From Candidatus Hydrogenedentota bacterium (GTDB taxonomy: Bacteria > Hydrogenedentota > Hydrogenedentia > Hydrogenedentales > JAGMZX01): a DNA stretch of 64,000 nucleotides. Of this stretch, positions 1-64,000 are shown one piece after another. Made by a program: the position numbers and the translations under genes. The stretch covers positions 80,977-144,976 of the forward strand of contig JAKQEQ010000138.1 of assembly GCA_029556545.1 (NCBI GenBank), given 5' to 3'. Positions within the stretch are counted from its first letter, which is position 1, and every line of letters starts with the position of its first letter. Below the pieces are notes generated by a model. It did not search any database, was not told where the DNA came from, and was given only the letters and a program-made list of their open reading frames with translations.

Positions 1-1479
1 ACACACTACGATCTTTCCATAATCGTTCCCGCGTACAATGAGGAGCGCCGCATCGCGGCGACGCTTGCGGGGCTTGACGCCTTCGCGCGGCGCGCGGGGC
101 TGGCGTGTGAGGTCTGCGTGGTCCTGGACGGCTGCACCGATGGCACGGCCGCCGTCGCTCAGGCGTTCATCGACGGCGAAACGACGGCGGACTTCCGGCT
201 GATCGCGTTGCCCGAGAACCGGGGGAAAGGCGCGGCGGTGAAGTGCGGCGTCTTCGAGTCCCGGGGACGCGTCGTGGCGTTCACGGATGCGGACCTGCCC
301 TACGCGCTCGACCGCGTGCCCGCGATTCTGGCCATGTTCCACGACAACCCGGACCTCCAGATGGTCATCGGCGCGCGGGACCTCGCGGGGTCCGGCCACT
401 CCGCCGCCGTGCCGTGGCGGCGCCGCGTTCTCGGCGGCGTGTATTCGCTTCTGGTGCGCGGGGTGCTCAACACGCAAATCGCCGATACCCAGTGCGGTTT
501 CAAGTTCTTCCGCGGCGACACGGTCAAGCGACTGTTCGAGCGCGTCACGATCTCCGGATTCGGCTTTGACGTGGAGGTCATTCATATCGCGCGCGTAAAC
601 GGCTGGCGCATCGAGCGCGTGCCGGTGCATCTGATGAACATGGACGGATCGAGCATGCGGCTCGCGCGGGATTCGGCGCGGATGCTCTACGAACTGGCGC
701 TGATCCGGTTGCGCGATCTGCGCCGATTCTACGCGCTTCCGCTCGAACGGGATCACATCCCCCCCGAGTACCAGCACCGCGCGATGCACGAAGGGTGGGG
801 CGCCCAGCGGTGCTGGCACCGCAACCGCATGCGGATGCTCGCACACGTGCTGCGCGCCCATGGCGTCACGGGCCGCGGCCTCGATGCCGGGTGCGGCTCC
901 GGGATCGCGCTGCCGGAACTGATCGCGATCTCGCCGTTCGTCGCGGCGCTGGACAGCAACCCGGCTTGTCTCTCCTTCGTAAAGGCGCGCTACGGCGGGG
1001 CCGGTTGTCGCGTGGTGGCGGGCGAGGCCGGTGCGCTGCCGGTCCGCGACGAATCGCTGGACTGGGTCACAATGCTTGAGGTGATCGAGCATCTCGCGCC
1101 CGAGGACGGCGCGCGGATCCTCGACGAGATGCGCCGCGTCCTGAGGCCCGGGGGCACGTTGTTCCTGACCACGCCGAACCGGCGGAGCGCGTGGCCGCTC
1201 GTCGAGTACGCCTTGGACAGCCTCGGCCTGACGCCGCGCATGGGCGGCGATCAGCACCTGGCCAGTTTTGACCGGCGCGGTCTCCGCGAATTGCTCGACG
1301 AGCGCGGTTTCGACGTCGTGGCGTTGGGCGCGTTCAACTTCGTCAGTCCGTGGCTTGGCGTTTTCTCGCAACGCCTGGCGAACGCCGCGTTCCGCGTTGA
1401 GAAGCGGCTTCCGTGGCTGCCGGGGGCGCTCCTGTTGTGCCTGGCCCGCAAACGCGCGGAGAACGTGAACGGGCGTTGA
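1..1479 (+). CDS. Family 2 glycosyltransferase fused to a SAM methyltransferase (5' partial)
   Basis: The reading frame is open from base 1, so the start lies outside the window. The visible N-terminus (YDLSIIVPAYNEERRI) is the opening strand of a GT2 nucleotide-sugar fold, as in dolichol-phosphate mannosyltransferase-like enzymes. It is followed by VVLDGCTDGT, a D-A-D metal motif (FTDADLPYA) and the DTQCGFKFF segment typical of DPM1/polyprenyl-phosphate glycosyltransferases. After about residue 270 a class I methyltransferase begins: LDAGCGSG (SAM site), LDWVTMLEVIEHL and LRPGGTLFLTTPN. The protein probably transfers a sugar from a nucleotide donor to a lipid carrier and methylates a related substrate. 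No membrane helix is visible. The two families are clear, but the substrate cannot be told. The next gene downstream has its own promoter. Confidence 0.85.
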   Translation, partial: THYDLSIIVPAYNEERRIAATLAGLDAFARRAGLACEVCVVLDGCTDGTAAVAQAFIDGETTADFRLIALPENRGKGAAVKCGVFESRGRVVAFTDADLPYALDRVPAILAMFHDNPDLQMVIGARDLAGSGHSAAVPWRRRVLGGVYSLLVRGVLNTQIADTQCGFKFFRGDTVKRLFERVTISGFGFDVEVIHIARVNGWRIERVPVHLMNMDGSSMRLARDSARMLYELALIRLRDLRRFYALPLERDHIPPEYQHRAMHEGWGAQRCWHRNRMRMLAHVLRAHGVTGRGLDAGCGSGIALPELIAISPFVAALDSNPACLSFVKARYGGAGCRVVAGEAGALPVRDESLDWVTMLEVIEHLAPEDGARILDEMRRVLRPGGTLFLTTPNRRSAWPLVEYALDSLGLTPRMGGDQHLASFDRRGLRELLDERGFDVVALGAFNFVSPWLGVFSQRLANAAFRVEKRLPWLPGALLLCLARKRAENVNGR

Positions 1480-1533
1480 AAGTCGCGGGCAACAACGTTC
1501 CGGGCCGGCGGGAGCGTGGATGTCACTCGGCGT

Positions 1534-1562
1534 TTGGAGAAGTGCGGGCTCTGGTGTATAAT
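1534..1562 (+). promoter_or_regulatory. Sigma70-like promoter upstream of the 1666 gene
   Basis: TTGGAG, a 17-base spacer and a perfect TATAAT lie about 100 bases ahead of the tail-fibre-like secreted gene. This is pattern evidence only. Confidence 0.5.
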
Positions 1563-1665
1563 GCTTCGGGGGTGAGACGGGCTGTCGAGTCCACAGTGTA
1601 ATCGGGTTCTTGGCAAGCGGTAATTGTGCGTCGTCATATCGATCATTCCTGAGAGGAGACAAGAA

Positions 1666-2742
1666 ATGGACCGGAGAGCATTCATTCGATGGCAGGTGCT
1701 GGGCATCCTGGCGGCGGCCGCGTTATGCGCCGCCGGCGGCTGGGCGAATTCGACCACGGTGTCGTACCAGGGCATGCTGCGCGACGCAACCATGTCGCCC
1801 GTGCCGGACAATACGTATCCGATGCGCTTCTCGATCTGGGACGCCCCGACGGGGGGCAACAAGCGGTGGGGCGACGAGGACCACCCGGCGGTCCCGACGA
1901 AGAACGGCATGTTCTCGGTGTTCCTCGGCAGCAACGTCGCGCTGGGCAACGTCTTCGCCACGTATGGTTCGTTGTGGCTGCAGGTCGAGGCAAACACGGG
2001 AGGCGTGCTCGAGGTGTACAACCCGCGCGTGCCCCTGGCGAGCGTGCCCTACGCGCAACATGCCGCCACGGCGACTAGCGCCGGCAATGCCGACACGCTC
2101 GATACACTGGACTCCTCCGCGTTCGCCCTCTTGGATCACAATCACTCCGCGGCACAGATTACCTCGGGTACGCTAAGCACCGACCGCTATTCCGCGTACA
2201 GCGATCTAAGCGCCGAAAGCAAGATCGGCGCGGGCGCCGCCCAAGTCGCGGCGGGCAACCACTCGCACGTGCTGAATGACCTGACCAATGTCAATGTCCC
2301 CGCTCCGGCGGTGGGCAATGTCCTGGCGTGGAGCGGCGCCCAATGGACGAATCAGGAGTCCCCGCCCCAGGGTGGCGTCAGGGAAATCTGCTTTTCCGGG
2401 CCCGCCAACAGCAATCAACAAATCAACTGCCGAGTGCAGCTTACGCCTGGCGCCGGGGTTGACTTTGGCGGCTGTGTCATCGTCACCGCCGCGTTCGTTC
2501 ATGCCGGGTACATCCCGACTTATGGCTGCTCGCGACTGTCCTTCGTCGGTCGTAATGACGGCTGGAGCAATAATCTCACCACTGTGGATATCGACAACTA
2601 TGCCTCGGGAAATGGTGGCACGTGGAATTTCTATCCGGAAGGCAACGGCGTCTTACTCATAAGAAAAGAAGCGACGGGCTACAACGGACAAGGCCATTAC
2701 TTCGTAACGGTCAAGGGCGTGAACATTGTGGGAAAGGTATAG
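1666..2742 (+). CDS. Secreted tail-fibre-like protein of unknown function
   Basis: The start at 1666 is preceded by GAGAGGAG, so the upstream in-frame ATG is not needed. Residues 1-26 are a signal peptide (basic MDRRAFIR, Ala-rich core, AxxA-like site before NSTTVSYQG). The next section (SYQGMLRDATMSPVPDNTY, then MRFSIWD) resembles a beta-sandwich module common in exported proteins of PVC and FCB bacteria. The middle holds NADTLDTLDSSAFALLDHNHS, similar to repeats of phage tail fibres, and the C-terminal third is Gly/Asn-rich with aromatic residues and two Cys. It carries no GEG linker or shared C-terminal module, unlike the next gene. It may be a surface fibre or adhesin, but I cannot name a function. 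Confidence 0.7.
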   Translation: MDRRAFIRWQVLGILAAAALCAAGGWANSTTVSYQGMLRDATMSPVPDNTYPMRFSIWDAPTGGNKRWGDEDHPAVPTKNGMFSVFLGSNVALGNVFATYGSLWLQVEANTGGVLEVYNPRVPLASVPYAQHAATATSAGNADTLDTLDSSAFALLDHNHSAAQITSGTLSTDRYSAYSDLSAESKIGAGAAQVAAGNHSHVLNDLTNVNVPAPAVGNVLAWSGAQWTNQESPPQGGVREICFSGPANSNQQINCRVQLTPGAGVDFGGCVIVTAAFVHAGYIPTYGCSRLSFVGRNDGWSNNLTTVDIDNYASGNGGTWNFYPEGNGVLLIRKEATGYNGQGHYFVTVKGVNIVGKV

Positions 2743-2881
2743 CTACTTCTTTCTGATTTTCCCCGCGTTGTGAATCTGTCGGCAAGACGCAACACGGCGC
2801 GGTTTTCCAAGTCGATTCCGTGCTCGGCGAACTCGATGAGAGCCGGTGCTTGCTGGCATTCCTCTCATAGGGAAGGAAATG

Positions 2882-4969
2882 ATGCGGACACACACAGGTG
2901 AAGTATCAGCGGTCGTGCGCCGGGCCGCAGGGCTTGTTCTCGGATTGATCGCGGCGGCCTCGGCGTCGTTTGCGGCGGCGCAGACGACCTATACGCTCAC
3001 GGTGGAGGTCGTCGGTTCGGGCACGACCAGTCCGCCGGCGGGCGAGCACACGTACCCGGAGGGGCAGGCCGTCTTTCTCTCGGCATTTCCAAACACGGAT
3101 TGGGCGTTTGACCGTTGGGAGGGCGATCTGACCGGCACGGAGCCATCGAACCGGTACCTGCTGATGGACTCGGACAAGACGGTGACGGCGGTGTTCGCGG
3201 AAGGGGGATACTTGCTCACGATAGCCGTCGTGGGGGACGGCACAACGAACCCGTCGCCCGGCGCGCATCGGTATCTCGAAGGGCGCACCGTGCAGATAGG
3301 CACGTACGCCGGCGCGGGCTGGAAATTCGATCATTGGGAAGGCGACCTCTCCGGAACGGACATCGTCGGGGCCGTCGTGATGGACGGGGACAAGAGCGTG
3401 ACGGCGGTGTTTACGGAGAGCACGGAAGTCTTCACGCTGACCGTCGCGGTGGTCGGCAATGGAACCGTCGATCCGTCGGCGGGCGATCACACGTATACCC
3501 CGTACTCGTTTGTCTTCGTCTCGGCGACGCCGGACGAAGGATGGGCCTTTGATCACTGGGAGGGCGACCTCGGCGGCACGGAGCCGTTGAGCCAACCCGT
3601 GTACATGGATTCGGACAAGACGGTGACCGCCGTATTTATCGAGGGCGGGTACCCGCTCACGATCTTCGTGGTCGGCAATGGAACCACGAGTCCCCCGCCC
3701 GGCACGTACAACTACGTCGCGGGGCGAACGGTCGGCTTGACGGCGATACCGGATTTGGGGTGGACGTTTGATCGCTGGGAGGGCGACCTCAGCGATACGA
3801 GCCCGATCGCCTCGATCACCATGGACGGGCCCAAGACGGTCACGGCCGTCTTTCTCGAGACCGGCACATCGGTGCTGACGATGGCCGTCATGGGCGACGG
3901 AAGCACGATTCCCCCGGTGGGCGAGCATACCTACCCGCAGGGCCAATCGGTGCAGGTGCAGGCCCTGCCCGACACCGGATGGACCTTCGACCATTGGGAA
4001 GGCGACCTCAGCGGCGCGGAAAACCCGACGAATATCGTGTTGGACACCGACAAGGCGGTCACGGCCGTCTTCATCGTGCCTCGCACCTTGACCATCGCCG
4101 CCGTCGGAAACGGCGCGGTCGATCCCGACGTGGGCGTCCACACCTATGCGGACGCCGAAGAAGTCGTCATCACCGCCACGCCGGATACGGGCTGGCTGTT
4201 CGACCACTGGGAGGGCGACCTCGACGGCTCGGAAAACCCGGCCACGATCATCATGGACGCCGACAAGGCGGTCACCGCCGTCTTTGTCGAGCGCAACGTC
4301 TATCTTCTGTACACCTCCACGAGCGGTCAGGGGTCGATATTCCCGGAACCGGTGGCACATAGTTACTACGAGGGGGAGACAGTCGAAGTCAGCGCCACGC
4401 CCGCGGAGAACTGGCGCTTCGACCATTGGGAAGGCGACCTCTCGGGGTCGGAGAACCCCACGACGATTCTCATGGACGGGAACAAGACGGTGATCGCCGT
4501 ATTCGTTGAGATAGACCCCGGCGAGGGCGAAGGCGAAGGCGAGGGTGAAGGTGAGGGCGAGGGCGAGGGCGAGGGTGAAGGCGAGGGCGAGGGCGAAGGT
4601 GAAGGCGAGGGCGAGGGAGAGGGGGAAGGTGAAGGTGAGGGGGATCCATGCTTCAGCGAATATCACACGGCGGACCAGTCGCGGAACAATCTGGTCGAGC
4701 TAACGGAATTGCTGCGGGTCATCCAGTTCTACAACTCGGGCGGATTCCATTGCGCGGACGATCCGGGCAGCACGGAAGACGGTTACGTCCCCGGTCCGGG
4801 CGCGAACCAGTCGTGCTGTCCGCATAACAGTGACTATGCGCCGACAGGTCCGGACTGGCAGATCAAATTGACCGAGTTGCTCCGGGTCATCCAGTTCTAT
4901 AATTCCGGCGGCTACCACTACTGCCCAGACGAGGACACGGAGGACGGTTTCTGCCCCGGCGCCAGTTGA
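2882..4969 (+). CDS. Secreted InlB-repeat protein with GEG linker and shared C-terminal module
   Basis: GGAAGG at 2871-2876 sits at good spacing from the ATG at 2882; the ATG at 2879 is too close. A signal peptide (hydrophobic LVLGLIAAASASFAAAQ) leads into seven tandem units of about 70 residues. Each has the pattern LT..VVGxGT, P.G.H.Y..G, W.FD(H/R)WEGDL and (D/K)KTVTAVF, that is, divergent InlB B-repeat (beta-grasp) domains found in extracellular proteins. Then comes a Glu-Gly linker of about 40 residues, then the C-terminal module from 4664. In this copy the first Ca-loop-like motif is degraded (DQSRNNLVELTE in place of DQNGDGxIxLTE), while both LLRVIQFYNSGG segments and the Cys remain. 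It is likely a cell-surface or matrix protein. The adhesion role is inferred from the repeat family. Confidence 0.85.
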   Translation: MRTHTGEVSAVVRRAAGLVLGLIAAASASFAAAQTTYTLTVEVVGSGTTSPPAGEHTYPEGQAVFLSAFPNTDWAFDRWEGDLTGTEPSNRYLLMDSDKTVTAVFAEGGYLLTIAVVGDGTTNPSPGAHRYLEGRTVQIGTYAGAGWKFDHWEGDLSGTDIVGAVVMDGDKSVTAVFTESTEVFTLTVAVVGNGTVDPSAGDHTYTPYSFVFVSATPDEGWAFDHWEGDLGGTEPLSQPVYMDSDKTVTAVFIEGGYPLTIFVVGNGTTSPPPGTYNYVAGRTVGLTAIPDLGWTFDRWEGDLSDTSPIASITMDGPKTVTAVFLETGTSVLTMAVMGDGSTIPPVGEHTYPQGQSVQVQALPDTGWTFDHWEGDLSGAENPTNIVLDTDKAVTAVFIVPRTLTIAAVGNGAVDPDVGVHTYADAEEVVITATPDTGWLFDHWEGDLDGSENPATIIMDADKAVTAVFVERNVYLLYTSTSGQGSIFPEPVAHSYYEGETVEVSATPAENWRFDHWEGDLSGSENPTTILMDGNKTVIAVFVEIDPGEGEGEGEGEGEGEGEGEGEGEGEGEGEGEGEGEGEGEGEGDPCFSEYHTADQSRNNLVELTELLRVIQFYNSGGFHCADDPGSTEDGYVPGPGANQSCCPHNSDYAPTGPDWQIKLTELLRVIQFYNSGGYHYCPDEDTEDGFCPGAS
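4520..4641 (+). repeat. GAGGGC/GAAGGC hexanucleotide tract encoding a Gly-Glu linker
   Basis: Roughly twenty imperfect hexamers (GGCGAG, GGCGAA, GGTGAA, GGTGAG) encode an uninterrupted Gly-Glu stretch. Because the unit is six bases, slippage changes linker length without shifting the frame. Confidence 0.9.
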
Positions 4970-5212
4970 GCACCTGTCGAAGCGCACGCCCGATAGCGTC
5001 CTGTGATCCAGGCTGTCGTCGCGCGTGATCGGTGTCTTATGTACCCGATGTGCGGATCGGGAACGTGTCGTACGCACAAGGACGACCTGCGGAGAGTGCG
5101 TTCATCGGGAGTGCGCCGGGATGTTGGGTTTTGAATCGGTTTGGCGCTCGTCCTGCTGCTGGGCAAGGGCGGTTTGTGCGGCGATTCTCTCGGTGTGCCT
5201 GAAACTGAAAAA

Positions 5213-5248
5213 GGGGCGGATACCCGCTGCTAAGCAGGTATTCGCCCC
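5213..5248 (-). terminator. Rho-independent terminator of the 5288-9187 gene
   Basis: Two 16-base arms pair with two mismatches around a 4-base loop (GGGGCGAATACC... on the minus strand). They are followed on that strand by TTTTT. It lies 40 bases past the stop of the minus-strand sialidase-like gene and explains most of the 318-base gap between the two convergent genes. Confidence 0.85.
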
Positions 5249-5287
5249 TTCCCTCTCGCTGCTTGGTGTTGTCCGTCTGCCCAGAAT

Positions 5288-8200
5288 CTACTTTAGGCCC
5301 GGGCAATACCCGTCCTCGGTTCCTTCCCCCGGGCAAACGTGGTAACCGCCGGAATTATAGAACTGAATGACCCGGAGCAACTCGGTCAGTTTGATCTGCC
5401 AGTCTGGGCCGCTGGGCGCGTAGTCGCTCGCGTGAGGCGGGCAACTGTGATTCGCTCCAATTCCGGGAATGAACCCGTCTTCCGTACTGCCCGGGTCGTC
5501 CGCGCAATGGAACCCGCCGGAGTTGAAGAACTGAATCACGCGCAGGAGTTCGGTCAGTTCGATAATACCGTTCCCATTCTGGTCCGCCGTGTGATCCCCA
5601 GCCGCTTGGCCCTCACCTTCACCTTCACCTTCACCTTCACCCTCGCCCTCGCCCTCACCCTCGCCTTCAGCGCCGCAAGGCCCGACGTTGACCTGGCGGC
5701 TCGTCTGACTGCTGTTGCCGAGCGGGTCTGGCACTTGATAGGTCACGGTGTACCATCCTTGGGCGTTGGTGTTTACCGTGCCCAGACCGAGGACGACTAT
5801 ACTGTCGGTGACATCGCCGAAAACGTAGTCCTCCGCGGTGGCTCCGGCGTCCACGTAGGGTCCGCTGCCGCACGCGACGAAGGTCGGGTTGCTTCCGAGC
5901 AAGGTGATCTGCGGGCCGTCATGGTCGAGGACATAATTCGGACCGCCCGCATCCCCGTTGCGCAGGCCAACGCCGCCAAGCGGGCCGTCGGCGTTCTTGA
6001 TACTATCGTTGTCGATCAGTCTCAGTGCGATTTCTCCGCTGGTGTCACCGTTCGTCTGAATCTCGACATCCCATTCATCGCCGCCTTGGTTGGTCACATT
6101 GCTGATGACGGCCTGCGGCTCGCCCCAGAGCGTGACGATCTCGAAATCAGACGCGTCAACGCCCGTAACCACGTCGGAAAAGACCACGCTGTAGCCGATT
6201 ACGGCGAGCGTCGTCGGACTCACGGACCATTGATTGACAGCGACGACGGAGAGCGGCGAGTAGGCCGCGGCGAGAATGTCATAGTCATTTCCAATTTGGC
6301 CGCGCAGGTTATGCTTCGATTCCCATGCGACGATCCAGTTTCCGTAACCATTTGACGTGATCGCCGCTTGGGCATCGAGGTTATTGGGCCCGTCGTCGTT
6401 GTCGATGGTGCCGTAGCCGTTAACGAGTCCAGCCTTGCTCCACGTCGCCCCGTTGTCGAAGGACTGCGCAATGAGTATGTCGTAATCGCTCGGTCCTATC
6501 TGGTCTGCGAAGTCCGTCAGGGAGTGCCATGCAATGGTCCACTGTCCGTGACCGTTTGTGGCGATTGCGGGCCGGGATTCCGCCTTTTGTGTGGATCCGC
6601 CCGGCGTTATGTTCTCTTGATAGCGGCGCGTAAGGAAGCGGCTGTTGGACCAGCTCAGGCCGTTGTCAGTGGAGCAGGAGTACTTTATGTCCATGTTGAA
6701 CTCACTCCACTGGAAATTCCATGTAACTATCCAATTTCCGAAACTGTCCGCGGCAATCACGGGGTTGACATCCGGGATAACGTTGCCGGCGCCGTCCGGG
6801 TTTAGCAGGGCGGGCGCGGTCCACGTGGCCGTGTTGTCATCTGAGCGGACATATGCGATGTCGGCGTCCGAGGCGCCGCGGGTTTTGGACAAAGGCGCCG
6901 TGGTCGACCAAGCGATGATCCAGGCGCCGCGGCCGTCGGTAGCGACCTGGGGGGCGACATCGTCTGCGGAGTCCCCGTACCAGTAAGACCCGGTAACACG
7001 ATATTGCCAAGTCTCGGCGTTGTCAGACGAAGCAAAGACGATGTCTTTGTCCGTGCCAAGGCCGAACTGATCGTTTCGGGAGGACCACACGACGACCCAG
7101 CGGCCGCTGCCATAGGCGGCGTCCGGGCTTTCGTCCAATGCCGCATCTTCCGCATCGGGCAGGAACCTCAAGACAGCGGGAGGGGTCCAGGAAGGGGTTC
7201 CGGCCGTGTACGTGGAGTACAGGATATCCTTGTCGGTCCCGATTTGTCCCCCAAGGTTCTCTGTGGACTCCCACGCGCAAAGCCACTTGAGCTGTCCATC
7301 GGAAGCGAGGGTGGGGTTGGTATCCTCGCCGCTGTCGGTATAGGCTTGGTTGACGAAGAAAGGCGACCACGTTTCTCCCCCGCTCGACGAGATGGCGGAC
7401 ATGATATCCGTATCGCCGTCGTTGTTGTCGTCGCCGGACCAAACAAGCATGGTTCTTCCATTGCCACCGGCAGCCACGTCGGGGTCTTCCTCCTTGGTCG
7501 AGTCTGTTTTGGCGAAGGGGTTGACAGCTTGCGTATTGCTGAACGGGATGAAGGGGTGATAGATGTGCGAGAAAAAGAGGTCGTCATCGCTGCCGGCCCC
7601 GAGGTAGTCTGAGTCGGACGTCCACGCGGCAAGGATATGCCCGTGATTGTCGGAGGCGAGCGCGGGGGCTATATCGACGCCACTATCGCTGGCGGCGTTG
7701 GTGTTGATGGGAAAGACAGGGGACCAGGACTGCCCGTCGTCCGTCGAGACGGCCGCCAGGATATCCGCTTCTCCGCCGATGTTCTTGTTCAGCGGGTCGA
7801 AACCATACCACGCTGCCATGAACAGGCCTGTGCTCCGGTCTACGGTGAGGGTCAGGTCGCGATCCGCCCATGGGTCGCTGTATGCGTTCGAATTGAGGAC
7901 TTGCGGGTTGCTCCAGACGTGTCCGAAATCAGAGTGGGCACAAAGTATGTCCGAATCCGTGCCGATGGCCCCATCGAGGTTTTCCGTCGACAGCCACACC
8001 GCGACCCACTTTCCCTTGCTGTTGACCGCCAGCTTGATGTTCGTATCGTCGCCGGTGTCGGTGTTCTGGTTCTTGTTGACCTGATATGGGACCGAGAAGG
8101 TGGCGCCGTCGTCTGTAGAGATCGCGCAGAGTATGTCGTCGTCGGCGCCCTCGTGTACCCAGGCGATAACCACCTTGCCTTTTCCGTCAGTGGCCACAGC

Positions 8201-9187
8201 GGGACTTCGGTCGGCCACGCTGTCCGAGTTCATGGTGCTGGAGACCACATAGGGAGAGCCCCATGTTGCGCCTGCATCCAGGCTTCTAGCGTAGAAGATG
8301 TCGTAGTCCGTGCCGGCCGTGCTGTAGATATTGAAATTCGATTCCCATACCGCGAGGACGTCGCCATCGCCGGCCAGCCACGTCAGGCACGGCTTGCCGT
8401 CGTCGGAGGTTCCATCGAACGGGGCAGTCGGGACAGCGACGGGTGGCTGCCAGTTCAGGCCGCCGTCGAATGAACGCGACGTGAAAATATCTGGATCGGC
8501 GCCAAAATCGCCCCCATGGTCATAGGTGGAACTCCACGCCGCCATGATCACGCCGGCGGGGCTGACCGCCACCGCCGGTTCCTCTTCGGCGACGCTATCC
8601 ACGAAGTCGTAGGTGCTGATTACGACGGGGCTTTCGGTCCAGAATTCACCGCCGTCCGTGGAGCGCACGGAGACGAGCGCTTCGGAGGAAGTGCCAATAT
8701 TCTTGCGGTAGACGGCGACCCAGGTGTTGTTCATGGCGACGGCAAGCTGTACGTTGCCGTCATCGTCGGGATCGTCTTCGTAGTACAGTGCGCTGAGGCC
8801 CTGAGGTCCGGGGAAGAGGATCGCCGGCAGTACCGTGATTGTCCCGTAGTGGAAGACCGGGTCTGGATCACTGCCGTACCAATCCGTATAGGGGATGACC
8901 ATAGGTTCGAGGAATTGCTCGGTATGGTCCGGAATGACGGACATGATCGCGAAGTTGAAGATGTCGCCGTCGACGTCCGGTGGACGGCCGTTGGCGATAA
9001 CGTGGCTGCCACTACCGTAGACCCATTCGACACTGTCGCCTGTATAGATTGTGACATTTGGCGGATATAGCCCGTCCTCCTCACACACGACCTGCACGCT
9101 GGCTGCCTGGGCCGCAACTCCCACGAACAGCAGTCCGATTACTAAACACGAGGTTTGCTTGAGATTACGAAAAGACTCTTTCTCCAT
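5288..9187 (-). CDS. Secreted BNR/sialidase-type propeller protein with cupredoxin-like N-domain and shared C-terminal module
   Basis: GGGAGG lies five bases ahead of the ATG at 9187, so the upstream in-frame ATG at 9214 is not used. A signal peptide (LVIGLLFVGVAAQAA) is followed by a cupredoxin-like domain (GDSVEWVYGSGSHVI ... PVFHYGTITV) that lacks the copper Cys. Most of the protein, from about residue 110 to 1000, is a long series of BNR/Asp-box-like units (S.DGG.TW, W..AW.S, DSDIL) expected to fold as one or more beta-propellers. A calcium-type domain (DASDFEIV ... RLIDNDSIKN) and a DUF5011-like Ig domain (GPQITLLGSNP ... YVDAGATAEDYVFGDVTDS) follow; both recur in the 12200 gene. A GEG linker and the intact C-terminal module (DQNGNGIIELTELL) end it. 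No sialidase active-site Arg triad can be assigned, so binding or structure is as likely as catalysis. Confidence 0.85.
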   Translation of the reverse strand: MEKESFRNLKQTSCLVIGLLFVGVAAQAASVQVVCEEDGLYPPNVTIYTGDSVEWVYGSGSHVIANGRPPDVDGDIFNFAIMSVIPDHTEQFLEPMVIPYTDWYGSDPDPVFHYGTITVLPAILFPGPQGLSALYYEDDPDDDGNVQLAVAMNNTWVAVYRKNIGTSSEALVSVRSTDGGEFWTESPVVISTYDFVDSVAEEEPAVAVSPAGVIMAAWSSTYDHGGDFGADPDIFTSRSFDGGLNWQPPVAVPTAPFDGTSDDGKPCLTWLAGDGDVLAVWESNFNIYSTAGTDYDIFYARSLDAGATWGSPYVVSSTMNSDSVADRSPAVATDGKGKVVIAWVHEGADDDILCAISTDDGATFSVPYQVNKNQNTDTGDDTNIKLAVNSKGKWVAVWLSTENLDGAIGTDSDILCAHSDFGHVWSNPQVLNSNAYSDPWADRDLTLTVDRSTGLFMAAWYGFDPLNKNIGGEADILAAVSTDDGQSWSPVFPINTNAASDSGVDIAPALASDNHGHILAAWTSDSDYLGAGSDDDLFFSHIYHPFIPFSNTQAVNPFAKTDSTKEEDPDVAAGGNGRTMLVWSGDDNNDGDTDIMSAISSSGGETWSPFFVNQAYTDSGEDTNPTLASDGQLKWLCAWESTENLGGQIGTDKDILYSTYTAGTPSWTPPAVLRFLPDAEDAALDESPDAAYGSGRWVVVWSSRNDQFGLGTDKDIVFASSDNAETWQYRVTGSYWYGDSADDVAPQVATDGRGAWIIAWSTTAPLSKTRGASDADIAYVRSDDNTATWTAPALLNPDGAGNVIPDVNPVIAADSFGNWIVTWNFQWSEFNMDIKYSCSTDNGLSWSNSRFLTRRYQENITPGGSTQKAESRPAIATNGHGQWTIAWHSLTDFADQIGPSDYDILIAQSFDNGATWSKAGLVNGYGTIDNDDGPNNLDAQAAITSNGYGNWIVAWESKHNLRGQIGNDYDILAAAYSPLSVVAVNQWSVSPTTLAVIGYSVVFSDVVTGVDASDFEIVTLWGEPQAVISNVTNQGGDEWDVEIQTNGDTSGEIALRLIDNDSIKNADGPLGGVGLRNGDAGGPNYVLDHDGPQITLLGSNPTFVACGSGPYVDAGATAEDYVFGDVTDSIVVLGLGTVNTNAQGWYTVTYQVPDPLGNSSQTSRQVNVGPCGAEGEGEGEGEGEGEGEGEGEGQAAGDHTADQNGNGIIELTELLRVIQFFNSGGFHCADDPGSTEDGFIPGIGANHSCPPHASDYAPSGPDWQIKLTELLRVIQFYNSGGYHVCPGEGTEDGYCPGLK
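5611..5669 (-). repeat. GEG-linker hexanucleotide tract
   Basis: This is a Glu-Gly-coding GAGGGC/GAAGGT hexamer tract on the minus strand. It separates the DUF5011-like domain from the C-terminal module of the propeller protein. Confidence 0.85.
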
Positions 9188-9427
9188 GACCGCCTCCCTT
9201 CTGGCATTGAACACCCTACGGACAAGATTGCGAAGGACGTTGAGACTTGTTCTTCTGGCCCGCTGCTCTTACGGGCGGGCCGATGTCGTTTCCCCCTTCC
9301 CGCCCTCATCACGCGTTCTCCAGAGGCATACTCCGGCGGGAATCACAGCGATTCTCTCTGGTCATCTGCCTGCGGCTGTCGAGAAGTACACGGGTGACAA
9401 CCCAAGAAAGGAGCCCCCGTTTTCTTC

Positions 9428-9456
9428 ATTATGTGGGTTCGGCTGTGGGTTGTCAA
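9428..9456 (-). promoter_or_regulatory. Sigma70 promoter of the 5288-9187 gene
   Basis: On the minus strand, TTGACA, a 17-base spacer and CATAAT point toward the gene starting at 9187. They imply a 5' leader of about 235 bases. The leader has some GC-rich dyads (for example around 9260-9280) but nothing I recognise as a riboswitch. Confidence 0.65.
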
Positions 9457-10113
9457 GGGGGTAGTGCCAACAAAGCCCAGTAACTCCTTCTGTACCCGCA
9501 GTCAAAGGACTTCCCGCAAGAGACTCGGGTAGTGCATTGTAAGTTATTGGGCTGCAATGGGTTAGTGAAATATTGGGAATATTCGATGCGCATTCCTTGG
9601 GGTGTCTTGGAGGTGGTTGGCGAATTGAACGGCGCCTGGATGGAGGCAACGACAAGACTTAACCGTGCCCGCATCAAGGAGTCGCAGCCCATATATAGTA
9701 ACAGGACGGTTCGGCGATTACGGGGAGGCGCCCGCGCGTCGTTGGTCCCCGAGAAGATGCCGTCCAGTTTTCGAAGGACGGGTTGGTGGCAGCAACGATG
9801 CTCGACATCTCGCACGCATGCCTGAGAACTTCGGAGAACAACTTGGCGGCAAGTCGTAAGACCGGGGCGACGGGTATCCCGTAGACGAACCCGGCCGCCG
9901 GCGTCGGGGACGTTTACGGGTTTATGCGCGCTTACTGGCGTCACCGGCGTCCCGGACGCGCGTCAGATACCGTGAGACATTATTGCAGGCACTCGGCAAT
10001 GGATCGAGGAGTCCGGAAACCGCGAGAACTCGGTGGAGCTTGGGCGGTTCCGCGATATTTAACGCGGGCGCGGACACGTTGCCCTGCATCGTCGCAGGAC
10101 ACTCAGGCGGACG
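9457..10113. other. Intergenic stretch with no supported gene
   Basis: This lies between divergent genes. Several short open frames occur on both strands, but none has a plausible ribosome site with a recognisable protein. It reads as a non-coding spacer and upstream region for both neighbours. Confidence 0.6.
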
Positions 10114-10122
10114 TGCTATAAT
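10114..10122 (+). promoter_or_regulatory. Extended -10 promoter element (TGCTATAAT)
   Basis: TGC directly followed by TATAAT sits about 95 bases before the phospholipase-like gene. No good -35 is present at 16-18 bases, as is usual for extended -10 promoters. Confidence 0.5.
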
Positions 10123-10217
10123 GCGGAAGTCCCGCACATGCGAGCGGCGCCGGTTGTGTCTGTGGGGTGGGGTTGAAGTGCATAAAACGACTTCTTCCTG
10201 ACAGAAGGACCCATGGT

Positions 10218-12146
10218 ATGAGTAGTCGCAAGGCGTTGATTGCGGTGATGGTCACTCTATGTGGGAACGGATGGGCGTTTGGACCGGTGACGCACGCTTA
10301 CCTGGCCACGCGGGCGGCTTCCAGCTTGAATGAAGAGATTGTCTGGGGCGCTATCGCGCCCGATTTTGCCGGGTTGGTAAGCGTGGATAATCCCTTGGAG
10401 GGATCCCGGCTGAGCAGCATGACCCACCACGAATATGCCCGCCTCGCCGACTCCTGTTTTGCCATTGGGTTCTCGACTCATAACAGCGACTGGGGGGCGG
10501 ACTATTATGCCCACCTCTTTTATGACACGGGCGCGGAGGACATTTACTCGACCATCATCATCCGCCAATTGAGTCAGGAATTCGGGATCAGCATGCAGCA
10601 AGGCGAAGATCTCTTTGAGGCCGCCATTGACTATCTCATCCGCAGGGATCAAGGTTCTGAAATCGGCATGCTGGTCAGGCGCGCGGCGACGGCGTCTGGA
10701 GCGGTCCAGGAACAGGCCGTGGTCGACGCCTTCGCCGCGGAATTGGCTGCGCGGGTGTCCGGTCTGACGGTTGAGGAAGCGGACGAGGACATTCGAAAGG
10801 CGTTCGAGGCCTATCGCAGCACGATGGAGGTTTACGGGGAGCAGCTTAGCGGCGACTTGGACGCCGTTCGCTCCATGCTCATGCCGTTGCTCGCTGTGCA
10901 CTTGGGGGTCGACTTGGCGACCGCAGAGACCTATTTCGACCGGGCCGTCGAACTCTGTGCGGACTACCAGACCGAAATGGACCGCATCATTGCTGCAATA
11001 GCGCCGCATCTGCCCGAGCATGACTGTGTGGCTTCTGAAGGCGAAGGCGAGGGCGAAGGAGAGGTGGATTTCTGCGTGGCCTTTGCCCAGGTGTCGATGA
11101 ACGCCCTGCTGGGTCAGGTAGGCGACGAATACGGCGCGTTGCTCGCGTTGCTTGACCCCGCAATCGCCGATATCAACGGTCCCTTCCACGTGGACCTTGC
11201 GGACGATCAGAACTACGTTATCGACGTGACGGGCAACGGCCTGCTTGACGCCGGCAGTGAGTTGGGGTTGCTATCCGCGATCCTGAGTGATGCCGAATTC
11301 GATAACGGCGTCCTCACGCATTCCCAGGCGCGCGCCGCGTGGGATCACAACTGGAATCAACTTCTCAACGGGAACATCGGCCCGGTGTTGGCGCCGGTGC
11401 TGCCACCGCTCGTGCCGGGACTCATGGAACTCCTTGTGGGGTATGTCACCCTCGGCGACGGGGGCGTCACAGCCACGGGTCCGTCTAGCGTAACGGGGAG
11501 CGGTTCGTTTGGATTTGTTGCGGGGCTGCTGTCGCTTCTGGAGGATGCGCTCCAAGGCTACTTCGGCAGTGGATTCGCGAACCCCGTGCTCGATAAGGCG
11601 GATTTCACGCTTCTTGAGGAACTGGCGGCCTCGGGCGACGCCGACGGCGACGGCTACACCAATGCGCAGGAGTACGCCTATTTCACGCCGGTCGTCTGCT
11701 TCCGGAAAAAGCAGAACGACCCGTCCATCGACTATGTGACGGCGGCGCTGCATCCGCGCATCTGCCCGGACTGCGAGGGATGCCCGGAGTGCAGGCCGTC
11801 CACGAGGCACCTGTTCCGCGTCGGCGAAGACGCCTGTCTGGCCGTGCCCGGCGATGTGTCCCCGGACGAGATATTCATTTGGTCAAGAGAGGGCGCGGGA
11901 AGGCTCATCGAGGGCCGCTATGTCGGCGCACGTTGCAAGACCCTCCTTATCCCGAATTTGCAGATCGAGGACACCGGAACCTATACCTGCCAATATCCGG
12001 GCGAAAAGGGGACTTATTCTGTGCAGATCACGGTTGCGGAAGCCGTACCTGCGGCGGATGTCGGGGGACTTATGCTGATCTCGCTGGCGCTGCCGTTCGC
12101 GGCGTGTGTTGTGTCGAGGCTTCGGAAGCGAGCCGCCAGGCTTTGA
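10218..12146 (+). CDS. Secreted zinc-dependent phospholipase C-like protein with Ig domain and C-terminal membrane anchor
   Basis: AGAAGGA precedes the ATG at 10218 by about nine bases; the upstream in-frame start lacks this. After a signal peptide ending at GWAFG, the residues GPVTHAYLA, GAIAPDF, MTHHE and HNSDWGADYYAHLF match the scattered His/Asp ligands of the zinc-dependent phospholipase C / S1-P1 fold. Residues 110-270 are helical. A short GEG linker near residue 280 leads to a helical region with a DADGDGYTNAQEY calcium loop. A Cys-rich patch (CPDCEGCPEC) follows, and then an Ig-like domain ending in DTGTYTCQYP. The C-terminus is a single hydrophobic helix followed by RLRKRAARL, which resembles a sorting or anchoring tail. 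It lacks the module carried by its neighbours. The substrate is uncertain. Confidence 0.7.
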   Translation: MSSRKALIAVMVTLCGNGWAFGPVTHAYLATRAASSLNEEIVWGAIAPDFAGLVSVDNPLEGSRLSSMTHHEYARLADSCFAIGFSTHNSDWGADYYAHLFYDTGAEDIYSTIIIRQLSQEFGISMQQGEDLFEAAIDYLIRRDQGSEIGMLVRRAATASGAVQEQAVVDAFAAELAARVSGLTVEEADEDIRKAFEAYRSTMEVYGEQLSGDLDAVRSMLMPLLAVHLGVDLATAETYFDRAVELCADYQTEMDRIIAAIAPHLPEHDCVASEGEGEGEGEVDFCVAFAQVSMNALLGQVGDEYGALLALLDPAIADINGPFHVDLADDQNYVIDVTGNGLLDAGSELGLLSAILSDAEFDNGVLTHSQARAAWDHNWNQLLNGNIGPVLAPVLPPLVPGLMELLVGYVTLGDGGVTATGPSSVTGSGSFGFVAGLLSLLEDALQGYFGSGFANPVLDKADFTLLEELAASGDADGDGYTNAQEYAYFTPVVCFRKKQNDPSIDYVTAALHPRICPDCEGCPECRPSTRHLFRVGEDACLAVPGDVSPDEIFIWSREGAGRLIEGRYVGARCKTLLIPNLQIEDTGTYTCQYPGEKGTYSVQITVAEAVPAADVGGLMLISLALPFAACVVSRLRKRAARL

Positions 12147-12199
12147 GACGACGCGCGACGACGGGTACTGTGGTGCTTGGGAGGCGGGAGGACGCAGTC

Positions 12200-13480
12200 A
12201 TGAATGGTGTGAGCGCGTTTTGGTCTCGCGGGGCCGGTATGTGGTGCATCGTGGCCTTGACTGGTTTATGCCACGCGGGCGGTACGGTCGCGGCGCCGGC
12301 GCCCGACCGCGATAGCGTGCCTCATCGTGCGCTGATCCCGCCGGAGGTCGTGTCGATCTTGCGGAACGGGCCGAGCCCGACGGCGGCGCCGGAAGTCGCG
12401 TTTGGAGTCTTGTTCAGTGAGGCGGTGACGGGCGTGGATATTGAGGACTTTGAATTGGAGGCGCATAATCTGGTCGGCGAGGCGATTTTGAGCGTGACCG
12501 GGAGCGGCGCGGGCTACACCGTTCTCGTCGCTTCGGGCGAAGGCGCCGGCGTCATCGAGGTGCACCTGCGGGACAACGACACGATTCGCGATGTCGATAA
12601 CAACGCGTTGGGCGGCCCGGGCTTGGGCAATGGCGACCATGAGTGCGATGAGATGTACATTGTGGACCGGCGCGGGCCGGAGATTGCACTTGCGGGGGAT
12701 AATCCCCTGGTTATCGAGTGCGGGGACGTATTCATCCGTCCGAACGCTACTGCGTTCGATACCACCTACGGGGACGTTTCCGGCGATATAGCAGTAACCG
12801 GCGACGCGGATGCGGACGCCGTGGGCGACTACGAAGTCACCTACACGGTGAGCGACCCGCTGGGCAATACGACCGAACTGGTCTTGGCGGTTCACGTGCG
12901 CGACACGAGCCTTCCCGAAATCGCGTTGTCAGGGGCGAATCCCCTGGCTTGGCCCTGCAGTGTTCCGTATGTGGACCCGGGAGCGGCAGTCACGGACGTT
13001 TGTGACGCCGCGCCCGTCCTGGTTATTGACGACACGGATGTCGACCCGTCGCACGCAGGGAGCTTCACGGTTGTTCTTACGGCGACGGATGCTTCGGGGA
13101 ATGTGAACCAGGCGGTCCGGGTGGTGAACGTGGCGGCCCCATGCGGCGAGGGCGAAGGCGAGCCGCCCGAAGAGCACACGGCGGACCAAGACGGCGATGG
13201 ATTGATAGAACTGAGCGAGTTGCTGCGAGTGATCCAGTTCTACAACTCGGGCGGGTTCCACTGCGCGGATGATCCGGGCAGTACGGAAGACGGTTACGTG
13301 CCCGGCCCCGGCGCGAACGAGACATGCTCTCCGCATAACAGCGACTACGCGCCGCCGGGTCCGGATTGGCAGATCGCATTGACCGAGTTGCTGCGAATCA
13401 TCCAATTCTACAACTCGGGCGGTTACCACTACTGCCCCGGCGAAGGCACGGAGGACGGCTTCTGCCCCGGCGCCGCGTGA
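12200..13480 (+). CDS. Secreted Ig-like/DUF5011-like protein with shared C-terminal module
   Basis: GGGAGG at 12186-12191 selects the ATG at 12200; the frame is open far upstream, but that part overlaps the previous gene. A signal peptide (MWCIVALTGLCHAGGTVAA) is followed by a domain with FGVLFSEAVTGVDIEDFEL and LRDNDTIRDVDNNALGG, paralogous to the one near the C-terminus of the 5288-9187 protein. Two DUF5011-like Ig domains (GPEIALAGDNP, LPEIALSGANP) follow. A very short GEGEGE linker precedes the best-preserved copy of the C-terminal module (DQDGDGLIELSELLRVIQFYN). It is 53 bases behind the phospholipase-like gene and could be co-transcribed with it. A structural or anchoring role is likely. 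No enzyme domain is seen. Confidence 0.8.
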   Translation: MNGVSAFWSRGAGMWCIVALTGLCHAGGTVAAPAPDRDSVPHRALIPPEVVSILRNGPSPTAAPEVAFGVLFSEAVTGVDIEDFELEAHNLVGEAILSVTGSGAGYTVLVASGEGAGVIEVHLRDNDTIRDVDNNALGGPGLGNGDHECDEMYIVDRRGPEIALAGDNPLVIECGDVFIRPNATAFDTTYGDVSGDIAVTGDADADAVGDYEVTYTVSDPLGNTTELVLAVHVRDTSLPEIALSGANPLAWPCSVPYVDPGAAVTDVCDAAPVLVIDDTDVDPSHAGSFTVVLTATDASGNVNQAVRVVNVAAPCGEGEGEPPEEHTADQDGDGLIELSELLRVIQFYNSGGFHCADDPGSTEDGYVPGPGANETCSPHNSDYAPPGPDWQIALTELLRIIQFYNSGGYHYCPGEGTEDGFCPGAA

Positions 13481-13581
13481 AGCATCCGTGGATGAGAGTC
13501 CCGATGCCCCTATGGCGGATCCGGGGATCGTGTCATGATGTTCCAGGTCGCATTGCCGTCGTGCATGGCCGTTGCGGACGT

Positions 13582-13611
13582 TTGACGGGGGGCAGGCGGG
13601 TCTGCTATATT
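13582..13611 (+). promoter_or_regulatory. Promoter of rplJL
   Basis: TTGACG, an 18-base spacer and TATATT preceded by TGC (extended -10) lie about 170 bases ahead of rplJ. They show that rplJL is transcribed from its own promoter here. Confidence 0.7.
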
Positions 13612-13714
13612 TCGGGCAACGCGAACCGCGCGTCGAAGACAGCCGGCGGCCACAGGGCCTTAAATCTGCCTGCCGAGACGTAGCGCGTGCCGTGGAAATC
13701 GAGTTGATCTTTCC

Positions 13715-13752
13715 ATGTCCCGCGCCGTCATTCGATGGCGCGGGACATTTTT
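13715..13752 (+). promoter_or_regulatory. Attenuator-like hairpin in the rplJ leader
   Basis: A perfect 12-bp stem (ATGTCCCGCGCC / GGCGCGGGACAT) with a 10-base loop runs directly into TTTTT, 27 bases before the rplJ start. Its shape is that of an intrinsic terminator placed inside a leader. In other bacteria the rplJ leader binds L10(L12)4 and attenuates the operon, so autoregulation is likely by analogy. The L10-binding kink-turn itself was not identified. Confidence 0.75.
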
Positions 13753-13763
13753 CACGCCAAGGG

Positions 13764-13774
13764 AAAGGAGGTGA
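13764..13774 (+). promoter_or_regulatory. Ribosome binding site that fixes a TTG start for rplJ
   Basis: AAAGGAGGTGA is a near-perfect Shine-Dalgarno site. Its GGAGG is eight bases before TTG at 13780. The upstream in-frame ATG (13735) and GTG (13771) would lie before or inside the site and inside the attenuator, so they are excluded. Confidence 0.8.
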
Positions 13775-13779
13775 CTCGA

Positions 13780-14310
13780 TTGGCAAGACCGGAAAAGGAA
13801 GCCGCCGTCGCGGAACTGAAGCAGCGCATCCAGGACAACGAGGTCGCGATTCTCACGAAGTACGTTGGGATCAACGTGGCCCAGGTGACGGAACTGCGCA
13901 GGCTGATGCGGGAAGCGGGCGTCGATTTCAAGGTGTACAAGAACACCCTGGCGACGATCGCGCTGCGTGAACTCGGGCTCGAGGGCGCGGTCCCGTTCAT
14001 GGAGGGACCGACCGCGTGGGCCTTCTCGAAGGATCCCGTGGCCCCCGCGAAAATCCTGAAGGATTTCCGCAAGCAGGCGGACGTCGTCGGCATGACCGGC
14101 GGCATTGTGAGCGGGCGCGTCGTGGGACGCGACAGGCTCCAGGCGTTGGCCGATCTGCCGTCGGTGGACCAGTTGCGGGCGCAGGTGGTGGGCGTCATCG
14201 CCATGCCGTTGCGCAATCTGGTGGGCGCGCTGAGCGCGCTCCCGCGGAATCTGGCGAACGTGGTGGACCAGATTCGGAAACAGAAGGAAGAAGAGGCGCA
14301 GGCCGCATAG
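13780..14310 (+). CDS. rplJ: 50S ribosomal protein L10
   Basis: The protein starts MARPEKEAAVAELKQRIQD and contains the L10 signatures VAILTKYVGINVAQVTELR, AGVDFKVYKNTLA, FMEGPTAWAF, GGIVSGRVV and a C-terminal helix RNLANVVDQIRKQKEEE that binds L12 dimers. At 176 residues it is of usual length. L10 forms the base of the ribosomal stalk. It is followed after 81 bases by rplL, the universal partner. rplK-rplA are not upstream and rpoBC is not downstream, which is unusual. Confidence 0.97.
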   Translation: MARPEKEAAVAELKQRIQDNEVAILTKYVGINVAQVTELRRLMREAGVDFKVYKNTLATIALRELGLEGAVPFMEGPTAWAFSKDPVAPAKILKDFRKQADVVGMTGGIVSGRVVGRDRLQALADLPSVDQLRAQVVGVIAMPLRNLVGALSALPRNLANVVDQIRKQKEEEAQAA

Positions 14311-14391
14311 CGGGGCCGCGCCGAGTCAGGCAAGAACATAGGAAACGCGCGGCCAGCGCGCCGCGTGCGCAATACAGGAGATTACACATCC

Positions 14392-14808
14392 ATGTCGGAA
14401 GAAACCTTGACGCTGTCGTCGGAAGTACAGCAGATTATCGATGAAGTGAAGCAGCTTTCCGTGCTGCAGTTGAGTGAACTGGTGAAGGGCCTCGAGGAGA
14501 CCTTCGGCGTGACGGCGGCGGCCCCGATGATGATGGGCGCCATGCCGATGGCGTCCGCAGGCGGCGAAGCGGCGGTGGAAGAGGCGCCGACCTCGTTCGA
14601 CGTCATCCTGAAGGACCACGGATCGCAGAAGATTCAGGTCATCAAGGAAGTCCGCGCGTTGACCGGTCTCGGCCTGAAGGAAGCGAAGGACCTGGTCGAC
14701 GGCTGCCCGAAGCCGGTCAAGCAGGCCGTCGCGGACGACGAAGCCAAGAAGATCAAGGAGACGCTCGAGGCGGTCGGCGCGGTCATCGAGATCAAGCCCG
14801 CCGGGTGA
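14392..14808 (+). CDS. rplL: 50S ribosomal protein L7/L12
   Basis: AGGAG 11 bases before ATG 14392 sets the start. The N-terminal dimerisation domain ([21 protein letters not shown]), an Ala/Met/Gly hinge and the C-terminal factor-binding domain ([34 protein letters not shown]) are complete at 138 residues. L12 recruits elongation factors to the ribosome stalk. It forms a two-gene unit with rplJ, and a strong hairpin follows the stop. Confidence 0.98.
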
Positions 14809-14832
14809 TCCCACGGCTATTGCGTCTTGTTC

Positions 14833-14866
14833 CGTCGCGGTCGACCGGTCTCGGTCGGCCGCGACG
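14833..14866 (+). terminator. Terminator after rplL
   Basis: A 15-bp stem (CGTCGCGGTCGACCG / CGGTCGGCCGCGACG, one wobble) with a GTCT loop lies 25 bases past rplL. The T-run is weak (GGGTGTTTG), so termination may be partial or Rho-assisted. Confidence 0.6.
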
Positions 14867-14942
14867 GGTGTTTGCGCGGGGCAATGTAAGACAAGATGCT
14901 CTCCGTCTGAAAATCCGCGCCAGATCGGCTATACTACGTCTG

Positions 14943-14977
14943 GAAATACCATGTGTATTTCGTGGAAACACCACGAA
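14943..14977 (+). promoter_or_regulatory. Overlapping palindromes before the PIN toxin gene (possible operator)
   Basis: GAAATAC-5-GTATTTC (14943-14961) overlaps TTCGTGG-5-CCACGAA (14959-14977). Both lie between a TATACT (14930-14935) and the ATG at 14980. Perfect 7-base dyads at a toxin-antitoxin promoter suggest autorepression. This is inferred. Confidence 0.5.
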
Positions 14978-14979
14978 CA

Positions 14980-15497
14980 ATGGACCCTGAGACACTGAAT
15001 AGGCCAAGAGTCTACATCGAGTCTTCGGTCGTCAGTTACTACACGGCGCGCCGTTCGCGCGACTTGATTGTCGCGGCACACCAGGAGATTACCTACGCTT
15101 GGTGGGACCATCACCTGCATGAATACGATGCGTGCATTTCACAAGCGTCCTGAATGAGATTGGCCGCGGCGATCCCGATGCGGCGGCCGCACGACTCGAC
15201 GCGGTAAGTGAATTCCCGCTGCTACCCATATTGCCGGAAAGCGAGTCTTTGGCGATGCAGTATGCTGAGCGACTGGCGCTGCCGGAGAAGGGCGTGTATG
15301 ATGCGTTGCATATCGCCATCGCTTCGGTGCATGGTGTTGACTACCTCGTGACGTGGAATTGCGCGCACATAGCGAATGCGCGTATGCGCAGGCATTTGGC
15401 GGCAATTAACTCGGCCATGGGTTTTCCGTTGCCCGTCATTTGCACCCCGGAGGAACTACTTGATGACGACACATTCGCAGACCCCTATCGTCGTTGA
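14980..15497 (+). pseudogene. PIN-domain (VapC-like) toxin gene with a one-base deletion
   Basis: Two overlapping frames make one PIN-domain protein. The first carries RVYIESSVVSYYTARRSRD and ITYAWWDHHLHEYDACISQA. The second continues VLNEIGRGDPDAAAARLDAV ... KGVYDALHIAIASVHGVDYLVTWNCAHIANA. Near 15147 the sequence reads CAAGCGTCCTGA, where one added G would restore SQAVLNEIG. The acidic PIN residues are present across both frames (E in YIESS, D in YDALHIA, and the TWN motif). Intact relatives are Mg-dependent RNases of type II toxin-antitoxin pairs. Either the toxin is dead or this is a sequencing error. Confidence 0.75.
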
Positions 15498-15660
15498 TCC
15501 GATTGTCGCGGAGGTCCGCAAGGCGCGGGACGAAATGGCACGCGAGGCAAACTATGATCTGCACACCCTTTGCGAGCGCTTGCGCGCCGAGGAACGAGAA
15601 CATCCCGAACGACTTGTCGCCACGCCTGCCCAGCGGCGGGCACAAGAGGGCGAACGCTAG
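15463..15660 (+). CDS. Small partner (likely antitoxin) of the PIN toxin
   Basis: The ATG at 15463 follows GGAGG at 15449-15453 and lies inside the 3' end of the PIN gene, so the two are translationally coupled. The 65-residue product (DPIVAEVRKARDEMAREANY, DLHTLCERLR) matches a small charged helical family that commonly follows VapC-like PIN genes in toxin-first pairs. No DNA-binding motif is obvious. The antitoxin role is inferred from position and family resemblance. Confidence 0.65.
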   Translation: MTTHSQTPIVVDPIVAEVRKARDEMAREANYDLHTLCERLRAEEREHPERLVATPAQRRAQEGER

Positions 15661-15676
15661 ACGAGTGCGCTAGTAA

Positions 15677-16513
15677 ATGAAAACCTACGCCTTTGAGGGA
15701 ACGGACAAGTATTACCTCGACCCGGAGTTGCGGGCCATCGTGAACATGGCGCTGGCGATGGAGAAGCCGCTCATCTTGACGGGCGAGGCGGGCACGGGTA
15801 AGACGCAGTTGGCCTTCGAGGTCGCGCGGGCGCTCGGGATGCGCCTCGAAGTGCTGCGGTGCAAGTCGACGATCAAGGGCGAGGAGGCGTGTTACACGCA
15901 GGACACGGTGCTGCGGTTGAATGACGCGCGCTTCGGTTCGGGAAAGACCGGGCGCAATGTCGAGAACTTCTACGATTACGTCATCTGGGGGCCGATCGGG
16001 CGCGCCTTTCGCGCGGACGAGAAGGTGGTGCTCCTGCTGGATGAGATCGACAAGACCGAGTCGGACGTGCAGGACAACCTGCTCGATATCCTCGACGAGT
16101 GCCAGTTCACCATCCGCGAAGTGAATGAAACCATCAAGGCGGCGATTCGCCCGGCCATTTTCATCACGTCGAACGCGAAGCGGGAGTTGTCCGATCCGTT
16201 TCTGCGGCGGTGCTACTGCCATCACATCGCGTTTCCGTCGCCGGACGACATGCGCCGGATTGTTAATCTGCATTATCCCGACACGAATCCGAAATTGCTG
16301 AAAGCGGCCACCGACATCTTCTACGAACTGCGGGGCCGCGGCTTCGAGAAGCCGCCGGCGACCAGCGAACTGCTGAACTGGATCGGCGCGCTCGAAATCG
16401 CGGACCGCATCCCGGAACCCGAGGACCCGCCGCTCATCGGCGTGCTGCTCAAGCGCGCGGGCGATATCCAGCGTTTCCGCAAGGGGGACGCGGGCCGCAG
16501 GCCGTATTATTGA
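15677..16513 (+). CDS. MoxR-type AAA+ ATPase
   Basis: Walker A is GEAGTGKT at residues 36-43, Walker B is VVLLLDEID, sensor 1 is IFITSN, and the arginine finger region is DPFLRRCYCHHI. This is the MoxR/RavA class of AAA+ ATPase, which acts as a chaperone that activates or inserts metal cofactors, usually with a VWA-domain partner. The next gene is such a partner, 79 bases downstream. The start at 15677 has no strong ribosome site. At 278 residues the length is normal for the family. The client enzyme is not in the window. Confidence 0.9.
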   Translation: MKTYAFEGTDKYYLDPELRAIVNMALAMEKPLILTGEAGTGKTQLAFEVARALGMRLEVLRCKSTIKGEEACYTQDTVLRLNDARFGSGKTGRNVENFYDYVIWGPIGRAFRADEKVVLLLDEIDKTESDVQDNLLDILDECQFTIREVNETIKAAIRPAIFITSNAKRELSDPFLRRCYCHHIAFPSPDDMRRIVNLHYPDTNPKLLKAATDIFYELRGRGFEKPPATSELLNWIGALEIADRIPEPEDPPLIGVLLKRAGDIQRFRKGDAGRRPYY

Positions 16514-16544
16514 GGTTCATGTAGCACAACACTCCTGCTTGTGT

Positions 16545-16586
16545 TCGATTACGATTACGAGCACGAGCACGAGTACGAGTACGAGG
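16545..16586 (+). repeat. Low-complexity hexanucleotide repeat (CGATTA / CGAGCA / CGAGTA)
   Basis: Seven six-base units in three pairs fill the gap between the MoxR and VWA genes. A related tract with the same phase lies at 17886-17923 just past the VWA gene, so this gene is bracketed by them. Confidence 0.8.
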
Positions 16587-16592
16587 TATTGC

Positions 16593-17819
16593 ATGGGCAA
16601 GGGAGAAGACGCTCGGACGGCGAGCGCGCTGTTTGTTGATTTTGTGGCGCTGTTGCGGGAGTACGGGGTGCCGGCGAGCGTGAAGGACCTGCTCGAATTG
16701 AACCAGGGGCTCGAAAAGGGCCTGGTCGAGAGCCTCGACGACCTGTACGTGTTTGCGCGGCTTTGTTTCGTGCGGCGGGCCGAGCACATGGACGCCTATG
16801 AGCGGGCGTTTGCGCTGTATTTCTTCGGTATCGATCTCCCGCCGGTGGCCGAGGGCGACCCGGAATTGTTCCAGACGAAACAGTTCCGCGAATGGCTCGA
16901 ACAGCAGGTGCGCGCGGGGAAACTGCCGCCGCGCGCGGTCTGGGAACTCGACCCCGAGGAACTGATGCGCCGCTTCTGGGACACGGTCCGCGAGCAGATG
17001 GAGGGACACCACGGCGGCAGCCGCTGGATCGGCACGGGCGGTAATTCGCCTTTCGGGCATTCGGGCAACGCGGCGCGGGGCGTGCGGGTGTACGGCGAGT
17101 CCGGGGGGCGGTCCGCGCTCAAAGTCATCGGCGACCGCCGCTATATCCAGTACTCGGACGCGGTCACGCTGCGGGAGGAAAACCTGCGCCAGGCTCTCGA
17201 AACGATGAAGCACATGAAGGCCGAAGGCCCGCGCGATCGGCTGAATCTCGACGAGACCATCCGCCGTACCGCGCGCAACGGGGGCGAGATCGACCTCGTC
17301 TTCGAGCGGGACCTCCGCGACAAGATCAGCGTGGTGCTCCTTATCGATAACGGGGGCTACTCGATGCGCCCGTTTATCCGGCTCACGCAGATGTTGTTCA
17401 CGAAGTTGCACGAGCGCTTCGAGGACCTCACTACCTATTACTTTCACAATACAATCTACGAGAAGGTCTGGGTCGATTTTCGGCGCGTCCGGGCGTTCCC
17501 GATCGAGACGCTGCTCACGCGCCGGCAGGACACGCGCATCGTCATTTTCGGCGACGCCACGATGGCCCCCGAGGAACTCGAACTGCCCGGCGGCGCGCTC
17601 GCGTATTGGGGCGGCGCGGCGCAACTCCCGAGCACGTACTGGCTCAATCGCCTCGCCGAACGTTTCCGCCATGCCTGCTGGCTCAATCCCATCCCGAAGG
17701 ACCAGTGGGACAGCACCTACGGCGCGTACACGCTCAACCGTATCCGCCGTCTCTTCCACATGGAGGACATGACGTTGGGGGGTATCAAGGGCATGGTGGA
17801 GTTCCTCAGCGAGAAGTGA
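16593..17819 (+). CDS. VWA-domain (CoxE-like) partner of the MoxR ATPase
   Basis: The ATG at 16593 is chosen because the upstream part of the frame is only the hexanucleotide repeat (SITITSTSTSTST). The N-terminal half is helical (SVKDLLELNQGLEKGL, then FARLCFVRRAEHMDAYERAF). The C-terminal half is von Willebrand A-like: KISVVLLIDNGGYSMRPFI is the metal-site strand, with DNGGYS in place of the usual DxSxS. TRIVIFGDATMAPEEL follows. CoxE-like proteins pair with MoxR ATPases to mature metal enzymes. The altered MIDAS (Gly for the first Ser) is worth noting. The gene is cotranscribed with the ATPase if the repeat between them does not terminate. Confidence 0.85.
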   Translation: MGKGEDARTASALFVDFVALLREYGVPASVKDLLELNQGLEKGLVESLDDLYVFARLCFVRRAEHMDAYERAFALYFFGIDLPPVAEGDPELFQTKQFREWLEQQVRAGKLPPRAVWELDPEELMRRFWDTVREQMEGHHGGSRWIGTGGNSPFGHSGNAARGVRVYGESGGRSALKVIGDRRYIQYSDAVTLREENLRQALETMKHMKAEGPRDRLNLDETIRRTARNGGEIDLVFERDLRDKISVVLLIDNGGYSMRPFIRLTQMLFTKLHERFEDLTTYYFHNTIYEKVWVDFRRVRAFPIETLLTRRQDTRIVIFGDATMAPEELELPGGALAYWGGAAQLPSTYWLNRLAERFRHACWLNPIPKDQWDSTYGAYTLNRIRRLFHMEDMTLGGIKGMVEFLSEK

Positions 17820-17843
17820 GAGGAACGCCACACCTCCTATGGC

Positions 17844-18030
17844 GGAGTAACCCTCACCCTGACCCTCTCCCTCGGGGAGAGGGGATCGAGCACGATTACG
17901 ATTACGATTGCGATTGCGAGCAAGAGGACGAACGGAAAGTGGGCTTATCGTCCCACATTTGGTTGACCCCATCCAAGACCCTGACCGTCTGCCTCGGGGA
18001 GAGGGAATGTGGGGCGGGACGCCCCACGTC
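17844..18030 (+). repeat. Cluster of dispersed palindromic repeats
   Basis: This gap holds CCCTCTCCCTCGGGGAGAGG (near 17860), the second CGATTA/CGAGCA tract (17886-17923), a decayed second copy of the first element (near 17990) and the dyad GTGGGGCGGGACGCCCCAC (near 18010-18028). The first and last families recur at 34.4-35.0 kb, 41.1 kb and 51.0 kb. No gene is supported here. Confidence 0.7.
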
Positions 18031-18151
18031 CTGCGGCGGTTTGTCTCGTAGAGGCGGCGCACGTATGATCGGGCGGGTCGGGCGTTTCCCGGGTACCGGG
18101 CGCAGGGGCGGGGCCCGGGCCGCCGCAGGCGCGCAAGGAGGAATCGACGCT

Positions 18152-18205
18152 GTGAGTCAATTCGGCAATAGCCGCCGGATGAGTACCGCGAGGCGGCGCG
18201 GATGA
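18152..18205 (+). CDS. Possible 17-residue leader peptide coupled to the M24 peptidase gene
   Basis: The best ribosome site in this stretch, AAGGAGGAA at 18135-18143, precedes a GTG at 18152, not the peptidase ATG. The resulting frame encodes 17 Arg/Ser-rich residues (MSQFGNSRRMSTARRRG). Its TGA overlaps the peptidase ATG as ATGA. This suggests translation coupling of pepP-like and efp expression to a short leader. Confidence 0.4.
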   Translation: MSQFGNSRRMSTARRRG

Positions 18206-19275
18206 ATGAACGTTGTGAATCGATTCGACGACGGCTGGCTGAGGACCGTTGCGAGGCGTTTTTCAGCCTGTCGCCGGCGGCGAACCAGTATTTGACGGGG
18301 TTCACGGGCACGACCTCGGCGGTCGTGATCACGGCGAAGGAGGCGCTGTTCCTGTGCGATTTCCGGTACACGGAGCAGGCGGGCGAGCAGGTGCGGGATT
18401 TCGAGGTGGTCGAGATCACCGGGACGATGGAGACGCGGGTGGGCGAGCATCTGAAAGCGCTGGGGGTCGATTGCGCGGTCTTTGACGGCACGGCGCTGAC
18501 GGTTTGGCAGGCGGACACGGTGGGCAAGGCGTTCGAGGGCGAGTTGTGCTCGGTGGCGGATATCGTGTCGCGGCAGCGGCAGGTGAAGGACGCAGACGAG
18601 ATCGCGCGGGTCCGGGCGGCGGCGGAGCTTGCGGACGAGGTTATCATGGAGGTTGCGGGGGGCTTGCGGGAGGGCATGACGGAACGGGAGGCGGCGGCGC
18701 GGATCGAGTTCGCGTTCAAGGCGCGGGGTGCGGCGGGGGCGTCCTTCGACACGATCGCGCTGTTTGGGGCGCGCAGTTCGCTGCCCCATGGGATGCCGGG
18801 CGACAAACGGCTTGAGAAGGGCGATATCGTGCTGATCGACTGCGGCTGTCGGCGCGACGGCTACTGTTCGGATTTGACTCGCACGTTCGCTTTCGATACG
18901 ATTCCGGGCGCGTGGTTCGAGGAGATTTATGCGGTAACCCTGACCGCGCAGGAGGCCGCGCTCGAGGCGCTTCGACCGGGCATGCTCTGCCGGGAGGCGG
19001 ACGCCATCGCCCGGAATCTTATTCGGGACGCCGGGTACGGCGCGCACTTCGGGCACGGCCTGGGGCACGGCGTCGGCATCGAAATCCACGAGGCGCCGCG
19101 GCTCAATGTCGAGTCCGATACGGTGATCGAGGAAGGGATGGTCGTCACGGTGGAGCCGGGTATCTATTTGCCGGGCCGGGGCGGGGTTCGTATCGAGGAC
19201 TTGGTCGTCATTACACGGGACGGGTGTGCTATTCTGAGCCGGACGCCCAAGCAGCTTAAGGTATTGAGCGGATGA
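18202..19275 (+). CDS. M24 family Xaa-Pro aminopeptidase/dipeptidase
   Basis: The N-terminal creatinase-like domain (AFFSLSPAANQYLTGFTG, LFLCDFRYTEQA) is followed by the pita-bread catalytic domain. Its five dinuclear-metal ligands are visible: Asp213 (LIDCG), Asp224 (CSDLTRTF), His in GHGLGHGVG, Glu in VEPGIY and Glu in VRIED. It trims N-terminal residues before proline. At 357 residues the size matches YqhT/PapA enzymes that sit directly before efp in Firmicutes, as here, where the stop overlaps the efp ATG (ATGA). A functional link to proline-rich peptide synthesis is attractive but inferred. Confidence 0.93.
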   Translation: MNERCESIRRRLAEDRCEAFFSLSPAANQYLTGFTGTTSAVVITAKEALFLCDFRYTEQAGEQVRDFEVVEITGTMETRVGEHLKALGVDCAVFDGTALTVWQADTVGKAFEGELCSVADIVSRQRQVKDADEIARVRAAAELADEVIMEVAGGLREGMTEREAAARIEFAFKARGAAGASFDTIALFGARSSLPHGMPGDKRLEKGDIVLIDCGCRRDGYCSDLTRTFAFDTIPGAWFEEIYAVTLTAQEAALEALRPGMLCREADAIARNLIRDAGYGAHFGHGLGHGVGIEIHEAPRLNVESDTVIEEGMVVTVEPGIYLPGRGGVRIEDLVVITRDGCAILSRTPKQLKVLSG

Positions 19276-19832
19276 TTTCGACGGCGGATTTCAGAAACGG
19301 GTTGACGGTGGAGCTGGACGGCGATTTACTGGAAATCGTCGATTTTCAGCACGTGAAGCCCGGCAAAGGTGGCGCGTTTGTGCGCACGCGGTTCAAGAAC
19401 GTGCGCACGGGCCGCGTCCTCGAGAAGACGTTCCGTTCGGGGGAGAAGTTCGAGCAGGCCGTGATCGAGGACCAGACGTGGCAATACCTGTACAGCGACG
19501 GGGATCTGTTCCATTTCATGCACAAAGAGACCTACGAACAGATGGCGGTGAGCGCGGCGACCATCGGAGACGGAAGCCAGTGGCTGAAAGAGAACGCGGA
19601 CGCCACGCTCAGTTTCCACAAGGGCAAGGTCCTGCACGTCGAGCCGCCCATGTTCATTGAATTGGCCATAGTCCGGACGGATCCGGGTGTACAGGGCGAC
19701 CGCGCGGCGGGCGGGTCGAAACCGGCAACGCTCGAGACGGGCGCGGTCGTCCAGGTGCCGTTGTTCTTGAATGAAGGCGACATGGTGCGCGTGGACACGC
19801 GAACGGGCGACTACATTGAGCGCGTCAGCTAA
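19272..19832 (+). CDS. efp: Translation elongation factor P
   Basis: There are three beta-barrel domains at 186 residues. The N-terminal KOW-like domain contains the tip loop KPGKGGAF with Lys32, the site that is post-translationally modified in many bacteria. Domain II carries TWQYLYSDGDLFHFMHKETYEQ and domain III ends NEGDMVRVDTRTGDYIERVS. EF-P rescues ribosomes stalled at consecutive prolines. The gene overlaps the upstream peptidase by four bases and is 37 bases from accB. No EpmA-like modifying enzyme is in the window. Confidence 0.97.
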   Translation: MISTADFRNGLTVELDGDLLEIVDFQHVKPGKGGAFVRTRFKNVRTGRVLEKTFRSGEKFEQAVIEDQTWQYLYSDGDLFHFMHKETYEQMAVSAATIGDGSQWLKENADATLSFHKGKVLHVEPPMFIELAIVRTDPGVQGDRAAGGSKPATLETGAVVQVPLFLNEGDMVRVDTRTGDYIERVS

Positions 19833-19869
19833 ACGGCCGGGCCGCGGCTCCCGCGAGGAGGGACCCCGG

Positions 19870-20328
19870 GTGGACTTTGACGAACTGGAGAAGCTGATCC
19901 GCATCTTCGACGCGGCGAACCTTACGGAGCTCGAGGTCGAAGCGGAGGGGCGGCGTGTCCGGCTGGCCCGCGGCCTGAGCGCGCCGATTGTGCACCCGGT
20001 CGCGCATGAAGCGCCGTCTACCCCGGCGGAGAAGGCCGGCCGCGCACCCGCGTCGATTCCGAGCAACGGTTTGGCGGACGGGGGCCTCGTGACCATCGAT
20101 TCGCCCATGGTGGGCACTTTCTACAACGCACCGGCGCCGGGCGAACCGCCGTTTGTGCTGCCGGGCGACACCGTCGAGACGGAGCAGGTGGTCTGCATCG
20201 TCGAAGCCATGAAAATCCTGAATGAAGTCACGGCGAAATTCCCCGCCATCATCGAGAAGGTCCTGGTCGAGAACGGCGACCCCGTCGAGTACGGTCAGCC
20301 CTTGTACGCCGTGCGGCCCTTGGCCTGA
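19870..20328 (+). CDS. accB: Biotin carboxyl carrier protein of acetyl-CoA carboxylase
   Basis: GAGGAGG at 19854-19860 selects the GTG at 19870 (MDFDELEKLIRIFDAANLTE); the longer upstream frame overlaps efp. The N-terminal helix and the Pro/Ala-rich linker are typical. The C-terminal biotinyl domain carries EAMKILNE with biotin-accepting Lys115 and the thumb region FYNAPAPGEPPFVLPGD. The protein shuttles carboxyl groups from biotin carboxylase (accC, six bases downstream) to the carboxyltransferase in malonyl-CoA synthesis. Confidence 0.96.
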   Translation: MDFDELEKLIRIFDAANLTELEVEAEGRRVRLARGLSAPIVHPVAHEAPSTPAEKAGRAPASIPSNGLADGGLVTIDSPMVGTFYNAPAPGEPPFVLPGDTVETEQVVCIVEAMKILNEVTAKFPAIIEKVLVENGDPVEYGQPLYAVRPLA

Positions 20329-20334
20329 TATCCC

Positions 20335-21678
20335 ATGTTGACGCGCATATTGATAGCGAATCGCGGCGAGATCGCCGTGAGAATAATCCGCGCCTGCCGC
20401 GAGATGGGCATCACGTCCATCGCCGTGTATTCGGAAGCGGACCGGGACTGCCTGCACACGCACCTCGCCAACGAGTCGCTGTGCATCGGCCCAGGGCCCG
20501 CGGCGGAGAGCTACCTGAACATCCCGAGCATTATCGCCGCGGCGGAGGTGACCGACGCGCAGGCCATCCACCCTGGGTACGGTTTTTTGTCGGAAAGCGC
20601 GAAGTTCGCGGGCATCTGCCGGGAGTGCAACATCCGGTTCATCGGCCCGAGCGCGACGGCCATTACGCTGAGCGGGGACAAGTCGGCCTGCCGTCAGGCG
20701 GTGCGTGCGGCCGGCACGCCGATCCTTCCCGGCAGCGACGGCACGGTGGAGGACCCGAAGCGGGCATTCGAGATCGCGAAGGAGGTGGGCTATCCGGTGT
20801 TGGTGAAGGCGGCGGCGGGCGGCGGCGGCAAGGGCATGCGCCTGGTGAAGAACGAGACGGACTTGCGGAAAGCGCTGGATGTGGCGACTAACGAGGCGCA
20901 GGCGGCTTTCGGCAATGGGGGCGTGTACCTCGAAAAGTACATCGAGGGCGCGCGCCACGTCGAGTTTCAGGTGCTTGCGGACGAATACGGCGACATGGTG
21001 GTTCTGGGCGAGCGGGAGTGCACTATCCAGCGCCGCCACCAGAAACTCATCGAGGAGACGCCGTGCAGCGTGCTGACCCCGGAACTGCGCGAGGAAATGG
21101 CGCGGGCGGCCCTGCACGCGGCGCGCGCGGTCGAGTACACGAACGCGGGCACGGTCGAGTTTCTGCTCGGGCCGGACGGCGCGTTCTACTTCATCGAATT
21201 GAACGCGCGCATCCAGGTCGAGCACCCGGTGACGGAGGAAGTGACGGGGATCGACCTTGTGCGCGAACAGATTCGGATAGCCCGCGGCGAGCCGCTGGGC
21301 TACGATGGGGTCGCGCCGCGGGGCGCGGCCATCGAGGCGCGCATTTACGCGGAGAACCCGGACCGCAACTTCGCGCCGAGCCCCGGTAGAATCGGGCGCT
21401 GCCATCTTCCCGGCGGGCCGGGCGTCCGGGTGGATACGCACATCTACGCGGGGTACGAGGTCCCGCGTTATTACGACGCGCTGCTGGCGAAGGTGGTCGC
21501 GCGCGGACGCGACCGGGACGAGGCCATCGCGCGGCTGAGCGGCGCGTTAAGCGAGTTCGAGACGGAAGGGGTCGACACGACGGCCCGGTTCTGCGCGCGG
21601 CTCATCCGGAGCGAACGGTTCCGGCGCGGCGATCTTGGGCCGGACCTCGTGGGCGAACACTTGGCGGAATCGCAATAA
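20335..21678 (+). CDS. accC: Biotin carboxylase subunit of acetyl-CoA carboxylase
   Basis: At 447 residues this is full length for the family. Visible are ILIANRGEIAVRIIRACREM, the ATP-grasp glycine loop AAAGGGGKGMR, GERECTIQRRHQK, and the active-site segment ELNARIQVEHPVTE with catalytic Arg and Glu. The usual motif reads NPR or NTR, so NAR is a slight variant. It carboxylates the biotin on AccB using ATP and bicarbonate. It is tightly coupled to accB. The carboxyltransferase genes accA/accD are not in the window. Confidence 0.97.
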   Translation: MLTRILIANRGEIAVRIIRACREMGITSIAVYSEADRDCLHTHLANESLCIGPGPAAESYLNIPSIIAAAEVTDAQAIHPGYGFLSESAKFAGICRECNIRFIGPSATAITLSGDKSACRQAVRAAGTPILPGSDGTVEDPKRAFEIAKEVGYPVLVKAAAGGGGKGMRLVKNETDLRKALDVATNEAQAAFGNGGVYLEKYIEGARHVEFQVLADEYGDMVVLGERECTIQRRHQKLIEETPCSVLTPELREEMARAALHAARAVEYTNAGTVEFLLGPDGAFYFIELNARIQVEHPVTEEVTGIDLVREQIRIARGEPLGYDGVAPRGAAIEARIYAENPDRNFAPSPGRIGRCHLPGGPGVRVDTHIYAGYEVPRYYDALLAKVVARGRDRDEAIARLSGALSEFETEGVDTTARFCARLIRSERFRRGDLGPDLVGEHLAESQ

Positions 21679-21814
21679 CGCGCGACCTTCGCACTCGTGA
21701 TAGTAATCGCGCTCTCCCCCACTCTCTGACAAGATAGCAAATTCATGAATTCATGCGGTAAGATGAAGGTTCCTGTAACCTCGGCTCGCAACGGATGTAA
21801 AGGAAGCGTGGACT

Positions 21815-22102
21815 ATGCGCGCCCTCAAGAAACGCATTCGCGCCCAGGTGGCGCGGCTGGACGGCGTGGCCCGATTGGGCGGAGCGCGGCGGTGGTGGCT
21901 GCTTGGATTCCACGGGCCGGGGGTCCGGGTCCGGGAAGACCGGGAAGGCCGGCTGCGCTTCGAGGTGCGGGTGATCACTTTTCCGGGCGCAAACGTCATT
22001 GCGCTCGGGCGGCGCATCCAGGACTTGGTGGCGGCGAACGCGGGAGACCGTTCCGAGGCGGCGGTGGAAGCGGTGGACGTGTACCTGAACCCGCGCGGCT
22101 GA
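21815..22102 (+). CDS. Small Asp23/Gls24-like protein
   Basis: This is a 95-residue protein preceded by AAAGGAAG. Its C-terminal part (LRFEVRVITFPGANVIALGR, then RIQDLVAANAG, then VEAVDVYLNPRG) has the strand-helix-helix-strand pattern of Asp23 (DUF322) proteins. These follow accC in many Firmicutes. It is shorter than typical Asp23 and has a basic, Arg-rich N-terminus. It probably acts with the membrane anchor encoded next. The family call is moderate. Confidence 0.55.
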   Translation: MRALKKRIRAQVARLDGVARLGGARRWWLLGFHGPGVRVREDREGRLRFEVRVITFPGANVIALGRRIQDLVAANAGDRSEAAVEAVDVYLNPRG

Positions 22103-22131
22103 CGAGATCGCGAACCGGAAGGAGAACCGTT

Positions 22132-23007
22132 ATGAGGAGGCTGCAATGGTCGGTGGCGAGGCTGCTCTTGCTGCTTGTGGTGGTATGCGGCGCGCTTGTG
22201 CTCGCGTACAACCTCGATTTCGGGCAGGTGCGCGAGACCTTTAACACCATTTGGGCCCGGGTGCCGGATGCTCCCGAAGAGAAACGCCTGATCGGTTTGA
22301 TCCTGGGCGGCGCCATGACCCTGCTGGGGGTGATCGGGCTGGTCCCCTTGCCGCGGGTCGGGCCGCGCCGATCGATCACGTTTTCCGCCGGGCGCGGCAA
22401 TGTGACGATTCAACTGGATTCGACGTATCGGAAGATTAACAAGATGCTGAACCGGATGCCCGAGGTGGACTATTGCGCCATCGACATTGTGCCGTCCGCG
22501 GACGGCCAGCACCTGATCATCAAGGCCGACGCCCGCTTGAACAAGCTGCCGCGGCAGCGGGCCCGGGCCATCGCACAGCGGGTCAACGAGTACATCGCGG
22601 ACGCGGCAATGAATTTCCTCGGGCTCGAAGAGGTCGTCTCGGTGGACCTTAACGTGCAGGACTTCACGATCGACGTGGAGGAAGCCTGCAAGTCGCTCAT
22701 GGAAGACGCCGACCGGCGGGCGGTCGAAAGCCTGGGCTCCGTATTTACGGAAACGCCCGAAGTGGGCATGGCCCCGCTGGAGGAAGAGGCGCTCGACGAG
22801 ACTGCCGCGCCTCCCGCTGTCGCGGTGGAAGCGGCCGCCGAGGCGGCCCCGGATGTCCCTGAGGCCGTTGCGGTCGAGGAAGAGGCGCATCCGGCGGCGC
22901 GACCGCTGCCGCCGCTGGCCTTCGAGGAGGACGAGGAGGTCCTCAAGGAAGCGGTGTTCGACAATGGGGCGCTACCGCCTCTGCGCGACGACGCGCCGGA
23001 TCGATAG
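22132..23007 (+). CDS. AmaP-like alkaline-shock membrane anchor protein
   Basis: AAGGAG seven bases before ATG 22132 sets the start. Two N-terminal membrane helices (LLLLLVVVCGALVLAYNL and LIGLILGGAMTLLGVIGLV) have the hairpin layout of AmaP. A soluble domain follows with VDYCAIDIVPSADGQHLIIK and RQRARAIAQRVNEYI, which resembles an Asp23-type alpha/beta fold. The last 90 residues are acidic and Pro/Ala-rich, probably disordered. It would tether the small Asp23-like protein at the membrane. The cluster accB-accC-asp23-amaP matches Firmicutes order. Confidence 0.65.
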   Translation: MRRLQWSVARLLLLLVVVCGALVLAYNLDFGQVRETFNTIWARVPDAPEEKRLIGLILGGAMTLLGVIGLVPLPRVGPRRSITFSAGRGNVTIQLDSTYRKINKMLNRMPEVDYCAIDIVPSADGQHLIIKADARLNKLPRQRARAIAQRVNEYIADAAMNFLGLEEVVSVDLNVQDFTIDVEEACKSLMEDADRRAVESLGSVFTETPEVGMAPLEEEALDETAAPPAVAVEAAAEAAPDVPEAVAVEEEAHPAARPLPPLAFEEDEEVLKEAVFDNGALPPLRDDAPDR

Positions 23008-23035
23008 AAGGAGACCCGGCGGCCCGGGGTGAGGA

Positions 23036-23090
23036 CCGAAAGGACGTGAAGGACCTGAAGGACTAAGAGGACCAAGAGGACCGAGAGCGG
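23036..23090 (+). repeat. Purine-rich GGACC/AAGGAC repeat before hisF
   Basis: Eight or so imperfect units (GAAAGGAC, GTGAAGGAC, CTGAAGGAC, TAAGAGGAC and so on) fill the short gap. They have no coding potential and no clear dyad. Confidence 0.65.
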
Positions 23091-23136
23091 GAGAAGGGCT
23101 ACGTGGCCCGGGAGACGAGGCTGGACTGACGACACC

Positions 23137-23904
23137 ATGCTTACGAAACGTATCATACCCTGCCTGGACGTGGCCGACGGCCGCGTCGTGAAAGGGGTCA
23201 ATTTCCTGGGGCTGCGGGACGCGGGGGACCCGGTCGAGATCGCGAGACGCTATGACGAGGAACAGGCCGATGAACTCGTGTTCCTCGATATCCGCGCCTC
23301 GACCGACAACCGGGAGACGATGCTCGACGTGGTGCGCCGCACGGCCGAGCAGGTGTTCATGCCGCTGTGCGTGGGCGGCGGCATCCGCACCATCGAGGAC
23401 ATCCGGCGTATGCTGAACGCGGGCGCGGACAAGGTGTCGATCAACACGCCCGCCATCGAGAACCCCGATTTCATCACCCAGGCGGCCTCGCGCTTTGGCG
23501 CGCAATGCATCGTGGTCGCCATCGACGCCAAGAAGACGGAAGGCGGCGCGTATATCGTAAAGAGCCACGGCGGCCGGGACGGCGGACGTCCCACGCCTCT
23601 CGAACCCGTGGAATGGGCGCGCGAGGCGGAGCGCCGGGGCGCGGGCGAGATTCTATTGACCTGCATGGACGCGGACGGCACGAAGGCGGGTTACGACATC
23701 CCGTTGACGCGGGCCGTGGCGGAGGCCGTGAGCATCCCGGTCATTGCCAGCGGCGGCGCGGGCACGCTCGAACACCTGCGCGAGGCGCTGGTCGAGGGCC
23801 GCGCCGACGCGGCGCTCGCGGCGTCCATCTTCCACTACGGTGAATATACGGTGCGGCAGGCGAAGGAGTACCTGGCGCGATGCGGGGTGCCGGTTCGGCT
23901 ATAG
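23137..23904 (+). CDS. hisF: Imidazole glycerol phosphate synthase cyclase subunit
   Basis: This is a 255-residue TIM barrel starting [20 protein letters not shown]. Catalytic Asp11 and Asp130 (VVAIDAKK) are both present. The phosphate sites GGGIRT and ASGGAGT are intact. HisF uses ammonia from HisH to cyclise PRFAR to IGP and AICAR, linking histidine and purine synthesis. One residue patch, [11 protein letters not shown], differs slightly from the common FLDITAS. No other his gene is in the window, so the pathway genes are dispersed. Confidence 0.96.
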
Positions 23905-23956
23905 GCGCGGCGCGGCGGTTTGTAAGGGCAATGGCACGGGAGGAACAGAACGCGTA

Positions 23957-24079
23957 TTGGACACGAATGTCGTGGTTTATCTTTTCCGTGGCGTACTGGC
24001 GGAGGATTTAGAGCCGGGTGCGCACTTCATATCCGTCATTAAGGAGAGGGAATTGCTCAGCTATCCGCGCGTGGCGGAA
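23957..24079 (+). pseudogene. N-terminal remnant of a PIN-domain toxin gene
   Basis: The frame reads LDTNVVVYLFRGVLAEDLEP, then FISVIKERELLSYPRV. This is the first strand (with catalytic Asp) and second helix of a VapC-like PIN protein including the ELLSYP motif. After about 40 residues similarity stops and the frame becomes Arg-rich. It is truncated by the dispersed repeat that follows. No antitoxin gene is adjacent. Confidence 0.6.
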
Positions 24080-24173
24080 GCGGGGGCGAAGGAGGGGAGA
24101 GCGCGATCTTTGCAGCGACGGAAGCCGGTCGGAAAGACAGCCCTGGGGGTACGCGCTACGGAAGCAGAAATCC

Positions 24174-24231
24174 AGGCCGCACCAAAGCGCCGCAAATTGG
24201 ACCGGAGGCGGACAGGCGGGGGAAACGCGCG
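24174..24231 (+). repeat. Dispersed 58-bp repeat, copy 1
   Basis: This is nearly identical to 30724-30781, with about four mismatches and equal length, including GGCCGCACCAAAGCGCCGCA and GACAGGCGGGGGAAACGCGC. It lies between the PIN remnant and the beta-helix gene. Confidence 0.8.
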
Positions 24232-24255
24232 AACCCGCGTACCGGCCCCCAACCG

Positions 24256-27200
24256 CTACCGCAACAGCCCGGGGCAGAAGCCGTCCTCGGTCCCTTCTTC
24301 GGGGCAATAGTGGTACCCGCCGCTATTGAAGAACTGAATGAGCCGCAGCAGCTCAGTTAGCGCGATGGTCCAACTTTGCCTTCCACCTGCGTAATCCGCG
24401 TCGTGCGGTGCACACGAGTGGTTAGCGCCGGGGCCCGCGACATACCCATCTTCCGTATCAAGCGGGTTATCGGCACAATGAAACCCACCGGAATTATAGA
24501 ACTGGATCAGCCGCAGCAACTCGGTCAATTCGATGCGTCCATCGCCATTCTGATCGGCAGAGTGCCCTATTAGCGCCTGCCCCTCGCCTTCACCTTCGCC
24601 CTCACCTTCGCCTTCACCTTCGCCCTCGCCTTCGCCCTCACCCTCACCCTCACCCTCACCTTCGCCCTCGCCCTCGCCCTCGCCTTCGCCTTCACCTTCG
24701 CCTTCGCCCTCACCTTCACCCTCGCCCTCGCCCTCGCCCTCGCCCTCACCTTCGCCCTCACTACCGCCATCCGTTACCTGAATTTCGATAAGCAAGTCAT
24801 CTGTTCCGACCTCGTTGGTCGCGCGAACGGTGGCCGTGTGCGCCCCAACGTGATCTTGGCCCGGCGTCCACGCCACAACGCCCGTTATCTCATTCACCGT
24901 CAGCCCAATCGGGCCCTCGACGACGGAGAACGTAGGGGTCGGCAATCCACCCGCGTCGACGTCATAGAAGCCCGTAACCCCAACCGTAAGCATGAAAACC
25001 TCCCCGACCGGGTTGTGGTAAATCCACGGCGCCACGTCAAGGCTGAATGTCAGCGAGGCGCTGAAAGCGGATAGATTGCCGCTGGCGTCATACGCGCGGA
25101 TGGCGTACTTGTGCCCGTATTGATTCGCGGGAGGCGGGTCGAACGTCAGGACTGTCTCGGCGATATTGCCTCTATTGAAACGCCAATGCCCCGGAAAGTG
25201 ATTGACCTTCACATACTTCCAAAGTTCATATCCCACGACGCCGACGTTGTCCGTTGGTGCATCCCAAGCCAGGGTCACCGACGTCGTGGTCACGTCCACG
25301 ACGGCCGCGTTGGACGGCGCGCCGGGCGCCTCCGTGTCCACCACGGACACCATGAATTCCTGCGTGTCCTCGCCGGCGCTGCTGTACGCGCGAACGGTCA
25401 CGGAGTGCGCGCCCAGTTGGATCGCGCCGGAAGTCCACGAAATCAGGCCCGTGCCGCCGTCTATCGTCATGCCCTCCGGATATACAAGCAGTTCATAGGC
25501 CGGGGCGGGCGTTCCCGTCGCGTTCACATCGTAGACGTACGGGCTTCCAACGTTCACCAGCGGCGCCCCAGGATCGGACACGATGCGCGGCGTTGCGTTA
25601 TCGATTATCAGCGGCACGATATCGGACCAAACCTCGTTCCCCTGAAAGTCCGTCAACCGGGCGCGCAAGTCGTGCGCGCCGTCCGTGGAGAGTGTCGTGT
25701 CCCACACGTAACTGAACGGGGCGATCTCGGACTTTCCGATGTTGACGCCGTCGAGATAATACTTGATCTGCTCCACATTGTCGGGGTCGAGCACCTGCAC
25801 CGCTATCGTCACATTGTTGTAAACCGTGTCACCGTCCGACGGCGAAACGATCGCGAATGGAGACGGCTCGTAACCGGAGATAGTGACCATTTGGGCGGGG
25901 CTGCGATGCGTCGCGCCTTCATCGTCGCGCACAATCAGTGTTACCTGATAATCGCCGTTCGCCAGGTACGTATGCGAAGGATGCTGTTCATCCGAGTAGC
26001 GGTGGTCGCCAAAGGCCCAATGCCATTCAACGACGCTTCCGTCGCTGTCGCTGCTCAGGTCCGTGAAAGAGACCTCGTTCACGTTGACCGCGAACGAGAA
26101 ATCGGCCACGGGCGGCTCATTGCCGCCGGTGTCCACCCACGGGCCGTGCTCGTAGGCGCCCATATCCGGCGGCGGCAAACCAATCCCGACATTAGGTACC
26201 TCGAGATCGTCATAAAATCGCGCGTTGTCGTCGAGATCAGTGGAAATGAACCCCGGAAAGGCGGTGTGGTTCCCCGCGTCGATGCACGGGGAGCCTGCGC
26301 CGAGACGAAAGTCGTTATTTCCCGCATCAACCCAAATCGGATCGCGGTCTATTACCGTGGGCAGGGCCGCCGGATTGGGCGGGTTTTCGCCGGGAACCCG
26401 CGCGAAGATGCCCTCGACGCAACTGTGCGCAATCGTGTACGGTCCCGCAAGCTGGCCATCGATCACGGGCGCCCCTTCTTCCGTGGCAACGTTACCATAG
26501 ACGATTGACGTACTGACATCGCACGTGGACGGTCCCGCCGAAAGAATCCCCGCGTTGCTGCGCGATTTGTTCTTGGTCAGGGTGCAGCCGGCCATTGAAA
26601 TATCGCCATAGAAATTGTATATCGCGCCGCCGTAGCCGCCGAAATCGTAGAACCCCGCGCTCTGGCGGTACGCTTCGTTGTTCACAAACAGACAGTTCAC
26701 AAGCGTCAACTCGCCCGCGTTCCAGATCGCCCCGCCGATATGTGCCCGGTTACCTCGAAACACCGAGTTGGTGATTGTCGCGCTGATCCCAAGGTTCAGG
26801 ACCGCGCCGCCGCCCGCCACCATGTTACCGTAGGCAAACCGCCACCGGGCGACGTTGTTCTCGAAGAGGCAGCGATCGATCTCCAGGATCACGTTGCCGC
26901 TGCTCCATATGGCGCCCGCATCCCCCGGCCCCCCGCCCACCTGTGCCTCGTTAAGACGGAAAATACACCCGTTCACGGTAAGCGTGTAAACGTTGTCGCC
27001 CTCATAATTGCTTTGCGCGTACACCGCGCCGCCGCGCCCGTCCACGGCCCAGTTGCCCTCGAAAACGCAGTCCTCGATCAGCGCATTGCTCCGGTAAGCG
27101 ACCAGGGCCGCGCCGGAGTGTGCGATATTCCTCGTGAACCGGCAATTGCGAATCGTAGGGTCCGCACCCTCCAGATACATCCCCGCGCCGCCCGAATTAT

Positions 27201-27696
27201 AGCCCGAAGCCCACCATGCCCAGCCGCCGCTGACCGTGAAACCATCCAGAATCGCGGTCTCATCCACCCCATTGCCCGCGACGACGTGATAGCTGTTGTC
27301 CGGCTGCATATTGACCCAGCCCGGCAGGTCATCGCCGTTCAGGTCGCCACTCAGCACCGTAATATGAGCCGCCGGGTCGCGTTGCTCACGCAACGTCTCC
27401 ACGCCCGTGAAACCGCCGTAAATCGCGACCCCGTCGACAAGTTCAAAGGACACCGTACGATCACCGCCGGCCGGAGCCGGAGTATAGACCCCTTCCGCTA
27501 CCCAGATTTCCGGCGCCCCGCTCGACAGGGCATCGTGCACGCTCACATACGCATCGTGCCACGAGCTTCCGTCATTCGCCCCCGCGGCGTCCGCGTCCAC
27601 AAAAACCACCGCCCTCGCCGTCGCCGAACAGGCCACTACGACGACGACCAGAAATGGCAGCACTACACTACTCGAGAATACGCGATTGAAACCCAT
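24256..27696 (-). CDS. Large secreted beta-helix/PKD/FN3 protein with GEG linker and shared C-terminal module
   Basis: A signal peptide (LPFLVVVVVACSATARA) opens the 1146-residue product. Residues 30-430 form a right-handed parallel beta-helix of the polymorphic outer-membrane type (DGSSWHDAYVSVHDALSSG, GGFTGVETLREQRD, repeated GGAV/GGAIW and NCxF turns). Next are a PKD domain (FGDHRYSDEQHPSHTY), a Big-type domain (VQVLDPDNVEQIKYYLDG), a putative-Ig domain (GTGLISWTSGAIQLGAHSVT), an FN3 domain (TTTSVTLAWDAPTDNVGVVG) and a second putative-Ig domain. A Gly-Glu linker of about 60 residues leads to the C-terminal module (DQNGDGRIELTELLRLIQFYN). Its first part is paralogous to the gene at 62354. 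It is likely a surface adhesin or polysaccharide-binding protein. Catalytic lyase residues cannot be assigned. Confidence 0.85.
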   Translation of the reverse strand: MGFNRVFSSSVVLPFLVVVVVACSATARAVVFVDADAAGANDGSSWHDAYVSVHDALSSGAPEIWVAEGVYTPAPAGGDRTVSFELVDGVAIYGGFTGVETLREQRDPAAHITVLSGDLNGDDLPGWVNMQPDNSYHVVAGNGVDETAILDGFTVSGGWAWWASGYNSGGAGMYLEGADPTIRNCRFTRNIAHSGAALVAYRSNALIEDCVFEGNWAVDGRGGAVYAQSNYEGDNVYTLTVNGCIFRLNEAQVGGGPGDAGAIWSSGNVILEIDRCLFENNVARWRFAYGNMVAGGGAVLNLGISATITNSVFRGNRAHIGGAIWNAGELTLVNCLFVNNEAYRQSAGFYDFGGYGGAIYNFYGDISMAGCTLTKNKSRSNAGILSAGPSTCDVSTSIVYGNVATEEGAPVIDGQLAGPYTIAHSCVEGIFARVPGENPPNPAALPTVIDRDPIWVDAGNNDFRLGAGSPCIDAGNHTAFPGFISTDLDDNARFYDDLEVPNVGIGLPPPDMGAYEHGPWVDTGGNEPPVADFSFAVNVNEVSFTDLSSDSDGSVVEWHWAFGDHRYSDEQHPSHTYLANGDYQVTLIVRDDEGATHRSPAQMVTISGYEPSPFAIVSPSDGDTVYNNVTIAVQVLDPDNVEQIKYYLDGVNIGKSEIAPFSYVWDTTLSTDGAHDLRARLTDFQGNEVWSDIVPLIIDNATPRIVSDPGAPLVNVGSPYVYDVNATGTPAPAYELLVYPEGMTIDGGTGLISWTSGAIQLGAHSVTVRAYSSAGEDTQEFMVSVVDTEAPGAPSNAAVVDVTTTSVTLAWDAPTDNVGVVGYELWKYVKVNHFPGHWRFNRGNIAETVLTFDPPPANQYGHKYAIRAYDASGNLSAFSASLTFSLDVAPWIYHNPVGEVFMLTVGVTGFYDVDAGGLPTPTFSVVEGPIGLTVNEITGVVAWTPGQDHVGAHTATVRATNEVGTDDLLIEIQVTDGGSEGEGEGEGEGEGEGEGEGEGEGEGEGEGEGEGEGEGEGEGEGEGEGEGEGEGEGEGEGEGQALIGHSADQNGDGRIELTELLRLIQFYNSGGFHCADNPLDTEDGYVAGPGANHSCAPHDADYAGGRQSWTIALTELLRLIQFFNSGGYHYCPEEGTEDGFCPGLLR
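24581..24760 (-). repeat. Longest GEG-linker hexanucleotide tract
   Basis: About 180 bases of GAGGGC/GAAGGC/GAGGGT hexamers on the minus strand encode some thirty Glu-Gly dipeptides with no interruption. Confidence 0.9.
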
Positions 27697-28000
27697 GACA
27701 ATCTCTCCGAAGGCTTACGCCGGCAACATTGAAACAGCCCACGATACGGCTCTCATATTTCCCGGTGTTTCCATCCGTGCGCCGTACGGCAATCCCGCCT
27801 GCTTGGATACCGCCCGAACAAGGGATGCAATTCATACACCTCGACCGGTTCAAGATCTTCCAGGGGAACAATGTATAGATAACCAGCGGGAGAATTCGTT
27901 TATGCCCGCACGACGTACCCCTCTGCAAACATTCGCAAGCGTCCGGTGAAGGGCGTGTGGCATTGGCAGGTGGGCGTCATGGGAGGGGAGCGGCTGAGGT
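27697..28000. other. Upstream region of the beta-helix gene, no gene seen
   Basis: This is the 5' region of the minus-strand surface protein. Short open frames here lack ribosome sites and recognisable protein features. Confidence 0.5.
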
Positions 28001-28213
28001 CTACGGTCTCGGCGGCGTATCGAGCGTGGACAGGATTTCTCGTTTCCGGAGGTCAGGCAGAAGGAGAAGGATTTCTTTGTTGGGATGGGTGAGGATGTGC
28101 AGGAAGAGGTCGCGCGGGCAGCGGAAGGGGTCGAGTTGGTGGCGTTTGGCTCTCTGGATGACTCTGTAGAGGGTAGCGGCGGTGCGTCCGTCGGGCTCGG
28201 AACCGGCGAGTAA
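28001..28213 (-). mobile_element. Remnant of an IS66-type transposase C-terminus
   Basis: The minus frame ending at 28001 reads LLAGSEPDGRTAATLYRVIQ, RAKRHQLDPFRCPRDLFLHI, then LTHPNKEILLLLPD. This fits the C-terminal end of IS66 transposases (AGS...GG..AA..YSLI...K..G.DP..YL.D). An in-frame stop precedes it and no upstream transposase body remains. It marks past IS activity next to the accessory cassette. Confidence 0.6.
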
Positions 28214-28450
28214 TCAGTTCCTTCGTCCGATGGCAACGGCGCGCAGCGCGTAGCCGATGGCCGCGCGGACGTCGTCGTCCGTGTCGCCCGGCTCCAGCAG
28301 CACGACGTGGCCGTCGTCCTCGGGGACGTACTCCTGCCCGCACGCCTCGTACGCGTCGATCAGGCGCTTCAGGGTCCCGTGCACGACGCGGTGCGCGCAA
28401 TCGCCGAGACCGGCCCGATCGACCTCCTCAAGACTCCGGAATTCCTTCAT
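28214..28450 (-). CDS. Small acidic protein of unknown function
   Basis: TGGAGGA eight bases before ATG 28450 chooses this start and gives 78 residues; a longer reading extends into junk. The sequence (MKEFRSLEEVDRAGLGDCAH, GQEYVPEDDGHVVLLEPGDT, DDDVRAAIGYALRAVAIGRR) is acidic in the middle with a helical end. I do not recognise the family. It sits just downstream of the PD-(D/E)XK cassette on the same strand and abuts the IS66 remnant, so it may be a cassette passenger. Confidence 0.6.
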   Translation of the reverse strand: MKEFRSLEEVDRAGLGDCAHRVVHGTLKRLIDAYEACGQEYVPEDDGHVVLLEPGDTDDDVRAAIGYALRAVAIGRRN

Positions 28451-28563
28451 AGGCGAAATCCTCCAGTAGCAGATGGCCTTCCACTGGAGACCTGATATGA
28501 TGTTCGCGGAGCGGTCGATACGGGTCACGGGCGATGCGGGGCGATGAGCTATGAGGACATTTA

Positions 28564-29088
28564 CTATTCGCTGAGCCGCATGAGGTCGTAGAGGTCGGTT
28601 CCTGCTGCTGCTTTCACTATACTCGGTTTCTTGTCCATCTCCGAAAGGACATCCTTGAGGCGATGAATGGTGATGCCCGCCTTCTCTAACAGGGTCACTT
28701 CCTCTTCGTGCTTGACGGATCCAACAACGAGTTCCTTCGTCCATTCTCCTAGGCAAAGGCGATTCCGCAACTCCACCTTCTGGGGAAGGTCGAACTTGTC
28801 CTCGACCCATTCATCCACGCCCCGCCTCAATTGCGCCGTATCCCGACGTTTTGCATTGTGGGCACCGATGCCGCTCTGCTTGCGGATATCCCTGGGCACC
28901 TTGGTGATGTACGAAATCGGATTGATGGAGACCTGAACCTCCACGTGGCGGCATTCATGTCCTCCATCCGAGAGCGGACGGATGGCGAGAATGTCGATTT
29001 CGTAGACGCCAACTTTTATTCCACGAATTGTGAAGTAGCCGTTTCGGTTGAGCCACTCCTCGACGACTTCCTCGGCAAGCAACGACAT
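28564..29088 (-). CDS. PD-(D/E)XK-fold-like protein (third gene of accessory cassette)
   Basis: This is a 174-residue product with GAGG seven bases before ATG 29088. Residues 5-52 follow a restriction-endonuclease-like core: helix AEEVVEEWLNRNGYFTIRGI, then YEIDILAIRP with Asp32, then HVEVQVS with Glu50 and Gln52 (ExQ in place of ExK). A basic patch follows (RDIRKQSGIGAHNAKRRD) and the C-terminal half has KELVVGSVKHEEEVTLLEKA. This resembles nuclease-fold proteins of NERD/Mrr-like type, but I cannot place it in a named family. It is 46 bases behind another PD-(D/E)XK-like gene, in what looks like one operon. Confidence 0.55.
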   Translation of the reverse strand: MSLLAEEVVEEWLNRNGYFTIRGIKVGVYEIDILAIRPLSDGGHECRHVEVQVSINPISYITKVPRDIRKQSGIGAHNAKRRDTAQLRRGVDEWVEDKFDLPQKVELRNRLCLGEWTKELVVGSVKHEEEVTLLEKAGITIHRLKDVLSEMDKKPSIVKAAAGTDLYDLMRLSE

Positions 29089-29134
29089 GATCTTCCTCTA
29101 TCTCCCTCTGCGCACAACCCGCCGACTTGCTCGC

Positions 29135-29644
29135 CTACTTGCTCGGGTAGGGTATGCCCAGTGCTTCGGCGATGCGTTCAAAACCGCGTTCGTTCTTGTA
29201 AGCGTCCAGGTCAAGACCGCGAAGGCGCACCTTCTGCCAAGAGGAACTTGTGTCGTGGTGTGCTCGGATGAAGTCCCGGTCCAGCGTGAAGAATTCGGGC
29301 TCACAAGCACCCTCACGGGCTTCGTGCCGTTTCGCCTTCTGGAAGTAGTAGCCCACGTTCAAGAAGACGACCACAAGGAAATCGAAGGCGTCCAGGGACT
29401 CTTCCTTGACAGGAAAACCACGGTCACAGTCCGTAGCCATGCGGCTTTTCACCTGCACGCGAATCTGCGGCCCCTCGTGGCGCGGATCGGGGTGAATGCA
29501 GATCAGATCGTAGCCCTCGTTTCCTGGCGGGGCCTTATAGGTCAAGATATTCCGCCGAAGCAGACGGCCCATGACCAAGTATTCCGCGCTCAGGGACACC
29601 ACGGGAAAACGCGCAAATTTTGGGCTCTTGTCTTCCTCGCTCAT
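29135..29644 (-). CDS. PD-(D/E)XK endonuclease-like protein (second gene of accessory cassette)
   Basis: This 169-residue protein has a clear core: [20 protein letters not shown] (Glu21), [13 protein letters not shown] (Asp46), IRVQVKSR (Gln64, Lys66). The pattern E...D...QxK with the leading helix matches the PD-(D/E)XK endonuclease group typified by PF11645. The C-terminal half is [15 protein letters not shown] and a charged tail. Its ATG overlaps the stop of the upstream gene as ATGA, so it is translationally coupled. DNA cleavage or binding is likely, but the target is unknown. Confidence 0.65.
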
Positions 29645-30499
29645 TCCGCTTCACTTGAAGTGCTGGCCGAGTGGAGAGTATTACCGATTCCCTGCTCTTT
29701 ATGAGAAGCACATCGCGCCCTAAGAGCGGCATTAGGCATCCCATCAACCCCACAAAGGCCATACTCTTCATTGGTCAAGAGGGCCACCTCGCTGAGTGAA
29801 TCATCGTCACCAAGTCGCGCCAAGACCAATTTCGGCCTGCTATAGGATCGGCGGTGATGATGGGAGGCCTTGAGCACAGCCTCGAAGAAGCGCGCGCCGC
29901 GAAGGATGATTTTGCGCAAATCACCTAAGGGAATACCGTTGTTTAGGCGTAACGAATTCCCGCAGCGCCTGATCAGTCATGAAGCAACGGTCATGAAAGA
30001 AATAGTCGGAGTGGACGACGGCGTTGCGAATTTCATCGTCGAGCATCCCTGTAAGCTCATCTGCAAGCAAGTCTTCACCAACTGCACGTGCAAGACAGGA
30101 CAAGAAACCGACGACTCTCTTTGCGGATGGCGGAACGCTGGGCTTACCGCTCTTTGATCGGTAGAGATGCGCAAACGGTTCGGGGACGGCCCGCCCGCCA
30201 GCAATTATCCAAAGCAGATTGGCAAGTTCCTCATAGATGGGCTTTGACTCGACCATGTGCACATAGGCCATTAGGCCCAGTCTGATACGGGTCATCTCTT
30301 CCAGCGGTGCATTTATCAAGCCGATCATATCCTGGACAAACAACTCCGTCTCGCTGAGCGGGTCATCGGGTCCGTGCGGGCGAAGCCCTCGGGTCAAGTC
30401 AAGTATCGCGACTGCAAATTCAAATTCGTCCACTTGCTTGGCGCGCTCAAACACACCAAGCACAATCTGCTGCACGTTAGTTGATTCTACCTTGCTCAC
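29641..30499 (-). pseudogene. HEPN-like protein gene with a one-base frameshift (first gene of accessory cassette)
   Basis: Two frames form one protein of about 285 residues. The first, from GTG 30499, is helical (VQQIVLGVFERAKQVDEFEF, EEMTRIRLGLMAYVHMVE) and contains IRNAVVHSDYFF, an RNxxxH motif typical of HEPN RNases. It ends at 29921. The other frame continues NNGIPLGDLRKIILRGARFF, EAVLKASHHHRRSYSRPKL and stops at 29641, overlapping the next start as ATGA. The break is at CCTAAACAACGG near 29940, where removing one A restores TPNNGIPLGDL. The ATGA overlap argues that the second frame is genuine. Homopolymer sequencing error and true mutation are both possible. Confidence 0.65.
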
Positions 30500-30723
30500 C
30501 AGGCTTCACCCACTTCAGCTTCCTCGCCACGCACCTACGCCAGGACGATTGAACTCCTTGTCTTGAGCCTCTTTCAAACGACAGGTAACCACCGCTCGAC
30601 ATTATAACTCAAACCCACCGGACCATCTTCGCGTGAGCACTGGGGCTCCCACCACCCTCTTCCGGGACTTAGGATCGCTGGACGAAGGCGCTATTGCTGT
30701 CCCGTCGCAGGCACCGAAAACCG
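30500..30723. other. Upstream region of the accessory cassette
   Basis: No gene is supported. It separates the cassette from the dispersed repeat and tRNA-Ile2 and must hold the cassette promoter. No strong -35/-10 pair was picked out. Confidence 0.4.
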
Positions 30724-30781
30724 AGGCCGCACCAAAGCGCCGCAAAACGGACAGGCGGCGGACAGGCGGGGGAAACGCGCG
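30724..30781 (+). repeat. Dispersed 58-bp repeat, copy 2
   Basis: This is the partner of 24174-24231 in the same orientation. It lies 57 bases from the 3' end of tRNA-Ile2. The two copies bracket the 24.2-30.8 kb segment that holds the beta-helix gene, IS66 remnant and HEPN/PD-(D/E)XK cassette. Confidence 0.8.
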
Positions 30782-30837
30782 CGGCGTCGCGGGGGCGGGG
30801 CGGGCGTCGGAAGTCGTTCAGCGCCAAGGAGATAGTC

Positions 30838-30914
30838 TGGTGGGCCCTGCAGGACTCGAACCTGCGACCAAGTGATTATGAGTCACCTGCTCTAACCAAC
30901 TGAGCTAAGGGCCC
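30838..30914 (-). tRNA. tRNA-Ile2 (CAU anticodon, lysidine type)
   Basis: This 77-base cloverleaf on the minus strand has acceptor GGGCCCT/AGGGCCC, discriminator A and an encoded CCA. The D arm is TAGCTCAGTTGGTTAGAGCA, the T arm is GCAGGTTCGAGTCCTGC, and the anticodon stem GTGAC carries loop TCATAAT. The anticodon CAU is at 30880-30878. The ACTCATAATC anticodon arm and body match bacterial tRNA-Ile2, whose C34 becomes lysidine and reads AUA, not initiator or elongator Met tRNA. Confidence 0.9.
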
Positions 30915-31014
30915 ACAAGAGACGGCGATCACCAGCTTGTCTCGTTGTGAATAGTATGGCTTGGGACGCCACTGGATTGCAACGAAACGCCGGTGTTTCG
31001 TCGCAAGTCCGGGG

Positions 31015-32973
31015 TCACTCGACTTCGAGGCAGTCGAGGGGGAAACGGCCCTCCAATGGCTCGACGGCCAGTGCATGGCGGCCTTCATCGAGGCCGGTGC
31101 GGAAGAACACGGGCTGCGATGGCAGGGGCGCGTCGGCGTGGAAACTGACAATGGCGGCGGGCGCGCCGTCGAGGAACACGGTCGCGGCGCCGTATTCGGG
31201 GCCGCGCGGCGCGTAGAGTGCCGCCAGAGTCCCCTCGAAGTTCCACTTGGCGCGGGCGCCGGGGCCGGCGGAAACGACGCCGATTCCGTAGCGGAAACGC
31301 GGGTCGGTCACTTCTTCCCAGTCGGTCTTGCTCTGTGCCGCGCCGAGCAGGCCCTCAGTATAAAGGTAGGTGAGGCGCGGCTTGGCCGCCGCGCCGGTCA
31401 GAAGAAACTGCTCAACCCGGACGTGGCTGTGCGTGGCGGCGAATATGCCGAACGCGCCCGGGCCCTGGGGCAGTTCCCCGGAAAACACGCGATCGCCGTC
31501 GATTTTGAGCAGGGCGTCATTGCCTTGCCACCGAATTTCGACGCGCCGCTTCGCGCGGGGCGCAACCTCGCCGCGCGCCATCTCCTCCCACTTGCCGTGG
31601 GCGTCGTAGCGCACCAGCGCCCAGGCCTTCTCGCTGAGGTCCAGCCCGGTGAACTGCGACAGCATGAGCGGGTGGAGCGTCGCGTTCGAGGTCGGCCGGT
31701 TCGGGCCGAGGGGCATTCCGGCGTCCCAGATGATCATGGCCGCGCCGCGCACCTCGAGCACGCTCTTGAGTCGGCGGACGGGACCGCCGCGGCGCAAGAT
31801 TGCGAGGCTGGCGCCCTCGTGGCCGCTGACGACGAAGCCGCGGTCGCGGAACGGCTTGTTCCATGGCCGCGACGCCAAGTTGATGGTCCCGAGACCGCTT
31901 TCGTCGCGGGAGGGGAACATGACGTGAAATATGCCGTCGCTCGCGACGAAGCCCGAGAAGGTCTGTCCCCAGATGCCGTAGTGCTCGTTTTCGACCGGTT
32001 CCGCGTGCCACACCGATCCGGCGTCGGCCAGTTCCCACGCCTCCGGGCGCATGGCGTCCTCGATGGGTACGCGGAACAGCCCCTGGTAGTTGCGGTTGAG
32101 CGCGACCGACGCCGCGGGGGCGTGGATGAACCCATCGTGGACGAAGGCCGGGAAGAATTCGAGCAGCGGCGGGTGATACCCCTGCGACTCGGGGTGGAGC
32201 AGGATCGCCGGCTTCGTGTACGGCCCCTCGGGCGCGGCGGCGGTCATGCCCAGCAGCGCCCAACCGAAATACGGGCCGGAATCGGTGAGCGTGAGCACGA
32301 GCCAGTCGTTCGCGCGGCGCACCAGCGTCGAGGCGTACAGCCGCCTGTACTTGCCGAGCAGCGGTTCCTGTTCGCGCGTGGTCGCGATGGGCCGCGCGGC
32401 GATCTGGAACGGCCCCTCCGGGCGGTCCGCCCAGGCGTAGCCGACCCCGCTGTTCGCGTCCGGCGGCGGGTTGGCCGCGTTTTCCCACGTGGTGTTGGCG
32501 GTGGTCCAGTCGAAGCACATGTGGTACCGCCCGTCCGCGTACAGTACCGTCGCGTCCGGCGCGTGGTCCACGGGCGAGGACTCGCCCTCAAACACGTGGG
32601 GCGTCTCCCCGAACACCGGACCGAGATGATCCCACGTTGCGCCACGGTCCTTCGATCGGAACACGGTGCAATGGCTGGGCTGGCCGGGTTCGAAGCGATA
32701 TCCGGCGAGGTAATGCCCGACGTAGAGGAACCAATGGCCGCTCACGGGGTCCTCGAAGAGCGACCCGTTTACGGGCCATTCGTAAGGCGGCGACCCGCGA
32801 TGCGCGGGGTTATTCGGCGCGCGGACGAAGGCGTCGAAGGAGGCCTCGCCATATACGGGGTGCCGCAGCCAGGCGTCGCGGCGCGAGACGTGCGCGAAGT
32901 CCTCGGTGGCCGCGATTTCCGGAGGTAAATCCGCATTAACGAAGATGGAAGCCAGTACAACCACAAACGACAT
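31015..32973 (-). CDS. Secreted five-bladed-propeller glycosidase-like protein
   Basis: GGAG nine bases before ATG 32973 chooses this start and yields a signal peptide (MSFVVVLASIFVNA). Residues 20-400 look like a GH43/GH32-type propeller: GSLFEDPVSGHWFLYVGHYL, TVFRSKDRGATWDHLGPV, APDATVLYADGRYHMCFDWT, ASTLVRRANDWLVLTLTDSG and GIWGQTFSGFVASDGIFHVM. The C-terminal 250 residues are beta-rich (ALLKIDGDRVFSGELPQGPG, AATVFLDGAPAAIVSFHADA), likely one or two carbohydrate-binding sandwich domains. It probably acts outside the cytoplasm on plant or algal polysaccharide. Specificity and catalytic acids are not assigned. Confidence 0.7.
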   Translation of the reverse strand: MSFVVVLASIFVNADLPPEIAATEDFAHVSRRDAWLRHPVYGEASFDAFVRAPNNPAHRGSPPYEWPVNGSLFEDPVSGHWFLYVGHYLAGYRFEPGQPSHCTVFRSKDRGATWDHLGPVFGETPHVFEGESSPVDHAPDATVLYADGRYHMCFDWTTANTTWENAANPPPDANSGVGYAWADRPEGPFQIAARPIATTREQEPLLGKYRRLYASTLVRRANDWLVLTLTDSGPYFGWALLGMTAAAPEGPYTKPAILLHPESQGYHPPLLEFFPAFVHDGFIHAPAASVALNRNYQGLFRVPIEDAMRPEAWELADAGSVWHAEPVENEHYGIWGQTFSGFVASDGIFHVMFPSRDESGLGTINLASRPWNKPFRDRGFVVSGHEGASLAILRRGGPVRRLKSVLEVRGAAMIIWDAGMPLGPNRPTSNATLHPLMLSQFTGLDLSEKAWALVRYDAHGKWEEMARGEVAPRAKRRVEIRWQGNDALLKIDGDRVFSGELPQGPGAFGIFAATHSHVRVEQFLLTGAAAKPRLTYLYTEGLLGAAQSKTDWEEVTDPRFRYGIGVVSAGPGARAKWNFEGTLAALYAPRGPEYGAATVFLDGAPAAIVSFHADAPLPSQPVFFRTGLDEGRHALAVEPLEGRFPLDCLEVE

Positions 32974-33138
32974 GACGATTGCTCCGTGCGTAATTGCTTT
33001 CTCGCTCTTCCGTCCGAAGACAATAGCCCATGAGCCTCCGGTACGCAAGCCGTCAATCGCCCCCGCGTGTTCCCGCCGTGCATAGCGCGGCCCTTCTCCT
33101 ATCCGGTATCATCCCGTCGCAGGAGCCCAAGACCACCC

Positions 33139-34320
33139 ATGCAAGCCGAAATCCTTATGATCGGGACCGAACTGCTGCTCGGCCAGATTCAAGACACCAA
33201 CGCGACCTGGATGGCCCAGACCCTGGCCGCGCACGGCATCCCGCTCTACCAGAAGACGACCGTCGGCGACAACCCCGAGCGTATCCGCGCGGCCCTCGAA
33301 GACGGGCTGCGCCGGGCGGGAGCCGTCCTTTGCAGCGGCGGCCTCGGCCCCACCGAGGACGACATCACCCGGGAATGCGTGGCGGCGGTATTTGGACGCC
33401 CCCTAGTCTATCACCCCGATCTATTCGAGGGCATTCGGGCGCGATTCGCCCACCTGCGCGCCAATATCACGGAAAACAACAAGCGCCAGGCCATGCTCCC
33501 CGAGGGGGCCGTCGCGCTGGACAACCCCCACGGCACGGCCCCCGGCATACTGGTCGACGACCCGCGCGGGGTCGTGGCCTGCATGCCCGGCGTGCCGTGG
33601 GAACTCAAGCCGATGATGGAGAGCCACGTTATCCCGTTCCTGCGCACGAAGTTCGGGGTCTCGGGCGTGCTGTGCTACCGCGTGCTCAAGGTCTGCGCCA
33701 TGGGCGAATCCCGCGTGGATTCCCTCATCGGCGACCTTATCCTCGGCAGCAGCAACCCGACCGTCGGACTGCTCGCCTCGCCCGACGCCGTGCGCATCCG
33801 CATCGCGGCCCGTGCGACCAGTGTCGCGGAGGCCGAGACCCTCATAGCCCCTGTCGAGGCGGCGATCCGGGATCGGCTGCCCGGCCTGATTATGGGCGTA
33901 AACGACGAAACCCTCGAGAGCGTGGTGGACCGCTTGCTTGCCGAGCGCGGCTGGACTATTGCCACGGCGGAGTCCGTTACGGGCGGCGCGCTGGCCGAAC
34001 GGCTTACGGCGGCGGGGGCACGACAGTTTGTCGGAGGCCGGGTGTATCCGCCCGGCGGCGACCTGGTAGCCTCCGGCGGAGGGGATGCCGCCCTTGACGC
34101 GGCCCGGCGAATTCTGGTAGAGTTCGGCTCTGATTGTGCCTTCGTGCTGTTAGGGGGCCCTGCGGCAAAGGAAACCCAGGTGGCCTTCATCAGCCCGGAA
34201 GCAAGCGCGTCGTGGTTCATTGGACTGTATCCGGACTCCGCGCTGGGCCGGGTTCGGACCGTGGTGGCCGCCCTCGAACAGGTGCGGCGACGTCTGGCGG
34301 GCTGCAACGAGCGGCCCTGA
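33139..34320 (+). CDS. cinA: CinA-family protein with a degenerate C-terminal amidohydrolase domain
   Basis: AGGAG at 33121-33125 favours ATG 33139 (MQAEILMIGTELLLGQIQDT). Residues 1-170 are the MoCF/COG1058 domain (LCSGGLGPTEDDITRE, NPHGTAPGI, MPGVPWELKPMM), an ADP-ribose pyrophosphatase in characterised members. The C-terminal PncC (nicotinamide mononucleotide deamidase) domain begins TIATAESVTGGALAERL. Here ESCTGG is ESVTGG, and the AYSN..K...LGV block is replaced by GGRVYPPGGDLVASGGG. The domain is shortened and probably inactive. At 393 residues it is a little short. Confidence 0.88.
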   Translation: MQAEILMIGTELLLGQIQDTNATWMAQTLAAHGIPLYQKTTVGDNPERIRAALEDGLRRAGAVLCSGGLGPTEDDITRECVAAVFGRPLVYHPDLFEGIRARFAHLRANITENNKRQAMLPEGAVALDNPHGTAPGILVDDPRGVVACMPGVPWELKPMMESHVIPFLRTKFGVSGVLCYRVLKVCAMGESRVDSLIGDLILGSSNPTVGLLASPDAVRIRIAARATSVAEAETLIAPVEAAIRDRLPGLIMGVNDETLESVVDRLLAERGWTIATAESVTGGALAERLTAAGARQFVGGRVYPPGGDLVASGGGDAALDAARRILVEFGSDCAFVLLGGPAAKETQVAFISPEASASWFIGLYPDSALGRVRTVVAALEQVRRRLAGCNERP

Positions 34321-34583
34321 AAAGTTGGGATGGACCGGTTCAGGCGTGTAAGCGCCCGAACGGGAAGAAGTTAAGCGTTGTTCATAAGGTCGGGACGCCC
34401 CGTCTCGACCACGATACAGTAGAAACACCCCGGAGGGGACGCCGGTCTGGCGTCCCGCCGAACAGGCCGCGCGCAGGCGCGGCCGCGCGGGAACGCACTG
34501 TGGCCTCCCGCGGATACATCACCCCATTGGCGCCGGCTCCCGATGCTAAGCGTTACGGCGAAAATAAGGAGCACCGACCCAAT

Positions 34584-34949
34584 ATGTTGATCGAAGTGGT
34601 GGCTCTCCTGCTGGTGTCCCAGCAGCCCTTGCAGCCCTTCAAAGAAGGCACCGCCTCGTACTACACCGTCGAGAGCAGCAGCCGACTCACCGCCTCCGGC
34701 GAAAACCTCGTGAATGGCGAATATACCTGCGCCATGCTCGACGGCGAGTTCGGCGAGTACTTCCTGGTCGTGGCCGATAACGGAAACTCCGTCGTCTGCC
34801 GCCTCAACGACCGGGGCCCCTATATCAAAGGGCGCGTCATCGACCTGTCCCGGGCGGCCATTCGTAAGTTGCACCCCAGCAAGGGGTTGCTCAACGTCAA
34901 GGTCTACCGCCTCGGCATGACCCCGCCAAGCCCCCTACTCCCGCATTGA
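34584..34949 (+). CDS. RlpA-like double-psi beta-barrel protein
   Basis: AAGGAG at 34566-34571 leads ATG 34584. A short hydrophobic start (MLIEVVALLLVSQQ) is followed by GTASYYTVESSSRLTASGE, VVADNGNSVVCRLNDRGPYI and KGRVIDLSRAAIRKL. These are the conserved RlpA DPBB blocks, including NDRGP and the DLS motif with the catalytic-type Asp. RlpA proteins are lytic transglycosylases or septal-ring lipoproteins. This one is small (121 residues), lacks a SPOR domain and has no lipobox Cys, so it is a minimal secreted form. Confidence 0.8.
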   Translation: MLIEVVALLLVSQQPLQPFKEGTASYYTVESSSRLTASGENLVNGEYTCAMLDGEFGEYFLVVADNGNSVVCRLNDRGPYIKGRVIDLSRAAIRKLHPSKGLLNVKVYRLGMTPPSPLLPH

Positions 34950-35035
34950 ACGCGAAGCGCCCTCTCCCCGAGGGAGAGGGCCGGGGGCGATTCAATATCA
35001 CGGGCGGGACGCCCGTGCCAACCTTCTGCTGATAG
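34950..35035 (+). repeat. Dispersed palindromic repeats between RlpA-like and SLC13 genes
   Basis: CCTCTCCCCGAGGGAGAGG near 34964-34982 is followed by the dyad CACGGGCGGGACGCCCGTG near 35001-35019. Both families recur elsewhere in the window. No gene is seen. Confidence 0.7.
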
Positions 35036-35139
35036 CAGGGACTGCCTTTCAGCGCAGCCGACAATTGTCGCCGCGCGGCTTCATGCCGTCATTCCTTGAA
35101 CCTCCGGTCCGGAAAGGCGCTGCGGTTTGTTGCCACATT

Positions 35140-36942
35140 TCAGAACGGCCAAGCTATCGGGATGAGGACGGTGCCCATGATCCAGAGGACGAGGCTGATG
35201 GGGAGGCCGATGCGGGCGAAATCGGTCACTTTGTAGCCGCCGGGACCGAGGACCATGAGGTTGGTCTGGTAGCCGAGGGGGGTGACGAAGCTTGCCGAGG
35301 CCGCGAAGGCGACGGCGATAACAAAGGGGCGGGGGCTGAGGTCCGCCTGTTGGGCCATCGAGACCGCGAACGGGAACATGAGCGCGGCGGCGGCGTTGTT
35401 GGTGACGACTTCCGTAAAGATCGAGGTCATGAGGTACATGGCGGCCAGCAGCGCATACGGCCCCCACTGGCCGGCGGTGGCCGTGAACAGATGGGCCACG
35501 TGGTACGCGACGCCCGAGTTCATGAGCGCCTTGCTGATGCCGAAGGCGGCGCAGATGGTCAGGAGCGTCGAGAGGTCGATGCTCTCGCGGGCGTCGCCGA
35601 GGGAAATGCAGTTGGTGGCGATCATGAGCCCGGCCACGAGGAAGGCCGCGACGACGATGGGCACGAGGCCCGTCGCCATGAGCGCAACAAGCAGGCCGAG
35701 GAGGATCAACGACAACACGGCCCGGTCGTCGCGGACGGCGCGGGAGTCGTCCACGCCGCTGATAAGGTAGAAATCGGGGTTACTCCGGTGCGCGGCGCGG
35801 AAATGGGGCCCGGCCTGGAGCAGCAGCGTGTCGCCGGGCCGGAGGACGATGTCGCCGACGCGCCCCTTGAGCCGTTCGCCGCCCCGGTTCACGGCGACGA
35901 CGGCGGCGTTGTACCGGGCGCGGAAGTTCGAGTCGCGGATGGTCTGGCCGAGCAGCGGGGACCGGTTCGACATGACCGCCTCGAAGAGCATATGGCCCCG
36001 GCGTTCCGCCGCGCGATGCTCGTAGTGGGGGTCCGCGATGGGGTGCAGGCCGGGGATACGTTCGAGGTCCACGATGTGCTGGACCGCGCCGGTGAAGGTG
36101 AGCAGGTCGCCGTCGCGAATCGGGATGGTCGGCTCGACGGGCGCGATAACCTCGTCGCCCCGCTGGATTTCGAGCAGGTACAAGCCGTCAAGACGGCGCA
36201 GGCCGGCGTCAGCAACCGTTACGCCGACGAGCCCGCACCCGGGCTGGACCTCCATGTTCGCCAGATATTCGCGAGCGCTCTCGTTCATCTGCTCCATGAA
36301 GCCCTTGCGCTCGGGCAGGAGCCGGCGCCCGAGGATCAGGATGTAGGCGATGCCCACAATGGCATAGGGAATGCCCACCATGCTCATCTCGAAAAGGCCC
36401 ATCGGGCGCAGCGCCGCATGGGCGACCGGATCCGCGCGGTAGGCGTCGGTCATCATGCCATTCACCACGAGGTTCGTGCTCGTGCCGATGAGCGTGCAGG
36501 TCCCGCCGAGTATCGCGAAGTAGGATACGGGGATAAGCAGTCGCGAGGGCGCCTTCCCGTTCGCCCTGCACCACTGGTTCACCACGGGGATGAACATGGC
36601 CACGATCGGCGTGTTGTTCAGAAACGCACTGGCCGCCGTGATCGAGAGCGACATTCGGGCGAGCACCGATCCCTCGGTCCGTGCCCGGCCCAGGAACCAG
36701 CGCCCGAGAATGGCGAGCGCGCCCGTCTCGGCGAGAGCCGCCGTCACGACGAACAGGGCCGCCACCGTGAGCATGCCGTGGTTCGAGAACCCCGCGAAGG
36801 CCTCTTCCGGGCTGATCACGCCGGCGACGCACAACACCACCGCCCCGCCGATGAGCAGCGAGTCCGCGGCATAGTTCCGCACGAGGCCCACGAAGATGAC
36901 CACGAGGACCCCTATGGTCAGGCCGCCTTGAAACCACTCCAT
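35140..36942 (-). CDS. SLC13/DASS-type anion transporter with two TrkA_C domains
   Basis: This is a 600-residue membrane protein. The N-terminal helices hold the SNT signature SAFLNNTPIVAMFIPVV and GTCTLIGTSTNLVVNGM. Central soluble residues of about 215-390 hold two TrkA_C (RCK_C) domains (LLEIQRGDEVIAPVEPTIPI, FRARYNAAVVAVNRGGERLK). The second membrane half carries the paired motif FTEVVTNNAAAALMFPFAV and FVTPLGYQTNLMVLGPGGY. Paired SNT motifs define the DASS fold for Na- or proton-coupled uptake of sulfate or dicarboxylates. The RCK-bearing subgroup is often annotated as a sulfate transporter. The substrate is inferred only. Confidence 0.9.
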   Translation of the reverse strand: MEWFQGGLTIGVLVVIFVGLVRNYAADSLLIGGAVVLCVAGVISPEEAFAGFSNHGMLTVAALFVVTAALAETGALAILGRWFLGRARTEGSVLARMSLSITAASAFLNNTPIVAMFIPVVNQWCRANGKAPSRLLIPVSYFAILGGTCTLIGTSTNLVVNGMMTDAYRADPVAHAALRPMGLFEMSMVGIPYAIVGIAYILILGRRLLPERKGFMEQMNESAREYLANMEVQPGCGLVGVTVADAGLRRLDGLYLLEIQRGDEVIAPVEPTIPIRDGDLLTFTGAVQHIVDLERIPGLHPIADPHYEHRAAERRGHMLFEAVMSNRSPLLGQTIRDSNFRARYNAAVVAVNRGGERLKGRVGDIVLRPGDTLLLQAGPHFRAAHRSNPDFYLISGVDDSRAVRDDRAVLSLILLGLLVALMATGLVPIVVAAFLVAGLMIATNCISLGDARESIDLSTLLTICAAFGISKALMNSGVAYHVAHLFTATAGQWGPYALLAAMYLMTSIFTEVVTNNAAAALMFPFAVSMAQQADLSPRPFVIAVAFAASASFVTPLGYQTNLMVLGPGGYKVTDFARIGLPISLVLWIMGTVLIPIAWPF

Positions 36943-37024
36943 GCAACGTTATCCACGTTGTATCGGCCGGACATTCCGCCCGGCGGGACAAACAAGCGAG
37001 AAGCGCGTCGCGAGCGCCTCGCGA

Positions 37025-38416
37025 TTACAGCACGTACCGGGTTAGATCTTCACTTTCCGCGATGTCGGCGAGGCGCTGCCGGACATAGGCCGGGTCGACG
37101 CGGAATTCCTCGCCGCCGCGCTCAGGCGCCTCGAACGAGATGATCTCGAGCAGGTACTCCATCACGGTGTGCAGCCGCCGCGCGCCGATGTTTTCCGAGG
37201 CTTCATTGACGCGCTGGGCGGTCCCCGCGATCAGGTCGATGGCGTCTTCCTCGAAGACCACGCGCACGCCCTCGGTATCGAGCAGCGCCTCGTATTGCTT
37301 GATCAGCGAGTTCTTCGGCTCCCGCAGGATGCGCCCGAATTCCGCCGCGCCGAGGTTATCCAGTTCGACGCGGATCGGAAAGCGGCCCTGCAACTCGGGG
37401 ATCAGGTCCGAGACCTTCGTCATGTGGAACGCGCCCGCCGCGATGAACAGAATATGGTCCGTGCGCACCGGGCCGTACTTGGTGATGACCGTGCTGCCCT
37501 CGACAATGGGGAGGATATCGCGCTGCACGCCTTCGCGCGATACGTCCGGGCCGTGAGACGGCGCGCCCCGGCTCGCGATCTTGTCTATCTCGTCCAGGAA
37601 CACGATGCCCGCGTTCTCGACGCGCTCGACGGCTTTCGGGATGACCACTTCCATGTCGATCAGTTCCTGGAGCTCCTCGTGTTCGAGGAGGCGGCGCGCC
37701 TCCCGGATCAAGACCTTCCGCCGCTTCGTGCGCTGAGGCGTCAGCTTGCCGAACATCTCCTGCAGGTTGAGTCCCATTTCCTCGAGTCCCGCGCTCGAGA
37801 ACACCTGCATCATGGGCATGCCGCTCGATTCCCGGATATCGAGTTCGACCTCGCGGTCCTCGAGTTCCCCCGCGCGCAGCTTGCGCAGGAGCATTTCGCG
37901 GGTCTTTGCCTCGCCTGCGTCGTGCGGCGCGGGCACGGCGGGCCCTTCGTCGCCCGCGTGCGGGTCCCGGGGCCGAAACACCTTCTCGGGGCCGGCGGGC
38001 TGGCGCGGCAGGAGCAGATCAAGCAGGCGCCGCTCCGCGTTGGACCGCGCAAGCCCCTCGACCTCCTTCTTCATCTCTTCGCGCACCAGGTTTACGCCAA
38101 TCTCGGTGAGTTCGCGGATCATGGACTCGCAATCGCGCCCGACGTAGCCCACCTCGGTGAACTTGGACGCCTCGACCTTCACGAAAGGCGCATCCGCCAG
38201 CCGCGAGAGGCGCCGCGCGATCTCGGTCTTGCCCACACCCGTCGGGCCGATCATGATGATGTTCTTCGGGGCCACCTCATCGCGCAAATCGGCGGGCAAT
38301 TGCTGCCGACGCCACCGGTTGCGCAGCGCAATCGCCACCTTCACCTTCGCCTCGCGCTGCCCGATAATGTATTTGTCGAGTTCCTCGACAATTTCCCGCG
38401 GGGTCAATACACTCAT
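37025..38416 (-). CDS. hslU: HslU (ClpY) unfoldase ATPase
   Basis: GGAG ahead of ATG 38416 ([20 protein letters not shown]) is preferred to the upstream ATG. Walker A is GPTGVGKT at 57-64, the pore loop is [15 protein letters not shown], the intermediate domain spans about 110-220, Walker B is [11 protein letters not shown] and sensor regions are present. The C-terminus EDLTRYVL is the conserved tail that docks into HslV, so a protease partner is expected. hslV is not adjacent. Upstream is rpiB, 40 bases away on the same strand. Confidence 0.96.
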
Positions 38417-38456
38417 ACCGCCGGTCTCCGTTTCCATGCCGGATTCACGGGCGCAA

Positions 38457-38900
38457 TCAGCCCATCTTCGCGATGCGGCGTAAATGCCGCTCGCCCCCCT
38501 GAAACCGCGCCTCGAACCACGTATCGATCAGCCGTTCGCACTCGTCCAGGGTGAGAATGCGCCGCCCGAGACACAACACGTTCGCGTTGTTATGCTCCCG
38601 CGCCATCTTCACCATCTCCGCGTTGGTGCACACCGCCGCGCGCACGCCTTTGTGCCGGTTCGCCGCCATCGCCACGCCCAAGCCCGTACCGCACATGAGA
38701 ATCCCCTCGTCCGCCTTGCCGCTCAGAATCGCCGCGCAGACGGCGTTGGCGTAGTCGGGATAATCCACGGATTCGGGCCCGAAAGTCCCGCAATCGACCA
38801 CCGTGTGGCCCAGTTCCTCGATGTACCGGACCAACTCCGTCTTGTATATCGGCGGCGGCCCTTCATAGCCGCTGTGATCGCAGCCCCATGCTATGTTCAT
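38457..38900 (-). CDS. rpiB: Ribose-5-phosphate isomerase B
   Basis: AAAGGA seven bases before ATG 38900 sets the start. The RpiB fold signatures are [26 protein letters not shown], the catalytic Cys70 in [18 protein letters not shown] and [12 protein letters not shown]. It interconverts ribose-5-phosphate and ribulose-5-phosphate in the pentose phosphate pathway. At 147 residues it is the usual size. An insertion, GPPPIYK, replaces the usual LK after the first helix start. It probably shares a transcript with hslU. Confidence 0.95.
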
Positions 38901-39005
38901 GCTCGATCCTTTCCCAACGCGCCTTATCAAACCGTGATTGTAAAGATTCCCAAAGGCGCATCACAAGGCGCGAGCATGGACTCGTACAGCCATCGCTCGC
39001 GTGAT

Positions 39006-42000
39006 TCAGGATTCGTGAAGTTGTCCGAGCACCTCGATGAGGTTCGCAACCTCGCGCCGCGCATCGAGTATCGCCGTCGGGTCTTCGGTGTAGCTCTTGT
39101 GGTCCACGAGGACCCGGTCCGGGATAGCGAGTGCAGCCACGATGCGCGCGCGTAACTCGGCGGGCAGCCCGGCGGACGCTCCGTCCGCGGCTTCGCACAG
39201 CCGCCGCAACTGGTGCAGGTACTCGAAATCCTCGATGCCGTCGCGTACGACGTGGAGGCGCGTCGACGCGAGGGGCGTGCCCTCGGGACCCGGATAGAGG
39301 AGATAGCCGCAGCCGTTATGTCCCGGTTGTTCGTTATAGGTAATCCAGGGGCGAACGGGCCATCGATCCTCGCCGTCGAGGTTCAGCGACCAGTGCGTCG
39401 TGCCCCAGTAGAGAAAGCCTTCCGCGCCGTATTTCCAGCATTGCCAGAACATGAGACGATGGTCCGTCGCGGGAAACTCGATCATGATGCCGGGGCGGCC
39501 CCAGACGGTGTAGAACCAGAGTCGGTCGCCCGCGGCCATGCGTTGTTCGAGTATGGCCGGGTCGAAGTGGTCGATCGTCGGGCACCACACGTCCACCGCG
39601 CCGAACAGCGCCTGCTCGGGCGCGCTGGTTTGCAGCCGCGGCCACTCGGGGAAGGTCGCCTCGAGCCATGCGCTCATCTCAACGAAATCGGCGAACCGAT
39701 GCCGCTGCATCACGGCCACCTCGTCCATCGTGTAATACGCGCCCATGTCGGACCAGCCCTTCCCCTCGAGATACCCCGTCGCGGCCCGCACCCGTTCCGC
39801 GAAGGCGTCGCGCGCCGGGCCGGCGGCGTCCGGCACGGGCAGGAAGTAGCAGTTCTGCCCATGCGTCATCACGTACTCGAAATCCTCGAGCTGCTCGTCC
39901 CGCGCCATCGGAAAATCCTTGAGCGGCGAAACGCGGTATTCGAGGTGCAGGTCATAGAAGCGTTTGCGCACCTCGAACGGCGCGCGGCCCGCATAGTTGT
40001 AGAACCGCGCGATGTGTCCCTCGTTCATCCAGAACGAGGTCTTGAGCGTGGGCGTGTCCGGCAGCGCGAAATCCCACACTTCGGCGGTCAGCGGCGCTTC
40101 GCCCGCGGGTTCGCCGTCCACGAGAACGCGCAACGCGCCCGTGTACCGTCCCGGCGCCGTCTCCGCCGTCGTGCGCACCGTCACGAAAAACGGCTGCGCG
40201 TCCTGCGTGCCGGGAACCGGGACCGGCTCGTTCGGCAGGAGGATATCGGGATACGCGCCGACCTTCTCGACGCGCCAGTTGTACTCGGGCTGGCCAATCT
40301 CGACGTAGCCCACAGGCCGGATTTCGACGCGTTTGCCGGGGATGGCCGCCGACCCGTCGTCGTGCAGCAAACCGTCGCAAGTGATCGACACCGATCTCGT
40401 GCCTTCGTACCGCGGCACGATGACAACCTGGATCCCCTCGTATTCGTTCCGCGCGAGTTCGACGTGAAAAGGATATTCCAGCGCGTCGGGCGCAAGATAC
40501 GGCTCGTCGCGGAAGACCTTGCGCAAGGTCGTGTCGGCAACCACGGCAACGGTCCCGGGCGGCACCGCGCTGCGTTCCGCCGCCACGAGCCGCGACAGGA
40601 TGCCGCGCAGCGTCACAAGGTCCGCCCGTATCTCCTCGACCGCGCGCAGGCGCTCGCGACGATCCGTTAATCGTTTCGCCGCTGCCAGCGGACCGTTCGG
40701 AAAGGCAAGGTAAGAAAGACTGAATGGCTTGAGTGCTTCGTTGTCTCTGTCTTGCAGGAAAGCTTGTCGCCTCATGATTCCATCGTGCAAGAGCATGAGT
40801 TCCGCACTCTCGGCCGCCACCGGATCGAGTGTGACGGAGAACCGGGAAGACGCGAGGGACTCCCCCGTGCCCGCGTCGAGAAGCCGCAACAACACCTCGT
40901 ATTTCCCAGCATCCAGGGCCTCGAAGGGTACACTCTCGGACCGCCGCTCATGTGGCTCACACACAAGCACAACCCGGCGCGTAACGAGACTGCGGTCCGG
41001 GCGAGTGATCTCCGCGACTGCCTCGAGCCTGCGACGCCGCGCCTCGGTGTTGGCGAACGAAAGCACCACTTCATTCTCCCCCACCCGCATCTCCTCCCTC
41101 TCCCCGAGGGAGAGGGTCGGGGTGAGGGTTTCTTCTTCCCTCTCCCTGTGGGAAAGGGTCGGGGTGAGGGCTACCTCCTCTCTCTCCCCGAGGGAGAGGG
41201 TCGGGGTGAGAGTATCCTCACCCACGTTCCCCGTAAGCCTCGGGCTCCGCCCGCTCATGGGCCACGGCAGCCGCGCGCCCGCCGCGCCGCCGCCCCGCAA
41301 TGACCGCACAAACCCGTCTTTGCTCGTGAACACGACGTCGATCACGCCGTCGCCGTCGAAATCACCGAGCGCGGGTGTCGTGAGCGGCGCGGATTCCATC
41401 GAGAAACTCCACTTCTCGACGCCGTCTTCCGAGAGGCACACCAGCCGGTTCGAGCGTGAGCTCACCAGGATATCGAGCGCGCCATCACCGTCCACGTCGC
41501 CCAGTGCCGGACCCTGCACCACGCCGCCGCCCACGTTCGCCGTCCAGACCGCCGCGCCGTCGCGCAGACGGTACACGTGCCCCGACGAATCGCCGCAGAC
41601 CACATCGAGCCGGCCCGCGCCGTCGAAATCGGCCAGTGCGAACGAACTCGCCTGGTCGATGTTGCCCTGGCCCTTCCAGCGCCATCGTTCGTCGCCGGTC
41701 CAGGCGTCATAGGCGACAACCTGGAAGTCCTCCGTCGCGCAGACGACCTCGGGGCGTCCGTCGCCGTTGAGGTCCCCGATCGACGGACTCGTGCGCCGCT
41801 CCCCGCGTGGCCCCGGGTCATTCCGATGCCAGACCAAGCGGCCTTCGCAGTCGAAGCAGGCCATCATGCCGCCGCCGAAAGCCGCATACACGAGCAGCGT
41901 ATTCCCGCGTTCCGCGCGGCCGATGGCCGGCACGCCGCGAATCTGTCCCGGCCCCTGGTAATGCCACAGCCGACGGCCCGTGTCGTCCAGGCAATAGAGC

Positions 42001-42467
42001 GTACCGCTGTCAGACCCGAACAGGATTTCCGTCCGCCCGTTGCCCGTGATGTCCGCCACGGCGGGTCCCGTGTAGTCCAGCGTGTCGTCAATGAACGTGC
42101 GCCAGCGCAGCCGACCTGACGCATCGACGCAGCCCGCCATCCCGCCCCGCGTCAGGAAGAGCACCTCCTTGCGCCCGTCGCCGTCCAGATCGACCGCCGA
42201 CGGCGTCGCCTGGAACCCGTCCGCATCCCCATCGACGACCTGATACTCCCAGCGTAATTCGCCGCGTCCGTCCAGACACAGCAGCCGCCGCGCCCGCGAC
42301 GCCGCCACGATAATCTCGATGGAACCGTCCCCCTCAAGATCAACCGGAACGGGCGAGGCGTAGATCTTGCCCCCGGTGTCATACGCCCACTGCACCTGCG
42401 CCTCGGGCGACGGATTCCCCGTCCCGCCCAGCGCGGCCATCAGCACGACAATAAACGTAACCGACAT
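39006..42467 (-). CDS. Secreted FG-GAP/PQQ-like propeller protein with DUF4091 domain
   Basis: GGAGGGAAAG before ATG 42467 fixes the start. After a signal peptide, residues 25-410 form a propeller of VCBS/FG-GAP-like blades (VDLEGDGSIEIIVAAS, VDLDGDGRKEVLFLTR, LGDFDGDGVIDVVFTSKDG). Residues about 416-457 are three in-frame copies of a dispersed DNA repeat (LTPTLSLGEREE). A beta-sandwich region follows, then a C-terminal DUF4091 domain (TLKTSFWMNEGHIARFYNYA, WYTVWGRPGIMIEFPATDHR, VRDGIEDFEYLHQLRRL). DUF4091 is a predicted glycoside-hydrolase-like TIM barrel. The protein likely binds or degrades a glycan at the cell surface. It has no GEG linker. Confidence 0.8.
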   Translation of the reverse strand: MSVTFIVVLMAALGGTGNPSPEAQVQWAYDTGGKIYASPVPVDLEGDGSIEIIVAASRARRLLCLDGRGELRWEYQVVDGDADGFQATPSAVDLDGDGRKEVLFLTRGGMAGCVDASGRLRWRTFIDDTLDYTGPAVADITGNGRTEILFGSDSGTLYCLDDTGRRLWHYQGPGQIRGVPAIGRAERGNTLLVYAAFGGGMMACFDCEGRLVWHRNDPGPRGERRTSPSIGDLNGDGRPEVVCATEDFQVVAYDAWTGDERWRWKGQGNIDQASSFALADFDGAGRLDVVCGDSSGHVYRLRDGAAVWTANVGGGVVQGPALGDVDGDGALDILVSSRSNRLVCLSEDGVEKWSFSMESAPLTTPALGDFDGDGVIDVVFTSKDGFVRSLRGGGAAGARLPWPMSGRSPRLTGNVGEDTLTPTLSLGEREEVALTPTLSHREREEETLTPTLSLGEREEMRVGENEVVLSFANTEARRRRLEAVAEITRPDRSLVTRRVVLVCEPHERRSESVPFEALDAGKYEVLLRLLDAGTGESLASSRFSVTLDPVAAESAELMLLHDGIMRRQAFLQDRDNEALKPFSLSYLAFPNGPLAAAKRLTDRRERLRAVEEIRADLVTLRGILSRLVAAERSAVPPGTVAVVADTTLRKVFRDEPYLAPDALEYPFHVELARNEYEGIQVVIVPRYEGTRSVSITCDGLLHDDGSAAIPGKRVEIRPVGYVEIGQPEYNWRVEKVGAYPDILLPNEPVPVPGTQDAQPFFVTVRTTAETAPGRYTGALRVLVDGEPAGEAPLTAEVWDFALPDTPTLKTSFWMNEGHIARFYNYAGRAPFEVRKRFYDLHLEYRVSPLKDFPMARDEQLEDFEYVMTHGQNCYFLPVPDAAGPARDAFAERVRAATGYLEGKGWSDMGAYYTMDEVAVMQRHRFADFVEMSAWLEATFPEWPRLQTSAPEQALFGAVDVWCPTIDHFDPAILEQRMAAGDRLWFYTVWGRPGIMIEFPATDHRLMFWQCWKYGAEGFLYWGTTHWSLNLDGEDRWPVRPWITYNEQPGHNGCGYLLYPGPEGTPLASTRLHVVRDGIEDFEYLHQLRRLCEAADGASAGLPAELRARIVAALAIPDRVLVDHKSYTEDPTAILDARREVANLIEVLGQLHES
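41093..41212 (-). repeat. Three tandem copies of the CTCTCCCCGAGGGAGAG palindromic repeat inside a CDS
   Basis: Each copy is about 40 bases and contains CTCTCC(C)CGAGGGAGAG (the middle copy CTCTCCCTGTGGGAAAG) followed by GGTCGGGGTGAGG. All three are in frame and read as LTPTLSLGERE or LTPTLSHRERE. Other copies in this window are intergenic (near 17860 and 34970). Confidence 0.85.
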
Positions 42468-42616
42468 GATCTTTCCCTCCCTCCGCCGCGCGTTGAGGCG
42501 ACGCATGTAGGAAAAAGCCTATCATATGGCCCGCTGTAATGCCCAAGCGTGGCATCTGCGATGCGAGCGGTGGGGCCGGCGAAGCGACGCGGGGAAATCA
42601 CTGCGCGGGGGCTGAC

Positions 42617-42625
42617 TGTTATACT
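42617..42625 (+). promoter_or_regulatory. Extended -10 element (TGTTATACT) for the metal exporter gene
   Basis: TGT followed by TATACT lies about 40 bases before the chosen start at 42664. No clear -35 is present. Confidence 0.4.
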
Positions 42626-42663
42626 GAATACCTATGTGCAACAAGACATTTTGGAGACCGTTC

Positions 42664-44205
42664 ATGGGGCCAAGTCGGATCGGGGCCGCCTTGGCGAGCT
42701 TGTTACTCGGCGGGGCGGCGCTTGTATTCGCGCACGACCGGGGCCCGTACGCCGTGGATGAATTCTTCATCCTCGATGTGAGCGTCGAGTCCCCCGCGCT
42801 CGTCTATATCGCCCACTTGGGCGAGGTCCCGTCGGTGAAGGAGTGGCGCGTGTTGGACGCGGATGGCAACGGCGTCGTTACGGAAGCCGAGAAGGACGGC
42901 TGGCTGGACCGCCGCGCACCGGAACTGGCGGACGGGCTTTTCCTCTCCCTCGACGGGCGGCGCGTGACGCTCGCGGTGGCGGAAAAGCGATTGGATGTCC
43001 TGCTAAGTCCTCTGGGCATGGAGGAACTCCGGATATCGCTGCGCGCCGTGTTCACGACCCCGGCGCCGTTCGTCCCCGACCGGGCGTGCGCCGTCGAAAT
43101 CCGCTCGACGAATTTCCCGGACCAGAACGGCCTCTTCGAGACCACGGTTCTCCTGGGTGCGCGGGAAAATGCCACGCCGCTCCAAGCGCGGCCGGCGGAC
43201 GGCACTCAGGAAACATTCGCGACGGACGGCGCGGGCAATCCCGTCTTTCGCGGCGCCGCGCCCGAGTTCCGTTTCGTTCTCGAACCGGCAAACGCGGACA
43301 AAGCGGTCGCCGCGATATCGGACGACACCGGGCTTCCCGGTGCGTCTCATGGCCGCGCGCACGACCACGAAGGCGTGGCGTCTTTCCTGACGCGGCTCAT
43401 CGACCTATTGCAGCAACGGGAGCCGACGCTGACCACCTTCTTGCTCGGACTCGTGATTGCGGTAGGCATGGGGATGGGGCACGCCCTGTCGCCGGGCCAC
43501 GGTAAGACGGTCATGGCCGCGTACCTGATCGGCGAGCGCGGCACCTACGTGCACGCCATGCTTCTGGGTCTGACTGTGACGATCACGCACACGTGGAGCG
43601 TGTTCCTGTTGGGCGTCGTCACCCTCGCGGCGGGTTCGGCCATTTCCGAGGACCGGTTGACCTTCTGGACGGGCGTGCTGTCCGGCCTGATCATCTGCGG
43701 TATAGGCGCGCTGCTGTTCCAGCGGCGCTTGCGCGACCTGTTGCACGCGCGCGAAGGCATGGCCGCCGCGACGGCACAATCCCATAATCATCCCCACGAA
43801 CACGGACACACGTGGACGCACACGGACGGACACGGACACGAGCATCGCCATGATCTTGTCTCGACGGCGCGCCCCGGCTATGCGCACATCCTGTGGCTTG
43901 GCGTCTCAGGCGGTATTGTGCCGTGTCCGGCGGCGCTGATTGTCCTGCTGCTTGCGCTCAAGCTCGGGCAATTGCCCTACGGCCTGGCGCTGCTGGTAGC
44001 CTTCAGCGCCGGATTGGCGGTCGTGCTGGTGACAGTGGGGGTTCTAGTCGTGCGCGGCGCGCAAGCGGTGCGAAGGCGTGCCGGGGAACAGGGGCACATC
44101 TTTCTCGTGCTTCCGGTAGTTTCCGCCGCCTTTATCACGGTGCTCGGCGGCGCGGTCGTCCTCTGGACGCTGATCCAGTATGGGCTGCTCGATCTAGGCG
44201 CGTAG
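42664..44205 (+). CDS. NicO/RcnA-type nickel-cobalt transporter with periplasmic N-domain
   Basis: GGAG seven bases before ATG 42664 is better placed than the earlier ATG at 42634. A signal-like segment (AALASLLLGGAALVFAHDRG) leads a periplasmic domain of about 200 residues containing a calcium-like loop DADGNGVVTEAE. The transporter part has FLLGLVIAVGMGMGHALSPG, HGKTVMAAYLIG, the THTWSVF segment, a His-rich loop (HNHPHEHGHTWTHTDGHGHE) and GGIVPCPAALIVLLLALKLG. These are the NicO (HX4D-related and HGKT) features. It probably exports Ni or Co. Confidence 0.88.
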   Translation: MGPSRIGAALASLLLGGAALVFAHDRGPYAVDEFFILDVSVESPALVYIAHLGEVPSVKEWRVLDADGNGVVTEAEKDGWLDRRAPELADGLFLSLDGRRVTLAVAEKRLDVLLSPLGMEELRISLRAVFTTPAPFVPDRACAVEIRSTNFPDQNGLFETTVLLGARENATPLQARPADGTQETFATDGAGNPVFRGAAPEFRFVLEPANADKAVAAISDDTGLPGASHGRAHDHEGVASFLTRLIDLLQQREPTLTTFLLGLVIAVGMGMGHALSPGHGKTVMAAYLIGERGTYVHAMLLGLTVTITHTWSVFLLGVVTLAAGSAISEDRLTFWTGVLSGLIICGIGALLFQRRLRDLLHAREGMAAATAQSHNHPHEHGHTWTHTDGHGHEHRHDLVSTARPGYAHILWLGVSGGIVPCPAALIVLLLALKLGQLPYGLALLVAFSAGLAVVLVTVGVLVVRGAQAVRRRAGEQGHIFLVLPVVSAAFITVLGGAVVLWTLIQYGLLDLGA

Positions 44206-44236
44206 CGCTCGACAGGATACCCCGGGGCACGTGCGA

Positions 44237-44815
44237 TCAGCCCTCGAAATCCGTCGGCGAAGAGGAATACGTGTAGGTGTACGATGGCTGGAACGTGTTG
44301 TCCGCGCGGCCGCTTTTCTCCAATTCCGCCTGATATTCGACGCAATATCGCGCGGCGGGAAACACCTCGAGACGCTTCTTCGGAATAGGATTTCCGGTGC
44401 CCTCGCAGATGCCGTAGGCGCCGTCTTGTATGCGCTGGAGCGCCTGGTCGATCTCGTAAAGCTCGCGGGCTTCGGTACCAACTACCTGGAGCGCCGTTTC
44501 CCGGTCAAAACTGTCCGTCCCCACGTCCGCTGCGGCATTTGGGTCCGAGGTCGATCGGTCCGTGAGGGGCTGGTACAGAACCTCGCCCTTGAGCGTGTTC
44601 AGCCCGTGCAAAATCCGCTCACGCTCCGCGAGCAGCAATTTCTCGAACTTCTGAAGTTCCTTCTTGGTCATGCCGGCGGTCGGACGCGATGCGGGCCGCG
44701 CCTTTGCCGCCGATTTTGCGCTCTTGGGCGACACTGCTAGCTTCTTGGGCTTCTTGGGCGTCGTCACCGTCTTACGCGACTGCGCCGGCTTCTTTTTCGG
44801 CCGTGATGCGGGCAT
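44237..44815 (-). CDS. DksA/TraR-like protein with an incomplete zinc site
   Basis: The ribosome site AAAGGA is well spaced for ATG 44815 (MPASRPKKK) and too close for ATG 44821. A Lys/Ala/Pro-rich basic tail of about 45 residues is followed by the coiled coil (KKELQKFEKLLLAERERILH) and the C-terminal zinc-finger-like domain GAYGICEGTGNPIPKKRLEV, FPAARYCVEYQAELE. In canonical DksA the Cys pattern is CxxC...CxxC. Here it is CEGT...CVEY, so two Cys are lost. It may regulate RNA polymerase via the secondary channel, but a zinc-independent fold is implied. Confidence 0.85.
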   Translation of the reverse strand: MPASRPKKKPAQSRKTVTTPKKPKKLAVSPKSAKSAAKARPASRPTAGMTKKELQKFEKLLLAERERILHGLNTLKGEVLYQPLTDRSTSDPNAAADVGTDSFDRETALQVVGTEARELYEIDQALQRIQDGAYGICEGTGNPIPKKRLEVFPAARYCVEYQAELEKSGRADNTFQPSYTYTYSSSPTDFEG

Positions 44816-45043
44816 GCCCATGTTCCTTTCGCTGGTTCGGCGCCCATGCGCCGTTCATTCGAGAGAGTCCGCACCGCGGTCGCCGCCCTCGCTCGGTCCG
44901 GCGTCCGCTGTTCATGTGGAATTGTAACCTAAACAAGGCCCAGTTTGAAAGCCGCAGTGAGGCGAAAAGGTTTCCTGTACCGGATTCCAACAACAAATAT
45001 CGCCGCTCGTTCGTGAAGATTCGTATCCTTATTCGCCGTATTA

Positions 45044-47074
45044 TCAATTTTCAGGGTACAGACTGCGGAAGGCCGCGTAGTTCGCCAGTATTTTCTTGAC
45101 ATAATCCCGCGTCTCCGTGAAAGGTATCGCCGCCACAAACGCGTCATGATCATGTCCGGCGAAGGCCTTCTGCCACTTCGCGCAGTTACCGGGTCCGGCG
45201 TTGTAAGAAGCGAGCGCATAGAGGAGCCGCCCCGCCGATCGCTCGATCATGCGCAATAGGTAGTGGCCGCCCAGGCGCAAGGACACCATCGGATGCTTTA
45301 GGCGCGTAGCATCTTCGGGCGTGACGCTAGGCTCGATCTTGGCCACGTATCGAGCGGTGCCAGGCATGACCTGCATGACGCCGGTAGCGCCGGCATGGGA
45401 CACGAGGCCGGGCCGAAAGGTGCTCTCCTGGCGGGCCACGGCGAGGATAAGGTAGGGGTCGATACCGAACTGAGACGCCAATTCGCGGACGGTGGGCCAG
45501 TACGCCAACGGATATTCGAGGCGCAGCCGGTCCAGGGTCTTCTTCCCGTGCTGGATGCCCCAACCGCGGGCCGCAGCGCACTCGAGGGCGGTGTGGGCCG
45601 CGCCCGCTTCAGCAACGACGCGATAGATCAATCCCTCGCAGGGATGGCCCTGGAACGACTCGCACAACTCGAGCGCCTCCCACTCGCCTTCCTCGAGGCC
45701 GTTTGAAGCGAAGAATCGGAACCGTTGCAGAGACGGTGCAGCATCGAGTCCGGAGGGCAGCGGCGCGGGCGGCCGGGTCGCGACGGGGAACGGACGCAGC
45801 ACCGTGTTCTCGCCGTCGATGCGGAGGTTCGGCACGGGCGCGCCCGCGGGCGGGTCCACTTGCGCGAAGGCGCGATGCGCGAAGTAATCACCCACCCCAC
45901 GGCCGGCGGCGCGCGTCAGGAACTCGCGCGCGCGGGCATGGTGGCCTCGCGCGCGGCAGTACTGGGCGGCGGCGTACCAGGCCTCGGGCGTGCGCGTGTG
46001 CTCGGGAAACGTGCGCGCGAGCAGTTCCCAAGCCGGAAGCGCCGCGTCGATGCCGCCGGCGGCCAAGCGCAGTCGGCCGACGTGGAACAGGGCGAACGGG
46101 GCAAGGCGATGCTTAAGGTTGGTCGCCGCGAGGCGCTCGAAGGCGTCCGCCGCCGCCTTGGCGTTGCCCGCACCCTGATGGTAATCCGCCAATTTCCAGA
46201 GCGCTTCGCCGGTCTCCATCGCGTCCGGGCAGTGTCGCACCAGGCCGTCGCAAAGAAGCGCGACGTCGCCCAGGCGGCCCGCGCCGACGGCCAGGCACAC
46301 ACCGTAATACAGCCACGCGCGCAGCCAGGGGCTTTCCGCGTTCCCCGTCATGAGGTCCTGGAGCACGGGCAGCGCCTCGGGCGATTTCGCGGTCCCGTTT
46401 TCGAGCACGTTCTGAAGCTGTACCGGATTGAGCGGTTGACCCGTCCCGGTCGTCAGCCCTTGCGTCGCGCTGAGCAAGATGGCCGCCGCCTCCTTGATTG
46501 CGTCCGATCGGAGCAGGCCGGACACCGCGAGGACCTTGTCCTCCGGGTCGGGCGAGGCGGCCAACTTGCGCGCGGCGTCGAGTCGCGGGCGTACGTAGAG
46601 GGTGGTGGAAACGACGGTGCGGAAGTGCGCGTAATGTTCGAGCTTTGCCGGTTCGAGGGTGGTCCAGGCTTCCGCGGCATGAAAGGCGTACTCCTGCATC
46701 CACCACGGCTGCGTCGCCACGTTCAGGCCTTCCGCAAACAACGGCGCGGCCTCGCGGTGACGCTTGAGGTCCTTTAGCAGGCGCGCGAGATGCAGCCGCG
46801 CCATACGTTGCGCGGCGCCGCGCCGCTCACTGACGAGGATGTTTTGATACGCCTGAATAGCGCCTTCGACGTCTCCCGATTTCGCCCGGCAGCGCGCGAG
46901 GCGCACCCGCGCGAAGGCGCTTAGCGGACCGGGCCTCTCGGCGCAGCCTTGAAACGCCTGCAGCGCCCGGGCGTACTGCCCGGCCTCCTCGGCCTCCGCG
47001 CCCGAAAGGTACTCCGGCTCACTCGGGATCAATCCGAAGAACAGTGCAACGACTACGATACTGCTTGTGAACAC
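45044..47074 (-). CDS. Soluble lytic murein transglycosylase with TPR superhelix
   Basis: A signal peptide (SSIVVVALFFGLIPS) precedes about 450 residues of helical TPR-like repeats (AGQYARALQAFQGCAE, KSGDVEGAIQAYQNILV). The C-terminal SLT domain carries the catalytic Glu in VARQESTFRPG, then SHAGATGVMQVMPGTA, YLLRMIERSAGRLLYALASYNAGPGN and TRDYVKKILANYAAF. All GH23 family 1 motifs are present. It cleaves the MurNAc-GlcNAc bond of peptidoglycan with 1,6-anhydro product formation in the periplasm. At 676 residues it is close to Slt70 size. Confidence 0.93.
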   Translation of the reverse strand: MFTSSIVVVALFFGLIPSEPEYLSGAEAEEAGQYARALQAFQGCAERPGPLSAFARVRLARCRAKSGDVEGAIQAYQNILVSERRGAAQRMARLHLARLLKDLKRHREAAPLFAEGLNVATQPWWMQEYAFHAAEAWTTLEPAKLEHYAHFRTVVSTTLYVRPRLDAARKLAASPDPEDKVLAVSGLLRSDAIKEAAAILLSATQGLTTGTGQPLNPVQLQNVLENGTAKSPEALPVLQDLMTGNAESPWLRAWLYYGVCLAVGAGRLGDVALLCDGLVRHCPDAMETGEALWKLADYHQGAGNAKAAADAFERLAATNLKHRLAPFALFHVGRLRLAAGGIDAALPAWELLARTFPEHTRTPEAWYAAAQYCRARGHHARAREFLTRAAGRGVGDYFAHRAFAQVDPPAGAPVPNLRIDGENTVLRPFPVATRPPAPLPSGLDAAPSLQRFRFFASNGLEEGEWEALELCESFQGHPCEGLIYRVVAEAGAAHTALECAAARGWGIQHGKKTLDRLRLEYPLAYWPTVRELASQFGIDPYLILAVARQESTFRPGLVSHAGATGVMQVMPGTARYVAKIEPSVTPEDATRLKHPMVSLRLGGHYLLRMIERSAGRLLYALASYNAGPGNCAKWQKAFAGHDHDAFVAAIPFTETRDYVKKILANYAAFRSLYPEN

Positions 47075-47200
47075 GCCGTCTTTACTCCCTGCTTGACGTC
47101 AGGCGTCTACAAGAGGCTCGGGGGATTATTCGGAAGAAAGGGGGCTCCGTCAACCCCGCGCATCCGAGGGCGTCGCAAGGGGAGCGGTTAGGATGGAGAA

Positions 47201-48259
47201 TCAGGCGCTGTGATGGAGCGCGTCGCGGGCGAAACGGCGCACGGCGAGGTCGTGGTCCGCGGGCTTCGGCGCTTGTCGACGCCACCGCACCAATACGGCG
47301 GCCAGCGCCTCTTCGAGCGAAGCCGCCGCCACGTCATCAAGCCGCACGTCGCCCGTGGCCACGTGGTGGCTCTGGTGTCCGGCATATAGCGCGAAGCTGA
47401 GGCGGCGCTCATCGAGGACGCTCAGCAGGAACTCGATAACGTTGCCGTCGGTCAACAGCGGGAGACTCTCGAAGCGCAACGGGCGGGCCGGGTTGTCCTG
47501 AATCGTGAAAAGCAGTTGTAGTATCGGATACTCGGGCATATCATGGTAGGAGGCCGCAAACGCGACGTCGCCCGCCGCCACGGCCAGCGACGTGCCCGCG
47601 CCGACGTTGTCGCGCGTGGTTTTCACGATCGCCAGCGCCTCGCCCTTGCGGGCGACAAGGAAGGGCACGTCGAAATACGCCTTGCTCCGCGCGAGGTCGT
47701 CATCCGATAAGAACAGGGGCCGGGGGAGCTTTTCGTCGACCTCCCGCAGGGACGGCATCGTCCGCGGAAGGGCGCGCAGCCACTCCCGGACCGCTTCGGG
47801 CGTCGGCGGGCCGGGGTCCGGCGGCGGCGTTTCCTCCACCACGGGCGGTTCCTGCGCGAAAGACCACGGCTCCAACGTCTCGGGCTGTTCCGCGGTGGAG
47901 GCGGCTTCGTTCCCCACCGGCGCGGACACGGGTTGTGGCGGCGGTGCGGGCTCGGGGGCGGGCGCTTCGCCCGGCGCGGAGGCCAATGGGACGACCGGAT
48001 CGGAATCCATGAACCCCGGATACACGTCCGCGGCCATGACCGGATCAGGCGCGTGTGTTTCCTCGAACGGGGGCGGGTCCCACGGCGGTGTGCTTGACGG
48101 ACTCGGCGCGCGCGCCCCGGACTTATCCGGCGCGACGACCGCCGTGTCCGGGCGGATGGTGATGCGGCCGCCGCACAACTTGCAGGCGCCCGTCATGCCG
48201 ACGTACTTCTCCGGCACGCGGATGCGCTCCCCACACCGGGGGCACGTGTAATGGCGCAT
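47201..48259 (-). CDS. Zinc-ribbon protein with Pro-rich linker and unknown C-domain
   Basis: The start at 48259 (MRHYTCPRCGERIRVPEKYV) opens directly with a two-CxxC zinc ribbon (CPRC...CKLC). A Pro/Ala/Glu linker of about 110 residues follows. The C-terminal domain of about 190 residues (SKAYFDVPFLVARKGEALAI, GDVAFAASYHDMPEYPILQL, VLDERRLSFALYAGHQSHHV) is unrecognised. No signal or membrane segment is seen, so it is cytoplasmic. Such ribbon-plus-linker proteins are common in planctomycete-like genomes. The function is unknown. Confidence 0.65.
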   Translation of the reverse strand: MRHYTCPRCGERIRVPEKYVGMTGACKLCGGRITIRPDTAVVAPDKSGARAPSPSSTPPWDPPPFEETHAPDPVMAADVYPGFMDSDPVVPLASAPGEAPAPEPAPPPQPVSAPVGNEAASTAEQPETLEPWSFAQEPPVVEETPPPDPGPPTPEAVREWLRALPRTMPSLREVDEKLPRPLFLSDDDLARSKAYFDVPFLVARKGEALAIVKTTRDNVGAGTSLAVAAGDVAFAASYHDMPEYPILQLLFTIQDNPARPLRFESLPLLTDGNVIEFLLSVLDERRLSFALYAGHQSHHVATGDVRLDDVAAASLEEALAAVLVRWRRQAPKPADHDLAVRRFARDALHHSA

Positions 48260-48401
48260 GGCTCTCAATTGACGGCTGCTCACAGAGGGCGATCCCCGCA
48301 ATAGCGCGTAATGGTTCCCGTATTTGACCAAGCCGCCGCGAGGGTTGTCAAACGCCGAGGTGTCAAAATGGTCCGGCGATGTCGGGCCTTGTCACGCGGT
48401 C

Positions 48402-49769
48402 TTACGCTTGTATATACGGCAACAGCACGGTGGCGAGGCTGAGGACGAAGAAGAAGCCGCACATGTCGGTGACGGTGGTCAGGATCGGGCCGGAGGCGAG
48501 GGCGGGGTCGAATTTCATGCGCTTGAGGAAGAGCGGCAGCGTGCCGCCGATCGAGACGGCGACGACCGTGTTCAACATGAGCGCCGCGCCGACGACGAGG
48601 CCGAGAAAGGGGTTGCCCTTCCACAGCCACGCAACCATGGCGATCAGCAAGCCGAGGGCGAGACCATTGAGCATGCCCACGGCCGCCTCTTTGATCCACA
48701 CGTGAATCACCTCGAAGGGCTTGACCAAGCCCAACGCGAGTTCGCGCATGCTGACGGCGACGGCCTGGTTGCCCGAGCAGCCGCTCATGTCCGAGATGAT
48801 CGGCAGGAACACAGCAAGCGCGATGACGGATGACAGGGTGTCCTGGTAGAACGCGATGACGCTGGCGGCCATCACGTTGAGCAGGATGTTCACGCTGAGC
48901 CAGGATAGCCGTCTCCCCGAGCGCACGAGCGTCGGCATGCTGCGCAACTCTTCGCCGCCCACGATGCCCTGGCTTTTCAGATAATCCTTGTTGGCGCGTT
49001 TGCCGAGGGCCTCGTCAACGTCCGTGCGCCGCACCACGCCCACGAGCCGGTCGCGGTCGTCCACCACGGGCACGCCCAGGAATGACCGTTCCTGAAAGAA
49101 CGCATCGAGGTCTTCGAGCGTCGCCCGGTCCGACACGCGCATGGGATTGCGAATCATGATCCGTTCGATGGCGACGTTGCTCGGGGTCAGCAGCAGGTCG
49201 CGCAGCGGCAGCACACCGACGAGTTTGCCCTCGGGCGAGACCACGAACGAGTACTGGATGCTGTACTCGCTGTATTTTTCCGAGTTGCGGCGCATGTCAT
49301 CGATGACCTGCTGCGTCGTGTAGGACACCGGGTAGGCGAGGTACTCGCGGATCATGAGCCCGCCGGCCTCCTCGGGCGCGTACTGCACGAGCAGGCGCGC
49401 GTCCTCCGCGGCCTCGGGCTGCATCTCGCGCAGCAGCGCCTGCACCTGGTGCTGGGGCAATTGAGCGAGCAGGTCCGCCGTCGTGTTGCTGGCCATCGCA
49501 TCGAGGATCGGCGCTGCCGTCCCGGTATCGAGGCGCGTGATCAGGCCCGTCGCCTGCGCCTCGGAGATTTCCTCCATGAGGTCCGCGGCGGCGGCCGGTT
49601 CGAGCGCCGTCAGCACTTTGGCCTGGAGTTCCCGCGACAGGCGTGAGATGGCCCGGGCGCACTCGCGAGGGCCGAGCCGCTCCGCCTCCTCGCGCAGGCG
49701 CTCGACCGCCCCGGTTTCCGCGAGTTCCCCCAACAGCTTCCACGGTTCGAAGTCGATTTCTGTCGTCAC
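48402..49769 (-). CDS. mgtE: MgtE-type magnesium transporter
   Basis: GGAG ten bases ahead of GTG 49769 (MTTEIDFEPWKLLGELAETG) gives 455 residues, the usual length; the longer frame overlaps the divergent promoter. Visible are an N-terminal superhelical domain (LMEEISEAQATGLITRL), paired CBS domains (FVVSPEGKLVGVLPLRDLLL, VPVVDDRDRLVGVVRRTDVD) and five C-terminal helices with SDMSGCSGNQAVAVSMR. The family signature is usually GNAGNQ, and CSGNQ is a variant. It imports Mg2+ under control of cytoplasmic Mg2+ binding to the N and CBS domains. Confidence 0.95.
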   Translation of the reverse strand: MTTEIDFEPWKLLGELAETGAVERLREEAERLGPRECARAISRLSRELQAKVLTALEPAAAADLMEEISEAQATGLITRLDTGTAAPILDAMASNTTADLLAQLPQHQVQALLREMQPEAAEDARLLVQYAPEEAGGLMIREYLAYPVSYTTQQVIDDMRRNSEKYSEYSIQYSFVVSPEGKLVGVLPLRDLLLTPSNVAIERIMIRNPMRVSDRATLEDLDAFFQERSFLGVPVVDDRDRLVGVVRRTDVDEALGKRANKDYLKSQGIVGGEELRSMPTLVRSGRRLSWLSVNILLNVMAASVIAFYQDTLSSVIALAVFLPIISDMSGCSGNQAVAVSMRELALGLVKPFEVIHVWIKEAAVGMLNGLALGLLIAMVAWLWKGNPFLGLVVGAALMLNTVVAVSIGGTLPLFLKRMKFDPALASGPILTTVTDMCGFFFVLSLATVLLPYIQA

Positions 49770-49817
49770 CCAGCCGGTCTCCGTTAGAAAGTGTGATTTG
49801 CGTTGCGATTCGTTCTC

Positions 49818-49846
49818 TTGATAGACACTCGGACCTCTGCTAGACT
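49818..49846 (+). promoter_or_regulatory. Promoter of the pseudopilin-like gene
   Basis: TTGATA, a 17-base spacer and TAGACT preceded by TGC lie about 58 bases before ATG 49904. They sit in the gap between divergent mgtE and pseudopilin genes. Confidence 0.65.
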
Positions 49847-49903
49847 GTGCAAGAGGAATTATCCGAGACGCTCCCGTTGCGGCGGGAGTACGGGAATCAT
49901 AGC

Positions 49904-50941
49904 ATGACATGGACCTTCGGCGCGCGACGGACCGAGCCGAGGGGGGGCTCGCGTAGCGTTCGCAAGAAAAAGAGGCCCCAAGGCTTCACACTCATCGAGT
50001 TGCTGGTCGTCATCGCGATTATCGGCATACTTGCGGCGATTTTGCTGCCCGCCTTGGCGCGGGCCCGCGAGTCTGCGCGCCGCGCCTCCTGCCAGAACAA
50101 TCTCAAGGAATGGGGACTGGTCTTCAAGATGTACGCGGGCGAGGACCCCGGCGAACGGTTCCCACCCATTCAACTCGAAATAGTCGGCAACCTGCTCACC
50201 GGCACGTTCCTGGCCGCAGGCCCCCTTGTCGCGGCCATTTACCCCGAATACCTGACCGATCCCGCCATCGTGATTTGCCCTTCGGACCCGACCGAAACGG
50301 TGCGCTCGCTGCAAGATGATTTCGGCGATTTCAACCTGCACGCGCGTTTCATCGACCCCGTAACGCGCAAAGCCATGCCGGACGGCGCGGGCGCACCGGT
50401 GGACCCGCAGCAGGGCGTACTCGCCATTGACGCGAGTTACCTCTATTTCGGTTGGGTTTTCGACCTCGCGGGCGACGACGACCCGAGCGACGTTATCGGC
50501 AACGTCGTCACAGACCCTATCCTCTTGATGCTTCTCAGCGATCTCGACGAAACCGCCCGCGCGCCGCTTCAGTTCTTGCACATGCTGAAGTGGCTTGTCG
50601 ACAAGCTGTTGACGCGCGGGCAGGACGCGCGCGACCTGGATGGGGAAATCGTCGCGCCGCTGGGCAACGGCGGCGGAACCGCTGTCTACCGACTGCGGGA
50701 GGGCATCGAGCGGTTCCTGATCACGGACATCAACAACCCCGCCGCCGCGGCGCAGGCGCAGAGCACGACTTGGATCATGCTCGACGTGCTCTCGACGGAC
50801 GTGACGAACTTCAACCACGTGCCCGGCGGATCGAACGTCCTCTATATGGACGGCCACGTGGATTTCGTGCGCTATACGCCGCCGGGCGAGGGGCCGGTGA
50901 GTCGGGTCATGGCCAGCGTGACCGGGGGTATTGCCAAGTAG
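49904..50941 (+). CDS. Type II pseudopilin-like protein (prepilin N-terminus, DUF1559-like)
   Basis: A basic leader (RKKKRPQG) precedes the prepilin peptidase site [19 protein letters not shown], with Glu at +5, and the long hydrophobic helix [20 protein letters not shown]. The C-terminal end has the DG motif around [20 protein letters not shown], as in H-X9-DG pseudopilin-like proteins that are expanded in PVC bacteria. The middle section is specific and unrecognised. It is processed at the inner membrane and probably displayed or used in a type II-like system. At 345 residues it is typical of the expanded family. Confidence 0.85.
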
Positions 50942-51092
50942 CGAGGGGCCATGAGCGTCTTGCCCGTGTCCGCGGAAGGCGCACTGAATCGCGGGCGGGA
51001 CGCCCGTGCCACGCGGGACGCGAAACCCGACGCCGCCGCGCGCGGTCCAAACCCCGCGGATATTCACAATAGCAATGTCGGGGAGACTGCAC

Positions 51093-51992
51093 ATGCTGCG
51101 ACTGATCCTGATGATCATGGCCGTCAAGACCCAGGGCGACGCCACATTCTACAACGCCTACAACGCGAGTACGCCGCTGAACGCCGTGGTCGCATCCGAA
51201 GAGGCCAAACCGGACTACCACCTGAGCAAGGTCTATTTCGACACCCTGCCGGGCGAGCGGGTGCCGACCCTGCTGACGCGCCCGACGCAGTTCCGGGGCA
51301 AGCTGCCGTGCATCGTGTTCCTCCACGGCATCGGGCAGGACGGCGATTTCCTCGAGGAGATCACCGCGCCGTTCAACAAGAACGGATTCGCCATGGCCAG
51401 CTTTGACCAGTACTCGCGCGGCGAACGCCGACTGCCCCGAGACGCGGGCTATTTCAGTCAGGCCAAGGCGTTCCGGCGCCGCGCCGCCATGACCGTCATC
51501 GATACGCGCCGCCTGCTTGATTATCTTGTTACCCGGCCCGACATCGACCCAGAGCGCCTCTACCTCGTCGGCGCGAGTTACGGCGCGATTACCGGCACGA
51601 CGGCGGCGGCGTTCGACAAGCGGTTCAAGGCCGTCGTGCTCATTTACGGCGGCGGCGACATCTCGACGCTGCTCAGCGCCCCCATGATTGTCGACGAGGC
51701 CGGCAAGTGGATCGAGATCGCGAAGCCGATCATGGAGTTCTACGTCGGCGTGTCGGACCCCCTGCGCTACATCGGCATGATCTCGCCGCGCCCCGTCCTC
51801 TTCCAGAACGGCTCGCGCGACCGCCTCGTCGATCCCCGCGCGGGCAAGAAACTCCAGGAAGCCTGCCGCGAGCCGAAAACCATCAGTTGGTACGATTCCG
51901 ACCACATCGGCTTCGACTACGAAGTCGTGCTCCAGGTCCTCGAGGAAGCCCTCCAGTGGCTCCTCGACCAGGATGGCCGCGCCGGGGCGTAG
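51093..51992 (+). CDS. Alpha/beta hydrolase (acetyl-xylan-esterase/dienelactone-hydrolase-like)
   Basis: GGGGAG seven bases before ATG 51093 chooses this start. The catalytic triad is visible: Ser in VGASYGAITG, Asp in GSRDRLVDP and His in YDSDHIGFDY. The oxyanion strand IVFLHGIGQDGDFL is intact. There is only a short hydrophobic N-terminus (LRLILMIMAVK), so export is uncertain. It is likely an esterase or peptidase-like hydrolase. The gap before it carries a copy of the GGGCGGGACGCCCGTGCCA dyad repeat near 50995-51012. Confidence 0.82.
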   Translation: MLRLILMIMAVKTQGDATFYNAYNASTPLNAVVASEEAKPDYHLSKVYFDTLPGERVPTLLTRPTQFRGKLPCIVFLHGIGQDGDFLEEITAPFNKNGFAMASFDQYSRGERRLPRDAGYFSQAKAFRRRAAMTVIDTRRLLDYLVTRPDIDPERLYLVGASYGAITGTTAAAFDKRFKAVVLIYGGGDISTLLSAPMIVDEAGKWIEIAKPIMEFYVGVSDPLRYIGMISPRPVLFQNGSRDRLVDPRAGKKLQEACREPKTISWYDSDHIGFDYEVVLQVLEEALQWLLDQDGRAGA

Positions 51993-52044
51993 GAACCCTC
52001 TGCGCGTCGCGAGGTCCAGCCGCTCTCATCACGAACACGGGCTG

Positions 52045-52269
52045 CTACAACAAATCCAGGAATTCGGCATCGGTCAGACCGGCCTCGCGGATAATGGCTC
52101 GCAGCGTTCCGCGCGGCAGGTCGCCTGCGTGCATCGGCACGATGACCGTCACATGCCGTTCGGAATGACAGAGGAGGAGATGACTGCCTCGCTGACGTCG
52201 CTCCTTGAACCCTGCCCTCTTGAGCGCAGCCACGACTTTTCGAGGGGTAAGCGCTGGTATCTTTTCCAT
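52045..52269 (-). CDS. hicA: HicA-family mRNA interferase toxin
   Basis: The 74-residue product MEKIPALTPRKVVAALKRAG ... KERRQRGSHLLL has the double-stranded-RNA-binding-like HicA fold with the catalytic His in GSH and the VTVIVPMHAGDLPRGTLRAI block. It would cleave mRNA when free of HicB. hicB lies 66 bases upstream on the same strand. A consensus promoter ends so close that the transcript would begin at or next to this ATG. Confidence 0.93.
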   Translation of the reverse strand: MEKIPALTPRKVVAALKRAGFKERRQRGSHLLLCHSERHVTVIVPMHAGDLPRGTLRAIIREAGLTDAEFLDLL

Positions 52270-52275
52270 GACAGC

Positions 52276-52304
52276 ACTATAGCACACTATTTATGCTGTG
52301 TCAA
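52276..52304 (-). promoter_or_regulatory. Consensus sigma70 promoter inside hicBA, for hicA
   Basis: On the minus strand TTGACA, exactly 17 bases, and TATAGT preceded by TGC. The -10 ends seven bases from the hicA ATG, predicting a leaderless mRNA. Imperfect inverted halves GACAGCA and TGCTGTGTC flank the -10 and could be a HicB operator. Confidence 0.75.
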
Positions 52305-52335
52305 GGGGGAATGTATAGCAGTAATAACTCTCGAA

Positions 52336-52581
52336 TCACGCCACCACCGGCAGCGTGACCTGGACAAGCGCATCCAGCGGGGCGCTATCGGGCTCCTCAG
52401 GTATTGGCTGTCCCTCGTCCGCCAGGACTTCCAAATACAACTGGATCGCCTCGCGCGCCATGGCCAATGCGTGCTCGTAGTCCGCGCCCCACGTCACGCA
52501 GCCGGGCAGCGCGGGAACAGTGACGGTGAACCCCCCTTCGGGTTCCGGCACAAGATGAACTCGATACGTGTGTTTCTTCAT
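52336..52581 (-). CDS. hicB: HicB-family antitoxin
   Basis: MKKHTYRVHLVPEPEGGFTV leads a UPF0150 fold: TVPALPGCVTWGADYEHALA, MAREAIQLYLEVLADEGQPI. It has 81 residues and no C-terminal DNA-binding helix-turn-helix or ribbon-helix-helix extension, so it is the short HicB type. It neutralises HicA. The ATG 15 bases upstream in frame (52596) is an alternative. TATACT at 52618-52613 may be its -10. Confidence 0.9.
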   Translation of the reverse strand: MKKHTYRVHLVPEPEGGFTVTVPALPGCVTWGADYEHALAMAREAIQLYLEVLADEGQPIPEEPDSAPLDALVQVTLPVVA

Positions 52582-52804
52582 AGCCCGGTTTACCATGTTG
52601 ACTCTTTGAAGAAGTATAGCAGATTCTCGGCACTCTCGCGGAATACTCCCCCGTTCGGGAAGCCCGGCGTAATACCGTAATGGAATCGTGATGGCGCGAG
52701 AGAAGACTCCGGATGCCCTCGAAATGCTGTGCCTACGGCACTATGCGGGGCGGCCCGCGCGACGGCGCCGTCGCGACAGGGCGCGTGGAATCGCCGGTCG
52801 GCGA

Positions 52805-54331
52805 TCAGGCGCCCCCAGGGCAGAAACCGTCCTCCGTGCCCGCCTCCAGGCAGTAGTGATAGCCGCCGGAATTGTAGAACTGGATGATCCGCAACAGCTC
52901 GGTCAAACCGATCCGCCAGTCTGGGCCGTCCGGCGCGTAGTCGCTGCTGTGGGGCGGGCATGACCGATTCACGCCGGGGCCGGGCGCATAACCGTCTTCC
53001 GTGTCCTCCGGGTTTTCCGCGCATTGATAACCGCCGGAGTTGTAGAACTGAATGACCCGCAGCAGTTCCGCCACCTCGATCAGCCCGTCCCCATTTTGGT
53101 CGGCTGAGTAAATTGTAGGCTGTCCTTCGCCTTCACCCTCGCCTTCGCCTTCGCCCTCACCGTGGGGCCCGGTGCAATGTTGAATATCGCCCTCCAGTGT
53201 TACGTCGGGCATCTGAAACAGGGCGGGTATCTGCTCGGAGCATGCCGCCTCCGATAGATAAGTGTCCTCGACCACGAGCCTGAAAGGCCGGGGCGATTCG
53301 GTCAAGAGGCTGACCAGCGGGGCGAAGTCCTGTCCACCGGCCTCGTACTGGCTGTCGTCGCCGCCCAGAAACGACAGTCCGCTGAGGTTGTCCAACGTCG
53401 CCACGAAGGACAAATCCACCGCGGGCGGCCTGTGAAACGTGATCTGTTCGAGGTTCGCCAAATCGCCCAAGGCGGAATAATCGCTGAGCAGGCAGTAGTT
53501 CTCGTCGCTACACAGGCGACCCAGCGTAAGTGCGCGAACTCCGGGAAATGCGGCCACAAGAGCGGCCGGTATCCAATCGCTGAAGTCACCGGCAAGACCT
53601 ACCTGAAGACTCTCGACTTGCGGGACGGCGGGCAGGCTCTCGGTGTCCAGGGTCGATCTGACCCACTCGATCATCAGGTCCCGCAACCCCGTCATACTCG
53701 CCAGCGGCACGATCTGGTCCGGTGCGTCCCAGAGGAGGTGCGGCAGCTTGAGCACTTGTACCTGGGTCATTGTTGCGATATCCGCGATTTGTTCGACCGT
53801 GGCCGCGGAACTGATGAGCGTGTTCAAGGAAGACAATGCGCTGAGCGGCGCGACATCCGCCGCGCTCACAAACAGCATCAGGTACTCGAGGTTTGTCAGG
53901 GCCGCCAGCGGTGAGACATCCACCGCGGTTCCAAGGACGGCATAGGAGCGCAGGCTGCATCCTCCCGCCGCCACAGCGCCCGTCACCGTCAATGATCGCA
54001 GACTGGTGACGACGGATATCTCACCCAAACGCGCGACAATCTGCTCATCCGTCAAGCCCGGTGCTTTGAAGCAGCACGTCAGCGTCTCGAGGCTGGTGCA
54101 GTACTCGATGCCCGTGAGCGGCAATGCGCCCGACGGAACCGAAGTAAAGGCCACCTCGAGCTCCAGGATCGTGGCCATCTCCGTGTCCGTGATGTCCCCG
54201 ACCGGCTTGTCGAGCGCCACTCGGACCGCCACCTCCAAAGCAGGCTCTTCGAATGTCACCACGACGCCGAGCGCCCTCGGTGAGACCAGCAGCAGCGCAA
54301 CCCCGATAAGAACCCCGTGTATCTTGCGCAT
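52805..54331 (-). CDS. Secreted leucine-rich-repeat protein with GEG linker and shared C-terminal module
   Basis: GGAGG nine bases before ATG 54331; a signal peptide (VLIGVALLLVSPRALG) follows. Residues 25-350 hold irregular leucine-rich repeats (TNLEYLMLFVSAADVAPLSA, LSSLNTLISSAATVEQIADI, ANLEQITFHRPPAVDLSFVA), like bacterial internalin-type solenoids but with Cys-containing inserts. A short Gly-Glu linker precedes the C-terminal module (DQNGDGLIEVAELLRVIQFY). LRR solenoids usually bind proteins. It is a further member of the module-bearing surface family in this window. Confidence 0.82.
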   Translation of the reverse strand: MRKIHGVLIGVALLLVSPRALGVVVTFEEPALEVAVRVALDKPVGDITDTEMATILELEVAFTSVPSGALPLTGIEYCTSLETLTCCFKAPGLTDEQIVARLGEISVVTSLRSLTVTGAVAAGGCSLRSYAVLGTAVDVSPLAALTNLEYLMLFVSAADVAPLSALSSLNTLISSAATVEQIADIATMTQVQVLKLPHLLWDAPDQIVPLASMTGLRDLMIEWVRSTLDTESLPAVPQVESLQVGLAGDFSDWIPAALVAAFPGVRALTLGRLCSDENYCLLSDYSALGDLANLEQITFHRPPAVDLSFVATLDNLSGLSFLGGDDSQYEAGGQDFAPLVSLLTESPRPFRLVVEDTYLSEAACSEQIPALFQMPDVTLEGDIQHCTGPHGEGEGEGEGEGEGQPTIYSADQNGDGLIEVAELLRVIQFYNSGGYQCAENPEDTEDGYAPGPGVNRSCPPHSSDYAPDGPDWRIGLTELLRIIQFYNSGGYHYCLEAGTEDGFCPGGA

Positions 54332-54693
54332 CTCGTGAATCCTCCGCGCATGGAGTCTCGTGGCGGATGTCCTCCCTTTAGTTCCCTGTCCACCATCGCT
54401 AGCCTCGCGTCACTGCCCACTGCGCGAAATTTACGGGGTTATGATGAGCCCAATCACCCCGTCGCGTCAATAGGGAATCTTGCCTAGTTTCGTAGTTCGC
54501 CTCCAAGGCCGTTACTACCGCCCTCCCACGGCCCCTTGTGTGCGGCCGAATCCGGTCTTCTCGCGCCTTGAGGCGGCACGCATGATTCCTTCACTATAGG
54601 CGTGAGTCGAAAAAGAACTCTGCCTGAGGTTGAAGGACGCAACTTTGTGTGCCGGTCTTGCGGAGCGGCGACGATGACAACCGGGGAGAATCG
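54332..54693. other. Divergent intergenic region, no gene seen
   Basis: It separates the minus-strand LRR gene from the plus-strand esterase gene. Long antisense frames overlap the esterase but show no protein character. A promoter for each gene is expected but none is clear. Confidence 0.5.
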
Positions 54694-56934
54694 ATGATGC
54701 GCGGGAAATGGATGCCGTCGGTCTTGTTGGCCCTCTTGGCCGCAACGGCCCTTGCGGACGATGCGATCGCGCGGCGGACGGGATATCTCGAACAGTTGCG
54801 GCGGCTGTTGCCGGAGAGCAAGGCATGGACGGGTTGGATCGAGGAATCGGGCGAGTTGCCGCCGGATTTCGAGGCTATGCCGGCGTCGGCGGCGCTGCCG
54901 GACCCGCTCGAACGCGACGGCGCGCGGATAACGACGCCGGAGGCGTGGGCAGAACACCGGGAAACGTTGAAGGCGCTGCTCGCGCAGTGGGTGATCGGGA
55001 CCGCGCCGCCGACACCGGACCATATCGAGGCGGCGGTGCTGGAGGAGTGGCGCGAGGAGGGCTGCACGGTCCGCGAGGTCGAACTGCGTTTCGGCCCGGA
55101 GCATCGGGCGCGGTTGTGGTGCGAGGTGATGGTCCCGGACGGCGACGGGCCGTTCCCAGTGTTCATGACGCAGCACAATCATCGCGCGTGGGCGCTCATC
55201 GCGCTGCAGCGGGGATATCTGGCCTGTGTCTATGCGGGCGCGGATACGCGCGACGACACGGACACGTTCCTCGAAGCCTATCCGGGCTATGACTGGTCGC
55301 GGTTGACGCGCCGCGCGTGGGCGGCGGGCCGCTGTATCGATTATCTCGAAACCGTGCCGCAGGCGGACGCGCGGCGCGTGGCAATCACGGGGCATTCGCG
55401 GAACGGCAAGCAGTCGCTCATCGCCTCGGCCCTTGACGAACGCTTCGCGGCGGTCATATCGAGCAGTTCCGGGGCGGGCGGGTCGATGCCGACGCGGCTG
55501 TACTCGGAGCAGCAGTACGGCGAAGGCATCGAGTTCATCACGCGCAATTTCCCCGAGTGGTTCCACCCGCGCTGGCGCTTCTTCGTCGGACACGAGGACC
55601 GCCTGCCGGTGGACCTGCACACGCCGGTCGCGCTCAGCGCGCCGCGCCCGTGTCTCATCAGTACGGCGCTGAACGACAACGTGGACAGTGTTTGGGCGGG
55701 GGAACAGGCGTATCACGCCGTAAAGCCAGTCTACGCGCTCTTCGGCGCGGAGGATAAACTGCGCATCCTGTACCGGCCCGGCGGCCACGAGACTTGGCCC
55801 ACCGTCATCGAGCGCTATATCGATTGGTGCGATGCGCAGTTCGGGCGCGGTGCATATGCGTTCCCCGAACGGCTGATTCACCCGTACGATTGGGAGACGT
55901 GGCGCGCCCGCGCGCGGACGGCGCCAGACCCCGCCGCGTATCCTGAGCGGACCATCGATGAACTAATGCACGATATGTGGGCCGGGCATTCTGCCCGCGA
56001 ATCCTTTCCCGAATACCGCGACGAAATCCGCGCCCACGTGCGCGCGCTGCTCGGTTCGCCGCCGCCCAAGGCCGCGAATCCCGGCGGCGATTACGGCAAG
56101 GAGCCGGCGCATATCGAAACCCTGTTGAACCGCGCCGTCCCGGGCGCGCGCTTGCAGAAACAGGACCTCGTCTTCGGCGAATACATCAACGCGGACGTGT
56201 ACGCGCCGCACAAGCTCGATCTCGAAACCGGGCGCGCGCCCGCCGTGCTATGGCTGCATCCCGTGTCGTGCGCGCGGGGGTACGTCATGGGCTACCGACG
56301 CGGCGAGCATCCTTTCGCGACCGTCGCCCGCGCGGGGTTCGCCGTGTTCTGCTACGACCAGATTGGGTTTGGCCGCCGCATTGAAGAGGTTGAGGGATTC
56401 TACGACCGCTACCCGGATTGGTCGCTCCTTGGCAAGATGGTGCGCGACGCCCGGTCCGCCCTCGACGTACTGTGCGCGCTGCCCTACGTGGACGCATCGA
56501 AGGTCTACGTGGTCGGCTACGGCCTCGGCGCGATGGTCGGCCTGCACTTGTGCGCTCTCGACGACCGGCCCGCCGGGCTGCTGGCACTCTCGCCGCCGAC
56601 CCCGTTCCGCGCCGAGGACGGCCTGCGCCGCTGGTCCCGCGACTGGCTGCTTGCGCCGCAACTCGGGTGCTTCCTCGGGCGGGAGCAACGCCTTCCCTAC
56701 GACATCCCGAGCCTCGTTACCGCGTGCGCGCCCAAGCCCGTCGCGCTCGTCACCGCCCAGCTCGATTGGGATTCGCCGCCCGCCCACGCCGCCGGCGTCC
56801 TCGAGGCCGCACGCCCCGTCTACGCCCTTTTCGACGCCGATGAGGCCCTCGTCCACCTCGTCCCCGAGGACTACAACCGCTTCGACGAGGCGATGCAGGC
56901 CGTCGTCGTCGATTGGCTCCGGCGTTTAGAGTAA
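54694..56934 (+). CDS. Secreted tandem alpha/beta hydrolase: CE15-like esterase plus inactive copy
   Basis: GGGGAG precedes ATG ATG at 54694/54697. A signal peptide (SVLLALLAATALADD) leads to an N-terminal esterase domain. Its nucleophile motif GHSRNGKQSL is close to the glucuronoyl-esterase GCSRxGK form, SSSSGAGGS follows, and the base is in RPGGHETW. From about residue 470 a second hydrolase fold follows (VLWLHPVSCARGYVMGYRRG, FAVFCYDQIGFGRR). Its elbow is GYGLGAM, with Gly in place of Ser, and the terminal His motif is replaced by VPEDYNRF, so it is probably inactive. It likely cleaves polysaccharide side-chain esters. Confidence 0.78.
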   Translation: MMRGKWMPSVLLALLAATALADDAIARRTGYLEQLRRLLPESKAWTGWIEESGELPPDFEAMPASAALPDPLERDGARITTPEAWAEHRETLKALLAQWVIGTAPPTPDHIEAAVLEEWREEGCTVREVELRFGPEHRARLWCEVMVPDGDGPFPVFMTQHNHRAWALIALQRGYLACVYAGADTRDDTDTFLEAYPGYDWSRLTRRAWAAGRCIDYLETVPQADARRVAITGHSRNGKQSLIASALDERFAAVISSSSGAGGSMPTRLYSEQQYGEGIEFITRNFPEWFHPRWRFFVGHEDRLPVDLHTPVALSAPRPCLISTALNDNVDSVWAGEQAYHAVKPVYALFGAEDKLRILYRPGGHETWPTVIERYIDWCDAQFGRGAYAFPERLIHPYDWETWRARARTAPDPAAYPERTIDELMHDMWAGHSARESFPEYRDEIRAHVRALLGSPPPKAANPGGDYGKEPAHIETLLNRAVPGARLQKQDLVFGEYINADVYAPHKLDLETGRAPAVLWLHPVSCARGYVMGYRRGEHPFATVARAGFAVFCYDQIGFGRRIEEVEGFYDRYPDWSLLGKMVRDARSALDVLCALPYVDASKVYVVGYGLGAMVGLHLCALDDRPAGLLALSPPTPFRAEDGLRRWSRDWLLAPQLGCFLGREQRLPYDIPSLVTACAPKPVALVTAQLDWDSPPAHAAGVLEAARPVYALFDADEALVHLVPEDYNRFDEAMQAVVVDWLRRLE

Positions 56935-56957
56935 CCCACAGGTGTGTCATAGAAACC

Positions 56958-56980
56958 TGTGGCACAGTCACTGTGCCACA
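56958..56980 (+). terminator. Hairpin after the tandem hydrolase gene
   Basis: TGTGGCACAG-TCA-CTGTGCCACA is a perfect 10-bp stem starting 23 bases past the stop. There is no T-run, so it may be a dispersed repeat as well as a transcript end. Another dyad, CACAGGT/ACCTGTG, precedes it. Confidence 0.45.
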
Positions 56981-57006
56981 AGAGGAAATTCCCCCGGGGA
57001 ATATTG

Positions 57007-57048
57007 TATAATGCCGGGTGTGGCGGGGTCGATTTTTGTCCCCGCCAC
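57007..57048 (+). promoter_or_regulatory. Promoter -10 and leader hairpin of the ferredoxin gene
   Basis: TATAAT at 57007-57012 is followed by a 9-bp perfect stem (GTGGCGGGG/CCCCGCCAC) with loop TCGATTTTTGT. The hairpin would form at the very 5' end of the mRNA, 65 bases before the GTG start. No -35 match is seen. Confidence 0.5.
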
Positions 57049-57113
57049 GAGATCATTACGGCAAGGTCCCGCAGGCATGGCCGGCATGCGGGCGGCAGTG
57101 AAAGGATAGTCTT

Positions 57114-57293
57114 GTGGCAGCGGTAGTGGATATGGACTTGTGCGCGGGTTGCGCCGCGTGCGTGGAAGAATGTCCCACGGAGTCGATTACGCTCAATGAT
57201 GACGGCCAGGCCGTCATTGATCCGGAGACGTGCAACGACTGCGGCGCGTGCGTCGAGGTGTGCCCGAGCGAGGCAATCAGCATTCCGTCGTAA
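57114..57293 (+). CDS. 2[4Fe-4S] ferredoxin
   Basis: AAAGGA eight bases before GTG 57114; only 59 residues, so it is easily missed. Two clusters are visible: CAGCAACVEECP and CNDCGACVEVCP, each CxxCxxC plus CP. This is the classic clostridial-type electron carrier. The next gene is a RACo-type activator that needs low-potential electrons, so this ferredoxin may be its donor. That link is inferred from adjacency. Confidence 0.93.
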   Translation: MAAVVDMDLCAGCAACVEECPTESITLNDDGQAVIDPETCNDCGACVEVCPSEAISIPS

Positions 57294-57458
57294 ACTCCCG
57301 GCGGCACAGGTGTCCGACCCGTGATTCAAGAAAATCATGGGCAATATTTCCATGCCACTTGAATTGCAGGCGATCTGCTCATGCCACGCGGAGAAGACCG
57401 CTTTGGCGACGTCGCGCGCGGTTCTTGACGTTTGTGAGCGCAGGAAGGAAGACACGGG

Positions 57459-59333
57459 ATGGCACGGCCTCATCCGGGGGAATCCGCCGCAAGCGGACCG
57501 GATACCCACGTCCGCGTGATGTTTCAGCCGCACGGACGCGAGGCGTCGGTGCTTGCGGGCAGCAGCCTGCTGGAAGCGGCGGCGTGCGTCGGCTTGACCA
57601 TCGAGACGCCGTGCGGCGGGGGGGCCCGCTGCGGCAAGTGCCGCGTGCAGATTACGACGGGCGCGCCTGATCCGGGCGCGGCTGAGGCGGCGGTGTTCTC
57701 CGAGGCGGAACTGCGCGCGGGCTGGCGGCTCGCGTGTCAAACCCACCTTGATGCGTCGGCCACGGTGTATGTGCCGGAGATGTCGCTCTTCGGCAGCCGA
57801 CACCAGATTCTGGTCGATTTCGAACGGGCCGAAACGGGCGCGTTGTGTCCGGCGGTGCGCAAGGAACTTGTGGCCATGGAGGCGCCCACGCTCGATGACG
57901 ATGCGCCTGATCTGATGCGCCTCGAACAGCGCCTGGGCCGCGTCAGCGTCGATGCGGCGCTACTGCGGGAACTGTCCCCGAAACTGCGTCGCTCACGGTT
58001 CCAGGGCACGGCGGTTCTCGCCGATCATCGCCTTATCGACTTCGAATCCGGCGATACGCGCGACTCGTGTTACGGCGTCGCGGTCGACGTGGGCACGACG
58101 ACGCTGGTCGGGGCGCTTGTCGACCTGAGCACGGGCGTCGAGCGGGCCATCGCCGCGCGAATGAACCCGCAGGTGCGCTATGGCGACGACGTGCTGTCGC
58201 GCATCCGCCATGCCTCGGAAAAGCCTAACGGCCTGGACGAGTTGCGCGATGCGGTAACCGGCGAAGTCTCGTCCATCATCGCCGAGCTATGCGAACGCGC
58301 GGGTGTGCGCGCCGAGCATGTCTACGAAGCCACGTTCTCCGGCAACACGACGATGGAACACCTGTTGTGCGGGCTGTACCCGGCCGCGCTGGGCCAGGTG
58401 CCCTTCACGCCGACCTTCGCGCGGGGCCTTTGGTTTCCCGCCGCCGACTTGGGTCTCCCGATACACCCTCGCGGCCTCGCCTATGTATTTCCGGTCATCG
58501 GCGGATTCGTGGGCGGCGACACGGTCGCGGGCATGCTTGCGACGCATCTCGATGCGCACGAGGGTCCAACGCTGATGGTGGACATCGGCACAAACGGCGA
58601 GATAGTGCTGGCCCATGACAGACAACGCTGGGCCGCTTCGACGGCGGCCGGGCCCGCCTTCGAGGGCGCGCGCATTTCGTGCGGCATGCGGGCAACGCGC
58701 GGCGCCATCGAGAAGATCGTGATCGAGGACGACATCCATTGCAGCGTCATCGACGACGCACCGCCCGTGGGGCTTTGCGGCAGCGCGCTCATCGACGCCG
58801 TGGCCGAGCTATTACACCACGGCATCGTTTCGTCGCGGGGCAAGCTGCTCGATGCGGACGAACTGCCCTCCTCAGTGCCCGACGCGCTGCGGCGGCGCTT
58901 GTGCACGAACGCGCAGGGCGAACCGGCGTTCCTCCTCGCGAAGGGCGAGGCGACCGTGACGCTCTCGCAGCGCGACATCCGGGAATTGCAGCTTGCGAGC
59001 GGCGCAATGCGCGCGGGCATAAACATTCTACTCAAGAACGCGGGTATCGCCGCGGCCGATCTTGCGCGCATCCGCATCGCGGGCGCGTTCGGGAGCTTCA
59101 TCCGCCGCGGCAACGCGCAGCGCATCGGCCTGCTGCCCCTCGAGGTCGAGCGCAGCCGCATCCAGCACGTGGGCAACGCCTCGCTCAGCGGTGCGCGGTG
59201 GGCGCTGCTGTCGACCGAGGCCCGCGCACGCGCCGAGGAACTCGCCCGCGCCACACGGCACATCGAACTCTCCCGCGATCCCGACTTCGACATCGAGTTC
59301 GCCATGGCCATGATCTTTCCCGATCTCGACTGA
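57459..59333 (+). CDS. RACo-like ASKHA corrinoid-activation protein with N-terminal [2Fe-2S] domain
   Basis: GGAAGGAAG precedes ATG 57459. Residues 1-100 are a plant-type [2Fe-2S] ferredoxin domain with Cys52, Cys58, Cys61 and Cys93 (PCGGGARCGKCR). The rest is an ASKHA ATPase: phosphate 1 loop YGVAVDVGTTTLVGALVDL, GNTTMEHLLCG, IGGFVGGDTVAG, MVDIGTNGEIVLA and GAFGSFI. These are features of RACo/RamA reductive activators that return Co(II) corrinoid to Co(I). At 624 residues it is the family size. The methyltransferase and corrinoid protein it would serve are not in this window. Confidence 0.92.
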   Translation: MARPHPGESAASGPDTHVRVMFQPHGREASVLAGSSLLEAAACVGLTIETPCGGGARCGKCRVQITTGAPDPGAAEAAVFSEAELRAGWRLACQTHLDASATVYVPEMSLFGSRHQILVDFERAETGALCPAVRKELVAMEAPTLDDDAPDLMRLEQRLGRVSVDAALLRELSPKLRRSRFQGTAVLADHRLIDFESGDTRDSCYGVAVDVGTTTLVGALVDLSTGVERAIAARMNPQVRYGDDVLSRIRHASEKPNGLDELRDAVTGEVSSIIAELCERAGVRAEHVYEATFSGNTTMEHLLCGLYPAALGQVPFTPTFARGLWFPAADLGLPIHPRGLAYVFPVIGGFVGGDTVAGMLATHLDAHEGPTLMVDIGTNGEIVLAHDRQRWAASTAAGPAFEGARISCGMRATRGAIEKIVIEDDIHCSVIDDAPPVGLCGSALIDAVAELLHHGIVSSRGKLLDADELPSSVPDALRRRLCTNAQGEPAFLLAKGEATVTLSQRDIRELQLASGAMRAGINILLKNAGIAAADLARIRIAGAFGSFIRRGNAQRIGLLPLEVERSRIQHVGNASLSGARWALLSTEARARAEELARATRHIELSRDPDFDIEFAMAMIFPDLD

Positions 59334-59503
59334 CGTGGCAATTCTTGGCCCGAGAACCGCGCCATCGCGCCCGAGAAACCCAAGCGACTTCAAGTCACCC
59401 GACCGATCGCCTGTGCGCCCGTAGGTCCCGCGCCGTGTCCCGCCGCGTGGAGGCGTCCCCGCGTTCTGTGTTATTCTTGAGACGCAGTCAAGAATCGCCG
59501 TCA

Positions 59504-59582
59504 CGGGGCGTGGCGCAGCCCGGTTTAGCGCGCTTGGTTTGGGACCAAGAGGTCGCGGGTTCGAATCCCGCCGCCCCGACCA
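59504..59582 (+). tRNA. tRNA-Pro (UGG)
   Basis: This is a 79-base cloverleaf with acceptor CGGGGCG/CGCCCCG, discriminator A and encoded CCA. The anticodon arm is CTTGG-TTTGGGA-CCAAG, giving anticodon TGG at 59540-59542, and the T arm is GCGGGTTCGAATCCCGC. A perfect hairpin follows. Confidence 0.97.
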
Positions 59583-59596
59583 TTCTAAAGCAATGT

Positions 59597-59630
59597 GCGC
59601 CAGAGACTTGCGTGACATAGTCTCTGGCGC
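59597..59630 (+). terminator. Terminator after tRNA-Pro
   Basis: A perfect 12-bp stem GCGCCAGAGACT/AGTCTCTGGCGC with a 10-base loop lies 14 bases past the tRNA and is followed by TTGTTC. Confidence 0.8.
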
Positions 59631-59961
59631 TTGTTCATTAGCTTAACAGACCGTAAGCGCATGCTAAGCGCAAACAGAACGAGAAGATCGGTCTGCTCGG
59701 AATCCCGGTTACACACCCGATCTTTTCCCGATGCTAATCCGGTTGTCCTCCCGATAGACCTTCTTGTACCGTTCGGTCAATGTGAGGAAGGCGTTTCCAC
59801 CGCGCCCATGGCATCCCCTCCCGTAACGCCCAATTCCGGTAGCTTCCCGCATCGCCCCGGAGCCGTATCGACCGCTCCGCGAACATCATATAGTGTCCAT
59901 GCCCCGAAACGCCCGCAGGCCGCAGGCCGGGGGAACACATCGCGCGCCCGGAGGCAGCGCG
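59631..59961. other. Spacer after tRNA-Pro, no gene seen
   Basis: This is a lower-GC stretch between the tRNA terminator and the stop of a minus-strand secreted gene. No integrase, direct repeat of the tRNA 3' end or coding frame was recognised. Confidence 0.5.
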
Positions 59962-61395
59962 TTACTCTTCCGGCCGGAATATGAGCGTTGTCGCCGCGGT
60001 TGATTCGATGTCAAGCCAGACAATAAGGTCTGTACTTGTCTGGGTGTGCCGATGGCCGAAGCGGAACGCAGATCCCCGTTCCACCTGATGCCCGTCGCGT
60101 TGCAGTACAACACCATGGCCGCCCCAGTTTTGGATGACAAAGGCCGGATTGAGAAGCGGGTGTCCCTCGTCCGCGAGCAGGCGCAAGATGAGCGGCATCG
60201 CCGTTTCGTTTTGGGTTCTGGTTACGTGATAGGCGCGTTCGGCCGGATCATAGCACTCCGTGTTGTACCCGGCGCTGTCCACCGTCAAAGGGGCAGCGTT
60301 CTCCCATGATTTGGCAAGCGGCACGAGCGCGGCAACATCCAGATGGGTCATGCCGTGCAACATGATTTTGGTTCGCCGGTTTCGGTCCTTGGAATGGAAG
60401 TTCCAGAGGTCGTCCCGTTGATGGGCCATGTGTACCAGCGAGGAATGGGAAGGCCGCCGCGCCGATTCGGCCAGCCTGCCGTCTGAGGCATCGGTGGAGA
60501 CGGGCCAATGGTCCCAGAAGTTGAAGCAGGAACCTTTGCCATGGCCGCGAAACGGCGTAACCACAAGACCGTTGGCTTCCGGACTGGACGGAATGATGGC
60601 GAAGGGGCTCTGTGCGGCTTTGATGTTTATCTTGAGGATGGTGGCGTTTTCGGGCGGTGTGCTAAACGGGGGCGGTCCCTGCGGGGTCCAGGTGAAGGTT
60701 TGGTCTTCCCCCTTCAGGTTGGCAAGAGAGACGGCCGCCAGCTCGATGTTGTCTTCCGGCATGGTTCCCGGTTGATTGAGGACAATGGCCTCGTGCCATT
60801 CCATCCACTTATCGGGCGCAGAGGTATGTACCGTAATGCTACGAACGCCAACGGCATCCGGGTAGAGGTAGTAATACTCGTCGACCCAGTCGCTCCAGCC
60901 CGTGTTAGGGTCCGTAAAGGGGTGGTTATAGCCAACATCGACCGGTGCGTAGCGCCAATGGATTACGGCTCGGGCATCCGTGTTTTCGATGATACGCACA
61001 TGGGAATAGCGGCATTGCTTGTCCGACATGGGTTCACAACAGCCTTGAGTGTTCGGAGAATCCTTGCCGCTTCTTTCCACGAACGCATTCGTATACCAGA
61101 TGCCTGTGCCGGTCACCCAGCAAGGGATGTAGCTTGTACCGCGCCAGAAAACGAATTTGTGACTGCCGGTGTCGAAGCGGACTACTACATCCGCATGGGG
61201 CCCGATGCGCCAGGAAGCATCCCAGGCCTCTTCGTAGCGGAGGGTGGTGTAATACGCGCCGAAGCGGCCCGGCCCATCCGGTCCGGACGGCATGCGCGGC
61301 AATTCCTCCGCCTGGATCACACAGGCCAAAACAAGCAGCATGCTCCAAGCGGCGATCCGATAGTACGCGTTGAAACCAGACATCCATGCTTGCAT
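59962..61395 (-). CDS. Secreted conserved protein of unknown function
   Basis: AGGAG nine bases before ATG 61395 sets the start (MQAWMSGFNAYYRIAAWSML); the longer frame runs into the IstB remnant. A signal peptide (WSMLLVLACVIQA) precedes a 450-residue domain rich in Trp/Tyr/Asp (GRFGAYYTTLRYEEAWDASW, HKFVFWRGTSYIPCWVTGTG, RAVIHWRYAPVDVGYNHPFT, SDWVDEYYYLYPDAVGVRSI). I have the impression of a family widespread in Planctomycetes/Lentisphaerae-like genomes but cannot name it. It looks beta-rich and may handle a carbohydrate. There is no GEG linker and no C-terminal module. Confidence 0.7.
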   Translation of the reverse strand: MQAWMSGFNAYYRIAAWSMLLVLACVIQAEELPRMPSGPDGPGRFGAYYTTLRYEEAWDASWRIGPHADVVVRFDTGSHKFVFWRGTSYIPCWVTGTGIWYTNAFVERSGKDSPNTQGCCEPMSDKQCRYSHVRIIENTDARAVIHWRYAPVDVGYNHPFTDPNTGWSDWVDEYYYLYPDAVGVRSITVHTSAPDKWMEWHEAIVLNQPGTMPEDNIELAAVSLANLKGEDQTFTWTPQGPPPFSTPPENATILKINIKAAQSPFAIIPSSPEANGLVVTPFRGHGKGSCFNFWDHWPVSTDASDGRLAESARRPSHSSLVHMAHQRDDLWNFHSKDRNRRTKIMLHGMTHLDVAALVPLAKSWENAAPLTVDSAGYNTECYDPAERAYHVTRTQNETAMPLILRLLADEGHPLLNPAFVIQNWGGHGVVLQRDGHQVERGSAFRFGHRHTQTSTDLIVWLDIESTAATTLIFRPEE

Positions 61396-61429
61396 GAGCA
61401 CTATCTCCTGTACGAGCGACGCCGTATAT

Positions 61430-61861
61430 TCAGAACGAGATGCCACAGCAGCACGCCGTCGTGCGAGACGCCCGGTTTCCGAGTATCTCGGTCCAGTTTT
61501 CGAAGGGCAGGTTCGTAGTGAGGATAACGCTCTGTTGTTCGTAGGCGCGGCTGAGCACTTCGAAGAGGAGTTCGGCGCCGGTCTTGGAGAAAGGGACATA
61601 GCCGAACTCGTCGAGGATGAGGAGGCGGCATCGGGCCAATCGCTTGAAGACGCATTCGAGTCGGCGATTGTCTCGGGCCTCGATGACCTGGGTGACGAGC
61701 GCGGTGACGGTGCGGAAGCGGACGTGTTCTCCCTGGGCGCAGGCGGCATGTCCGAGTACGGTGCCGATGTGGGTCTTGGCGGTGCCGGGGTTTCCCATTA
61801 CCAGAATGTTCTCGTGCTCCTCGAGGCATTCACCGCGCATGTCCAATTCCAAGGGAAGCAA
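61430..61861 (-). mobile_element. Remnant of an IS21 family IstB helper ATPase
   Basis: Walker A is GNPGTAKTH (usual G replaced by A), Walker B LLILDEFGYVPF, then TTNLPFENWTEIL. This is the IstB/DnaC-like fold that assists IstA. The N-terminus starts late, and after EILG the reading frame changes, with family-like LLWHLVLNI...SYR appearing in another frame before 61401. No IstA gene is nearby. The copy is therefore broken. Confidence 0.82.
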
Positions 61862-62353
61862 GACATGAGCTCATTGTATTATCCTTCTCATAAGGGGGTA
61901 TAACCAGAAGTTGTGTGTAGATAAGAAGAGCGTATTCTGTTGGCAACTACGCCAAACCGGCTCCGTGAGCCTACCCGCGGTTATCGTAGTGGGTGGTGGC
62001 GGGGTGGTTCAACTGCTGACTTGGACGAACGCTTGCGTATTGTACAAGGTTGTGGCAAACTAATCTCATCGGGCGAAGGTAAGGCTGCCCTTGCCGACGA
62101 GTGGACAGTCAAGGGGCATGGCGGTGCGGGTCGTCGGGAATACGGACACCGTATAGCGACGGAACGTACTTGAGAGTAGTGTTCTCATGTCGTCCGGTCT
62201 TGTCACAATGATGGATTACCCATAGCTCTATGAACGCGCAAGGTAACGAGGACTACACTCCGCTTGTGGTCGCTTGGGAGAAAGCGGCTGTTGTCCAATG
62301 TCCGCTGAGCCGTAACGGGTCTGAGTTGAAATACGTGGCAGGGAGAACATCTG
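61862..62353. other. Intergenic region upstream of the final gene, no gene seen
   Basis: The stretch contains no frame with protein character. It is less GC-rich than its surroundings and follows the IS21 remnant, so part may be element-derived. It should hold the promoter of the 62354 gene. Confidence 0.5.
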
Positions 62354-64000
62354 ATGAGCCTGGGTGCTTCTTCGAGGCTGATGTTCTTTGTCTCGATTAG
62401 TCTTGCGTGGTGTTCCACTGTCGTGTGGGCACAGAACGCGGACATGAACACTAACACGTCGTGGCCGAAGCGCACGGACGCGTATGGTGACATCATCAGC
62501 CGCACCGACTCGACGCCAACCCTGAACGACGTGCCGCAGGCCGCGCTCACAAGCGACACCCTCGAGGTGGACGCTGCGATATCGGCAAATAGCGTGAGGC
62601 GTGTGTGTCAAGATGGCACACCGGTTACGGAGACGACGGGTTCCGTGTGGTATGTGGCGCGAGAGAGTTCGGGCACGGGGAACGGCACGACTTGGGATGG
62701 GGCATTTAATACTATCCAACCCGCTATAGATGCCGCATTCGCCGCGGGCGGGGGCGAGGTATGGGTTACCAGGGGCGTCTACGATGAAGTCCGACTGACG
62801 CTATCGGGCGCACTGTCAATGGCTCCGGGAGTCCAGGTCTACGGTGGATTTATCGGAACGGAGACCGCGCGCGACGAGCGAGACTGGGAAGCCAATGCAA
62901 CCCGAATCGACGGGTCGCAAGCCCGTGCCGGATCGTCCGCATACCATGTGGTGGTCGGCGCGGAAGATGCGATGCTCGACGGATTCGAAATCACGGGTGG
63001 CCGCGCCGTCGGCGCGGGCGATGACGATCAAGTCGGCGGCGGCATGCTGATCAAGAATGCCTCGATGACCGTTGCGCGCTGCACGTTCTTCGTAAACGTC
63101 GGCGGTTGGGGCGGCGGCTTGGCTATCGTGACTTCAGCCTCTCCAACAATTGAGCGATGCATCTTCGAAAACAACCAAGGCACCGTAAATGGGGGTGGCG
63201 TCCACGTCTGGGACCAATGCGCGCCGTTGTTCCGAGACTGCATATTCACGAATAACAGCGCGGAGCGGATGGGCGGAGCGTTGCTTGAAGGGGGCGATTC
63301 CGCCTCGACAATCTTCGGTTGTTATTTCAATTTGAATTTTGCCCGCAACCTTGGGGGCGCGATTGGCGAATACGAGGGAGGCGCTTCGCGGATCGTCAAC
63401 TGCGTATTTGTCGGCAACACCGTGCAATCGGATCAATGGGGTGGCGGCGGACTGGGATGTTGGCAATCCGCACCGATCGTGATCAACTGCACATTTTCCA
63501 TGAATTCGAGTCCGTTTGGCGCGGGAATCTACCAAGACGGGCCGCCCGCCCCGATGCGCGTCATAAATTCGATTCTCTGGGAAGATGTCGGCGGTGAACT
63601 CAACGGTTCTTTTGACATCACCTACTGCAATGTTCAGGGGGGCGCGCAAGGTGAAGGTAATCTGTCTCCTCCCGAGAATCCATTGTTCGTCGATCCCGAA
63701 AACGGCGACTTCCGTCTTGCAGCGAATTCCCCCTGTATCGACAGGGGAACTCTTTCCGAGGCGCCGACCGTGGACATCATCGGTACGCCGCGTCCACAGG
63801 ACCAAGGTATTGACATGGGGGCCTATGAGTACGCACCCGGACAGGAAGGTGAAGGCGAGGGCGAGGGCGAGGGCGAAGAACCGCCGCTGACGCCGTGGGT
63901 AACGGTGGCGATCACGGAGGCGAACGATCTGTGCCGGGTGTATCTGAATGGGGAACTTGCCGTGGAGACGGCCTGGGGCGAGGGGCCGGGCGGCATCGAG
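62354..64000 (+). CDS. Secreted beta-helix protein, 3' end outside window
   Basis: AGGGAG nine bases before ATG 62354 fixes the start; the frame is open to the last base (549 residues seen). A signal peptide (LMFFVSISLAWCSTVVWA) leads to a region with GNGTTWDGAFNTIQPAIDAA and YGGFIGTETARDERDWEANA, paralogous to the 24256-27696 protein. Right-handed beta-helix rungs follow (GGGMLIKNASMTVARCTFF, NNQGTVNGGGVHVWDQCAPL), ending NPLFVDPENGDFRLAANSPC. A short GEGEGEGE linker starts near 63846, and the next domain (PWVTVAITEANDLCRVYLNG) runs off the end. Whether it finishes in the shared module cannot be seen. Confidence 0.82.
   Translation, partial: MSLGASSRLMFFVSISLAWCSTVVWAQNADMNTNTSWPKRTDAYGDIISRTDSTPTLNDVPQAALTSDTLEVDAAISANSVRRVCQDGTPVTETTGSVWYVARESSGTGNGTTWDGAFNTIQPAIDAAFAAGGGEVWVTRGVYDEVRLTLSGALSMAPGVQVYGGFIGTETARDERDWEANATRIDGSQARAGSSAYHVVVGAEDAMLDGFEITGGRAVGAGDDDQVGGGMLIKNASMTVARCTFFVNVGGWGGGLAIVTSASPTIERCIFENNQGTVNGGGVHVWDQCAPLFRDCIFTNNSAERMGGALLEGGDSASTIFGCYFNLNFARNLGGAIGEYEGGASRIVNCVFVGNTVQSDQWGGGGLGCWQSAPIVINCTFSMNSSPFGAGIYQDGPPAPMRVINSILWEDVGGELNGSFDITYCNVQGGAQGEGNLSPPENPLFVDPENGDFRLAANSPCIDRGTLSEAPTVDIIGTPRPQDQGIDMGAYEYAPGQEGEGEGEGEGEEPPLTPWVTVAITEANDLCRVYLNGELAVETAWGEGPGGIE

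Follow-up and report, generated by a model that had tools for sequence, protein, structure and literature searches.

About 100 exported proteins in the genome of a Candidatus Hydrogenedentota bacterium carry one and the same module of some 99 residues, mostly at the C terminus. The explanation that we prefer, with a confidence barely above even, is that the module is a secreted anchor of a divergent, dockerin-like kind, dependent on calcium and braced by disulfides, which cohesins of the cell envelope would bind. The first-pass annotation of this DNA had proposed a shared tag that defines a surface-protein system, and this has held up: the tag occurs in about 100 copies per genome, behind dissimilar upstream domains, across the phylum and with cohesin genes alongside. 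In a phylum without cultured members, the result offers a probable role for a domain shared by about 100 proteins per genome that had no other explanation, and a single profile predicts much of the Hydrogenedentota surface proteome.

The stretch of DNA analyzed, referred to here as the window, is 64,000 nucleotides long and belongs to a genome of 6.1 Mb in 195 contigs (G000, the source genome). Five stretches of the window had been said to encode C-terminal modules behind differing upstream domains, and in-frame translation and domain matches bear this out. Each yields the same module, with its last residue 1 to 3 before the stop codon. The copy at 13175-13477 (plus strand; half 1 at about 13175-13312, half 2 at about 13334-13471) is the C-terminal end of a protein with Ig-like domains that starts near 12200. 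The copy at 4664-4966 (plus strand) ends an InlB-repeat protein (open reading frame [ORF] 2846-4969), and three copies on the minus strand end a BNR-propeller/Ig protein (5291-5593; ORF 5288-9214), a beta-helix/PKD/Ig/FN3 protein (24259-24564; ORF 24256-27696), and a leucine-rich-repeat protein (52808-53110; ORF 52805-54331). The modules are 75 to 85% identical to the 13175 copy and share more than 50 invariant columns, which excludes a chance resemblance. Where does the gene of the 13175 copy begin? Its start probably lies near 12200 rather than at the ATG at 11780, since the former is the first start with a signal peptide and the latter lies inside the preceding gene. The likely true extent is therefore 12200-13480 (plus strand), with the signal peptide at the 12200 ATG, followed by two Ig-like domains, a short GEGEGE linker, and the module. 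An adjoining secreted protein (10167-12146, plus strand) also has a short GEGEGE stretch and ends in a hydrophobic segment and a basic tail (GGLMLISLALPFAACVVSRLRKRAARL), so membrane-tail anchors are also in use in this module-bearing genome.

An acidic (GE)n run, absent from the first-pass annotation, precedes the module in all five window copies. It spans about 40 residues at 4520-4642 (plus strand), ahead of the 4664 module, and is long in the beta-helix protein. Across the source genome, at least (GE)3 is found within 60 residues ahead of the module in 68 of 93 C-terminal copies, and some runs reach 150 residues. The linker type varies by family, being (GE)n in family f1, of the GGIEGGVEG type in f2, and of the EGTxEG type in f6, while the module stays constant. 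Confinement to a few recent paralogues, named at the outset as a finding that would refute the surface-system idea, is contradicted by the persistence of the module across families while the linkers change. Contig ends in the source genome truncate a further 23 module frames (for example, C100:1-485, C155:1-498, and C34:1-486), and many of these break inside the (GE)n coding repeat, which probably breaks up the assembly and conceals further copies. Matches to TrAA12 in 25 tagged proteins were set aside as a low-complexity artifact; where checked, they lie at or near (GE)n linkers.

A profile built from the five window copies, a search that the first-pass annotation had recommended, gave 111 matches at an E value of ≤1e-3 in the source genome (best E, 6.5e-64) and positives in 41 of 68 Hydrogenedentota genomes, all 68 from one order. 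In the source genome, 104 distinct stop-terminated reading frames contain at least one module match, and 93 of them have the module end at most 15 residues from the stop codon. By a simple heuristic rather than a trained signal-peptide predictor, 64 of 71 complete, C-terminally tagged proteins have a hydrophobic N-terminal stretch. The tagged proteins include leucine-rich-repeat, Ig, PKD, propeller, and P-domain proteins as well as peptidases (M14 and C25). Eight further copies sit at the N terminus, directly after a signal-peptide-like segment, in proteins such as a C25 peptidase, a DUF3160 protein, and FG-GAP proteins, and a few are internal. An insert separates the module halves in three copies. 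Related proteins on contigs C170, C131, and C159 (L193, L205, and L217) have such an insert, which in two of them includes SPQRHKEHRGITEDTEQRG, a sequence that resembles a translated dispersed DNA repeat.

Could the module be a C-terminal secretion or sorting signal, comparable to type IX C-terminal domains (CTDs) or to sortase and exosortase signals? Its usual position beside the stop codon would suit this, and, as in the PEP-CTERM/exosortase, LPXTG/sortase, and type IX CTD systems, one C-terminal element is shared by about a hundred exported proteins per genome that are otherwise dissimilar. There are also six secretin matches in the source genome, so that a type II secretion system (T2SS)-like export route is possible. 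Unlike those signals, however, the module is a folded calcium-loop domain with neither a transmembrane segment nor a basic tail, and it also occurs N-terminally or internally. Placement at either protein end argues for a domain rather than a cleaved terminal signal. A cognate enzyme was likewise not detected in the source genome: no sortase was found, although positive controls worked, and neither this genome nor G040 had an exosortase at an E value of ≤0.001. SprA of the type IX secretion system (T9SS) gave no match above the cut-off in the 68 genomes, with a control panel that held no T9SS genome. We regard a sorting signal as improbable. Of the three functions first offered for the module, namely, secretion, sorting, and cohesin-like docking, it is docking that is favored, while the N-terminal copies disfavor a cleaved signal.

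The module is a full duplication of a unit of about 44 residues (half 1 versus half 2, E of 3e-32 with hhalign), each consisting of a calcium loop, a helix with the motif ELLRxIQF(Y/F)NSGG, and a hairpin with TEDG. Two halves sharing the ELLR motif had been recognized from the outset, and the duplication stands; it is not limited to the helix, since the repeat unit extends beyond it to include TEDG(Y/F)xPG. Loop 1, first described as dockerin-like, is a 12-residue EF loop of canonical form in 203 of 220 copies (87 of 93 in the source genome and 116 of 127 others). The second loop had been called decayed, which overstates its condition: it is lengthened to 13 to 15 residues (13 in relatives, often 15 in the source genome) and retains the initial Asp and the final Glu in 215 of the 220 copies. 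Among 224 distinct copies, the positions that are invariant or nearly so include the Asp that starts and the Glu that ends each loop, the TED motif of each half, and the Arg and Gln in each ELLRxIQF helix. We infer that the module binds calcium. Cys85 and Cys95 (alignment numbering) are jointly lost in 41 of the 42 cases, as are Cys30 and Cys51 in 3 of 4, though the p-values for such co-loss are inflated by the shared ancestry of the copies. In an exported domain, this paired loss points to two putative disulfides, 30-51 and 85-95. AlphaFold2, run with 97 sequences, models the module (pLDDT, 91.9; pTM, 0.82) as a loop, a helix, and two short strands, followed by the same elements in the same order. 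The helices are predicted directly after both loops, and the entering helix is absent. The paired EF-hand that the first reading had raised is thus only roughly right, each half being a loop, a helix, and a beta hairpin.

Might such a fold simply be a calcium-binding cap, or a self-association domain, that stabilizes or interlinks large surface proteins? Homotypic contacts would be possible, given the 2-fold repeat and the invariant Arg and Gln in the helix of each half. A structural cap would be unusual, however, as a lone terminal copy borne by a long flexible linker, and the cohesin fusions and cohesin cluster described below would be left unexplained. We give this idea very little credence.

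Is the module, then, a dockerin? It does share with dockerins an F-hand motif that is present twice, together with two calcium loops. As in type I dockerins (PF00404), two EF-type loops with F-helices lie in duplicated halves, and the whole is usually C-terminal on secreted proteins, with a flexible linker ahead. Unlike type I dockerins, which have about 60 to 70 residues, it has about 99, with an extra TEDG beta hairpin in each half, two probable disulfides, and a lengthened loop 2. No family in Pfam or NCBIfam covers it, the EF-hand matches there all being sub-threshold. The best PF00404 match, in one of the five copies, has an E value of 0.13 and 12.9 bits against a cut-off of 22.9, and the EF-hand models PF00036 and PF13499 reach no more than 18.5 bits (cut-offs, 25 to 30); by prediction, the module is not a helix-loop-helix pair. 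Library matches to FolE and S4 were due to chance. A PDB sequence search with the module returned calmodulin-type loops alone, and the profile gave nothing useful. Foldseek with the module model had a dockerin as its top match, at a nonsignificant E value of 2.9, and the seven PDB entries among the VIA-align matches listed are all dockerins, with weak Z scores of 2.9 to 3.6; most were solved together with their cohesin. A profile alignment with dockerins of the phylum covers only a 17-residue loop-helix. At most, the module is dockerin-like in its working, and we do not class it as a dockerin.

A search for a partner had also been advised, and cohesins did emerge. The cohesin family PF00963 is over its cut-off in 58 of the 68 Hydrogenedentota genomes versus 1 of 14 control genomes. 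The source genome has five Pfam cohesin matches and seven cohesin-bearing stretches with a group profile. Three consecutive genes on contig C33 encode CohA, CohB, and CohC. CohA comprises a signal peptide, a cohesin, and the module, while CohB and CohC each comprise a signal peptide, a cohesin, and a C-terminal membrane tail with basic residues. CohA and CohC score 30.4 and 37.8 bits against the PF00963 cut-off of 24.1; CohB alone has no Pfam match and is recognized by the group profile (E, 1e-22). A profile of the cluster cohesins picks out cellulosomal cohesins among PDB entries (best E, 7e-9), and its matches include partners of the dockerins that VIA-align listed for the module (2vn5, 5nrm, and 5nrk). 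Adjoining the cluster are a protein of 1,261 residues that has about 28 EF-type loops and carries the module at its end (L253:4933-8715, minus strand) and a small protein that combines a signal peptide and a classical dockerin (L253:8820-9359, minus strand). The latter is possibly a dedicated cohesin ligand; dockerin matches lie near cohesin genes also in G040 (C133) and G002 (C87).

The three-gene cluster is conserved across the phylum, and its CohA slot is where the exchange of anchors can be followed. CohA ends in the module in 10 genomes (G000, G040, G001, G002, G028, G029, G030, G031, G034, and G039). A classical dockerin takes the place of the module in G064, and a membrane tail does so in G004, G005, G035, and G036. 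In G041 the cohesin trio lacks the module, which an adjoining gene carries. The reverse order, with the module at the N terminus and the cohesin after it, is found in a second protein of the source genome (contig C116) and in one protein of G003. The alternation of three anchors (module, dockerin, or membrane tail) at a single orthologous position is a natural experiment on bacterial surface-anchor exchange. Cohesin and module share one chain in all 10 genomes with at least 19 modules versus 1 of 6 low-copy genomes examined. Cohesins are present in all 11 genomes with at least 10 modules, at a mean of 4.7 versus 1.8 (raw genome counts, with kinship ignored).

By analogy with dockerin-cohesin pairs, binding of the module to the CohA, CohB, and CohC cohesins is the best reading. 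A different receptor, such as an outer-membrane protein, an S-layer protein, or a surface glycan, is a possibility that we doubt but take seriously; the cohesins would then merely share an anchoring habit with the tagged proteins. The interchange of module and membrane tail in the CohA slot fits any anchor, and for this reason we write "anchor" and not specifically "cohesin ligand." Four low-copy genomes (G010, G014, G017, and G018, with one to five modules each) have no cohesin detectable with PF00963 or the group profile. Moreover, the source genome retains seven classical dockerins, one adjoining the cohesin cluster, which could be the true cohesin ligands. Against a different receptor, dockerins are the only coherent structural matches, weak though these are, and the number of cohesins climbs with the expansion of the module.

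How widely is the module distributed? At least 73 copies are present in each of G000, G040, G001, and G002, and there are 42 in G039, 37 in G003, 19 to 24 in family f6, and 18 in G041; most other genomes have 0 to 6. Almost every genome of family f11 lacks it. Seven genomes (G048, G049, G061, G062, G063, G064, and G066) lack the module and have 10 to 63 classical type I dockerins each, which are apparently the alternative tag in f11. Seven of the 68 genomes have at least 10 classical dockerins and 11 have at least 10 modules, with none shared, an overlap about one genome below expectation with kinship ignored and therefore suggestive only. Strong exosortase matches are common in f11 and f8 and absent from the module-rich f1 (G000 and G040), f6, and G039, while G002, G003, and G041 have both module and exosortase. 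A further proposal is that the module, as a new kind of folded anchor usable at either protein end, and its receptor form a Hydrogenedentota surface-attachment system unrelated to cohesin and dockerin, which replaced exosortase- or dockerin-type anchoring in some families; we think this rather unlikely. A contig scan with IQF[YF]NSGG, a narrow pattern that says little about the range outside the phylum, found loci from Hydrogenedentota and one further bin among the best 80 of 206 relatives. Plasmids and viral contigs were searched for the module without a match.

How might a dockerin-like anchor operate? After export, the module would fold with calcium and its two disulfides, and the flexible acidic linker would allow the upstream domain to extend. 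The module could then dock onto the cohesins of the envelope proteins CohB and CohC, which their membrane tails would hold in place, and CohA, with a cohesin and a module of its own, may be an adaptor that strings further tagged proteins together. With about 100 tags to seven cohesin-bearing stretches, the anchors would need to be abundant. The membrane tails suggest inner-membrane anchoring, which does not by itself account for display at the outer surface. As in cellulosomal and noncellulosomal dockerin-cohesin (PF00963) systems, cohesin proteins, some of them anchored, are encoded in the same genome, and some are adaptor-like, carrying both domains. Unlike in those systems, there are about 100 copies of the module, on mostly noncatalytic proteins, and the anchors have single cohesins.

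Precedents make a docking mechanism plausible. To judge from the available portions of two reports, the "Planctosome" of freshwater Planctomycetes (PMC6461901) and complexes of Cloacimonadota (PMC8542988) are noncellulosomal systems of cohesins and dockerins for which a role has been proposed in keeping peptidases and proteins with proprotein-convertase P-domains on the cell surface of uncultured bacteria. P-domains likewise occur among the module-tagged proteins, as do peptidases (M14 and C25). In those same portions, the systems use ordinary dockerins on few proteins, and neither the module nor Hydrogenedentota is described. Hydrogenedentes and dockerin do appear together in metagenome surveys, going by the excerpts available, and our literature search found no work linking Hydrogenedentota with cohesin. 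If the cohesin pairing is true, it would mean (i) a large noncellulosomal docking system on single-cohesin envelope anchors and (ii) a tag that has diverged beyond recognition by current family models.

One more cohesin of the phylum stands apart from the cluster. This lone cohesin, CohD (L273:9628-10755, plus strand), has a long low-complexity region and a C-terminal membrane tail. Its neighborhood holds sugar metabolism and transport genes, with no secretion genes recognized, and this metabolic setting is unrelated to it. Homologues of about 390 residues are widespread in the phylum.
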